Positions 1-64,000 of a DNA stretch of 64,000 bases are shown piece after piece (positions within the stretch are counted from its first letter, which is position 1; the number at the start of each line of letters is the position of its first letter). A program made the translations under genes and the position numbers. The DNA lies in NCBI RefSeq assembly GCF_030253575.1, contig NC_080558.1:41065111-41129110 (forward strand), written 5' to 3'. Under the pieces are notes generated by a model, which did not search any database, was not told the DNA's origin, and saw only the letters and a program-made list of their open reading frames with translations. The DNA is from Rhododendron vialii. Lineage: Eukaryota; Streptophyta; Magnoliopsida; Ericales; Ericaceae.

Positions 1-1885
1 AAAAAAAATGGTATGTTGTATATGCTGGACCTATAGGCCTTCATGAAATAAGATATCTAACCCAGCCAACACACTCTGTCTGCCCAAATACGAGCTGGGC
101 CATAAACTAAACAACAAAACTTATCTAGGCCATTAGTGCGAGAAGTCAAGCCTCCATGAGAGTATGTGGGATAACTGACAGATGCATTACAGAAGGAAGT
201 CAATACTAAATGAGCGATGTGTTGGGATGGTTAAATTATCATCTCGGAACTGTAATGTACAATGTTCCGGATTGTACATTAATTGCGAAAAAAGCTAGGG
301 TTTTGGCATTTGCTTGTAACATAGATTTTCCTGAACAACCCAAACTGGTAAAAAGTAGACTGCAATGGAGCACGGATAAGGACATGGGACAGGCCAATTA
401 TCAAAAAAAGGGGGGCACGGCATGGTACACAGTAATTTTATGTTTAGTAACTTTTCCGTAATGCATACCTACAAGATAAGCACTAAATATTTTGGTTAGG
501 GCTCCTATCAGATATGTTATCGACCAATGGTATAAGCCTATATATACACAGGTTTTATTACACTTTTTCCAACATTGAAGTTATAAAATATTTATTCCCA
601 GAAAAGCTTTTAAATTTACAAAAGTCAATGAGTCGTGTCCCCATGAGTGTCCTTGCCATGTCCCACATGCATCGGGCGTGTCTTTGGCTTGTCCCTCCAT
701 AATAATGGGCACGCCATGTTACATACTTCGGTGTGTCCCTGGAGAGCCCAACACGGATCCGGCCACTCCTTGGTGTCGGTGCTTCATAGGCAAACTGTAA
801 TGCCCTCGGAACGCTTGATCCATAAATGTCTAAAACCGTTATTCAATCCCAACAACCGGTGTTAACAATAAGTAACTTCCTGCAGCATATAAAAATACAA
901 AACCTACTCTTTCAGTATCATCTTAAAGCATTAATCCATTTCACATCAAAAAATCTCATGCAGACTTATGTTTCATAAGGTTATGAATGAGCTATTATCC
1001 GTACAATCACGAATCATTTTCCCAGGTGCACAGCCTTGCCACGTACTACACCGCTCATACCAAGTAGGGTGGCCCCACATGTCCGTAGGGTTGGGATTAG
1101 ACTGTATAATGTTTCTCCCCAGCTGCATTAAATCTTGCATCTACAGAAGAAAACCGAAGCAAAAATCTTTCTGCATGAAAAGGAGAAAAATCCTCTACAC
1201 CGAAAGCAAACCCACCAAAGAAAACATGGCAGGGAGTTTAACAAAGCCTGAATCCAAACAATCTACCTTTAGGCGTAGACACAACCTAGTTGTTCACATC
1301 ACAACTCAATGGAAATTATCAAAACCACACGAACCAAGCTAGATAACTAAAAAAACAACAGACTACTACTAAAGCAAACCCACCAAAGTAAAGAGGGCAG
1401 GGAATCTAACAAAGCCTGAAACCAAACAATCACACTTTTGGCACAAATAGTTCCCAACCCAATTGCATGCATACACCTCAAGGCGAATTGAAAAAACTGA
1501 AGGAATTAAGACAAGATAACAACAAAAACAACAGGAAAACAACAGACTACAACCAAAGCAAGTCCACCAAAGTAAAAAGGGTAGGAGTCTAACAAAGCCT
1601 GTGAAAACAAACAATCTCAGTTTTGGCCCAGATGCAAGAATCAAAATTTAGCAGTAGTAGAAGAGCAATTGCGCTCTTCGAACCTCTCTCAATGCATATC
1701 TTACCTGTTGTATGGTTTTCATCTCTTGATTTTCATGATTAATGAAAATTTTCTTTGCCGTTCAAAAAACAAAAATCATAGAGTTTAACAACCCAATTGC
1801 ATACATCACACCCCAATGGGAATTGACAAAACCAAAAAACTAAATCAAGAAAACAACAACAAAAAACAACACGGGAAGAACAAAC
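1..1885 (-). other. Presumed intron 1 of the CHD3-like gene, non-coding
   Basis: No exon of the CHD3 family is visible downstream of the donor at 1884-1885. The stretch is AT-rich with multiple stops in all frames. Its recognisable content is a degenerate tandem repeat (about 1203-1640). Open frames such as 1369-1644 minus fall inside that repeat and are not credible genes. Confidence 0.45.
1203..1640. repeat. Degenerate tandem repeat, period about 170-185 bp
   Basis: A block beginning AAAGCAAACCCACCAAAG recurs at 1203, 1371 and (as AAAGCAAGTCCACCAAAG) 1555. Each is followed by a GGCAGGGA/TAACAAAGCCTG segment and then an ACAACAGACTAC-like segment. A further partial relative containing AACCCAATTGCATACATCAC lies near 1790-1860, next to the CHD3-like exon. 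Confidence 0.7.
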
Positions 1886-2038
1886 CGCATCATCTCTGAC
1901 TATCTTCTCAATCTTCTGCTGATCCAAACCCGACCCAGGTCTTTTCAGATCAAGATCCTCACCGTCGTCCCAATCATCTATGTTGTAAACGGGTTTGCGA
2001 TCCGACCTCACGCGAAGCCTCTCCACTAAACTACTCAT
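1886..2038 (-). CDS. First coding exon of a CHD3/PICKLE-like chromatin remodeller (partial gene)
   Basis: This 51-codon exon starts MSSLVERLRVRSDRKPVYN and ends ...KIVRDDA, then a GT donor (GCG|GTTTGT) at 1884-1885. The N-terminus matches the opening of plant PICKLE-type CHD3 proteins: MSSLVERLR, a short acidic stretch (here DDWDDGEDLD), then a KIVR.DA segment before the PHD-finger exon. PICKLE is a nuclear SNF2/chromodomain ATPase that represses embryonic genes. The ATG lies nine bases inside the exon, whose acceptor is TTTGCAG|GGACAAA, so the leader contains an intron. The PHD, chromodomain and helicase exons are not in 1-1885, so the rest of the gene runs off the left edge or this is a lone 5' fragment. 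Family call is from recognised N-terminal sequence only; orthology and function are not proven. Confidence 0.7.
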
Positions 2039-2290
2039 TTTGTCCCTGCAAAGAGAGAGAGAGAGAGAGAGAGAGATGGGTCTGAATTTTTACGAGAATT
2101 AAGCACCAATGGAAGACTGGAAATGGGTTTGAATCAAAAGGACATATCTTGAGAAATGAGTAGAGGGAGAGAGCAAACCGTAAGCGAAGGACCCACCTGG
2201 GAAAAGCTGCGCAGGAAGCGAGAGTGACAATGTGGGATTTTGGTCTGAAGATCGAGGGGTATATATACACGTTTGGCGTGTACTATGGAC
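2039..2290 (-). promoter_or_regulatory. Leader intron end and presumed promoter of the CHD3-like gene
   Basis: On the minus strand the start codon is preceded by a run of about 14 CT dinucleotides (2050-2077) and then TTTGCAG|GGACAAAATG. The microsatellite therefore forms the polypyrimidine tract of a 5'UTR intron acceptor. A TATATATAC stretch near 2261-2271 could be a TATA box for the leader exon. The transcription start is not determined. Confidence 0.45.
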
Positions 2291-5200
2291 AGAGCATTTT
2301 TGGCTTTTGTCAGAGTAAAATAGGGCCGCAAACTAACCAAGTTGCTGGTAAGCAACTCAAAACTCGGCCCGTTTTAGGCTATCGAGCGAAGCTTGAGTTT
2401 TAGGCTTGCTTAGAAATTAAGCCAATTTCAACACTCTAAAGCTCAGTTCAGCCCGTTTATATAGGCTCGGCTTATGAAAAAAAAATGGATCGAAATCGAT
2501 GGTATAGTAAATGAGCCAAGCTCAAATACTAGAAAGCTTGACTCGGCTTGTCTATCCGGTACATAAATCGTTTAACACAATTTTGACGTGGTTCTAAAGT
2601 TCTAACAAGTTCTCTCGTGGAAGTCATTTCAGGCCTCGAAATAGGACTTGCTCCATTTTACCAAAAGAAAACATGTCTTTTTACCTTATGTTTTGTGGTG
2701 GTATTATCCCTTTTGGAGGTCTAATGTAATGTTGTTATGCTCTAATTGCATAATGCGGGAACGGGTGCAAGTGTGGGAGTACGAGTATGAAAGCATATTA
2801 CAAAAACCTTACCAACTATTAAAATTCGTGAATGGGAGAATTGAGCACACGAACGCAACGAAGATTGAGAGCGCAAGCGAATGCTATTTGAAAGATTATG
2901 TTATATTTGGGAGTGGGGAAGAAAAGAGAAATGGAGAGAGAATTATAGGAAAAGTGTGTTACATTCAATTGTTTGGTTTTACAAAAAGATAGAAAAGTTG
3001 CATGAAATTGTAAGAGAAGAAAGAAAATAAAAGAAAAGTAGGAATGGAAATCAATTTCAAGTATTTTTCTATTTCTGTTCCTCTTTTCAACTACCGAATC
3101 AAACAAGGGAGAGGAGATTTTCTGAATTTACTCTCTGTTTCCCTTCTCTTCTCTGGGTTCCAAACAAAGCCTCAATACATGAGTTCGAGTTTTTGCACTG
3201 GCGCTGTAAACTGCAATGTGATTTTTAATACGACCTGGGTAGATATACTAAGTTTGCAAACACTTAATATGAATAATTCATTCATGGAAATTATCTCTTT
3301 TTCTTGTATTTCACCTATTAACATGCTACGCTAATGAGTGGATTCGCTTAAAAGCAAATTGTGCAGTATACATTCATACCAAGCATAATAACCTTAAACC
3401 ACCACGTGACCAAGATTGAGAGATTAAAAGACACTACTAGAAATACGAAAGAGAAAAATGATAAATGAAGTACATTTTGTTGCGAACAAACAACTTGTCT
3501 TTGGAATAGGCGCGCAAGATGAGGAAAGAAGGACACGTGTCAACCTATTAAAATGTTACGCCCACTTAAAGAAAATGACGAATCTAGATTAGCCCATGTG
3601 GGTGTTTTGGGTGATTGAATGGTATAATTAAAAGTTAAAAGGTATAAATTTTACGTTAAGATCTCATGAAAAAATATGTCATCGATTTCATTCTCGTTAT
3701 TAATTTCACATTATCAAAGTGAGAAATTATCTTTTATTTTTATTTGCCAACTATAGCACATGCATTACATTAATGAGGTAGATTCCATTAAAGAAAATAA
3801 CCTTGTGTACTAGAAGTTGCAAACCTAAAATGCGCCATGTAAGAAGAATGGGGAAATTTAAAGATAATAGGAAAAGTTGGAAACAAAATAATGATAAAAT
3901 GAAGACTGTGTTATGGTAATGACAAACTTAACTGAGATTAGAAGAAAACTTGTCATTTTCACTAAGGCCTTGCTAAAAGAAATCTATCATTGTGTTTATG
4001 CAACAAATGACAAACTTGAATAAGGCCACTAGTAGAAATTGGAAGCTCAAAAGATACTACTAAAAGTTCAAAAGAGGAAATGGTGAGTGAAGTAGGTTGT
4101 GTTAGGCACAAGAATCGCACGTGTCATTTCACCTTTTAACATGCTACGTTAATGAGATGGATTTGCCTAAAAAAACACCAACTTCATGTTTGAACGAAAC
4201 GTCCATTTTCTACAAACCTAGATTTGGCCATTGCTAAGGTAAGTCCTCGCTCTATCCTGATGTTAAACTTCACGTGCATCTACTCAGCTTAAATGACTTT
4301 GTTTTTGGTAATGGCGAAAAGAAAGAAGAAAACTAACTAGAGTGTTTTGGTCAGTTCCTATCTTTGCCAAGTGAACTACGACTCTATTGCCTTCATGAAG
4401 AGTGCTCGATTGCAAAGGTGAAACCAGGAGCTTGAAATTTTAAGCATGAGACACTATTAAAATACAAATTAACGATTCATATGGAAACATAATCATTGTC
4501 TCTCCCAATATAGCGATATTAGTGTGCGCGTGCATGAAAACGTAAGATAAAGTAATTGTTTTTCACTGCACATAACTTAACCATCCATTCAAGGTGAAAC
4601 TCATCATTCTTGTAACCCTAATTTATTGCTTCCTCTCAATCAAAAACGCCTGCCCCTTCAAATCGTTAATGACCGATAATACATGTTAATGGGGGTCGCG
4701 CCTTTAGAGGGAAAAAAAATCCCTGAAAGTCGGAGTGCCAATAGAATACTACGGAGTACATCTTAACACTTGGATAAGAAATTATACAATTCATAACAAA
4801 ATCTATGCATGTTGTAAGTAGCAAGTTGGGGTGCCACCCCACCATGTATGTCCACCACATATCAATTGTACTGTCATTTCTAGCAGTCATACTTTGATTT
4901 CCTTTGCCACGATTCTATATGGGGAATTTGGTGGAGCGGCACAACTTGACGGCAACAATGTCCCACCTGTGTCCGCGTTCCCAAAGGCACCCATGTGTGT
5001 CAAGAGGATTCGTGGCATCAAGGCCTGTTAAGGTTCTTCGCTTTGCAACCTCTTTGATCAAGTTGTTTTCCACTTCAGATTTGATTCAATGTCCACATTG
5101 TTAACATAATATTAGGAAATATTATGTTGTCATATTTTCTAAGCTTTATTATTCTATTTCAAGTTTAGTCAGATTATTATCTATGTTTCCTAGTTAGTCT

Positions 5201-8200
5201 AGGTTTCTTTATTATGTGTATTTCCTTGTTATGTGTCTTGTAGCCTATATAAAGGCATGCTATGTTATGGTTTAAAGACAATCAATAATACATCATTCCG
5301 TTTTTCTTCACACACATTTTGCAACTAGTGAGCCTTAATGGTTTTGAGGCCGTTGAAGATCTCCCATAACTTAGCTTCAGCACTTACCACTCCATAGATT
5401 AAATTCCAACCTTTCCATGATCCAGAATCCGCCTTCTTTCTCTGATTACTCATTCAAATTCAGCCGGTCAAAGATTGGCTCTTGAGCTTCCATGCATGTT
5501 CATCTTCAACCTATTTTACCCTGGAAAACACCAACCAATGTGTCTCCCTTGACGAAAAGTAAGTTTGGAAAGAGATTTAGAAACCTCACCAATTTCATCA
5601 GCATATTTATGCATAAATGAAGAATAGATTATACATCACATTCTATATTATCAAATAAGCAGAGCAAGAGCTCTTGAAATCTATTTGGGCGACCAAATGA
5701 CTTCATGAAATAAAATCGATACTTCCACATAATCTTGGTAGCGTAGGAGACCAATTTTTAATTTCTACTTAACAACCAAATGTACCGAAAGCAACTGGAA
5801 AATAGTAGTAATTTTTTGAATAATGGGGCATGAAAAACATCCAATCAAGTGATGTCCTCTTCATCCTGGATCTAAATTAGAGAAACTAGACCACGCTTTT
5901 CCTGAATAGGAAATTAACAAGTATATGAATATAATCCTTCCAGTCTAGATAACATCTAGGGCATAAAGCATCTTGAGTCATTCCGTTAATACTCTTCTGG
6001 AGGTTGGTAAAGATGTTGCACGAGGCTCAATCCTTTAAGGCTCCCAGTATTTTCTAGACTTACGGCCCACCTCTAATTAAAACAATGCCCCAATTTGGAA
6101 ATTCCTTTTTCTATCTAATTTTTATCTTTTTAGGCCTTGTAAAGCACATCCTCATTATCTTAAAGCGTATAAAAAACTCATTATCTATTCATAGTAATAG
6201 AAATTCTTTTTGTCCTAATGTCTAACAAGCAAGAAAACCTTCTTATCTAAAGGTCATACTATGTGAGAAAACCTCCTTATCGAACTGCACCGATACTGAA
6301 TGTGGTAAATCCTATTTTGATCACAAGAATCTATAGCTGCTATAAATTACAACAATACACATAAAGAAAATACATTAAAATCAAAAGATTCAACACGATA
6401 ATAGTAAATCTTGTTGTTTGTGGGAAAACGATTATTTTTTAATGGTATAAATAACGGAAAGTTTCTTATTGTAGACAACTTAATGGTTATCTAGTGATTC
6501 AGTTGATAAGGAGGTTGGTGAACCAATAAATTACAAATACGATTATGTCATGCTTTTACTGAGCATAGGACTTTGAAGATAATCAATTGCAAGTAGTGAA
6601 TTCATGTAGCTAATCTAAGTAATTTAAAGTACTTGTTGAGGGGAGTTCTCAATCATTATTGCGAATGACATTTGACTTTCCAAATGTGATATCTGTATAT
6701 ATATTTTGTCTTTTAAGATTATACTACATCTGTCATTAATATTGAAGGAGAATCCAAATGAATCGCCCAATTTATATTGAAGATGAACAATGACATGATA
6801 ATTGTGTCAACGTAAATCAATTAGGGCATTTTACCGAGCAAGTTAAGCAACACCTTGTCGATTAGTCTAGGAACATGTTACAATGACCTAAGTAGACTCC
6901 GCCAAATAGAATCTGCTTGAGGCAAAAACATAAATGATACTAGTAGAATATCCATAATATGCAATAAACATACATGATACAAGTAAAATTCTCCTATATG
7001 CACAGGACGTAAATGCAGTTAATGAGAATGTTATATATTTTCTCAACTTACATCATTAAAAAGCACTATATCTATCAACAACTATAGGTATCCACTTCAA
7101 TAAAATATATCCGTATGGAACATAATGAAGCAGAATCATAAGTATGCAGGCCATCATAACTTACATCTCGAAATATTATTTGCAACAAATTAGAGAACGA
7201 AAAAGATGAATGAAGTAGTAGAAAATTATCAAATTGAATGAAATTGTTAAAATCCAAAGTTGTTAATGAACAATTCATATGATTGCTACATGCATTCAGC
7301 GTCGTGGTTGCTCCTAATGTACTTCTTTCTTGCAAAGGCAAATTTTTAAACGAAATGTGGAAACCCAATTAAATAAGAGAAAACATGAAAAAGAAAGGAG
7401 GACAGAAACTATGAGAGTGGTAACGAGCTCTTCAAAATATCTTCAGTAGAAAATTAGAAAAGCAAAAGGTTGACCAAAAGAAGAGAAATATTGGAAAAAC
7501 AAAACTTCTGTAAGCTCTACAACTTTTAGAGAATACAAACAAAATAACTGGTTACAACTCCACAAAAATTTAGTGGAACAAAAATTTTACACAAGTCACA
7601 ACACCACAAAAAATTTCGTTGTCAGAGATGGCATTACATACCTTCTATATAATTCCTTCCTAATGGAAATTTATGCATGTTAATCCTTAGTTCATGGACA
7701 ATGAAGATGATGACTACTAAGAGAAAAGACCAATTTACCATGAGTTGATGCCAAGCGCTCTTTCTCCTGCTTCCTGGCTAATCAGCTGTACTTTTCAGCT
7801 TGAAGTCTTTCTGGGTCATAAGCTGCAACAAACACTGACAAAAAATTCCAACAACTATGTATAAGACGAAGTGATAACTAATGACAAAAAGTATGAGCAA
7901 CAGCAACCCCCAGCTATGCCATTGTTCTAGCTTTCAGTTTCCAAGCTTATGATGTTGTCTATATGTCCTCTAAGTACATTAAGAAACTAAACAATCCTTG
8001 AAAGGGTTGTCAAAACTAAGTGAATACTTAAATGAAGATGATATTGTCTAGTCGTTGCATATAAATCTCACAAAGATCCAGGAAAAACCTTCAACTACTT
8101 ATTTTGCTTGATAGAAAGTTCTAAAAATGATGGGTTGAATTTCTCCTTTTTCAGGATGCTCTTTCTATTTACAAAGAAAGCACCTAGATGCCCACATATG

Positions 8201-8851
8201 CAAAAGCGCAAGAGCATATGCATGCAGACTATACGAGAGAGAGAGAGCAAAAACATAGAACAATACTTAGTGGCACGAAACTGTAGAAGAAGCAGGAGCC
8301 CAGGAATATGATAGTTCCCAAGGTTGGAAGTATGAAAGGAACATGCACACATATTAAAAAAATAATGTAGCCTAGAATATGCACTTTAAAAGGGCAATCA
8401 TTTTAGGTACTGAAAATATGGGTCAAGTTCACCATAGGTGTAAAAAATTGGGGTGTTACATTTTATGGTTTTCTTTGCAATGACTTGAGCTAGATATATG
8501 AGTTGCCAAGTGATAAATCCCTATTTTTCCCTACAAGGGTCATTCAAAAGTTCTCATCTTCATAAGAAGCATCAATGGGAGTGGGCTCCTATTAATCTCC
8601 TTACTTGGGAGCGCAGGAGCACACTCCAAAGGTTGGAGCAGCACCATTTTAGGAGCTCCCTATTACTTAAGGAACGATACAGCTAGGGGACAATATCACC
8701 TAAAACATGACAAGCAAATTAAAAACAACTTTAATCTAATATAATTTGTTGGACCATGTCAAATAAAAAATTTATATGTTAGTTGTAGTAGAAGATAATC
8801 TCAACCATTTTCTTCATCAACTTAACTAACTATAAACAAGAAGTTGTCAAG
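2291..8851. other. Intergenic region, repeat-derived, no supported gene
   Basis: No open frame here looks like a known family. A purine-rich then pyrimidine-rich stretch at about 2870-3170 ends in CCAAACAAAGCC and resembles similar stretches near 36550-36720 and 40510-40800. A degenerate repeat shares phrases such as TTTCACC.ATTAACATGCTACG between about 3305 and 4130. A possible solo LTR sits at 5098-5315. The remainder (5320-8850) is AT-rich with nothing recognised. Confidence 0.5.
5098..5315 (+). mobile_element. Possible solo LTR
   Basis: The stretch begins TGTTAACATAATATTAGG. It contains repeated CTAGTTAGTCTAGGTTTC-like and TTATGTGT phrases and a TATATAAAGGCATG TATA-like box, followed about 40 bases on by AATCAATAATACATC, then a CACACACA-rich end. 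This order (promoter, then polyadenylation-like signal within a few hundred bases) is typical of short Copia-type LTRs. No second LTR, primer-binding site or target duplication was established, so the edges are approximate. Confidence 0.35.
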
Positions 8852-9557
8852 AATGATGGGAAACATGCATCTCGTATGTATGTTATTGTACTCATGTTAC
8901 TTTTTCTGTTACATATAACTTGCCAAACAATCACATAACACAAACTAAAGAACATTGATTAAGGGAACTGTTGACAAATGCAAAATTCCTAATAGTACCG
9001 TAAGATTATGGAAGCAAATGCTTAGCAATGTTAGGTGGTCAATTGACAAACACGGAACATTTAATAAATTGCGATACAAAATGAGACACTACCATCCCTC
9101 CCACAGAATAGATCTCCCATCTCCATTTTATAGCAAGAACATCTAACATTAGGATTTCACAAACTCTTGAGGCAGTGTTTTGATGGAGGGATCTACAAAG
9201 AGAGAGGAAAATGTAAAGGAAAAGAGAAACTAAGATAATGAAGCGAAGAAGCAAAAACCCTCTACACATCCCTCTGAAAATAATCCCCAATATTTTCCTC
9301 CCCCTGGAATATCCTGCCACAAATTCAGAATCCAATGGGATATATGAAAGTATAAGTGCTTTCATCCAACCAATGAATCAGATATGATTTATAGGCTTAT
9401 AGCCTTTGTCACCTTGGATTTGACTCAACTCTGCTCCAAAATTCCATGACACCAAACCAAGCCAAAGTGGTCAGGTGAAAATAGAACTATAGCAGTGCGA
9501 TAGTGTCCCTATCCAACTAATGAACACTTGTAATTTACGCCCACCTTTTGATTTGAC

Positions 9558-11258
9558 TCAACTCTGTTCCATCCAACTACAACCAGGAATCTTTTCCTGC
9601 AAACCCCTTCACAAACCTCCCAACCGAGACATATATATTGGAAAGCAAAGACCGATAACCACTTACATCAGGCTCTAACTCAAAGCAGTGCTTAGCTGCA
9701 ATTTCTCCTATCTTAAGATTACTATGCACGCTGGAAGCAAGAAGCAAAGCTCCCCAAACCTAGCATGTGGTTGCATTGGCATGCTTTTTATCAACTCATA
9801 TGCTTCCTCCAATGGCCCTACCTGCCCTAACATATCGACCATAATTCCATAATGGTTCACCGAGAGCACAAGTTCATAATGCTTCTGCATCAAGTTAAAG
9901 CATTTGTAGCCTTCTTCAACCAAACCAAAATGGTTATAGGCGGTTAATATCCCAGTGACAGTAATTAAATTTGGAGAAATTCGGGCCTCCATCATTTGTT
10001 CAAATAAAGTGATGGCATTCTTTGCCCTATCGTTTAATCCACATCCCAAAATCATTGCAGAATACGAAACCACATCCTTCTTTTGCAAGAGTTGAAACAG
10101 CTTGTATGCCTTATCAATGCTTCTGCACTTTGCGTACAAGTCTATCAAGGCAATAGCCAAATGGTCATCAATTTGAATTCCGAGTTGCTTCTACGACTCG
10201 ATCCAAGATCCGAATGTCATATCTCCCAATTGAGAACAAACGGATAGAACATTAGCAAATGTTTATTTTATCTGGCTGAATATTTACATTGGGTTGAATC
10301 ATCTTGTTGAATAGCTGAAGGGCCTCCTTTGATTAGCTATTTTGAGCATAGCAAGCTATCATGGCATTGTACAGCAGTAGATCTTTCTCACCCATCTAGT
10401 CAAAGAGATCCTTAGCAAATTCAACATCACCACATTTCGAGAATCCACTAATCATTGTAATTCTCGAAATGTTATTTCTTCTCGGCATTGCATCAAAGAA
10501 ACTCCGTGCCAATTCTATCTTCCCACTATCCAAATATCCACTAATCATCGCATTCCAAGAAGCTATATTTCTCTTTGGCATCTGGCAAAATAAATCGCAC
10601 GCTTGCTCTATATCCCCTTCTCTCCCATATCCCGAGACCATCGAATTCCAAGAAATAACATCCTTCTCCGGCATCTCATCAAACATGCTACGCGCCAAGG
10701 CCAAGTTCTCCGACTTCACATACCCAAATAGTATCGAATTCCAAGAAACCACATTTTTCTCAAGCATTTCATCAAACACCTTCCACGCAATCTCCACACA
10801 CCCTACCTTTGAGTAGAAATCAACAAGAGTTGTTTGCACATAAACAACCTTACAAAACCCATGTTTATGAACTTGAGCATGAATTGAACCCCGTCAATCT
10901 TATACCCAATCCTACCACATGCCTTTAAAGAATGAGATAAGGAAAAAGTGTTTGGACACAAACCCAATCTATGCATCTCTACATACATATTAAAAGCCTC
11001 TCTAAACTGATTGTGCAGGGAAAGGAACCTAATGGTACAAGACCATGAAAAAACATATGGGTCTTGCATATGGGAGAGAATTAAACGGAGATATTGAGTT
11101 GTGGATTGAGAGTAACTGAGTTGGGGTACGAGAAGTTGACGAATGAGTAAGGGTTGGAGATGGTTAAGACCGTCGGTGAGAATGAATGCATGGATTTGGT
11201 TTGCTTGGTTGAGTGTTAATGGGTTATTCAACAAGGTTCCTAGCTTTAAAACCACCAT
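9558..11258 (-). pseudogene. PPR protein pseudogene (copy A of the gene at 21691-23412)
   Basis: Alignment by eye to the intact copy shows the same start (MVVLKLGTLLNNPL against MAVLKLGALLNNPL) and the same repeat order, interrupted by several lesions. A one-base loss near 10891 shifts the frame. A substitution makes TAG at 10396-10398 where the intact copy reads CAG. One base is gained near 10260. A three-base loss turns TCG-TAT-ATG-AAG into TCG-TAG-AAG (stop at 10191-10193). There is a one-base loss near 9760 and a loss of about 17 bases near 9610. The encoded PLS-class protein would have been organelle-targeted RNA-binding, as for the intact copy. With five or more disabling changes it is not expected to be functional. 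Confidence 0.9.
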
Positions 11259-12289
11259 TTGGGAATGAGGCTATATTAACGGCTTGTTTGGCTAGGGGAT
11301 TTGCCCCCAGATTTGGTTCGCACCTGGAGTTGTTCTCCGTCCTCTCCTCTTCTCTGGTGTTTGGAAGCGAAAAACTCCACCCCGATTTGCTCCCTGAATT
11401 GGAGACTTCGGACTTGTAATCCACCTGCGCCCGGATTTGTGAACGACAGGGGTACCCCTGTCATTGGTTATGCAAGGTTGGTGAATTACTTTGTTGCCCT
11501 TGAAATCTCTCGACCTCGTCTTCTACTCTGGACCTCTTCTTCTGTCGTACACCGCTGTTCTATGGTCGCATGATTTCTCAGAGGAAAATGAGAGGAAATA
11601 AATAACACAATTAATTGAAAAATCCAAGTGGTACCTCAGGGTGTTCCTCGCAGAGATCATTGGCATCGGAGAAGAAGGAGGTCACCAATCGTCGGCGTCG
11701 AAGTAGTCAGACCGGGAGTGGGCGCTCAAGGGCGGTGTGGCCTAGCAGATTTGGGTTTTGGCGAATGGAGGTTGGAAGAGGGGGATGGGGATGGGGGGAG
11801 AGAGAGGGAGGCGGTGGTGGAGGTATTGGGTTGTGTATCTGTGTTGGGCACTGTATCTCACATCTCTCCCTTTTCTACGGGCTAACCAAGGGTGAAGAAT
11901 TACTCCTCTCTTCTTTTTTTTTCCTTTTTCTTTCTTATGACAAGCAGAAGGAATTATTACCCTAATGAAATGAAAAAGAGCACACTCATACATAAGAGTA
12001 TATGGGATGGGTTGTGTATATCTCACAATGTCTCACTTTTCAATTATATTTTCTTAATTTTTTTTCGGGAAATAATATTTTTATAGTAAATAATATGTTT
12101 TAATTATTTTTTTAGTAAATAAATTTATTTTATCCTACAATTAATGATAAATATGTATTATTCTAATTATAATGAAATTGATCTAATTTGTCCATTAAAA
12201 CAATAAACTAGAGGGCAATTAAGTCATAAACTCCCTCCGTGCCCATTTAACAATGTATTTGAGAGTTGTGTCATTTTCAATTGTTTATA
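11259..12289. other. Upstream block of the PPR pseudogene, not homologous to unit B
   Basis: After the shared GAATGAGGCTA.ATTAA just upstream of the pseudogene start, unit A continues with a relatively GC-rich stretch (about 11276-11880), then an AT-rich tail. Homology to unit B resumes at ACTCCCTC near 12225. Open frames at 11615-11965 and 11628-11885 are low-complexity Gly/Arg-rich reading of GA-rich DNA and are not supported as genes. Confidence 0.5.
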
Positions 12290-12566
12290 CTCCCTCCGTC
12301 CCTTTTTTTTGTGTCCAGTATTCCATTTTGGGCTGTCCCTTAATAAGTGTCCATTTTGTAAAGTTAGGGGGGGTAAAAGTTGGTGTATTGTCTATTTTGT
12401 CCCTAAAAGTAGATTTTATTTTAAAAAGTTAGTGAGTAAAGGTGTAATGATGATGGATAAGTAGGGAAAGTGGAGGAAAAAGTTGATGTGAAAGGTGTAA
12501 TAATGATGTCTTTTTAATAAGTTGGAGTTACGAAGCAGGACATTTAAAAAGAGACGGAGGGAGTAC
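12290..12566. mobile_element. Stowaway-like MITE, 277 bp, TA target duplication
   Basis: The element starts CTCCCTCCGTCCC and ends with the inverse, GACGGAGGGAGTAC, flanked by TA on both sides (12288-12289 and 12567-12568). Unit B has the empty site: TTGTTTA-TA-TTAAATAA at about 24366. CTCCCTCCGT termini with a TA duplication are the hallmark of Stowaway (Tc1/mariner-derived) MITEs. There is no coding capacity. Insertion after the segmental duplication follows from the empty site in B. Confidence 0.88.
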
Positions 12567-13463
12567 TATTAAATAATATATTATATTTATGTGATTTTAA
12601 AATACTGTCTAATAGAACTAATTGAGATCTATCAAACAACATTCATATTGCATATAAAATTTATTATCAATTTGAAAATATATATTATTTTTTATCCGAT
12701 TAGAATAAAATGAGGGACCATTAAATAAGGATAGAGACTCCATAATGAGATTAGAGGAACATGTTCCCCATTTCAAAACAAAGTTCTAAAATTAGCCCTC
12801 ACGCACATACATTTTAAATGACCAGTTCATATTGATGAGTTCACGCTAATATTTTGTCTTCAGTATTTTTTTATTACTCCAACTACAACTTACTTTTTTG
12901 TAATTTTTGTCTAACTTTTCATAATGTGAACCAAAGTAGAAAAAATTCATATAATATGATACTCTACACAAAAAAATATGAGTTGTTTGGTATTTTAGTG
13001 AATTTTTTTTTTCTTTTTCTCTTAGCCATAATTTTTTTTACACTTCTCTTATTGAGACGGATGATTAATCGTAAAACTAGAACATGAATTTAACAAAGAT
13101 TCAGAAAAGACAACAAAAGAACCGAAACAAAAAATATCCAAAATATTAGCATGAACTCACCCTTAATTTTTTTGGGAATGATTTTAGCACAAACACTAAA
13201 AAACAAGTTTGGGAGTGCATTTTATAAGGGAGTGGAGCGAAAATCTTTTTGTTTTTCCGTTTTTATTACTAGTTGTGAGCCAGCATTTTAGGCTTTCTTG
13301 CATGTATATATGGGTTTCCAAAATTTTGTTGGAGAAAAAAAAGAAGACCGTGACCCCGTGCATAGGACGGGCCGAGATACTGCAACTTATACCGCCCTTT
13401 GTGCTATGAGGTTTTGGTTTTGAGCTGACGGAGCAACATTGAAACGTCTAACTAAGAAATTGG
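12567..13463. other. AT-rich non-coding stretch shared with unit B
   Basis: This stretch matches about 24375-25030 of unit B at high identity. Many stops occur in all frames and no gene or element boundary was recognised. Confidence 0.4.
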
Positions 13464-13893
13464 TCATGTAAGTTGTTTGCACCAAAAACATGTCAATTGG
13501 ACACTTACTTTATCCTTACTCGGACAAAATCCAACCAAATTTGAGTTCCACAAAGGCAAGAACTTGGTAGGTATCTTGTTTTGCCGCAGTCCTCCAGAAA
13601 TAGTGGCTTCTTCTGAATCACCTTGATATCCTGATCCATTCAAACTCCTAAGGAAATCTGGATGGCAAAGAAACAATCCCGCCCGGCGGGAAAACAATGA
13701 ACCACAATGGCCAACAACGAAAACCAAGTCCTCGACTATGGGAGCCTCTTTTAAGTCTATCTGAAATGTCCACTGGAATGGCATCTAGGTTCGGGGAGCC
13801 AGTTTTAAGTCTATCTGAAATGTCCACCGGAATGGCATCTAGCTTGAGAACTGAACAGCAAAATCCAGAACTTGATCCACCACAAGAAGTCAA
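13464..13893 (-). other. Unrecognised possible coding stretch with an 18-residue repeat (unit A copy)
   Basis: Two overlapping minus-strand frames are open. One (13648-13893) contains two in-register copies of an 18-residue unit, LDAIPVDISDRLKRGSPN, encoded by a 54-bp tandem duplication at about 13740-13847. The other (13464-13784) reads ...GLFLCHPDFLRSLNG... and ...LRQNKIPTKFLPLWNSNLVG.... Unit B preserves both with few changes (25033-25729). The frames are offset, so if this is a gene fragment it is frameshifted or split by an intron. I do not recognise the family. It may be old exon material or chance. Confidence 0.3.
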
Positions 13894-13921
13894 CTTTACT
13901 GACCAAAATCAATTGAGCTAG

Positions 13922-15921
13922 AAGGTGGAATTCACTTCGGACGTTAAGTAAACTATCTAGAAAACTTCTCTATGTGAAGAAAGAAAATTTGCATCCTCAG
14001 TCCCCAGAACCTGCATTAACGGGAAAAATTGAGAAAGCAAATGATCGAAGAACATAACTAAAACACTAGGAAAAAACTAACAAGCGTAAGAACATTAAAG
14101 ATCAAACTTTAAACTGTTGAGGCCATCCAAAAACTATTGAGGTCAAACTTTAAACTACCTCCTCTAAGATAAGGACAGTATGGCGAACCTTACAAAAACT
14201 TGATAAAAGGGTCCTTCAAACCAAAATACCGAACCAAAATACCGAATCAAGGGTGACACATTACAGGTCAAACTTTAAACTGTTGAGGCTATCCCATGTC
14301 CTATTGATCATCCTCTGTGAGTATGAAACATCGATTCAAAGTCGACAAGCAATGAAACAAACTGAAGCTTTCGTAATACCTGTTTGAATGGATCAATTAC
14401 CCCAAACCAACAGTTAGCAAAGTGAAGGATTCTTAAGCGAACAACTAGGATATTTGCAATAGGCATAACCAAAATCCATCAAATTACCATCAAGAAATGG
14501 AGCGACATAAAGCCATGAGAAATTGGTTAATACGTCCATCTGGTACGAGGGAATCATTGACTTCAAAAACATACATTCTCAGGCAACAAGAAATAATTCA
14601 AGCTAGGTGGAAATTCAGAAATTCTAGAAACGAAGTAATAACTTCACCATAACTAAATGGCAATTAATCGACAGTTAAAGCTGCAAAAAGGACACCGAAT
14701 GCATCAAGAGTCGCTATAACCAGTCAATGTCATCAATCAAAATAATCCAGACAATTTCTTTGTGAAGAGCTTTGTTTATTTGGGTTTTCTCTGGTGAAAT
14801 AGAGATAGAGGACGCTTGCTTTTAAGATAAAGCAGATAATCAAATTTTCAAACCGGGGGATGTTAAGCAAGATATTCCTTGCCACTGCTGGCTCGTTGAA
14901 TAACTACAAACATAGCGATAGGTAGAGTAGTGCCAAGGAATGGCCCTGGGTACGCATAATGAAGCACTAATTCAAGAGAATGAACACAGGTCTTACAATA
15001 TGGCCCAAGTATTTAGAACATCTCAAATATTCAACATGTGTGAATAATAGGACCACCTTGACTTTCTAAGGTTAGTGAACACTTACAAGTTAGATAATAT
15101 GTCAAATTTTGTTCAAGTATAGCATAAAGAGTGCCTTGAGGAATATGATGGCAACTGGCATTGTGTTGCCTATGAAGCCTAAGGGGTACTCTGGTTATAT
15201 CATGAAAACATGGTTAACAACTCAGAAATTTTAGAAGCTCACCATGTCTTTATGCAAAACCGCAAGATTGTCTTCAAGTAATGAACCTTCCGGAAAGTAA
15301 TCTTAAATGGCTCCTACAGTCCTACTTTTGTAGGAGACTTGATGAAAAAAGGTAGATTGAACCCTTCCCAGTGAACGTGTCCAGTTCAAATGTCATTCAA
15401 TTGCTTATATTGGTCCTAATGTCTAAGATAGCAGGTCAAAGATATTCATAACACATCACAGAAAATATAATCATATTCTTCGATGACATGCTAATATCAT
15501 CAAGGAAACCGGCGGAATTGAAACCTAGAGGAGAGAAAAAAGCATTATTGGAAAAGTACATCCTAATTAGGTTGGGACACATGACCCGACCATTCATGTG
15601 CTCGCCAATCCTCAAACAGAGTTGCTAAGGCACCAACCTAAAGAAATGACCAAAAAACATGCCAAAATAGGTCAGGAAACAATGGACATGGCATCACAAG
15701 AAAACAGGAAAAAAAACAAAAAGCGTTGCTTAGCATACTTATAACCTTTAGCCTTCGACTTGATGCCCGGCAACCATCTCTGTTGATCCTCATGGATGGA
15801 ACATAGAAAAGAGCTACTATGTGCTCTATCAACAGAATTGTGGGGACCTAGTGGTCCGTAAAAAGCAACAAAGGTGGGGGAAATGATGGCATACATAGAA
15901 ATTTCCAATAAAAGAGTTCTA
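13922..15921. other. Non-coding stretch shared with unit B
   Basis: It aligns with about 25750-27790 of unit B with scattered substitutions and short indels. The phrase TTACAGGTCAAACTTTAAACTGTTGAGGC and close variants recur here and in B. No reading frame or RNA gene is recognisable. Confidence 0.4.
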
Positions 15922-16223
15922 TCTGGTTTGCATCATCTTGTGTCAGTCTATGAATGTTGTACGAATTCAATCATGCAGATAGTAGAATAACCTTATATTG
16001 AGTGAAGTCATGAATAGCAGGTTGTAAAACTTAACGACTTTGGTATTTTTTGTCATGTATTTGTGACAAGAAAAAGGACATTGGGAGGAGTTGAACATGG
16101 TACCCCACTACACAGACCTGGCAAAGCCAAGACCCATGAGAAACACGGTTATCTTGTGCAGGTGGCCCTAGAGGTTGAGATGAGTTGAACATAGGACCTC
16201 CACTTTTGTATGTGTAGTTTCTC

Positions 16224-16269
16224 ACCAAACAACCTTTTTTTTTGAAAAGCGAAACTTACCAAACAACCT
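16224..16269 (-). mobile_element. Tiny retro-insertion with a 12-bp target duplication
   Basis: ACCAAACAACCT occurs at 16224-16235 and again at 16258-16269. Between them are 22 bases beginning with a run of eight T, then GAAAAGCGAAACTT. Read on the minus strand this is a short unique tail ending in poly(A), flanked by a direct repeat, as expected for an extremely 5'-truncated LINE/SINE insertion. No empty site is available in this window. Confidence 0.45.
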
Positions 16270-16453
16270 CCCTTCTCAATATTGCTTATGCTTGTCTACG
16301 GGCCACAAGTTGAATATACTTGAATTCAACGTTGGCATTGAATAGGACTGAAAGGGGTACTCTTTACTTTTCTTTGAATTGTTGGGAATTGCCTTCCATT
16401 TCCTTTATGTTTTAGTTTGCAGTGTTACATAATACTTAAAACCTTTTTTGCAG

Positions 16454-17991
16454 CAAGGTCAATTCGCCAACTGAAACCTGTAGAGAGAAAAAGAGGTATG
16501 TTTCATATTTTAGAGAAAAACCAACCATTTTCTCTTTAGTTTCAATCAGGTCTTTAATTGGTGAAATCCCATTTAATTTGTACATTTTTGAACAGGACTT
16601 TGGAGGCTTTTCGAAACGAAGTTGAATATCAAAGAAGAGTCTGAACCTAAATTAGAAGGAAAGGTATGCAACGAATTTTGCTTCAGTTCTTTTTAAAAAG
16701 TTGAGTCCAAGTCGAGAGTAAACAGAGGTGGCTTAGTTGATCAACTACAATTTCGATGACATTCAGATTGAACAACAAATCCAACAATATCAACCAATAT
16801 TTAGAAACTATCTGATGAGAAAATGATTGTCAATGAGCACAGTGGGCACTTAGCCCTTTGAATCCTTCCTCTAATTGCCAGAGTTCAATACATGTGCAGA
16901 CTATTTAGAAAAGGCCTCAAGGGTATGCCACCCATTTACATAAGAAAGCGAGGAACATAAAGAAAAGGCCAAACAATAAAAGGACCTATGCACCACTCTA
17001 AACTCCAAAAATGTCTAACATGTCAAAGAATTGATTTAGTGAAGGTTGCACTCCCTGAACTCCCCAACCATTGTTGGTGCCCGACCTCTAGTTAAGAATG
17101 TGTACAGGGGAAAAGTACAGAAACAAAAGTAGAAGCACATGTGTTTTTCCTTCCACTTCTATCCTAACTCAAGAAAAGTTCTAAGTCATACATTTTTATA
17201 TTTGGAGTATAGAAACTAAAATGCCACTAGGCCTGCTCCCCCCTCCCCCGGGAATGGTTCTATAACATAACGCTATTGAGTTCCTTGATTTTTTTGAAAG
17301 TAAGGGGTATGTTATTCTCGTAGTTAAATTTTTTTCGAGAGCAACCACATTGTATATGTATTGCCAATGCTTAAGCCTGTCTAGTCCTTTCCAGCTCATA
17401 CCCCATTGATCTTTCCATCTAGGGGTAATGTATGGTTCTTTAGATTCTTGGCTTGTCTTCCACGGCCCGAAATTTTTATGCGAGTTTGGAACTTTTCTCT
17501 ATTTAGCCTATTGACGCAATGTTTGCGTCACCTTTTTTTCTATTGCCCCAGGAGAACATGGATTTGGATGAAAACAGTTACTCAGGTATGTCTCTCTATT
17601 TAGAGATTGAATACCTGTTTATATCTGCATTTTATGATCCCCAGCACTAGGGAGACTAATTGTATCTGATTCTTTGCTCTGATACCTTTTGTTTATGATG
17701 CTTCTTGGAGATGCCCTTGCAAGTTTGGATTTAATAGCAATAGTAGTTTGTAGAAGAAATAGTCAGTTACTGTACTAGAAATTTGCTCTCTTTTGTTATT
17801 CAAGTGATGATTGGAACACTTCGGTTAGTGTTTTGTTTGTGGGTTGGGTTAGGAGTAGATGTTTAATGCTATTCTTGATTTGAACCATCTTTTATGCAGG
17901 AAATGTTAAGCAGGGCAAAACCGAGATTTACACTCCTAGAGATGACAAACGAGATCCCCTTCCAGGAGCAGAGGTGGTGCAAGATAATTAG
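16454..17991 (+). CDS. Four exon-like segments with consistent phase, unknown protein C-terminus
   Basis: Proposed exons are 16454-16495, 16596-16663, 17552-17585 and 17900-17991, each bounded by AG and GT, with phase preserved across all three junctions. The translation includes SIRQLKPVERKRGLWRLFET, then ...KENMDLDENSYSGN..., and ends PLPGAEVVQDN followed by TAG. The donors read GAG|GTATGT, AAG|GTATGC and CAG|GTATGT, and the acceptors are pyrimidine-rich. The piece is short (about 78 residues), basic then acidic, with no domain I can name. Upstream exons were not found, so this is either the 3' end of a gene whose 5' part is lost or unrecognised, or a captured fragment. Confidence 0.4.
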
Positions 17992-18284
17992 ATTCTCTAG
18001 TTCTTACTTCCTACTGCTTCAACAAAGGGACATCATGGGCTAAGCTTGCTAGCACTTGTCATATATCATCTGTACAAAGTTTTCGTCGCAATTTTATGTC
18101 TTCTTCTGCTAAATTTGAGAAGTTTCCTGCAAAAGCTATATCTGGATCTGGTGAGAACAAGCCTTCGTCCGGGTTGCCAATCGATTTGAAAGGTTAGACT
18201 CGTGTATTTCCTTCTTTTCACGCAGATGCTCATATTACTGGGTTCGGTAGTAAGGTGTCTTTACATGAGTACAATATTAGGATA

Positions 18285-20431
18285 GAAATTTGTGAAATGA
18301 CCAGGCAATATCACAATTGAAGGCACCAACAGAATATCAGTGTTGCCACATATGTGTTTCGATTCAAAACCGTCAACCAATACAAGAATAACACTATACT
18401 GTAAAGCTATGTGTGCAATACTCATATTCCTGAAAAATCAATTACTACAGAGAATCAAAACTGAGGAAGTTCCAGTAAACCAAAACACTGAGGAGCTCAA
18501 CATGAATTATACATATCTGACATTGGCATCAACCAATTAAAGCCGATAGTTAAACAACAAAATCCTGCATGCTGTAACTCATATGTATAGTCTCCAAGGA
18601 CTGGAAACAGGAACATGTAGACTTGATACAAACAGAAAAGTACAGTAAAACAGTGATGACTATCCAAGGACACAGCCAATTGAATTTCCAGTGCAACAGT
18701 TACGTTAGCAACCCAATTCTTATTATCGTGGCCTGTGGGGAAGAACAAGAAGGCCTACCTTAGATGTACATGCATACCTCAACAAGGAAACACAGACAAG
18801 GGGTGGAGCAACCTGCAAATGTTAACAGAACATATCAATTGACCCCTGAATAAGTGCTCTGCCCGCTGAAAGCAAACTGTGTCCACACATCTTCTGATTT
18901 TGCAAATTGTCATCCTTAATCCAAATCCTCTATGCAATTGAACATTTCCATGTCCTTCTACCTGAATCCTTATCTTTGCAATTTAACTTTTCCATGTCCT
19001 TCTACCTGAATCCTTGGGTAAGGATACTCGGTGGCTTTTTTGCCTGATAAGTAGTAACTAAAGAAAAGCATCGAAGTGGATGCAACCATCATACGGTTTT
19101 AAACAGTGGTTTCAAACAATATCTTAGTACTTTTAGGGATCAATTCTTAGAACAAATCAAATGAAAAAACCCCAAGGTACCAGGCAGTGCAAGGATTCTC
19201 AAATGAGGGAGCCTGCTAAAGGATGTAGTGCAATGTGGTTTTAACTAAAACTACTACTATAATTGTTCTAAGAAAAAAAATTGAATACATATTATAAATC
19301 TCCTTCACCATCCTAAATGCAAAAACCAAAAATACCTAAGAAATTCCCTTTTTTCATAAATTAGCTTGTTAACCAAAGGAATTTTCAATTATTACGTGCC
19401 TTTGTGAATGTTGAGCACAGGCCTCTCACATTTATCTAAGCATAGAAACAGTGGAAATGTTCCAGTACGTGTGATAAACTTGCAGAATTAAGAAATATAC
19501 TACTTGCGCACAAAATCTGGTTGCAAGTTAGAGAAAATGGTTGCTAAGGAAATATTACTAAATACGGAGAATCTTCAAAAACACTATAAAAGCCAATAAA
19601 AAGTCTTCCCAGCAACCTGATCATTTTGTCTTTTCTTTGTCGTGAAAATAACCTGATCATGGATCTCTAGCAGCCAAATTTATACCGATCCCAAATAAAA
19701 CAAGAAACCCTCGAGAGATGAAGAAGTTTGAAGGAGTGCCATTCCCAAGGACAGGGAACATAAATTGTCAAGGTACACCATCTAACCACTTTCTCCATTT
19801 TAACCCACCATCTTTTCTCTTTTTAACGTAAATTAGAGAGATCCACCTTAGATGATTTTTTCTTTGTTTTGACAGGTAGAAAGTCCCAACTTACATGATC
19901 TTAAGCCATTTTCAACATCCAGCAAATGGTGCTTGAAGAATAAATGACTCCATGACAGATCAAATCCCTTATCAAGACTAGGTTTCTTAGAAAAGGTCAT
20001 AGCATAGAGCCTCTAACGAAACTACCACTCCACTCCAAATCCCTCGAAGTCCCCACTCTATGAAACCACCAAATTTATGCAGTTGTATCAAGATAGCAAT
20101 AGAAATGCGGACCTATCAATCTCTACAACTACTTTGAGTCTATTATGATGCAAAACACATGCTATTACCATGGCAAAACACCAAAACTGGAGACCATAGA
20201 ATGAAAAACACAGGAAAAGAAGTTGCTAAACGTTAAGATTGTTATTGAAATGTGATAATTTACATCACTCAAGCTACAACACCCACTCAGGGTTGAGTTA
20301 CACATAAAATCAGAAAAAAGTACAAAGCAATCAAGGAAAGTTAAGAAGCAACAACTTTCTGCCAATTGTATACAGATGGAAATGGGAAACTCATGCCTAA
20401 CTGGTCAAACAAGCATTCAAAGGTTTGCCAA
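18285..20431. other. Non-coding stretch shared with unit B
   Basis: It matches about 27790-29980 of unit B with small indels, including a loss in B around CCAGGCATATCAG. It is the presumed region between the 3' end of CAF1 and upstream material. No protein or RNA gene is seen. Confidence 0.4.
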
Positions 20432-20994
20432 TCATTTATTTTCCGAACCATTCTCAACACCAAGGCCGTACAGAACGCCTGCATATTTCTCCGTGGAGCC
20501 AATGAAGAAGTTGGTTGTCTTTCAACTTCTTAAATGCACAAGAAGTGAGTAAACTATCCAAACCAGCTTGATGGCAAATGCCAATCCTCTCAACCTCCAA
20601 AAGCTCCGCAAGCTTGTTCAACCCACCATGAAGACTATTGCAAAACTTCATCAATTGCTAGATATCGTACATCATCGGGAAGTACATATTCATAAGGTCA
20701 AAGAACCCAGCTTGCGTATCGGGTAAATCCCTGCAAGTCAATAACTTCAGCAAATACCCAAAATCATAGCCACTGTGAAACGTCACCCAATGCACATTAT
20801 CATTCAAAACAATCCCCGAAGATATCAAAAGCTCGCCAAACCGGTTGGCATCGATACCCATCTCATTATTCTTCTTGAAATCGATCCCACACTGCCTCAA
20901 CAGCTCAATCGAAGCATTCGCAAAAATATCCTCGCTCACGCTAAACTCGCGGATATCGCGAATCAAAGCAAACTCCTCATCAAGAGGAATTAGC
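20432..20994 (-). pseudogene. Truncated CAF1 deadenylase (unit A copy)
   Basis: Homologous to the intact CAF1 gene at 29981-30805. The first about 20 codons and the promoter are absent because the duplication breakpoint falls there. A 219-bp in-frame internal deletion joins ...EEFALIRDI directly to REFSVSEDI. It removes 73 residues, among them the catalytic DTEFPG motif (D40 and E42 of the intact protein). A TAG at 20658-20660 replaces the codon after ...FPMMYDI, and four bases are gained near 20507. The later catalytic [10 protein letters not shown] motif survives. Without start, promoter and two of four metal ligands it cannot be an active nuclease. Confidence 0.92.
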
Positions 20995-21008
20995 TTGTTA
21001 CATCTCGT
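20995..21008. other. Junction between tandem units A and B
   Basis: CAF1 homology in unit A stops after CTCATCAAGA near 20994, and homology to the start of unit A resumes at ATGATGGGAACATG near 21009. The roughly 14-20 bases between (around GGAATTAGCTTGTTAC) match neither side and look like filler DNA of an end-joining event. Confidence 0.7.
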
Positions 21009-21690
21009 ATGATGGGAACATGAATCTCGTATGTATGTTATTGTATTCACGTTACTTTTTCTGTTACATCCAACTTGCCAAACAATCACATAACACAAAC
21101 TAAAGAACATTGATAAATGGAATTGTTGACATATGCAAAATTCCTATTAGTACCGTTAGATCATGGAAGCAAATGCTTACCCAATGTCAGGTGGTCAATT
21201 GACAAACACAGAACATCTGATAAACTGCAATACAAAATGAGACACTGTCATCCCTCCCACATAACAGATCTTCCATCTCCATCTTATAGCAAGGACATCT
21301 AACATTAAGATTTCACAAACTCTTGAGGCAGTGTTTTGATGGAGGGATCTACAGAGAGAGAGGAAAAGGTAAAGGAAAATAGCAACTAAGATAATGAAGC
21401 GAAGAAGCAAAAACCCCTCCACACGTCCCTCTGGAAATAATCCCCAACATTTTCCTCCCCCGGAATATCCTGCCACAAATTCAGAATCCAATGGGATATA
21501 TGAAAGTATAAGAGCTTTCATCCAACCAATGAATCAGATATGATTTACAGGCTTATAGCCTTTGTCATCTTGGATTTGACTCAACTCTACACCAAAATTG
21601 TGGTCAGGTGAAAATAGAACTATAGCAGTGCGACAGTGTCCCCATCCAACCAATGAACACTTGTAATTTACGCCCACCTTTTGATTTGAC

Positions 21691-23412
21691 TCAATTTTGT
21701 TCCATCCAACTACAACCAGGAATCTTTTCCTGCAAACCCTCTCTCAAACTCTTGGCATCATCCCACCTCCCAACTGAGGCGTATATACTAGAAAGCAGAG
21801 ACCGATAACCACTTACATCAGGCTCTAACTCAAAGCAGTGCTTAGCTGCAATCTCCCCTATCTTAAGATTACTATGCAAGCTGCAAGCAAGAAGCAAAGC
21901 TCCCCAAACCCCAGCATGTGGTTGCATTGGCATGCTTTTTATCAACTCATATGCTTCCTCCAATCGCCCCGCGCGCCCTAACATATCGACCATAATTCCA
22001 TAATGGTCCGCCGAGAGCACAAGTTCATAATGCTTCTGCATCAAGTTAAAGCATTTGTAGCCTTCTTCAACCAAACCAAAATGGTTATAGGTGGATAATA
22101 TCCCAGTGACAGTAATTAAATTTGGAGAAATTCGGGCCTCCATCATTTGTTCAAATAACGTGATGGCATCCTTTGCCCTACCGTTTAATCCACATCCCAG
22201 AATCATTGCAGAATAGGAAACCAAATCCTTCTTTTGCAAGAGTTGAAACAACTTGTATGCCTTATCAATGCTTCCGCACTTAGCGTACAAATCTATCAAG
22301 GCAGTAGCCAAATGGTCATCAATCTGAATTCCGAGTTGCTTCATATACGACTCGATCCAAGACCCGGATGTCATATCTCCCAATTGAGAACAAGCGGATA
22401 GAACACTAGCAAATGTCATTTTATCTGGCTGAATATTTACATTGGGCTGAATCATCTTGTTGAATAGCTGAAGAGCCGCCTTTGATCGGCTATTTTGAGC
22501 ATAGCAAGCTATCATGGCATTGTACAACAGTAGATCTTTCTCACCCATCTGGGCAAAGAGATCCTTAGCAGATTCAACATCACCACATTTCGAGTACCCA
22601 CTAATCATTGTAATCAACGAAACGTTATTTCTTCTAGGCATTGCATCAAAGAAACTCCGTGCCAATTCTATCTTCCCACTATCCAAATATCCACTAATCA
22701 TCGCATTCCAAGAAGCTACATTTCTCTCTGGCATCTGGCGAAACAAAGCACATGCTTGCTCCATATCCCCTTCTCTCCCATATCCCGAAACCATCGAATT
22801 CCAAGAAATAACATCCTTCTCCGGCATCTCATCAAACATGCTACGCGCCACGGCCAAATTCCCCGACTTCACATACCCAAATAGTATTGAATTCCAAGAA
22901 ACCACATTTTTCTCAAGCATTTCATCAAACACCTTCCGCGCAATCTCCACACACGCTACCTTTGAGTAGAAATTAACAAGAGCTGTTTGCACATAAACAA
23001 CCTTACAAAACCCATGTTTATGAACTTGAGCATGAATTGAAACACCGCCAACCTTATACCCAATCCTACCACATGCCTTCAATGAAGAAGACAAGGAAAA
23101 AGTGTTTGGACACAAACCCAATCTTTGCATCTCTACATACATATTAAAAGCCTCTCTAAACTGATTGTGCAGGGAAAGGAACCTAATGGTACAAGACCAT
23201 GAAAAAACATCTGGGTCTTGCATATGGGAGAGAATCAACCGGAGATATTGAGTTGTGGGTTGAGAGTAACTGAGTTGGGGTACGAGAAGTTGACGGATGA
23301 GTAAGGGTTGGAGATGGTTAAGACCGCTGGTGAGAATGAGTGCATGGATTTGGTTTGCTTGGTTGAGTGTTAATGGGTTATTCAACAAGGCTCCTAGCTT
23401 TAAAACCGCCAT
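21691..23412 (-). CDS. PLS-class pentatricopeptide repeat protein, E subgroup
   Basis: Intronless 573-residue protein. Plant PLS-class PPR proteins bind organellar transcripts one base per repeat and mostly act in C-to-U editing in mitochondria or plastids. Repeats run from about residue 55 to 500, with clear units such as VFDEMLEKNVVSWNSILFGY (162-180), MFDEMPEKDVISWNSMVSGY (192-211), LFRQMPERNVASWNAMISGY (223-242), ALIDLYAKCGSIDKAYKLF (371-389) and LITVTGILSTYNHFGLVEEG (432-451). The C-terminal E domain starts near 502 (WGALLLAC) and ends GCSWMEQN. There is no E+ or DYW deaminase, so editing would need a partner in trans. The N-terminus reads MAVLKLGALLNNPLTLNQAN, and a transit peptide is not obvious. 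It resembles Arabidopsis At4g22760-type proteins, from memory and unverified. A decayed copy lies at 9558-11258. Confidence 0.9.
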   Translation of the reverse strand: MAVLKLGALLNNPLTLNQANQIHALILTSGLNHLQPLLIRQLLVPQLSYSQPTTQYLRLILSHMQDPDVFSWSCTIRFLSLHNQFREAFNMYVEMQRLGLCPNTFSLSSSLKACGRIGYKVGGVSIHAQVHKHGFCKVVYVQTALVNFYSKVACVEIARKVFDEMLEKNVVSWNSILFGYVKSGNLAVARSMFDEMPEKDVISWNSMVSGYGREGDMEQACALFRQMPERNVASWNAMISGYLDSGKIELARSFFDAMPRRNNVSLITMISGYSKCGDVESAKDLFAQMGEKDLLLYNAMIACYAQNSRSKAALQLFNKMIQPNVNIQPDKMTFASVLSACSQLGDMTSGSWIESYMKQLGIQIDDHLATALIDLYAKCGSIDKAYKLFQLLQKKDLVSYSAMILGCGLNGRAKDAITLFEQMMEARISPNLITVTGILSTYNHFGLVEEGYKCFNLMQKHYELVLSADHYGIMVDMLGRAGRLEEAYELIKSMPMQPHAGVWGALLLACSLHSNLKIGEIAAKHCFELEPDVSGYRSLLSSIYASVGRWDDAKSLREGLQEKIPGCSWMEQN

Positions 23413-24304
23413 TTGGGAATGAGGCTACATTAATGGAGAACCTTTTTTTCCCTGTTCCAAATCACAAATCATGCATATATATGACCAAAAAAATTAGGAA
23501 AAAAACAACACAATTTCCCAATTCCAAATCACAAATCACGCACATATGACAAAAAATTGATAAAAAAACAAAAAAATCATGACTGTTACAGAATCACAGG
23601 TAAACTTTCTATCTCCAACGGTTATCGGAGACCTTCGTAACCAACCGATCCCCTTCTCTTTCGTGACCATTAGCCGGTCTAATCCTCACCACAACCTAAC
23701 CAACCAGAAACCAATACAAAACATCAAATTCAAAATCATTTGAAGTAACTAGGGTTTCGAAAATGGTGCTACTTTTCCAATAAAAACCTTACCTAGAGAG
23801 GTGGATCAGCTGGAGCTGATACAACTTCTGTATGGGCAACAAATCTGGTGAATTTTTTTTTTTTGGGAGAGAGGTGTAATGGAGAGACGACAGTGCTTGA
23901 TTATTTTGGAGAGAGAGGGATGTGGCGGAGGCCGGAGAGAGGCGGTGGTTGAGGAGCGGCTGAGAAGAACTTTTTGTATCGACTATTCGGCGGTATACTG
24001 AAGTAGTAAAAGTAATACTTAAATTATACACATACCCCTAAAATATATGATGTTAATAGATAGACCCCCAAAGTATTAATAATTATATTTTAACCCCAAG
24101 TTCGGGAGCCTAACTGAGCCGAATAATGTTAGGCTCAAGTTTGGCTGATTTATGGAACGAGCCAAAAATTAAGGTTTGGATTTAGTTCATTTAGTAGACG
24201 AGTCAAATTCGAACGAGTCATTACCGAGCCAAGTTTCGAACAGTTCGCAAACGACTCAGTTCATCTATAGCCCTAACCATAACATTTCAGTTTCTGAGGT
24301 TGAC
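23413..24304 (-). promoter_or_regulatory. Upstream region of the intact PPR gene
   Basis: Only the first about 20 bases upstream of the ATG are shared with the pseudogene copy. From about 23430 to 24304 the sequence is unrelated to 11276-12217. It contains a GA/GGA-rich stretch near 23860-23970 and an AACGAGCC/GAGTC-rich stretch near 24140-24250. It is the likely promoter and leader by position only; no motif was proven. Confidence 0.4.
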
Positions 24305-25032
24305 TCATAAACTCCCTCTGTGCCAATATAAGAGTGTATTTGATAGTTATGTCATTTTCAATTGTTTATATTAAATAATATATTATATATGTGTGATTTT
24401 AAAAATACTGTCGAATAGAACTAATTGAGCTTTATCAAACAACATTCATGTTGCATATAAAATTTATTACCAATTTGAAAATATAAATTATTCTTTATCC
24501 GATTAGAATAAAATGAGAGACCGTTAAATAAGAACGGAGACTTCATAATGAGATTAGAGGAACATGTTCCCCATTTCAATACAAAGTTCTAAAATTAGTC
24601 CTCACTCCTCACGCACATACATTTTAAATGACCAGTTCCTATGGATGAGTTCACGCTAATATTTTGTCTTCAGTATTTTTTTATTACTCCTACTACAACT
24701 TACTTTTTCTTAATTTTTGTCTAACTTTTCGTAATGTGAACCAAATTCGAAAAAATTAATATAAGATGATACTATGATACTATAGACAAAAAATATGAGT
24801 TGTTTGGTATTTTAGTGAACTTTTTTTTTTCTATTAGCCATAATTTTTTTTTAGACTTCTCTTATTGAGACGGATGATTAATCGTAAAACTAGAACATGA
24901 ATTTAACAAAAATTCAGAAAAGACAACAAAAGAACCAAAACAAAAAATATCCAAAATATTAGCGTGAACTCACGCTTAATTTTTTTGGAATGATTTTAGC
25001 ACAAACACTAAAAAACAAGTTTGGGAGTGCAT

Positions 25033-25729
25033 TTATAAGGGGGTGGAGTGAAAATCTTTTTTGTTTTTCCCTTTTTGATTGCTAGTTGTGAGCCAACATT
25101 TTAGGCTTTCTCGCATGTACTTATGGGTTTCCAAATTTTTGTTGGAGAAAAAGAAGAAGACCGTGACCCCATGCATAGGACCGGACGGGATACAGCAACT
25201 TATACCTTGCCTCCTACCGCCCTTTGTGCTATTGATGTTTTGGTTTTGAGCTGACGGAGCAACATTGAAACATCTAACTAAGAAATTGGTCATGTAAGTT
25301 GTTTGCACCAAAAAACATGTGAATTGGACACTTACTTTATCCTTCCTTGCTCGGACACTAAACCCAACCAAATTTGAGTTCCACAACGGCAAGAACTTGG
25401 TATGTATCTTGTTTTGCCGCAGTCCTCCAGAAGTAGTGGCTTCTTTTGAATCACCTTGATATCCTGATCCATTCAAACTCCTAAGGAAATCTGGATGGCA
25501 AAGAAACAATCCCGACCGGCAGGAAAACAATGGACCATGATGGCCAACAACGAAAACCAAGTCCCTGACTATGAGAGCCTCTTTTAGGTCTATCTGAAAT
25601 GTCCACCAGAATGGCATCTAGGTTCAGGGAGCCTCTTTTAAGTCCATCTGAAATGTCCACCGGAATGGCATCTAGCTTGAGAACCGAACAGCAAAAATCC
25701 AGAACTTGATCCACCACAAGGATAGTCAA
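25033..25729 (-). other. Unrecognised possible coding stretch with an 18-residue repeat (unit B copy)
   Basis: A 194-codon frame (25033-25617) and an overlapping frame (25481-25729) repeat the situation at 13464-13893. Two tandem 18-residue units occur here (LDAIPVDISDGLKRGSLN and LDAILVDISDRPKRGSHS), followed in the other frame by GLFLCHPDFLRSLNG and NKIHTKFLPLWNSNLVG. Both frames remain open in both units, but divergence between units is too small to show selection. The product is not recognised. Confidence 0.3.
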
Positions 25730-28700
25730 CCTTACTGATCAAAATCAATTGAGCTAGAAGGTGGAATTCACTTCGGACTTTTAAGTTAACTATCAAGAAA
25801 ACTTCTCTATTTGAAGAAAGAAAATTTGCATCCTCAGTCCCCAGATCCTGCATTAAACGGGAAAATTTGAGAAAGCAATGATTGAAGAACATAACTAAAA
25901 CACTAGGAAAAAACTAACTAGCATAAGAACATTACAGGTCAAACTTTGAACTGTTGAGGCCATCCAAAAACTATTGAGGTTAAACTTTAAACTACCTCCT
26001 CTAAGATAACGACAGTATGGTGAGCCTTACAAAAACTTGATAAAAGGTCCTTCAAACCAAAATACCGAATCAAGGGTGACACATTACAGGTCAAACTTTA
26101 AACTGTTGAGGCCATCCCATGTCCTATTCTTCCTCTGTGAGTATGAAACATCGATTCAAAGTCGACAAACAATGAAACAAACTGAAGCTTTCGGAATACC
26201 TGTTTGAACGGATCAATTACCCCAAACCTACAGTTAGCAAAGTGAAGGATTCTTAAGCGAACAACTAGGATATTTGCAATAGGCATAACCAAAATCCATC
26301 AAATTACCATCAAGAAATGGAGCAACATAAAGCCATGAGAAATTGGTTAATACGTCCATCTGGTATGAGGGAATCATTGACTTCAAAAACATACACTCTC
26401 AGGCAACAAGAAATAATTCTATTCCGATCAATCAAAAAAAAAAAAAGGCAACAAGAAATAATTCAAGCTAGGTGGACATTCAGAAATTCTATAAACGAAG
26501 TCATAACTTCACCATAACTAAATGGCAATTAATCGACAGTTAAAGCTGCAAAAAGGACACCGAATGCATCAAGAGTCGCTATAACCAGTCATCAATCAAA
26601 ATAATCCAGACAATTTCTTCGTGAAGAGCTTTGTATATTTGGGTTTTCTGTGGTGAAATAGAGATAGAGGACGCTTGCTTTTAAGATGAAGCAGATAATC
26701 AATTTTTCAAAACGTGGGATGTTAAGCAAGATATTCCTTGCCACTGCTGGCTCGTTGAATAGCTACAAACATAGCTCCGCGATAGGTAGAGTAGTGCTGA
26801 GGAATGGCCCTGGGTACGCATAATGAAGCACTAATTCATGAGAATGAACACAGGTCTTACAATATGGCACAAGTATTTAGAACATCTCAAATATTCAACA
26901 TGTGTGAATAATAGGACTACCTTGACTTTCTAAGGTTAGTGAACACTTACAAGTTAGATAATATGTCAAATTTTGTTCAAGTATAGCATAAAGAAAGAGT
27001 GCCTTGAGGAATATGATGGCAACTGGCATTGTGTTGTCTATGAAGCCTGAGGGGTACTCTGGTTATATCATGAAAACATGGTTAACAACTCAGAAATTGT
27101 AGAAGCTCACCATGTCTTTATGAAAACCGCAAGATGGTCTTCAAGTAATGAACCTTCCCGAAAGTAATCTTAAATGGCTCCTACAGTCCTACTTTTGTAG
27201 GAGACTTGATGCAAAAAGGTAGATTGAACCCTCCCCAGTGAACGTGTCCAGTTCAAAAGTCATTCAATTGCTTACATTGGTCCTAATGTCCAAGATAGCA
27301 GGTCAAAGATATTCTTAACACATCACAGAAAATATAATCATATTCTTCGATGACATGCTAATATGATCAAGGCAACCGGCGGAATTGAAACCTAGAGGAG
27401 GGGAAAAAGCATTATTGGAAAAGTACATCCTAACTAGGTTGGGACACATGACCATACTAATCATGTGCTCGCCAATCCTCAAACAGAGTTGCTAATGCAC
27501 AAACCAAAAAAATGACCCAAAAACATGCCAAAATAGGTCAGGAAACAGTGGACATGGCATCACAAGAAAACAGGAAAAAAACAAAAATTGTAGCTTAGCA
27601 TACTTGTAACCTTTAGCCTTTCACTTGATGCCTGGCAACCATCTCTGTTGATCCTTGTGGATGGAACATAGAAAGATAAGAGCTACTATGTGCTCCACCA
27701 ACAGATAATGGAGACCTAGTCGTCCGTAAAAAGCAACAAAAGTGGGGGAAATGATGGCAAACATTGGAATTTCCAATAAAAGAGTTTTATCAAGAGAAAT
27801 TTGTGAAACGACCAGGCATATCAGTGTTGCCACATATGTGTTCCGATTCAATACTGTCAACCAATCCAAGCATAACACTATACTGTCAAGCTATGTGTGC
27901 AATACTGATATTCCCGAAAAATCAATTACTACAGAGAATCAAAACTGAGGAAGTTCCAGTATACCAAAACACCTAGGAGCTCAACATGAATTATACATAC
28001 CCGCCATTGGCATCAACCAATTAAAGCCGATAGTTAAACAACAAAATCCTGCATGCTGTAACTCATATGTATAGTCTCCAAGGACTGGAAACAGGAACAT
28101 GCAGACTGGATACAAACAGAAAAGTACAGTAAAACAGCGATGACTATCTAAAGAAACAGCCAATTGAATTTGCAGTGCAACAGTTACATTAGCAACCTAA
28201 TTCTTATTACCGTGGCCTGTGGGGAAGAACAAGAAGGCCTACCTTAGATGTACATGCACACCTCAACAAGGAAACACAGACAAGGGGTGGAGTAACCTGC
28301 AAATGTTAAGAGAACATATCAATTGACCCTAGAATAAGTGCTCTGCCCGCCGAAAGCAAACTGTGTCCTCACATCTTCTGATTTTGCAAATTGTCATCCT
28401 TAATCCAAATCCTCTTTGCAATTGAACGTTTCCATGTCCTTCTACCTGAATCCATGTCTTTGCAATTCAACTCGGTGGCTCTTTTGCCTGATAAGTAGTA
28501 ACTAAAGAAACACATTGAAGTGGATGCAACCATCATACACAGGTTTTAAACATTAGTTTCAAACAATATCAAAGTACTTTTAAGGATGAAAAAACCAAGG
28601 TACCAGGCAGTGCAAGGATTCTCAAACGATGGAGCCTCCTAAAGGATGTAATGCAATGCGGTTTAACTGAAACTATACCATAATTGTTCTAAAATAAGAA

Positions 28701-29980
28701 TTGAATACATATTATAAATCTCCTTCACCATCCTAAATGCAAAAACCAAAAGTACATAAGAAATCCCCTTTTTTCATAAATTAGCTTTTTAGCCAAAGGA
28801 ATTTTCACTTACTACCTGCCTATGTGAATGTTGAGCACAGGCCTCTCACATTAATCTCAGCAGAGAAACAGTGGAAATGTTCTAGTACGTGCGTGATAAA
28901 CTTGCAGCAATAAAAAAATATACTACGTGCGCGCAAAATCTAGTTGGAAGTTAGAGTAAATGGTTGGTAAGGAAATATTTCTAAATACGGAGAATGGAGC
29001 TTCTTCAAAAACACTATAAAAGACAATAAAATATCTTCCCAGTAAACTGATCATTTTGTCTTTTCTTTGTTGTGAAAATAACCTGATCTTGGATCTCTAG
29101 CCACAAAATTTATACCGATCCAGAATACATGAGACACAGCACAAGAGATGTTGATGGTCCAAGAAAATGGCCAAAGGAAATCCAAAAAGACAATTCTTCA
29201 TATTATCAAGTTCAAAACTCGAGAGATGAAGAACTTATGGGAAAAAACAAGAAACACTTGAGAGATGAAGAAGTTGGAAGGAGTGCCATCCACCCAGACA
29301 GGGAACATAAATTGTAAAGATACACCATCTAACCACTTTCTCCATTTTAACCCACCATCCTTTCTCTTTTTAATGTACATTAGAAAGATCCACCTTGGAT
29401 GATTTTTTCTTTGTTTCGACAGGTAGAAAGTCTCAACTTGCATGATCTTAAGCCATTTTCAACATACAGCAAATGGCGCTAGAAGAATAAATGACTCCAT
29501 GACAGGTCAAATCCCTTATCAAGACTAGGTTTCTTAGAAAAGGTCGTAGCATAGAGCCTCTAACGAAACTAACCACTCCACTCCAAATCCCTCAAAGTCG
29601 CCACTCTATGAAACCACCAAATTTACGCAGTTGTGTCAAGATAGCAATAGAAATGTGCACCCATAAATCTCTGCAACTACTTTGAGTCTATTATGATGAC
29701 AAAACACATGCTATTACCATGGCAAAACACCAAAACTGGAGACCATATAATGAAAATCATAGGAAAAGAAGTTGCTAAACGTTAAGATTGTTATTGAAAT
29801 GTGATAATTTACATCACTCAAGCTACACCACCCACTCAGGGTTGAGTTACACATAAAATCAGAAAAAAGTACAAAGCAATCAAGGAAAGTTAAGAAGCAA
29901 CAACTTTCTGCCAATTGTATACAGATGGAAATGGGAAACTCATGCCTAACTGGTCAAACAAGCATTCAAAGGTTTGCCAA
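25730..29980. other. Non-coding stretch of unit B between the PPR upstream region and CAF1
   Basis: It parallels 13894-20431 of unit A without the 2.36-kb A-only block. No open frame beyond about 85 codons is supported and no RNA gene was seen. The minute retro-insertion at 26401-26463 lies in it. Confidence 0.4.
26401..26463 (+). mobile_element. Minute poly(A) retro-insertion with a 19-bp target duplication
   Basis: AGGCAACAAGAAATAATTC is present at 26401-26419 and 26445-26463. Between the copies lie TATTCCGATCAATC and a run of about 11 A. Unit A has the same locus with one copy and no insertion (14581-14599). A direct repeat plus poly(A) is the signature of target-primed reverse transcription, here so 5'-truncated that only about 14 non-A bases were copied. 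Confidence 0.75.
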
Positions 29981-30805
29981 TCATTTATTTTCCGAACCAT
30001 TCTCAACACCAAGGCCGTACAGAACGCCTGCATATTTCTCCGCGGAGCCGTTAAAGAAGTTGTCTTTCAACTTCTTAAATGCACAAGAAGTGAGTAAACT
30101 ATCCGAACCTGCTTGATGGCAAATGCCAATCCTCTCAACCTCCAAAAGCTCCGCAAGCTTGTTCAACCCACCGTGAAGACTATTGCAAAACTTCATCAAA
30201 TGCTTGATATCGTACAACACCGGGAAGTACATATTGATAAGGTCAAAGAACCCAGCTTGCGTATCAGGTAAATCCCTGCAAGTCAATAACTTCAGCAAAT
30301 ACCCAAAATCATAGCCACTGTGAAACGTCACCCAATGCACATTATCATTCAAAACAATCCCCGAAGACATCAAAAGCTCGCCAAACCGGCTGGCATCGAT
30401 ACCCATCTCATTATTCTTCTTGAAATCAATCCCACACTGCCTCAACATCTCAATCGAATCATTTGCGAAAATATCCTCGCTCACGCTAAACTCGCGGAAA
30501 TTGAACTGCCAAACGCAGTACTTATCCGTCCCACAAGTGGGTAAGTTCCCATTCTCGTCCGAGAAAGTAAGACCCAACTGAATCAACTTCAACATGTCAA
30601 CATTGTCCTTCAAGGTCTGGTAGTTATAGTCGTTAATATTCTTAAAAGCCCCTACCGGGCGAAGAACAACGCCTGGAAACTCCGTATCCATCGCGATAAA
30701 TGGGTAATCATCAACGATATCGCGAATCAAAGCAAACTCCTCATCAAGATTTTCTTTCCACACCTCACGGATTTGAATCGAATCGCTCTTGGCCAACTCC
30801 GACAT
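29981..30805 (-). CDS. CAF1: CCR4-associated factor 1 (CAF1/POP2) poly(A) deadenylase
   Basis: A 274-residue intronless frame, the usual length for plant CAF1 (about 270-290). CAF1 is the DEDD-family 3'-5' exoribonuclease of the CCR4-NOT complex that shortens mRNA poly(A) tails in the cytoplasm. Visible catalytic residues are D40 and E42 in [13 protein letters not shown]166 in [10 protein letters not shown], and H230 and D235 in [13 protein letters not shown], giving a complete DEDDh set. Other family blocks are [13 protein letters not shown] (12-24), [17 protein letters not shown] (73-89), [11 protein letters not shown] (170-180) and the YDIKHLMKF segment (198-206). The ATG at 30805 gives [16 protein letters not shown], the normal family start. 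The plant has several CAF1 paralogues as a rule; which one this is was not determined. A truncated copy lies at 20432-20994. Confidence 0.95.
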
Positions 30806-31480
30806 ATTCGGTAATCAATCTTTGCAAACAAAGTCCTCTGCTCAAAAACCCTAGTTTAATTAGAACAGGATTTGCAGTAACTTTAAAACAGATCAAAACA
30901 AAACCCTAGTTGACTCGAGAAATTTTTTCGATGCAAGTTGAAACTTTTTCCGTCGTTATTTAACCGTTGAAAACTAGAAAACAAGCGCTAAAAACTTGAA
31001 ATCAGTGGGAAAAACGTACGGATATAGAGTGATTTGACGAGATCTGACCTGGGTTGGTGGAATCTAGGGTTGAAACGAACAGATCTTGGAGTTTTGAGCA
31101 AGTTAAGGAGATTTGAACTGAGGGTTTTTGAGAGGATTTGTTGGGTCAATGTTTGCTGGTTGAAGGGGAAGCGTGTGTACCACATATGTATCTATATGTA
31201 GTCCATGATTGTAGAGAGAGAGAGAGATGGTGGAGAAGGTTAGAGAGAGAGAGAGAGACTGAAATCTACTCGAAGGAATGGAGTGAGGAAAGAGAAGAGG
31301 AAGTAAACGTTGGTGTGGAAGTGGTCGATACGGCAGCGTGTGTTATATGGTCGGATTAAAACGGTGACGTATGGGGGTGTCTTGTTTAGCAGCCCGGATT
31401 GACCTGGTAAAACATTTTCTCTCTCCTCAGAGGAAAGGAAAAGGAAAATCAGAGGAGAGAGCATTTGAGAGACGCAGAAA
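30806..31480 (-). promoter_or_regulatory. Leader and presumed promoter of CAF1
   Basis: The minus-strand upstream region contains two GA/CT microsatellite runs near 31212-31228 and 31242-31258, typical of plant leader or GAGA-rich promoter DNA. The initiation site is not determined. The region is outside the duplicated unit, so the truncated CAF1 copy lacks it. Confidence 0.4.
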
Positions 31481-31501
31481 TTATTTACTCTAGTAAATGA
31501 A

Positions 31502-31654
31502 AGAAAACTGATTTTTGCGCTTTATTTTTTATTAATGACACTTTAATTTTGACGTGAAAAAACTTCACGTTAAAATTGAAGTTCCATCAGTAAAAATTAC
31601 GTCAAAATTGAAGCACCATCAGTAAAAAATAGAGCGCGAATATCAATTTTCTAA
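31502..31654. mobile_element. Foldback/MITE-like inverted repeat
   Basis: The left arm contains TTGCGCTTTATTTTTTATTA and AATTTTGACGT. The right arm contains the inverse, ACGTCAAAATT then TAAAAAATAGAGCGCGAA. The arms are about 50 bp with a short spacer that itself repeats CATCAGTAAAAA. No clear target duplication was found. Confidence 0.6.
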
Positions 31655-32849
31655 ATGAAATTGTTAAAAGAAAAAGTGATTTTGGCACTTTACTTTTTAT
31701 TTTTTATTCTATATAAAATTTTTAAATTACTCTTTATTTTGTTAGTGTTCATCTACTTTAGAGGGTATCATCTTAATTTCAAATAGAAAAAAGAAGAAAA
31801 AAATAGAGTGATAAAATCAATTCTTTTGTTAAAAATGATGAGTAATGGAATTATAAACAATTGTAGAAGTAAGGCTTAATTAAATTTTGCCTCCTTGTAC
31901 TATCACACATTTTCAAATTTGTCTTGAGCTGCAAAAGACCACGTTTGACCACCTTACACTGTTCAAACCTTTCAATTACAAAAGCCTTGGTATATAAAAA
32001 TAATAAGGGTAACCCTGCTCCGTTAAGCTTTTTACTTTTTAAGTACTTATTTTTTCTTTTATGAAACAAGTCATTCTTTTACAATATATTACATTTAATT
32101 CAAAAAATAAGTACTTATTTTTCTTAGCGGAACAGGGCTCGTAAACTACCCTTGTTGAGCTCACTATTTGCTTGTTTATTTTTTCCAAAAATCAAGAAAC
32201 ACAACTTTAAACACCATTATGTTTAGTGACGTTCGATGTATGTGAACTCTCGTTCATTGAATGGCTTTGAATGTTGGGCAGACACAACAAAAAGTTGGTA
32301 CATGAAAAAATGGTGTCACTTGTGTTGTCATTTGTAAAAAAAAACTATCGAAACTATTATGATGTGTACAATTTTCTTATCAATCTATTCAACTACAAAA
32401 CTATGATCATAAATGACCACATACATGCACATTGTGCATCAATATCAATCTTGATAGCAAAAATATAGAACCTAGTGTTAGTGTTCTCTATCACTATATA
32501 AAAGTCATAATCATTCAACGCTCTTTCTTTATGTATAATACCATTTTATATTAATAGAGCCTGGATGAGTGGATGTTAGATTTCAAAGGAAAACGTTGGA
32601 CACGGCGATGGCCATCCTATATAGTTTTAAAAACTACTACAATTATAAAGAAAATTTGAAACTTGGATAGGACTCCGGACTCATCCGCCCTTGGTGAGAC
32701 ATAAACTCATCTCCCCGTGTCAATGGCAGCAAACATTCTTTTCACAGGTACTGTGTGCTTTGCTCTAAACTTATTTATTTTCTCTGTTATGTCCTTCTGT
32801 ATTAAATTACGTTTATTTATGTTCTCTTTCAGATCCCCTAGGCACGAGA
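31655..32849. other. AT-rich intergenic region upstream of the tRNA gene
   Basis: Apart from the MITE at 32006-32152 no gene or element is recognised. The ORFs present are short and AT-driven. Confidence 0.4.
32006..32152. mobile_element. Short MITE with imperfect terminal inverted repeats
   Basis: The left end AAGGGTAACCCTGCTCCGTT and the right end, read inverted, AAGGGTAGTTTACGAGCCCT then GTTCCGCTAAG are inverse copies. Inside both arms AAGTACTTATTTTT is repeated inversely. The middle is AT-rich. It has no coding capacity, and the family was not assigned. Confidence 0.6.
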
Positions 32850-32923
32850 GCTTTCGTAGCTCAGTTGGTTAGAGCACCCGTTTAGTAAGCGGGAGGTCTT
32901 GAGTTCAACTCTCAACGAAAGCA
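32850..32923 (+). tRNA. tRNA-Thr (anticodon AGT)
   Basis: A 74-base cloverleaf. The acceptor arms GCTTTCG (32850-32856) and CGAAAGC (32916-32922) pair perfectly, with discriminator A at 32923. The D arm is GCTC...GAGC. The anticodon stem CCCGT/GCGGG encloses the loop TTAGTAA, giving anticodon AGT for threonine codons. The T arm TTGAG-TTCAACT-CTCAA is intact. There is no intron and no encoded CCA. Box A (TAGCTCAGTTGG) and box B (GAGTTCAACTC) are present. A TTTT about 10 bases downstream could end Pol III transcription. The sequence resembles nuclear, not organellar, plant tRNA-Thr. Confidence 0.97.
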
Positions 32924-33282
32924 AACTTTGCATTTTCCTCCTGCCTTGATTTGCATTTTTTTAGTCTCTCTTGCTCTGTTTGTTTTGTCATTTTGTGGGA
33001 AAATGAAAGAAAACTGGGCCAATTAAAAACATGATGCCATGGGGCTATGACAATCTGGACTCTACTTCCATATGATTGAATTTTTTTTTTTTAATACATC
33101 CTATCATTTGCGGGTTGGGTTGTTTCTCTATTTAACTCTACGTTATGAAAAACTGTTCATTTTATAAATTATGTTGAGAATATCAACCATGACAAAATTA
33201 TGTTGATCGAAAATTGTCCAATCAAATTTTCTAACAGATTTTATCTAGAAAAAATAATAGCATCATACATTTGGTCATTCGT

Positions 33283-33492
33283 CCATGGATGAGGCTAATT
33301 AACACAAATTTTCTACATGAATCCCTTCTGTACTCAAAACATTGCTGGTATGCACCTCTGAACTCACCGCCGAAAGCAAAAGCCAGGAAAAATTAATGCA
33401 GATGAACTGCAATGGCGCTTGTATATCGCTGTAGAACAGGATTAGTTCTGCTTCAAGAGGAACATACCCATGGATGAGGCTAATTAACACAA
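33283..33492. repeat. 25-bp direct repeats bracketing about 160 bp
   Basis: The phrase CCATGGATGAGGCTAATTAA plus ACACAA occurs at 33283-33307 and 33468-33492. The bracketed 160 bp shows no poly(A), inverted ends or coding potential. It could be a target duplication around an unknown insert or a local duplication. Confidence 0.5.
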
Positions 33493-33669
33493 TTTGTAAG
33501 GAAACAAAATCGAAAAGCCAAATACAAAGCAAAAACTTGTAAGAGACTACAAAAAATGTAATTCTATTCATACTGCTTCCCCTTCAAATTGTATAGGAAG
33601 GTAACAATTTAACCAACTCTGAGTTGATTCAACATAGTAGTTATAGTACGTTGTGGCATGGCTGGTCTA

Positions 33670-37693
<4,024 letters not shown>

Positions 37694-37703
37694 CTAAACA
37701 AGG

Positions 37704-38829
37704 AAAATTGCTTTTCCCACCCCCCCTGACACCACACCCCTCCCGGTCCCACACCCTTTTTCCGCTTTTACCCTCCCTCAGCCCTTTTAATTACCTTCCT
37801 CCGCCATTTTAATTCCCTGAGCCCTGCTGCCTCTAAACGGCAACGTTTGGGTTAAAAAAAATATCCTCACCATCAATTTGCAATCCTATGGAGCAGAAAC
37901 GTAATTATGAGAGCTCTAGAGACAAAATTTGATTATGTCTCTTTAGAATAATATGATCAAAATAAAAAGATCTTCACACCCGTTCAAACGCATTAAAAAT
38001 TGAAGTATTTAATTTTTTAACCATATTTTTTAATATATAAACAGTCTAAAAAAAACTTAAGTGCTCAAATTTTCGCTCCGTTTGAATCGGTGCAAAAATC
38101 TTGTTATTCTGATTATATTGACAAGATCTTTGCACCGATTCAAACGGAGTGAAAATTTAAGCACTTAATTTTTTTAGACCGTTTATATATATTAAAAAAT
38201 ATGGTTAAAAAATTAAGTGCTTCAATTTTTAATGCGTTTGGACTGGTGTGAAGATTTTTTTATTCTGATCATATTATTTTAATTTATTTCTTTACTTAAT
38301 TACTCGTATTTTTTTAAGGCCATTCAACAAAACACCGTAAGACTTATTTTTTAGTTTTAAAACTTTCTTAGGATGTCCATTGAAAGGCCTTGGAACCAAA
38401 AATTTATTACGACCATTTAAGATGAAATGATCAGAAAAATAACATCTTTGCACTGGTTCAAACGGATTGAAAATTGAAACACTTATTTTTGTAATTATAT
38501 TTTTTAATCTATAAAGGACAAAAAAAGAAAAATAAAACAGTCGTATAAATATGATCAATTGAAACACTTTTTTTTCTTAATTACTTTACAAAGCTTAAAA
38601 TTAGACTTGAACCTATTATTAAAGAAAAAAAATTCAAACTAAAAAGAAAGAAAATGAAATAAAATGAAAAAAAAAATCAAACTGTAAAGTAAAGGAAAAA
38701 AAGAAAGAAAGAAACGGTAAAGAAAGAAAGAAAAGGAAGAGAGAGAGAGAGAGGCGGGGGGTAATTCCGGAAAAAGGGATGTGGGGCCGGGGGGTGTGTG
38801 TGTCAGGGGAGGGGGGAATAGCAGCTCTC
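37704..38829. mobile_element. Mutator-like non-autonomous element, 1,126 bp, 10-bp target duplication
   Basis: CTAAACAAGG flanks both sides (37694-37703 and 38830-38839). Inside, the left end (TTTTCCCACCCCCCCTGACA, then CACCCCTCCCGGTCCCACAC, CCTTTTTCCG) is mirrored by the right end read inverted (TATTCCCCCCTCCCCTGACA, then CCCCCCGGCCCCACATCCC, TTTTTCCGG). The terminal inverted repeats are thus about 80-90 bp. Long inverted ends plus a 9-11 bp duplication are diagnostic of Mutator-like elements. No transposase is present. A large foldback (37945-38285) sits inside. Confidence 0.82.
37945..38285. repeat. Large imperfect palindrome, arms about 155 bp
   Basis: The left arm includes AAAAAGATCTTCACACCCGT, TTAACCATATTTTTTAATAT, CTCCGTTTGAATCGGTGCAA. 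The right arm inverts these in order around a centre near 38112-38118. Relatives of one arm occur at 38420-38530 and 53640-53990. A transcript would form a long hairpin. Confidence 0.8.
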
Positions 38830-38963
38830 CTAAACAAGGCCCTATATAACTCTGACTGCCAAATCTATGCAAGTATCAATAAGGGATATGTGGATTTGCA
38901 ACCTCCGAAAACCTTTAAATATAGAAGCTGATGTGACATACAGTATATACAATTAATCAATTA

Positions 38964-39915
38964 TTAATCAACAAAAGAAGGGACAGAGTCATTTCTATGT
39001 CGGAAATATACTTGATAACCCTTTGAACTTTCATCTAAAGAAGCTTCACAGTATTTCAGAATCTGTCCTCTGTGATTCGGAGAAACCAGCGTCTCAATGT
39101 AGTTGTCCCGAACTTCATCCCTTTAGAATCTCTCCGTTAACATCTACTATCTGTCCATAAGATTTCAACACAAGTTTGCCTTCTGATGACAAACACAACA
39201 CACGCCCTACAGACATCACAGATTAGCAATCATAAATTTAGTCCACGAGTCCCTTACCCCGTATTTCTTCATCATCCAAACTCCAGTTTTGTTGCTTCCA
39301 TCCGGCCGAACAACCAAACAGAGACAACCCCCAAGAACCTCCATGTGATAACCCTCAAACTCATAATAATAACCAGAATTATCATACGAAGCAGGCAGCA
39401 TGATTTTCCTGAAAACCTCACGTGACATATCGAAAGCAACAACAAACAGATCAAGACAAAGCCAATGGAGACGCTCATTAAAGTAAAACCCATCATGACT
39501 TTCCGGATAGATATAATCTGGAACTTGAATTATCCTCCAAGAATCAGTTTTCAGTGAATACACAGCCACATCAGCAGTATCACCTTCGAAGTCAAACTCA
39601 AAGCAAAGGAAAAGGAGCATCAGAACCTTGTAATCATCCATCGACGAGTCGTAACCCAAACCACGTAGAAGATACTTGTCCCCCTCATCCAAAGATACGT
39701 GAGAAAAAGGAGATTCGGGCAGTTTCTTACATTCTCCAGTGAATGGGTTGAACAAGAAATTGGAATTGTCTTGATCAGAAATCAGAACGAGGCCATTGCA
39801 AGACCCCGAGACCGAGATCCACTCATACGTGTAACGTGTCTTTCTTCTTTCTTCTCGAACTGCTTGCCGGAAAACCAAGCTTTCTGGCGCTGGGATTTTC
39901 TTGGACGAAATCGAC
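38964..39915 (-). pseudogene. F-box-associated (FBA) domain gene, broken
   Basis: The first open part (39216-39878) carries the FBA core: SGSCNGLVLISDQDNSNFLF, NPFTGECKKLP, RGLGYDSSMDDYKVL, VYSLKTDSWRII, LHWLCLD and FDMSREVFRKIMLP, ending VRDSWTKFMIANL and a stop. Downstream the same domain continues in a second frame (GRVLCLSSEGKLVLKSYGQI) and then a third (DNYIETLVSPNHRGQILKY, stop at 38964-38966), so two frameshifts break the C-terminus. Upstream there is no ATG in frame and no F-box (LPxDLxxxILxRLP) motif; an in-frame stop lies near 39988. In intact relatives the F-box binds SKP1 and the FBA region recruits the substrate of an SCF ubiquitin ligase. Decay is clear, unless assembly errors explain the shifts. 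Confidence 0.75.
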
Positions 39916-40227
39916 GGAGTAGAGAGCGCGAAAGGGGGAAATGAGAAGGGTTTTTTGGGGTTTGTGGGTGGTGTTGGTTATGTGGAAGTGGGTTTGGGCG
40001 AAATGAGGGGAAGAGATTAGGGTATTTCAAAAGGGGGATACAGACTTGAATCGGCAGAGAGATTTCAGCGGTAGGAGAGAGAGTACGTGGTCGATCATTT
40101 CCGGTGGAAGTCGACTCCAGAGGGAGAAATCCATGGCCCCACCGTCATCGGTCTTCTTCATCTTTACAACTGGTTTGGAATTTCAGATGCTTTTAGGGTT
40201 TTTGTGAGAATCCCTCCATTTCGTAGT

Positions 40228-40229
<2 letters not shown>

Positions 40230-40258
<29 letters not shown>
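40230..40258. repeat. (GA)n microsatellite
   Basis: An uninterrupted GA run of about 14 units, just upstream of the broken FBA gene on its strand. It would be leader-like DNA if the gene were once expressed. Confidence 0.8.
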
Positions 40259-40260
<2 letters not shown>

Positions 40261-40523
40261 ATCTCTGATTCTCTGCTCCAGTAGTAAAATTGGCTCCGTA
40301 CTTGAGAAATTTTGGGGTGCCAGTGGGTACACGTCACCCGGCCGACGTGTTGCCTGTGAAACATATCCGGACCGTCAAAAAGTGTATTAGACGGTTCATA
40401 TTGAAACGCTCTCTCCTCTTTCCCTCTTCAAATTCGAGCCGTCCAAAATCGAAATGAACGGCTAGGATACGCTGAGCGGGCACCATAGGGTATTTGCTTA
40501 GCACTAAAAATCTTCTCTCCCCC

Positions 40524-40735
40524 TTCTATTGTTTGATTGGAAGAAAAAAAGAGAAGAAAATAAAAGTTTCAAGTTTAGTAAATAGTTAAATTTTCTTCCA
40601 TTTTCATTTCCTTAAGTTTCAAACAGAGTATTAGGGAAAACAAAATAGAGGGAAAAAAAAAGATAAAAATTTATCATTCACAAAACTTGAAATTGTTATT
40701 TTCTTTTCTCTCTTTCTCTTCCAACCAAACAGTAA
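40524..40735. mobile_element. Inverted-repeat (foldback/MITE-like) element
   Basis: The left arm ATTGTTTGATTGGAAG...GAAGAAAATAAAAGTTTCAAG and the right arm CTTGAAATTGTTATTTTCTT...CTTCCAACCAAACAGT are inverse copies of about 55-60 bp. The centre contains TTAAGTTTCAAACAGAGTAT. It is related in style to the stretches near 2900 and 36600. Confidence 0.6.
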
Positions 40736-40799
40736 AAGGGTTTTTTTATTTTTATTTTCCTTTCTTTTCTATTCCTTTCCTAAGTTCCAAACAGAGCTT

Positions 40800-41587
40800 T
40801 AAACTCATATTATAACTAGAGTATAAAACTCTAAAAATCTGAGTAAAAACACCCAAATGAGATTTTGCCAGGGTCCCATACACTTTCATGGATAGTTGAC
40901 CTTTTGGGCAAAATCTTCAATAAAATCTCTCTCTCTCTCTCTCTCCCTCCTCGTTACTCTAAAAAATTTCCCTTAAAACTCCAATCGAATAGGGAACATT
41001 TCCGAACCCAAATCATTTACCCAAAACTCATATTGTGGTTTGCTTAACCATAAAGATGGTCGCCTACGACATTACATGCAATTTTCGAACTTAAAATGAT
41101 GTATTCATTAGGATTATTTTTCGAATTTTTGCACCGTTCAAAAGACCTCTAATAAGATCCATATTGCAAGGACCATGGTATTCAAATTTGTTTGCTAAAG
41201 AAGATGAGGAGAGGCTATAGAGTAAGAGATAGACCTTGCATCTAAGAGGAAGTAAAAGTCCATTCCATGACCCATAGAGTTTCATTGTTTTTTAGATAAG
41301 AGAGAAAAAAGGCATTTTAATGGTTGGCAATGGTGTAATTTCCATTACATACATGGGGCAACGATAAAATTTGTGGGGGCAAGAACCATAAGATTTAACA
41401 TCACGCACAAAATTTGCAGGGCAAGCACCACAGGTATGGAATCTTTCCGGCAAAGTTTTCTAAAACACCAAAAACAATATACATATCCTCAAAAATTTTT
41501 ACCACTCGGTGGCGTCAGCTAACCCCACTTGTCACAATGTAGCCCATGCTCACCTATAACCAACCTTTTTTTTTTGTTGAAGCTTTG
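40800..41587 (-). other. 3' flank of the ABCG transporter gene
   Basis: Non-coding, with a (CT)n run near 40929-40945. The 3'UTR of the transporter must lie just below 41588, but no polyadenylation signal was fixed. Confidence 0.4.
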
Positions 41588-44500
41588 TTATCTTTTTTGG
41601 AAGTTGAGAAACTTGATGCCATAGGCAAAGACAAAGAAGAAGCCTATGACCCAACAAACATGGGCCAGTGCAACTGCAGGTAGGAAGTCATACTCAAAAC
41701 CCAAATAATACTTGAGAAATAGCTTCAATGGCACATCACCCTCTCCAGGGACCTCAAGCAAAGCATCCTTATCACCCACCTGAGAAGTCACTAGTCCGTA
41801 GAGTGTCCATGCCATTGGATTAGCCCAGTAGTACCACCTCCACCAAATCGGGATTTGCTGCAACAGTCCACGAGTTCAGGAAATATTAGATACCACATCG
41901 AATGTAAATTACAAAGAAATTATAGGTAACGCTCTTCCAAAATCCACTTACAATGGTTTGTTTTTGTTTTATGAAAATGGTACCCACGTCAGAAGCTTTA
42001 AACAAGCACTTGTTCAAGAATGAAGAATGATCAGCAGTGTATTTTTCACAAAAAGACTGGTATAGGAAGAATACGATTTTGCATATACTCAGATTTCTTT
42101 TCGTACTTTCGGTTTTGTAGACCTTTTCTTTCAAAATGAAACACCCTCTATTTGTCTTCAACAGTCTTTATGGAGGACAAAAAGCTCATCAAGAATGAAG
42201 TGACAACAACATTTCTTGAATTACGAGCCACCATAGTAGATGTTTTGGTTTCCAACCTTTCATTTTTGAAAAGTTAACTGTAATTCAATCTCATCATTCT
42301 GAACAAAAGTTTTGCATAAATTATATGTTTTCACAAATTCTATGAAATAAAAGACAGTTTCCATATTTTTAGGAACTAAACCTTGATAGGTCTTAAGTTG
42401 ACATACCGGCCTGGGAATGAGGAAACCAGAGAATAAGCCCCAGAGGCTAAGGAAGAAGGACGTAACAATGGCGGCAATTTGGACGTCTGGTGTCAGCGCG
42501 GCAACCATCATGCCATACATTGTGAAGTAGATGAAGCACATTAATATGTAATAGAAGAACCACAAGACTTTTACAACCTTCCACTCGAACCCAATCATGG
42601 GGTAGAGTATAAGGAAGTATACCAATGTTTGGATTGTGACATAAATCACCTCTATGGCCACCTGCATAATTTTTATAACAAGAAAACGTCAGAAAAAAGA
42701 TCTGCGTTTTATTAATATTTTCTGCTTTAAGTTCCAGAAAATGCAAAAAACCATTTGGTGAACTATTCTGAAAGTTGTTCAAGGGAAGAGGAACACCACA
42801 ATGATGTTTTTGAAAAAAATTGAATACGGTATTCGGGGAATTTGGATGGAAGTTTCTTTTACCTATTTCTCCATGAAAACTTGTTTGGAGAAAAACTATT
42901 TTCTGTTTAGAACTTAGAAGTATAATCAATTTTTGGGAAATGAGAAAACAGTTTCCAAACATGTTTTGTTTATAGGTTTCAAATACTCAGAATATAAAAA
43001 CAAAGACCATGGCAAGAAAATGTAGTATGTAGTACAGATATTTATGTCTTTTTGTTTTTGGGTCTATATATAAGTGTTGGAGTCCTTCTTTTGGTAGCTT
43101 TTGTCATTTTGAACAAATATTATTAAGAGCTAGTCTTTTTTGTATCCCATTTCGGAGTTTCTCTTTCTACATTATCTATGGGTATCTTAGGTTGCATCAG
43201 AAAAAAAAAAAAAACCCTTCGCAAACAATATCTGCCTATTTCAAAAGTTTACAATGTTTGGCCTGAAAACAGGCAAACAAGAACATACTAATTTTCTTGA
43301 TGGAGATTTACAGTCCACCATAGAGATATTAAGATCTCATTTCAGGGAGGAAGGTAACTTATTGAGGTGAGATGAGTTGTGCTACCTGAGAAAATGCGTA
43401 AGGCAACGCTGAATACATCCCAGCTGCTCTTTCACGATAAAATACTGTTCTCTCAATAACAACAATAGCTTGGATTGAAGTAGCATTAGAAGCTCCAAGG
43501 AAGAGAACAGCAGCAAACATAACTCCCAAAAGATTTATCAGATCCTGTTGTTTTGTCCTGTTAATGAAGTTTATGTTTTTGTAATCTAGGTATTCCATAT
43601 TTAAATCAAACAACAAATTGTAGTCTACAAATTTCAATTTTTCACATCAAACAGGAACACCAAACACACAAAAAAGAGAGGAGGAAGAAGACACTACACA
43701 AACTATGTAATGCTCGATATTTCCTTCACCTTGGACGATACCAAGATACGAAAGGGCATTCGGTATTGTTTTTTTTACCTGTTTTACTTTTCCTTCATGA
43801 AAACGTGTTTGTCAGTGTTTCTAGTAATGTTTTCGAAAAGACATCATTTTTTTAGGAAGTAGTTCAAAGTAGTTTCAAACTGGTTTGCTCAAACAAACAA
43901 CATGAAGCATATATGTGCTTTGAACTCCTCGTTAATTTTCTTTACAGAAACATAGAACAATAAAAACTAGAGAAATGAAAACAATAATTCGATCTCATCT
44001 CCCAGAGTGTTGCTGACTATTGTGCATCTTGTTTTGTCTTTTCGGGAAAGAAGGGAATTCCAACAGTTATTGCAGCCAGTGAGTGTAAATGAAATTTGAA
44101 GACGTCGAAGACTTACATTTGCTGCCCTTTTTTCCATAAAATAAACCCAAATATTGCAGCAATAACAACGGTCATGTAGAACCGAATGATATTATATTGG
44201 GGGTTCCTCCAATAAGACCGGTGCTGTTTCCAGAAACAAGCTTTGCACTGTGTAACGAATGGTTGGGAGTACTTGGTCGAGAAGTATAGATCCTCCGATC
44301 CCAGAGGTGGAGTACCGAGTTCTTTAATGAGCTCCTGATTCCTCCTGAATCAAGAATCAAGAAAAGACAAGGACAGTTGAAATAAATATGCAACTAATAT
44401 AACCGTTGCATGGATTCGTGTGTGAAATCATTATTTCAAGACTGTTGGATTGAAGAACGGTTCCTACATGAGTACATTTCACAAGCCAAAGTCTGGTTTT

Positions 44501-44591
44501 TCTTGAAAAATGTTCTCTCTCTCCTTGGATTGAAGAATGGTTCCTACATCAGTACATCTCACAAGCCCAAGTCTGGTTTTCCTTGAAAAAT

Positions 44592-44631
<40 letters not shown>

Positions 44632-45423
44632 ATTAATGTTAATCTATGTGATGTATTTTACCTTTCATTTGTTTTTAAAAGTGTGAAAAAAATTATGTAA
44701 TCCACTTTGGTCTCTTTTTTTTGTTTTTTTAGTGCAAGATGGAAATGTTCTTCATGAAATTAATTTTGTTACTTTTTGGCATGCATGTCTTTATTATCAT
44801 TATCTATTTAAGTATAAGGATGGGAATTTGTTATTAATTTACGAATACATGTGGTTTGGTCCCCCACGTGAAGAATCCTGCACCGCCACTGCCTAAAGCC
44901 ATAATCTAAGATGCACGGCTACCGATACAAACCGGGACAAGTACGAGATACAAACAAGCTATTTTCCCAAGATTAGGACAAGGACATATTGAATGCAAAA
45001 GTAGATACCTATAGGTATATTTTATAGTCATATAAATATATCTGTTAAAGCGTCAAACTCAAAACTAATTGGCAATGAGCTGGGAGGCCGCAGGTAGGCT
45101 CATACACTAGTTTTGGAGCTGAATATTAACTGATGTGGGACAAGCACTAACATTCCCCCGCACGTGCGACCCCTAACTCGGTCGCACGTGGTGAGGCAAA
45201 CAAACAATTCAAAACATATGACAATGATTAACCATCAACAACAAACAAAGGGGGAATCACCGCCAACATGTGCGACCCCTAACTCGGTTGCACGTGGTGA
45301 GGTAAACAAACAATTCAAAACATATGACAACGATTAACCATAAAAAACAAACAAAAGGGGAGTCACCGCCAACGACATAGAGTCTTTGTCCAAAAGCCTC
45401 CGAAAGCCCAGCTCTAATACAAT

Positions 45424-45460
<37 letters not shown>

Positions 45461-46406
45461 GTTTAGCATGTTAATCTAACCCCTAACACACACATATCGT
45501 TAATATATAGTGAAGAGTGATATGATACAAAGAACTAACTACCCCTCACTTTATTGTAACAATACCAAACGTTATTTTTAACAAAGAAAGAGGGAAAAGA
45601 AAACATAAAGATGTTAACATCATGAAGATACAAATCCACAATAACTAAATGAGTATCATGAAGTAAGCATCCATGCCAATTAGGGCTTGTTGGAAAAATA
45701 AACTTGTTTTTTATTTAGTAATAATTAAGGGAGTTATGTTTTATGTCTTTTCATATTTGTTAGTGGGAATTTTTTATTTTTTAAAGTAATGGTGAGTTTT
45801 ATTTTTATGTTAGTGAGAGTTATGTATAATGAGTAGCAGTTTTAGAGATGAAAGATCTCTAATAATAGTTTAGTGGAGGTCATGGGTATAATGGTTGTCA
45901 ATTAGAGGTAGTGAGTTACTTTTTTGTTATTCCTATAAATTGCATGTAGTCTAGTCTTTTGGATTATGAGTGAATAAAATATTTTGAGTCTTTCTCCCAT
46001 AATATCTTCTTCTTCATATTGTGAGTTTGTGTGTGTGTTCTTTCCTCCAACAGGGTTCTGTTCCAACTTAAAATTTATTACAACTATGTCTCAATGAGTC
46101 CTAGCTTGTCCCCAACATTTCCTACTAGATGAAGTAAAATAAAAGAGTTAGACACATTTATGTGTATTTGCCACAAGTACAACGAGAAAATTAAAGAGCG
46201 CGCCCATGTAATGCTGTGCAAGTACATGAAAGCTACATATTCATAATAACTCAAAAATCGAATTCTGCTTACTGATAAAGGGAGGATTTGGCATATATCT
46301 CAGCAAAATCGACATTCAGTTGAGTCTCAACCGAAGGAGCACTAATCTCCAACATCCATGTAGCAGGATTGTAACCATCCTTAATCTTGGGCACACCTGG
46401 GACAGC
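41588..46406 (-). CDS. ABCG transporter: C-terminal linker and TMD2 (5 exons)
   Basis: The exons code [20 protein letters not shown], the segment ending [40 protein letters not shown] with [20 protein letters not shown], helices [20 protein letters not shown] and [33 protein letters not shown], and the final exon [20 protein letters not shown] through FLNFQKR and TAA at 41588-41590. The NFQKR ending is that of the PDR family, so the C-terminus is complete. Confidence 0.9.
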
Positions 46407-49400
46407 CTGTGGCAGTTCACAAATTTGAGATTTCAATCTACCCCAAGTTTTTAAGTAGTAGAAAATTTGCTATTCTGGTAGTTTAATTTGAAAATTCTGT
46501 GTTATCCTTTCTTGTAACAAAAGCAAACAGCAGCATTAGGAAAAGATTTACTCACTTCAAAATATTCTATAACCTCTCGGGATTGGCGACCCAAAGGTCC
46601 AGCATAAATGACTTGGCCTCCTCTCCCCATCAAAAGTAACTGCAAACAAGAACTATCGTTAGTTGCAATCTAAGCTGCACGGACATGACGAGGATTCGGG
46701 CATGGAGATGGATACAGCCATGGGACACAACAATATGCCCTAAAAGTGTGGACACAAACATGACAGGAACACAACAAAACAGTTAAAGGGAATTTTTTTA
46801 CATATCTATATAATTGCTATTCTTATGAAGATTGTCCAGAATTCATATCATAATTTGCTAGTCGTACACTCGTACCTACTCCTACTTTTCTATAATTGTA
46901 CTCTGGAAATTTGTTCTTAAAATTATGATGACCCTGCAATGTTCTCGTCTGTGCCTTAACTTGGGACACCCAAATTAACACGTGGCATGTCCTCAACATG
47001 CCTGATGCATAGGGAGACCACTTCGGCGTTTTGGTACTTCATAAGTTGCTATTTGGCTCCATAAAATGGCCAAAAATCATGATATAAACTAGTTTCACAT
47101 ATATTATTTAATTAGAAAATTTCGTAAACCTCATCAAAAGCTTCAAAAATGTCTATGCTTGGTTGGTGAATTGTGCACACTACAGTTCTCCCTGTGTCCA
47201 CCGTATTTCTCACAGTTCGCATAACAATGGCTGCAGCTCTAGCATCAAGGCTTGATGTAGGTTCATCCATGAAGATGATAGATGGGTTAGCAACCAATTC
47301 TACAGCTATCGTCAACCTCTTTCTTTGTTCTGTCAAAAGTCCGTCTACTCCTGGAAGCCCAACTAAGTAATTCCTTATCGGGTTAAGCTCAACCAACTCC
47401 ATCACTTCTTCAACAAACATCTGTCACAAAAAAAGGGAAAAAAAAGTCATTTAAATAGAGGAAAAAACTTCTGCTTGGCAACATTCACGTTTTCTTTTTT
47501 CTATAAAACATATAAATACTTGTATGGTGAACCGTTTCTGAAAATGGTTTTAGAGGGATTCCTTTTATTTTTGAAAACAACAAAGTTTCCATCCAAAAAA
47601 CACCAAAAAGGAAAATGAGGAGTTTTTTCAGTCTTTTATTGTTTTCTCGTTTCCAAAAACACGAAAAAGGCTAATGAAACAAAAGACTATGGAAATGAAG
47701 GCAATTCCAAATACAAATTCTAGGGATGTTTATCAAGTGACACACCTTCCGTGTTTTTGTGTTCACATCTGAGGAAAGACGGAGCCAAGCAGAGTGTAGA
47801 AGAGATTCATGAACAGTAACATAAGGTGAGTGAATATCATTCTGTTCACAGTACCCGCTAACCCTAGCAAATGTTGCTTGGTTCTTCACGTAACCCGAAA
47901 GGCTGATAGTTCCTTCAAAATACCCACCAGTCTTCCTTCCAGCCAACACATCCATCAATGTGGTCTTTCCAGCACCACTAACACCCACAAATGCAGTCAA
48001 TATCCCTGGTCTGAAAACAGCACTAACATCTCGCAGCAGTTGAAGACGATCCTCCCTAATCCCTTTCTTTTTCATTTCCTTGTTTAAGAGAAGTAAAATT
48101 TTCAACTTAATCAATTTGTCCAAATCAAGTAAAACTCATCATCAAAGTGAAATAAACCATCCAACGTAAAACCAACTGAAAATGACTTGAGAGGCTGTTC
48201 ATAATCATATACTATGGAGATAATTTATTGAGGGGTGACAAGCTCTAACATTTGTTAAATTTCTTCGAGGGTTCCAACTTAAAACCAATTGGCTGTAGGT
48301 GAAGAAACCTCTAGAATACATTAACCAAGCTTAGGTGGCTTAAATGAGCGATGTGAGACAAGTCTAACACTCCCCCTCACATGCAGCTCGGATGCACGTG
48401 GAGAAACGAATTGAGGAGACTAGGAGATTTGCTCGGGCGTTGCTTGACCACACGTGAGGCGAGACCACCCAATACCAGCTTTGATACCATGTTAGATTTC
48501 TTGGAGGATTCCAACCTAAAACTAATTGGCCGTAAGTGGAGTAACCTCTACAATATATTAGCCAAGTTTGAGTGGCTTAAATGAGCAATGTGGGACAAGT
48601 CTAACAACATTCCTCTGCATATGCGTCCCACTTGCACGTGAAGAAGTAACTAAAGGACCCATAACATAGGATCGCAACAAAATGAAATTCACGCTGGCAT
48701 GGCCAAAAAGGATGGGTACTCAATATAATGCACACCCTCTATTCGTTATATATCACGTGGCTTAAAAGGTTAACCTCGAAGTATACGATAGCCGGTTGGA
48801 ATTCGTTATATATCATTCCTTTCAACTTATTACCATCGATGTCAGAAATGGGACATGGGGTCTCACAACCTAGCTCTGACACTATTTTTTGAGCATATAA
48901 CTCAAACCCAACTAGCAATGAGTAGAGAGGCCACAAAAGTTCGTATATAAGTTCACGAGGTGATTATAAATTTATGTGGGACAAGCTATGTGAAGTCTCC
49001 CATCGGGGATTCATGGGGAAGTGAAGTGGTATATAATCAAACACTAGCCAGCTACTGTATAACTTGGGGTTAACCTTTTGAGCCACGTGGTTAGGCTAAG
49101 GGTAAGTAGGTCAGCTGACGCGGGATGGCTGACCTGGGACAGTACAAGTGGTATCAAGGTATCAAAGCTTGCACCAACCGAAAGCCGGGGGTGGGTCCTG
49201 CGGGGAGACTGGGTCCAACAAGTGAGGAGCTTGCGATGTTTGTTGTGCTTGGGTGGGTCCCACATGAGACGAGCTTAATGTGCTTAAGCGGGTACTTGTC
49301 TTATATCGCTTGGTAGATGGGAGTGATGGACCATGGGGATGCAACAAGGACGTTGTGACTTAAGTGGCGGCGTGTAACATCCCACATTGAAAACCCAAGG

Positions 49401-52400
49401 AATTGGGTGGTAATATATAATGAATTGCGAAAGGTCAACTGGCGCGGGTCGTTATAGGTGGTATCGAGTTGGGATCAAAGAATGAAGGGATTGTTCCCCG
49501 TATGTATTGTGTTCAACGAATGAAATCCTTCTTTAGCTTGAAAGACATCTCAGGAAAGAGCTACTTAAACTTAAGAAATTGTCCTTCATACTCGAGAATA
49601 AGGTCAAGGAAGAAGATGAGTGAACTTCAAAGCACTCAACAAAGCGCGAGGAGCCCACTCACTATTATCATTGCTGCTTTCTTTAAGGCATCGGCAAACA
49701 CTATGTAAGCAGCATCAAAGGAATGCTGCTTTCAAAAACCCTTGATTAAGAGGTTGAGGGGGCCTTTCACTTCATGATTAGACTCAGACCCTTGGGTTGT
49801 CCTTCGGTTCACTGATTTTCATAGTTTAGACGGCCAGTCTCTTTTTTCTTTTTCAAGTTGGGCCAGACCCAAGCTTTCTGAGATTAGCTGATCCCGACCC
49901 ATTGCTATCAAAAGCCAATAGGGCTCAGAGCCTACACCAACCGGAAATGTGGGGCGGGTTTCGCGAGGAGACCCGCCTGGGTGGGCCCGACAAGTGAGGA
50001 GCTTGAGGTGCTTGTCGAGCTTGGGCGGGTCCCACATGAGATGAGCTTGAGGAGCTTAACGTGCTTAAGCAGATACTTGTCTCACACACTTGGTGAGTGG
50101 AAGTGATGGACCATGTTGTGCAACAAGGACGTTGCAATCCTAAGTAGGGGAGACTGTGAAGTCCCACATCGAGGATTCATGGGGAAGTGAAGTGGTTTAT
50201 AATGAAACGCTAGCCAGCTATAATGTATAACTCGGGGTTAACCTTTAGAGCCACGCGGTTAAGCTAAGGGTAAGCAGATCTTCTGGTGCTAGGCATTACA
50301 AGCTATACATAAAATCAAATGTCAGTGAGAATGAGAATGAAGGCAAAATTCCGTTGCTAGACTAGCTGAGCTATTTACTAGATAAACATGATATAACAGA
50401 TAGATGAGTACATCCTCAAAAAAAATGATAAAAATAAAAAATAAAAAATAAAAAGGCCAAATGATAACCGCAAAGATGTGAATTTAAGCAGACCGTAACA
50501 AACCGGATTGAACGAGCGACTTACAACGGGCATATCCACATAGTAGTTGATGTGATTGAATGCTAGTGATAGGGGTTGAAAGGGCAAAACCATTCCTTTT
50601 CTAGGAACATGATTAGGCTGTAAAGCATTTCTTACTGCCATATCAACACCTGTAACCAATCAAAAGATTTCAGAATCTAGACCATTAGAACATTGTTTAC
50701 TATAACAAGGAAATTGCCATGCCTAGGACATTTGGCATCCCAAATTTATTTTTCTCGTTACACATGCAATGCAACTCAGCATAAGCTTCAAAATGGGAAG
50801 GAAAATGAACGCAAAGTCTTTCAAAAACATACAAGGTGAACTTCTATTCTCTGTTATTTTGTTTGGATCATCTGAGTGATATAAGAACTCCGGTTGTACA
50901 ACCAGTAACTAGTGATCTACATCTTAACTTGAAAAGTATTATGAGGAATGGGTAATGACTTGGTTATAAAGTAGAGATATTAAGGGAAAAATGCAAAGGC
51001 TTGAACCTTCAGATGCCATTTGTCCATATAATGTCTTCTTTTCATCATCTTCCTCCAACACTGCAGCTCTTGAATCACCCAGAGCTGAAGTAGATTATAC
51101 AAAAACAGGGTCATCAAGCCTACAGTTCTTTCACAACGAAATGATAAATTCAAACAAAAAAAAGAGAAGCCAAACAACTTACGATTCAAGTAAGTCAATG
51201 CTGCAATAAAAAAAACATTGAAGAGAATAGAAAATGCAACCAGTGCTCCAATGCAAACCCAAAACATGTAATCATCCGTAAAGAAGCCTCTTGACGTGAG
51301 GAGGACTTTCCCAACCGTAGGTGCATTAATTCGGAGGTCTGTGTTATTCTGCATTTAGAAATAAATTCTAACATTTTGTTGAGGCGACTGCATGAAATTA
51401 TGCAACATTTCAAATATAAATGCAAAACATAGACTTCTAGACATACATAAAAGATAACTTACGGCACTCCATCTCTTGTCAAGAAATTCATTCATGACTA
51501 GTGCATTCTGTCCATACATAATTGGAGAAATATAATAGCCCCATATCATAAATGGCTCAATGTCTTCTGCAGGCACAAAAGGAAATGAATGGTTGTAATG
51601 CTTTAATCATCTATGTAGAAACACTCACATGCAAGAATACATAACCTTTTGGCCAAATGCCAAGCATTATTCAGAAAAGTAATGTACCACATTAGAAAAT
51701 TACCTACCAACCAACCAACCAAAAGCTTGGTGTGATTGCAGGAAACGGTCAAAAGGGAAAATAGAAAAATGAAATCTGCAGCTTACCTTTGGCAACAATA
51801 AATCCTCCAAGAACAATAATTAGTAGCAAGGTGAAGGTGCCTAAAGAGCTGGCAACCACCTGTGTTCTCCCCACCGCAGCAATGAAGCGAAAGAGAGATA
51901 GACCCATCTGATGTATACTGAAGAATGCCAAGAACTGACGGAAAAATCTGAATGAGTTGGGAGGGTATTTGTCAGTGAAACAAACTCTAATAACATGAAA
52001 TCATTAGGTTCACTTTACCATCAATGAAGGTAGTATCGGAAATTCTAGGTACACAAATTTGGACACAGAAAAGAGTATACCAATTTCCCGTTGGATGAAT
52101 CTCAGGCACAAAGTGAACTACTCGCGGCTTAACCTATGAATTTAGACATCCTGATGCCGAATGGGATGTATAAATTTCTAATGCAGAATTTAAGTTTGGT
52201 AGCACTCTTACCTACTTGTGGCCGGAGCATACCCAATTGTGTAATACGTAAGAACAACCCATATTGCTGATTCTAGGAGGGAGATGGGTATTCGAAGGAC
52301 CCAAATCGGCAAGGCAAAAGCCCACGGAGGGTAGAACAAGGCATCCCTCTGTTTATAGAAGACAGGAAGCCCCAAAACAGTCATTGCGAGCTCTGCCATC

Positions 52401-55400
52401 CCATTAAACATCACGTTCATCAAACTGAAGAATAGAACTCCGAAAAACTTCCATCCATCTAGCAAAGTGCCAGATGGCATTGTTGTTCTCCAGAACACAG
52501 TCAAGGCTATCAATGACATGATTGTTATTTGGGTGATTTTGAATATGTGAACAAAAATGTCGCGCTTCATTAAGAGCCACTCTCTATCAAAGCACGCCTT
52601 AAAAAGTTCCCGGTTGGAGATCCCATACTTTTCTGTCACCAAAGCAGCCGGGTGGGTTTTTGTTTTATCATACGGAATGCTAAGATCTGCCGCTAGTTGT
52701 TGGCCTATAGGGAATGAGTAGAAGGCCTGTGAGAATTCGGCAACTGAAACATATCTATATGGTTGGTTCTTTTTGAACCAGTATTGTTCTTGATCTTTCT
52801 TGGAAGTCACTTCTTGAAGAAAATCGGCAACTCCTTTTCTCTCAGGGCATTTGAAACCCACAAACTCAAAGAACTCGAGGATATTATCACGCGAACCTTG
52901 ATAGACAATTTGACCTTCTGAAAGTAAAATGATGTCGTCAAACAGATCATAAGTTTCTGGGGCTGGCTGAAGAAGAGAGATGATCATCGTCACATCCATT
53001 ATATGGACCATTTGCCGCATGTACTTGACAATCTGAAAAGTTGTGGAACTGTCCAACCCGTTCGATATCTCATCCATGAAAAGAGCTTTTGCTGGTCCCA
53101 CCAACATCTCTCCTACACGCAGTTAAGAAAAAATTTACCGGACTTATCACTGAAAACTCATTTCGAAACCAAAGTAACAAGGAATCAAGGATCAAAACTC
53201 TTTGGTGTGTTGTTTGGAAAGCATAGGAAGGGAAACTTTTTGTAAATGTATCGGAAACGAATTCAGTAACATTTTCAAAAGAGACAAAAAAAGAAAGAAA
53301 GAATTGAAACAAAAGAAGTTGTTGAGAAGCATCATCTACAATGTATCTAAGTACATGAAAGCCTACTAATTGGTTAATAAGACAAATTGAAATTTATAGC
53401 TTGATTCACTATTTTGTGAAAAGGAACAAGTTCAAAACAAAATGCAACGGTGCGATGATTGCCAAGTATTGTCAAAATTTGAACTTCGTACTGACACTTC
53501 TTTTTTGACGTATTTTGTTGTTCAACTAGTGTTTTTTGGTCCAATCTGATCCACTATCAGATATCCATTCTGAACCCGATGGATCATTTCTTTTTACAAT
53601 ATATGAAATAGAGGATTTCATTAAGTCAATTCTTAGGAAATCTCGAATCAAAACATTTGTCCTCTATAAAAAAATTAAGTGCTCCAATTTTCAATCCGTT
53701 TGAACTGGTGCGAATCTTATTTTTCTGATCATTTTATTCTAAAAGGTCAATTACTTTTTGTCTCTAGGGATCTTATAATCAATTATATGCTCTTTATTTG
53801 GGACCCTGTAGAGCAGATACTTAATTATGAGAGCCCTAAAAACAAAAATTAATTATGACCCTTAAGGATAAAATGATCAGAAAAATAAGATCTTCACACC
53901 ACCACAGGTTCAAACAGATTGAAAATTTGAGCACTTAATTTTCTAACCATATTTTAAAATATATAAACAGTCTAAAAAAAATTAATTAGGCAAAAAATGT
54001 ACAATTTAATTGGTATTAGGTAAAATAAATAGTGTGGTGTTGTCGGGAAACAAAAAGTTGATAGCTAAATAAAAAATGTGCACCGTACATGAGGTAGTTC
54101 ACCTATTTATTGGAGTACATGCTCTAACAGGGAGCAGTTGTTTTATTTCCTTAGGGCAATACGACGTAGTTTTGAGGACTTGAGTGGCATCCACAATCCC
54201 TGTAGTGCAGACCAGTTGTTTTATTTCCTTAGGGCAATACGACGTAGTTTTGAGGACTTGAGTGGCATCCACAATCCCTGTAGTGCAGACCACTATAGGA
54301 TCCCCCCAACCCACCAACGAAGACTTACAGTAGAAGAGCACTTTTATGTATTTATATGAGCATGTTGGGAGTAATTAAAATTACAAGCAAAAGACCAACA
54401 AAAAAGACAGATTTAAAGTGTCATTATCAAAGATTCTTAACATATGCAATGGGAATCTTCACAATTCACTGGCATGGAAAGGAGAACATACGCAACTGAA
54501 AGAAACAAGGAGAAAAGGCAGTGATCAACAAGAACAATATATGTTTCCTTTTCACAGTCTTGGAAATCATACCGGTGGTCACACGCTTCTTTTGTCCACC
54601 AGAAATACCCCTTCTCATCTCATCACCAACCAAAATATCCGCACAAATATCCAATCCTAGTATCTGTGAGAATTCGTTTAACCGTGAGTTGCGAAATCAT
54701 TTTCTCTTAGGGATTATGAAAGGAGTTCTGCAATAGCAAACTGTACATAAAAAGACAATGGCTTCAATATCAGAAGTGTGACCTTGATAATATAATCTGT
54801 GACCAAATTGGACTCTTGGCTCGACACTGCTATGGCCTTCATAAATGCATCGATCTCAGGATCCGGTTTAATTCCTGCTTCTTTCTCTCGTCTTGAGAGC
54901 TCTACAAGCATTTCGTATCTTTTGCCAACCCCAAAACAGCGTCCTGAGAAATCCAATGTCTCTCTCACCGTCATCCCCCCATAGTGAAGATCCAGTTGAC
55001 TAATGTAAGCACAGGTTCTTTGAGGAACAAACTCATTCAATTCATGACCACAATAGGTGACTTTCCCTGATAACTGCCACATGGAAATGAATAAAGAGGA
55101 AATCCTCACACAACATAAGACACTAACAAACAAACAAAAACATCTAATGGAGAACCATAAACACACCCTTAGGTCCCGATCAAGCTTCCCCGCTAGTGCT
55201 TGCAATAATGTTGTTTTGCCCGCATTGGGTGGACCCAAAAGCAATATCATCCTGAAATCATGAAATTAGTACTTTTAAACAACCAGGCAGTACAATACTG
55301 ATCAAGTTCCAACCTACCCAAGAAGAACCATAAAAGAAAGAGAGGTAAATGAGAATAGAATAAAAGACCAGTGTATGCAAAAGCAGAAAACGATATCTAT

Positions 55401-58400
55401 AACCAAAAAACTCCTTAAAAGACCAACTATTTTCCTTCCAAATGCACCACAAAATGAAGCATAGATTACAATAAGCAAAACATATAGTATTACTTTTACA
55501 TTACTAACCAAAATACAATATGGAAATAGAACTCACAAAATAAATTTTCTGGTTATACAAACGACACAAACAACATATTTAGAATTTTTTTCTAGGTGGC
55601 CACTGGTAATCTCTCCATTACTCCCTTTTTTGAGAAACCATTTTCCGTAAGCAAGATTACTTCCCTATCTATCATGAAAAGAAAAGGTTTCCAACTTGAT
55701 TTCATTACCGTGATGGCTTCACAATGCCGCCAACATCTTTAAGTATCTGAATTTTTCTCTTCTTAGAAGGGGCAAGCCGAATCAGTCCGAGAACGCTCTT
55801 TTGTCCACAATAGCCAAAAACAAATGTGTTAGTAATCAGCAAAAAAAGCACAAAGCTAAGAGATATGCAAGATGTTATATATATAGTCAATAAAATGTTT
55901 CATGGAACGCTAAGCAGCACGAAGATTTAACAGATCACGGGCACACTAGCGAAAACGCCACCCGAGAACCAAACTAAAAGGAAGGCAAGGAACCAACCAA
56001 AAAACCAAAGCAACAAACCACACCAAAACAACCTCTAAACACCCCAAACACCCTAAACAAACAAGGACTAAAAAATACACTGAAACTCCAAGAGAGTAAA
56101 ATCGAAGGATAAAGCTGAAACCAAGAAACCATAATCTAACCCGCCAAACCTCAAAATTAAAATTCCATAGAAAGCGACGTACCATCCTCGAAATCCACTT
56201 CTTCCTCCAAGACAAACTCTTCCTCCAAATCATCTAGAGCATGGATCCTTTCCTTAAATTCTTTCTTCTTGCATTTCAACAAACTTCTTTAAAGTAAAGT
56301 TTCTCCCTCCGACTATGAGACAGTAAGCATCTCCTCATAAGTTAAACCAATTTTTTTTTTTGCAGAAATCCCATTGTTCACTTTAATAATTGAAACAACC
56401 CTTCTTTCCCTTGTGGTTTCAGCTACAGGGTCCTTGACAACCTTGATAGGATAAAGAACTCCTTTAACATTCAAATTGACAACCTCGTTAAAGCACTCCA
56501 GCTGTTCAGTAAGAATAAAAAATCTTCCTTTATCATAAGAGAGACTTTTTGCTATGAACTCATCAATCTTAATAGTCTCCCCCCAAATCTTACCGATGTT
56601 GGAGAACATTTGAGTATTCCACACATTGAGCGGCACTCCGAAACATGAAAGCCAGGTGCATCTCGATGGCATCATCCTATGCTTGATCCAAGCCTCCACA
56701 GAGGCAAACCATTGAGATAGGCAAACTTTGTTATCCTCAAGAAAAGAATCCAAAGACACTTCAGAATCAAACGAAAGGAGAACATAAAGACCCCCCATGT
56801 ACCGGATATGTGCATCCCAAATCCCGTGGCTAATAAACAGATCTTGCAACTCCTTAGTATCTATATATACCGACAGTTTACCCAACGCGCTCGTTTCTAA
56901 CCATTTTGATCAATTTTCCTTCGCAAGCACCTCCTTTATAAGACCTTTCAAACCAACCTTCGTAGCATCAATGGAAGATTGAAAATTCCTACGATTACCA
57001 ACCTGATCAACCTCAAAAAATCCTCCAGAAGGATCATTTTTACCCCTCAAAGAATATACAGGTCCTCTCATAAAGGTATCCTGACCATTCCGGTTCCCGT
57101 CACGAATAATTTTCATTCCAGGAAATCTTGCCAAATTAGCATGAATCATGATATTTCTAATAATCATACCATTAACCCCGAACACTGCATTAATCGCTTC
57201 CTCTTTGGAACCAAATCTGATGAAGCCAAATTTAGTATTGATTCCCTAGAACTTCTCTTGAGGGTATAAAGGCATCTAACACAGGACCATAACCTTTGAA
57301 AATCTGCCTTAACCAAACCACATCCATATGAAAAGGCAGATTATCCACATATACAGTAAAAATATTGAAAGAAGAACACCCATGACCAGACCTAAACTGA
57401 TTACTGTTCCAAAATGCCATAGCCAACCCAGCAAAAAACAGATCAAAAGCACAGAAACCAGCACCGATGACAACAAAACCGGTCGAGAAGAGAAACCCCA
57501 AAACAGGCAAACAACAAAAAACCCGTCGAACTCCAGCAAAGACACAAAAGAAACCACACACCGGCCTTCCAAAAGAGGGACACAGAAATACCTCCCAAGA
57601 GATGTCGGTCAATAACGACAGAGAGGAACTGGGAGGCGATCATGGGTAGATCGACGGCGATAAGGGTGTATTGATACGGAAGGAGCCATCAATCATCAAC
57701 GGCGACGACAAAGCACAGCGGCGGCGGCAAAAAAACAGAACAAGGAGCTGGGTATAAGGAGATGGCGATGTCGGAGACAGAGGAAGGCCGGCGACGCCGA
57801 CGGGGTAGGCAGCGCAGGGAAACGGGGAGGGGGTTAGGGTTTCGCCATCACAACGCCCAAATCGCCAAACGGCTCGTTTTTCAAACCTAAACTTACCCAG
57901 CAACTATTGTTAGTAATAGTCGTTGTTGGGTAGACACTGGAACCAGCACCAACACCAACACCAAACAATTACTCCAACATTGACTGCATTTTTTTCAGGT
58001 CGATTCTGAATCTTACAAAAATATAAAAATAATTTAATAAATTTAAAATGATATTTTATGGAGTTCTGTAAAAAATCAGCTCCAATCGATATCGGTAAAA
58101 ATTATTTCTAGATTCATAAGATCAGTTTCGCCCCTACGAATCTAGAAATAATACGCTAATTTTTTTATAGAGGCCCATAAAACATTATTTTAAAACTTAT
58201 GGAATTTTTTTTGTATTTTTGTAGAATCCGAAGTGAGCCCCACAAAAAATATAGTGCATGGTATAATGGTTTGGTACAGTATATGTACTATCATGGAGTA
58301 TATTTTTCGACATAATTAATGAACACCGCAATGACTTTTGGGGAGCGATTTTTCCCAATTACCCTGCATGTTTTTGCCTTCATTTCGGCAGACATATAAA

Positions 58401-61400
58401 ATTGTTGTATATTGCACAAAAGTTTACCAAGAATGAATGAAAATGTAAGGCCAGACTTGATTTTCTTCTTACATAATAAGTAATATTCTAAAAGTCACCA
58501 GGCGCTAGTCATACGGACAGCCATCTTCGAAGCCTAGTAATTGGCGATTGATGGGCACATAGCAATTAGTAATTGGCGATTAATCGGCGCATATCAATTA
58601 GTCAGATCTAGTCGGATTATAAATTGGCAGCTGATTAATTCCTATTGTTAGAACGCTGATAATCTATATCTATATTATAAAACAGAGCGGTTTTTTGTCT
58701 ACCCATATAAATATGAGAACCCCTCTAACCGTTAGATCGTAATTTCAATAGGTTACGACCGTTGGATTAAATCATTGATTCTAACCTATTTCGGTTTTTT
58801 GTCTACCCATACAAATATGAGAACCCCTCTAACCGTTGGATCGCAATTTCCATAGGTTACGACCGTTGGATTAATAAAACAGAGTGGTTTTTTGTCTACC
58901 CATACAAATATGAGAACCCCTCTAACCGTTGGATCACAATTTCAATAGGTTACGACCGTTGGATTAAATAATTGATTCTAACCTATTTCCCATGAATGTC
59001 TACCCAGTTTTCCTCTTCTCCATCGTGTTTCCTCTCTTCTCTCCCCTCTTCCTCCATAGTTATACTCTCTCCCTCACTCCATCCCCTCTCCGCCCCCCCC
59101 CCCTTCTCTCCGCAGAACCCACTCCTCAGAGCTCCAGAAAAGAAAAGAAAAAACAGTGCCCACGAAGCTCCTCCACCAATCAGTCGTCCCGCACACCTAC
59201 CAATCAGCCGTCCATGAAATCAATTCCTTAGGGTCTTCTTGTGGAAAAATTAATGTGGCCTAAATTGCTGTTTAGAATGGAAATTTTTTTGATAAGAGTC
59301 TTATCGAGAAAAAAAATTGTTGTTTAGGATGAGAATTTTTTTGCTATTTAGACTAGGAAATGGATTTTGTCTTTAAAAGATGCTCACTTTGTGTTTGTTA
59401 AAATGTATGTTTGACAGAGTGAAAATAGTGGAGAGTGAATTAATTCTTTATGCCCACTTTTGTGTAGCTCTCTTAATTTTTGGATAGACTATGTGGTCTG
59501 ACACTGCGAGAACATGCGACATGACGGAAATAACACGTGGAGAATGTCTGGGGAATTTTTTTGCTGTTTAGAAAAAACAATTGATTTTGTTGTTTAGGAT
59601 GGAAATTTTTTTGATCTATAACTTTTGTTATTTGTCTCTGAAAAATGCGCACTTTGTATTTGTTAAAATATATGTTTGACAGAGTGAAAATAGCGGGGAG
59701 TGAATTAATAAATTCTTTATACCCACTTTTGTGTAGCTCTCTTAATTTTTGGATAGACTTTGTAGTCCGACACTGCGAGGACACGCAACAAAACGGAAAT
59801 ATGTGGAGACATGTCTGAACACGCCACATGATGTATCATTACCAAGGTAAATGCTAGAGACATGGCAAAGTGAATTCAACACTTTTTAAAAGCTTTAGGA
59901 TAACATATGCATCTTAAAAAGTATTCTAATTGAGAGTTTATTTGCTGTGGATTTTGTTCGTCTTTCGTTTTAATGGTATTATTCGATCAAATCACTACAG
60001 GACCAGCACATCCCTTTCCCTAGGTAACAATGTGATCAAATCATTACAGCACCAGCACATCCCTTTCCCTCGCTCTCTCCCCTATCGCCAAGCGTATGAC
60101 TGAAATGTATTGCGCCGTGCCTTCAGACACGGGCATGCACTAGTCTATATTATAAAACAGAGCGGTTTTTTGTCTACCCATATAAATATGAGAACCCCTC
60201 TAACCGTTAGATCGTAATTTCAATAGGTTACGACCGTTGGATTAAATCATTGATTCTAACCTATTTTGGTTTTTTGTCTACCCATACAAATATGAGAACC
60301 CCTTTAATCGTTGGATCGCAATTTCCATAGGTTACGACCGTTGGATTAATAAAACAGAGTGGTTTTTTGTCTACCCATACAAATATGAGAACCCCTCTAA
60401 CCGTTGGATCGCAATTTCAATAGGTTACGACCGTTGGATTAAATCATTGATTCTAACCTATTTCCCATGAATGTCTACCCAGTTTTCCTCTTCTCCATCG
60501 TGTTTCGTCTCTTCTCTCCCCTCTTCCTCCATAGTTATACTCTCTGCCCCCCCCCCCCCCTCTCTCCGCAGAACCCACTCCTCAGAGCTCCAGAAAAGAA
60601 AAGAAAAAACAGTGCCCACGAAGCTCCTCCACCAATCAGTCGTCCCGCACACCTACCAATCAGCCGTCCATGAAATCAATTCCTTAGGGTCTTCTTGTGG
60701 AAAAATTAATGTGGCATAAATTGCTGTTTAGAATGGAAATTTTTTTGATAAGAGTCTTATCGAGAAAAAAAATTGTTGTTTAGGATGAGAATTTTTTTGC
60801 TATTTAGACTAGGAAATGGATTTTGTCTTTAAAAGATGCTCACTTTGTGTTTGTTAAAATGTATGTTTGACAGAGTGAAAATAGTGGAGAGTGAATTAAT
60901 TCTTTATGCCCACTTTTGTGTAGCTCTCTTAATTTTTGGATAGACATTGTGGTCTGACACTGCGAGGACATGCGACATGACGGAAATAACACGTGGAGAT
61001 ATGTCTGGGGAATTTTTTTGCTGTTTAGAAAAAACAATTGATTTTGTTGTTTAGGATGGAAATTTTTTTGATCTATAACTTTTGTTATTTGTCTCTAAAA
61101 AATGCGCACTTCGTATTTGTTAAAATATATGTTTGACAGAGTGAAAATAGCGGGGAGTGAATTAATATATTCTTTATACCCACTTTTGTGTAGCTCTCTT
61201 AATTTTTGGATAGACTTTGTAGTCCGACACTGCGAGGACACGCAACAAAATGGAAATATGTGGAGACATGTCTGAACACGCCACATGATGTATCATTACC
61301 AAGGTAAATGCTAGAGACATGGCAAAGTGAATTCAACACTTTTTAAAAGCTTTACCAAGATAACATATGTATCTTAAAAAGTATTCTAATTGAGAGTTTA

Positions 61401-62856
61401 TTTGTTGTGGACTTTGTTCATCTTTCGTTTTAATGGTATTATTCGATCAAATCACTATAGGACCAGCACATCCCTTTCCCTAGGTAACAATGTGATCAAA
61501 TCCTTACAACACCAGCACATCCCTTTCCCTCGCTCTCTCCCCTATCGCCAAGCGTATGACAGAAACGTATTGCGCCGTGCCTTCAGGCACGGGCATGCAC
61601 TAGTAAGAACAAAAAATGAGCACTTTCAGTCTTTTAGTATGAAGGGGATTGTGAAAAATGATTTGTATAATTCTTTCTTTTATTCACTCCTCAATCACAA
61701 TGAAAATCCAAGATTCGTTTCCCAATTTTCTCCCGTTGTACCCATCCAGAAAATTTGTGCAGTTGTCCTTTTCTAACTGAGAGATGAAGGTGACCAAAAA
61801 GACTCTCTTCACCTTTTTTTTTACTATATATATAAAAGGACCTATCCTACACATTGGTAATTTCTTTTTACAATCAGAAAGAAATTATTTGCGCATTGTA
61901 GAAATTACAAGAGAAACGGAACAAAACGTCAAGAGGGTTTCGTCGGTTTATGCCTGCCGGTGTTCTGTTCCTCGTGGCCACAGTCCGCCGTGTCAGCGGG
62001 ACTTACCTTTGAGTAGCGTCCAGTGTTTGTGGCTGCGAGTCAGTTTGTCGGGCCATAAACGCGCATGTGTGACTTTTTGGGATGACAGATTTGTGCTCTG
62101 GATTTCACTTGTGCTTATTCTCGGGTTTGAGATGGGGTTTCCTATTAGGATTCTCTATTACCTTTTCTTCGAACTGGTTCTTATGTATTGACGTTTCGCC
62201 TGCTTGCTTTGGCTATAGGTGCCATGTTTCTAGGTTCTAGTAGTTGTGGTTCTCGATCTCCTGTATTTTGTGTGATATCTGTATTTTGTGTGAATTATTC
62301 AAGCCCATGCTCACGTTTGTTCGTTAAAAGCTTATCCAAGAGTGGCCCTAACAACAATAACTAAAGCAAGCTCAAGCTGCTCAACAAAGATAAACCGATT
62401 CAAGAATCAAATGGAAAATAAATCTAACAAATAAAGAGTGACTTCAAATTGGGACAAATAATTGATCAATCTTTTTATTACGAGTGTACAATACCCACTT
62501 TGGCTTGCTCAAATTCTCCGACATCTAGCCATCTGTCCAAATTTTATCTTTGATGTGGATGTGTAATTTGACTCACTCGTGTAAAAGTACAATAGGCCTT
62601 TACTCACTTGTATTAGATGCACACTCAGTGAGTTGTAATATAGTATTAATATAATCTTGCTATTCCACCAAAAAAAATTATTGAAACGAAGACAAATTAA
62701 GTAAAAGTCGTAGAAACATAGAGAGAAGAAAGTACCTCAAGTGCGTTCAAGGTGGCATTAAACAGAGTAGGAAGTGCTCTATCCCCAACATGTATATCTC
62801 CATCAACTGATAAATGCTCAAACCGGATTTCAATCTTCGGAATCTCAATTCCCACC
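41588..62856 (-). CDS. PDR-type full-size ABCG transporter (exons 2 to last; first exon not in window)
   Basis: Exons read 5' to 3': 62736-62856, 55709-55797, 55167-55251, 54783-55073, 54573-54663, 52212-53112, 51787-51947, 51463-51566, 51183-51348, 51007-51084, 50525-50649, 47746-48078, 47130-47420, 46556-46639, 46273-46406, 44117-44344, 43386-43557, 42407-42661, 41588-41857. Every intron is GT-AG, phase is kept at all 18 junctions, and no stop occurs in 3,979 coding bases (about 1,326 codons). With the missing N-terminal exon (about 90-110 residues in the family) this matches the usual 1,420-1,450. Domain order is NBD1-TMD1-NBD2-TMD2, the reverse orientation typical of PDR. These plasma-membrane pumps export terpenoids, hormones or xenobiotics; the substrate cannot be told. 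Wording such as [20 protein letters not shown] suggests the NpPDR2-like clade (from memory). NBD2 has unusual signature residues. The exon-2/3 intron is 6.9 kb and full of transposons. Confidence 0.9.
44345..46272 (-). other. ABCG intron with microsatellites and a short tandem repeat
   Basis: A 1.9-kb intron. It holds a repeated segment around GTTCCTACATGAGTACATTT (44460-44590), a (CT)n run at 44593-44628, a tandem repeat at about 45165-45370 (GTGCGACCCCTAACTCGGT recurring), and a (GA)n run at 45428-45458. Minus-strand ORF 45257-45469 is only a reading of these repeats. Confidence 0.6.
46556..48078 (-). CDS. ABCG transporter: NBD2 (3 exons)
   Basis: Walker A is [20 protein letters not shown]. 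The Q-loop region is [20 protein letters not shown]. The signature region reads [20 protein letters not shown] where relatives have GLSTEQRKRL. Walker B and D-loop read [17 protein letters not shown] where relatives have TSGLDARAA. The H-loop is [18 protein letters not shown]. The last exon codes [20 protein letters not shown]. In PDR proteins the NBD2 signature (LSTEQ) is already non-canonical, and here its Ser is Leu. Effect on ATP use is unknown. Confidence 0.9.
48079..50524 (-). other. ABCG intron with several pairs of direct repeats
   Basis: A 2.4-kb intron. A segment containing TCTAGAATACATTAACCAAG/TCTACAATATATTAGCCAAG, then GGCTTAAATGAGC and GACAAGTCTAAC, occurs at about 48250-48400 and 48495-48640. 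A second module (GGGGATTCATGGGGAAGTGA...GGGTTAACC...) is at about 48993-49118 and 50157-50280. A third (ACAAGTGAGGAGCTTG...GATGGACCATG...CAACAAGGACGTTG) is at about 49165-49360 and 49925-50140. The order is A-B...B-A. The modules resemble LTR-type or TRIM debris with GTGGGAC-like phrases, but ends were not fixed. Confidence 0.6.
50525..51947 (-). CDS. ABCG transporter: end of TMD1 and linker (5 exons)
   Basis: The exons code [40 protein letters not shown], the PDR motif [20 protein letters not shown], the helix [20 protein letters not shown], and the linker [17 protein letters not shown], then [20 protein letters not shown] and YVDMP leading into NBD2. Junction codons (for example AAT C|CT giving LNPLGDS) reproduce family sequence exactly, which supports the splice sites. 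Confidence 0.88.
52212..55797 (-). CDS. ABCG transporter: NBD1 and first half of TMD1 (5 exons)
   Basis: The exons code, in order, [20 protein letters not shown]; Walker [21 protein letters not shown]-loop region [20 protein letters not shown]; signature [18 protein letters not shown]; Walker B and D-loop [17 protein letters not shown]-loop region [20 protein letters not shown]. The large 901-base exon continues through [20 protein letters not shown] and the first transmembrane helices, with [20 protein letters not shown]. Family consensus at two spots is STGLDSS (here SNGLDSS) and GPPSSGKTT or GPPGAGKTT (here GPPNAGKTT), both minor changes. Confidence 0.9.
53640..53990. mobile_element. Inverted-repeat element related to the palindrome at 37945-38285
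   Basis: The left arm has AAAAAATTAAGTGCTCCAAT, TTTCAATCCGTTTGAACTGG, TTTTTCTGATCATTTTATTC. The right arm has the inverse (AAAATGATCAGAAAAATAAG, GTTCAAACAGATTGAAAATT, GAGCACTTAATTTT). The centre shares TAATTATGAGAGC with 37900-37915. It lies in the intron between exons 54573-54663 and 52212-53112. Confidence 0.7.
54135..54290. repeat. Perfect 78-bp tandem duplication in an ABCG intron
   Basis: Unit 1 (54135-54212) and unit 2 (54213-54290) are identical, each starting CAGTTGTTTTATTTCCTTAG and ending CCCTGTAGTGCAGAC. It lies in the intron between the NBD1 signature exon and the Walker B exon. No coding frame is implicated. Confidence 0.95.
55940..57905 (-). mobile_element. LINE ORF1-type fragment (RRM plus DUF4283), broken
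   Basis: The minus strand codes an RRM-like domain ([34 protein letters not shown], then frameshifted to [17 protein letters not shown] near 57245-57260), a basic linker, a TGA at 56910-56912, and a DUF4283-like domain ([53 protein letters not shown]) ending near 56313. An acidic tail follows. This domain pair is characteristic of ORF1 of plant L1-type LINEs and derived genes. A GC-rich stretch at 57640-57900 could be the element's 5' leader. Reverse transcriptase ORF2 is missing and the ends are uncertain. It sits antisense to nothing: same strand as the host ABCG intron. Confidence 0.7.
57996..58240. mobile_element. Foldback/MITE-like element
   Basis: The left arm GATTCTGAATCTTACAAAAA...AAAATGATATTTTATGG and TTATTTCTAGATTC are inverted on the right as GAATCTAGAAATAA, CCATAAAACATTATTTTAAA and TATTTTTGTAGAATCCGAAG. 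The arms are about 100 bp around a centre near 58120. Confidence 0.65.
58669..60143 (+). mobile_element. Non-autonomous Helitron, copy 1 (1,475 bp)
   Basis: It starts TCTATATTATAAAACAGAGC right after an A, and ends CTAG at 60140-60143 preceded by a hairpin-like CCGTGCC-TTCA-GACACGG about ten bases upstream. TC at the 5' end, CTRR at the 3' end with a subterminal hairpin, and insertion after A are the Helitron hallmarks. One stem base is mutated (GACACGG against GGCACGG in copy 2). There is no Rep/helicase gene. Near the 5' end a module starting GGTTTTTTGTCTACCCATA occurs three times (58689, 58793, 58886). A module containing GTATGTTTGACAGAGTG occurs twice. Confidence 0.88.
60144..61603 (+). 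mobile_element. Non-autonomous Helitron, copy 2 (1,460 bp), abutting copy 1
   Basis: It begins TCTATATTATAAAACAGAGC at the very next base after copy 1's CTAG, and ends with the perfect hairpin CCGTGCC-TTCA-GGCACGG, GCATGCA and CTAG at 61600-61603, followed by T. Internal structure is the same as copy 1 with few substitutions; a pyrimidine stretch near 60545-60560 is about 15 bases shorter. Reading frames such as 60467-60673 and 61390-61776 repeat in, or run out of, the element and are not genes. Confidence 0.88.
61604..62735 (-). other. Remainder of the long ABCG intron
   Basis: A less AT-rich patch at about 61920-62130 (plus-strand frame 61784-62191) is not recognised as coding. Otherwise there is nothing beyond the donor side of exon 62736-62856. 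Confidence 0.4.
62736..62856 (-). CDS. ABCG transporter: N-terminal exon (family exon 2)
   Basis: A 121-base exon coding [20 protein letters not shown] then [20 protein letters not shown]. This is the conserved ABC_trans_N segment that precedes NBD1 in PDR proteins. The acceptor is TACGCAG|G and the donor is GAG|GTACTT. The preceding exon (family motif EEALRWAAIEKLPT) is not found up to 64000. Confidence 0.88.
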
Positions 62857-64000
62857 CTGCGTATGTAGGTATCAAACACAACCCCCACCTACTTTAAGCT
62901 AAAATTTATGCCAAAAAATGTCAACTTCCTAACGTACAGGGATAAGGGATGGATATGTTGTCTAAATTTTTTTTTTAAAATTTCAACCACTTAGGCACAC
63001 TTTTAACTAATCCCCTTTTCGGACCAATTAAAGGTAGTTAATCCATGCGAGAACAAAAGAATTCACAAAAAAATTATTTTTGTGCCGCTTGACTCTTAAA
63101 ATTGAATCATGGTCGATTGTGTGGGGAGCAAACCCACTAACTAACCGTACGGCGCGCTTTTACTCCACTTCTTTCTTACTAGTTTGAACAAAACTCATTT
63201 TTGGACTTCTTGAACAGACAAAAGGACTTTTTCCTGGCCGGTCCTATATAGGTGGACAATGTCCTGACAGATTCTGTTAGCTGACGAAGTCCTATCCATT
63301 AATTTCTTCCAAAAATACCCTTCGACCCATACAACCTCCTACACCACCACCACTCCACCACCACCACCAAGCTAGCATCACCACCACCACTGCCACCGCC
63401 ACCATGCCTCCACCACCACCACCACCATCGCTGCCACCACAATGACCACCACCACCACAACGCCGCCACCACCATCACCACCACCACCACTCTACCATCA
63501 CCACACCACCACCGCCACCCCAATGACCACCACCACTCCACCACCACAATTAATAGTGTTAGTTTCTGTCTAAACTAACAGTGTTAATTACAATATTAAT
63601 TAACAGTGTTAGTTTCTATCTAAATTCACACCATAATTAACAATATTAATTTTAATCTAAAAACACAATTAACAATGTTAATTGGTAAAAACTTGATACC
63701 CGAATATATCCTCCAATCCGGTCATCGTTCTGCTTAGCCCTGTCGACGAATCCAGAGACAACGATGATGGCGGACGACCGCTCCCGGGGAGGAGTCGGGC
63801 GGCGGGGATGAGCCGGTGATGTCGGCGTCCTGCGGTTGAGCTTGATGGCGGCGTTGACGGGATAGCTCGAAGAGGATCTTGGCGGTGAGCTAGAGGACCT
63901 CGATCCAAGAAGGGCGGCGGAGACGATCCGGGAAGGGCGATGGAAAGGATCCGCTATTGTCGTTGGTGATGGTGGCGCCATTGTCGTTGGTGACAAGCGA
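62857..64000. other. Region upstream of ABCG exon 2, no exon found
   Basis: By family structure this should be intron 1 of the transporter or, if exon 1 is lost, truncated flank. It contains a long CCA/CCACCA tract (63335-63545). At 63700-64000 a clearly GC-rich stretch has a Pro/Ser/Arg-rich minus-strand frame of 114 codons (63652-63996) cut by the window edge. That frame does not match PDR exon 1 and its identity is unknown. Confidence 0.45.
63335..63545. repeat. (CCA)n-rich microsatellite tract
   Basis: About 210 bases of CCACCACCACCA with interspersed CCG, TCA and ATG triplets. One strand is almost free of G apart from the interruptions. Open frames through it (such as 63299-63547) are artefacts of the triplet repeat. 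Confidence 0.9.

Follow-up and report, generated by a model that had tools for sequence, protein, structure and literature searches.

A head-to-tail pair of sister Helitrons in Rhododendron vialii, and apparently directional stacking of Helitrons on resident 5' ends

Helitrons joined head to tail are cited as footprints of rolling-circle replication. Two Helitrons that abut in the genome of Rhododendron vialii raise the question of how far such a junction, taken by itself, reveals the way in which a pair arose. The pair lies about 6.5 Mb from an end of its contig, in a window of 64,000 nucleotides (the whole stretch of DNA analyzed, C2:41065111-41129110), and the genome searched comprises 532.6 Mb in 13 contigs. 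Outside the Helitrons, the window contains three two-copy tandem duplications, of 78 bp at 100% identity (54135-54292), 106 bp at 93% (45164-45373) and 80 bp at 92% (44445-44603), and positions 32850-32923 match a tRNA gene (68.4 bits).

Read from the window sequence, the whole array is A/TC...CTAG/TC...CTAG/T, where slashes mark the joints (Table 1). The original prediction was that the elements follow each other head to tail with no base between them, that the outer junctions obey the A/T insertion rule, and that the copies are near-identical, internal repeats included. A base-by-base alignment and the bases at the junctions bore this out on all three points, both sets of repeats being present in both copies. 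The global alignment contains 1,429 identities and 27 mismatches (18 transitions and 9 transversions) among 1,456 aligned bases, together with 23 gap columns; one run of 19 columns is a CT-rich tract absent from copy 2, and a further gap takes 3 columns. The 5' end of copy 1 can also be read at 58663, and either reading gives A/TC; the TCTATA in front of copy 1 is ambiguous between an alternative 5' end, slippage and the trace of a resident 5' end. Judged on the assembled sequence, the array in the window is real.

Table 1. Features of the two adjoining Helitrons (window positions).
Feature	Position	Strand	Remark
Copy 1, apparently non-autonomous Helitron, TC...CTAG	58669..60143	+	1,475 bp; family ends at dispersed copies
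Copy 2, apparently non-autonomous Helitron, TC...CTAG	60144..61603	+	1,460 bp; sister of copy 1
Inner junction CTAG/TC, zero bases between copies	60140..60145	+	
A of the A/T target, 5' side	58668..58668	+	Base before copy 1
T of the A/T target, 3' side	61604..61604	+	Base after copy 2
Copy 1, three-unit 5' repeat of ~93-104 bp	58688..58989	+	
Copy 2, three-unit 5' repeat of ~93-104 bp	60164..60463	+	
Copy 1, internal ~235-bp repeat pair, 83%	59317..59817 (59317-59550, 59587-59817)	+	
Copy 2, internal ~235-bp repeat pair, 83%	60773..61274 (60773-61007, 61044-61274)	+	
Copy 1, terminal hairpin	60115..60132	+	7-bp stem, one mismatch (A at 60127)
Copy 2, terminal hairpin	61575..61592	+	Fully paired 7-bp stem, 11 bases from the 3' end
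TCTATA, terminal hexamer repeated, directly 5' of copy 1	58663..58668	+	Ambiguous

To which class of element do the copies belong? A genome search, whose query was copy 1 extended by 9 bases on its 5' side and 57 on its 3' side, gave 57 matches, scoring having covered 40 of 536 first-look candidates. Elements with these ends do occur at other loci: of the 19 relatives fetched, 6 (L009-L014) read A/TC...CTAG/T at both ends. L015-L020 have in common a stretch of 30 bases or more upstream of the matched 5' end, and this group may be a subfamily whose 5' end has been extended or replaced and lies further out; the ends of the remaining 7 of the 19 are altered, cut or interrupted. Both copies and L009-L014 carry the 5' TC and 3' CTRR ends of canonical Helitrons (Helitron1), the 3' hairpin stands within the usual distance of ~10-15 bases from the 3' end, and L009-L014, like the two outer boundaries of the window array, fit insertion into A/T with no duplication of the target. 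Non-autonomous Helitrons have no Rep/helicase gene of their own and depend on an autonomous partner for movement; the longest listed open reading frame overlapping the pair has 128 aa, and for this reason the pair looks non-autonomous. The copies are classed in a canonical, apparently non-autonomous Helitron family with dispersed members. The family's 5' end varies stepwise, since the relatives L009, L010 and L011-L014 match one or two of the subterminal units of ~93-104 bp; the nearest relatives match two or one, versus three in both window copies. L021 and L022 have common upstream sequence, yet the TCTATA repeat differs between them. L022 (C8:622000-625800) also has two 5'-end-like stretches ~300 bp apart before one body, possibly a doubled 5' terminus.

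Is the junction informative in itself? Rolling-circle read-through past the first terminator had been proposed as its source. Read-through would indeed leave such a junction, but the geometry is not diagnostic, because insertion at the A/T formed by a host A and a resident TC gives an identical structure. A 28-base pattern across the copy 1/copy 2 junction, with at most 3 mismatches allowed, was found at 31 places in the genome and its reversed control at 0; TC directly follows CTAG in 27 of the 31 (rows judged by eye). Left and right sides were then compared at all 31 junctions, over about 1.5 kb on each side. Only the window junction yielded a long left-right match (96.6% over 1,479 columns); after it, the longest best matches covered 141, 99 and 82 columns at 72-76%. 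At 16 junctions with no recognized partner end or family, the right side was extended to about 4.5 kb; a long left-right match was absent from all 16 (longest, 63 columns), and at three of them (L033, L046 and L053) a right-hand 3' end was found behind a different body. With loose end patterns, 9 of 30 loci showed a left start, which followed an A in 8 of them, 10 showed a right end, and 5 showed both. By recognized end or family, 17 junctions are unlike pairs; the other 13 have no copy match within ~4.5 kb, a range that dimers of longer elements would escape. At 30 of the 31 junctions, as far as they were compared, neither element is a copy of the other, and the window pair is the sole sister pair found among the 31. 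Among 870 mismatched left-right pairs from the first 30 junctions, 4 share homology of at least 500 bp (72-91% identity, none reaching 95%) and 1 of at least 1,000 bp.

The window family itself takes part in such unlike junctions, as left partner at C4:39990045 and C1:2813549, each time with another right partner. Three of 21 family 3' ends (copies 1 and 2 plus 19 relatives) run straight into a Helitron 5' end, in a search whose query carried 57 bases of such a 5' end and may have been slightly biased toward these cases. Amplification of composite elements was considered as the origin of many junctions and rejected, as no left-right combination recurs near-identically among the junctions compared. 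As a separate observation, two Helitron 3' ends each occur twice exactly before different resident 5' ends: the left elements are 98.5% alike at L033/L040 and 97.75% alike at L048/L059 (400 bp each), and the right elements are 84-86% alike over only 98-134 bp. The geometry of the window pair is not special in the Rhododendron vialii genome.

The relationship between the two copies bears more directly on their origin. Their distance is 0.019 (about 2%), and those from the window copies to six near and six far relatives are 0.035-0.058 and 0.099-0.114, respectively; a 14-row tree joins copies 1 and 2 as sisters with support of 100/99. Within the set compared, no copy is closer to either of them than the other one, a statement that covers the 40 scored candidates, so that a closer relative may exist elsewhere. 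Some dispersed pairs are almost as close (0.022 for both L015/L020 and L016/L020). The family alignment contains 28 substitution differences between the copies, 12 private to copy 1 and 8 private to copy 2, with 4 that vary also among near relatives and 4 that are not polarizable. These private differences fit a common birth, and also two separately inserted copies of one master; because they fit both histories, it is the sister relation together with adjacency that carries weight. On these grounds, the single-lineage origin implied by the original prediction is supported. Plant substitution rates of 7e-9 to 1.5e-8 per site and year would place the split between the copies at ~0.65-1.4 million years.

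Copy 1 was expected to carry a mutated base in its terminator hairpin and copy 2 a perfect hairpin, and this is the case: position 60127 is A in copy 1, and G in copy 2 and in 12 of 12 aligned relatives. Folding gave -6.7 kcal/mol (z -1.21) for the copy 1 hairpin and -10.5 kcal/mol (z -2.65) for that of copy 2. The further suggestion that a weakened terminator had permitted read-through is not supported. Units made by read-through share one template, which would put the hairpin change in both; it is private to copy 1, and we therefore reject a weak terminator as the cause. Most simply, the change would be a later event. Nor is a weak terminator required, since in about 11.7% of Helraiser events flanking DNA was captured even past an intact 3' end (PMC4778049).

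In our view, Helitron transposition probably produced the pair as a dimer from a single element lineage. By one route, a two-unit product would have been inserted into A/T in a single step, having been generated by rolling-circle replication that ran once past CTAG or by a circle copied more than once. By the other, a fresh daughter copy would have landed on the A/TC 5' terminus of its own donor or of a sister. Either route would yield A/TC...CTAG/TC...CTAG/T, with copies identical at birth that acquired private mutations afterward; the sequence of events, like the enzymatic steps, is our inference. The one-step dimer and the self-adjacent insertion appear to us nearly equal in weight, with a slight lean toward the former, and sequence alone cannot separate them. 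The units are near-identical and run 3' end to 5' end, as in a rolling-circle tandem, and their sister relation is consistent with all units having arrived in one event. The tree support would speak against different donors, and two copies of one master still fit. Besides capturing flanks past an intact 3' end, Helraiser forms circles (PMC4778049 and PMC5876387), and a tandem dimer of a single lineage is an already known kind of Helitron product.

The same array could have been built by two insertions unrelated in time, copy 1 coming from another donor of the same family and hitting a resident copy 2 at its A/TC. In favor of such a history, CTAG/TC junctions joining unlike elements are common in this genome, members of the window family abut the 5' ends of other Helitrons at the two loci named above, and the route has been proposed for maize by Du et al. 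2008 (PMC2267711), where a canonical insertion into the A/T formed by a host A and a resident T is one of two orders offered. Moreover, a resident 5' end of the form (TCTATA)2 could have left its cut front as the TCTATA that precedes copy 1, although slippage alone can make this repeat, as L021 versus L022 indicates. Two unrelated insertions would nevertheless require that the resident was by chance the nearest relative of the newcomer. With no fewer than 182 exact-type 5' ends in the genome, another family member is unlikely to have hit its nearest relative by chance, and we regard two unrelated insertions as improbable.

Still less probable, in our view, is a single insertion duplicated later by unequal exchange or replication slippage. 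That the copies adjoin, in the same direction and near-identical, is what such a duplication would produce, but its breakpoints would have to fall precisely at TC and CTAG, and by inspection the outer flanks have no shared homology there. We attach a similarly slight probability to an assembly artefact, in which a single copy was counted twice or two haplotypes were placed in tandem. The 27 substitutions and the gaps of 19 and 3 columns that separate the copies seem to argue against simple assembly duplication, and the break lies exactly at the element ends with no flank duplicated.

If a dimer of one lineage accounts for the window pair, what accounts for the junctions between unlike elements? 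The exact-type 5' end, TCTATATTATAAAACAGAG, occurs at least 182 times in the genome, and a Helitron 3' end stands exactly in front of at least 8 of 182, the window included (L030, L031, L032, L035, L037, L038, L042 and L046, matched by reading). Chance would give 0.02 to 0.2 joins among 182, assuming 10,000 to 100,000 Helitrons and applying the window frequency of A/T sites (8.67% of positions) to the whole genome; joins at resident 5' ends thus look far above chance. Approached from the other side, among the first 100 of 197 3' ends listed, 4 run exactly into a Helitron 5' end and 3 are followed by what appears, by eye, to be a 5' end broken a few bases in from its terminus. The joins are also one-sided. 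A head-to-head pattern, likewise of 28 bases and with up to 3 mismatches allowed, matched 6 rows, read as 4 places, 1 of them with GA/TC. The resulting 31 head-to-tail versus 4 head-to-head places reject equal odds (p about 3e-6), as do 27 versus 1 when only TC-bearing joins are counted (p about 2e-7), on the assumptions, the first of them uncalibrated, that both patterns capture comparable fractions of ends and that short palindromes do not undergo preferential loss. The fetched loci, many of which had been picked for head-to-tail junctions, comprise 25 head-to-tail joins, 0 head-to-head joins and 15 other 5' ends. If an attraction to AT-rich ends were all, head-to-head joins would be expected equally often, because A/T is palindromic.

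Base composition at the target nevertheless deserves consideration. In 91 distinct host flanks, the T side of the target has few G (nearly absent) at +7 to +9 and frequent A at +10, and recurrent targets include (AT)n and (GT)n runs; this T-side preference is real but weak. Scored for it against the A/T sites of the window, the Helitron 5' end stands at the 84th percentile, and a variant form of this end at the 91st. With scores of just the 84th to 91st percentile, composition explains little of the excess at exact termini, and we reject base preference as the whole cause of these joins. A site 4 bases inside the Helitron 5' end reaches the 99th percentile, and composition could help to explain joins just inside the 5' end.

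As a tentative reading, to which we give slightly less than an even chance, resident Helitron 5' termini would be directional integration targets of the transposase, and head-to-tail stacking across families would follow. The transposase would cut a resident at A/TC as if mobilizing it, and the incoming CTAG 3' end would be joined to the resident TC, in the same joint as that of a Helitron circle; the window dimer would then be an element that landed on its own donor. A preference of Helitrons for sites near other Helitrons has been described (Yang and Bennetzen 2009, as cited in PMC12477314; also PMC3288121), and abutting Helitrons are reported from bats (PMC4778049) and Metarhizium (PMC5148889). 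Neither an orientation bias nor directional targeting was found in the literature searched, the coverage of which leaves out key papers; the apparently directional stacking on resident 5' ends may be a newer observation than the dimer.

Because the head-to-tail footprint mostly links non-copies in Rhododendron vialii, junction geometry needs the backing of a sister-copy test. The excess of joins and their one-sided orientation suggest a testable rule of target choice, and the same joins suggest a simple route to composite, multi-ended Helitrons. It is this apparent stacking that we consider the part worth pursuing.

Several known systems resemble the window pair in part. The Helitrons of maize r1 (Du et al. 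2008, PMC2267711) likewise have a CTAG/TC inner junction, but with G/T instead of A/T, and the two elements are unlike, whereas the window pair are sisters. Tandem Helitrons in plant centromeric arrays, tied to rolling-circle amplification in the title of the report (Xiong, Dooner and Du 2016), are cited as multiple tandem insertions of truncated copies, in contrast to the two full-length units in the window. In Metarhizium acridum, three Helitron copies stand in tandem, but they are FoHeli-type (Helitron2-like); the stepwise 5' end of the window family is similar to the Fusarium Helitrons with multiple 5' termini (both PMC5148889). Perfect head-to-tail junctions in Myotis lucifugus, in a bat family, are cited as having been taken for tandem products (Pritham and Feschotte 2007). 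Helraiser differs from the window pair in being autonomous, bat-derived and experimental. Like the pair, it has TC and CTAG ends and a 3' hairpin that acts as terminator; its circles carry a precise end-to-end junction, and abutting Helitrons are noted in Myotis (PMC4778049, PMC5876387).
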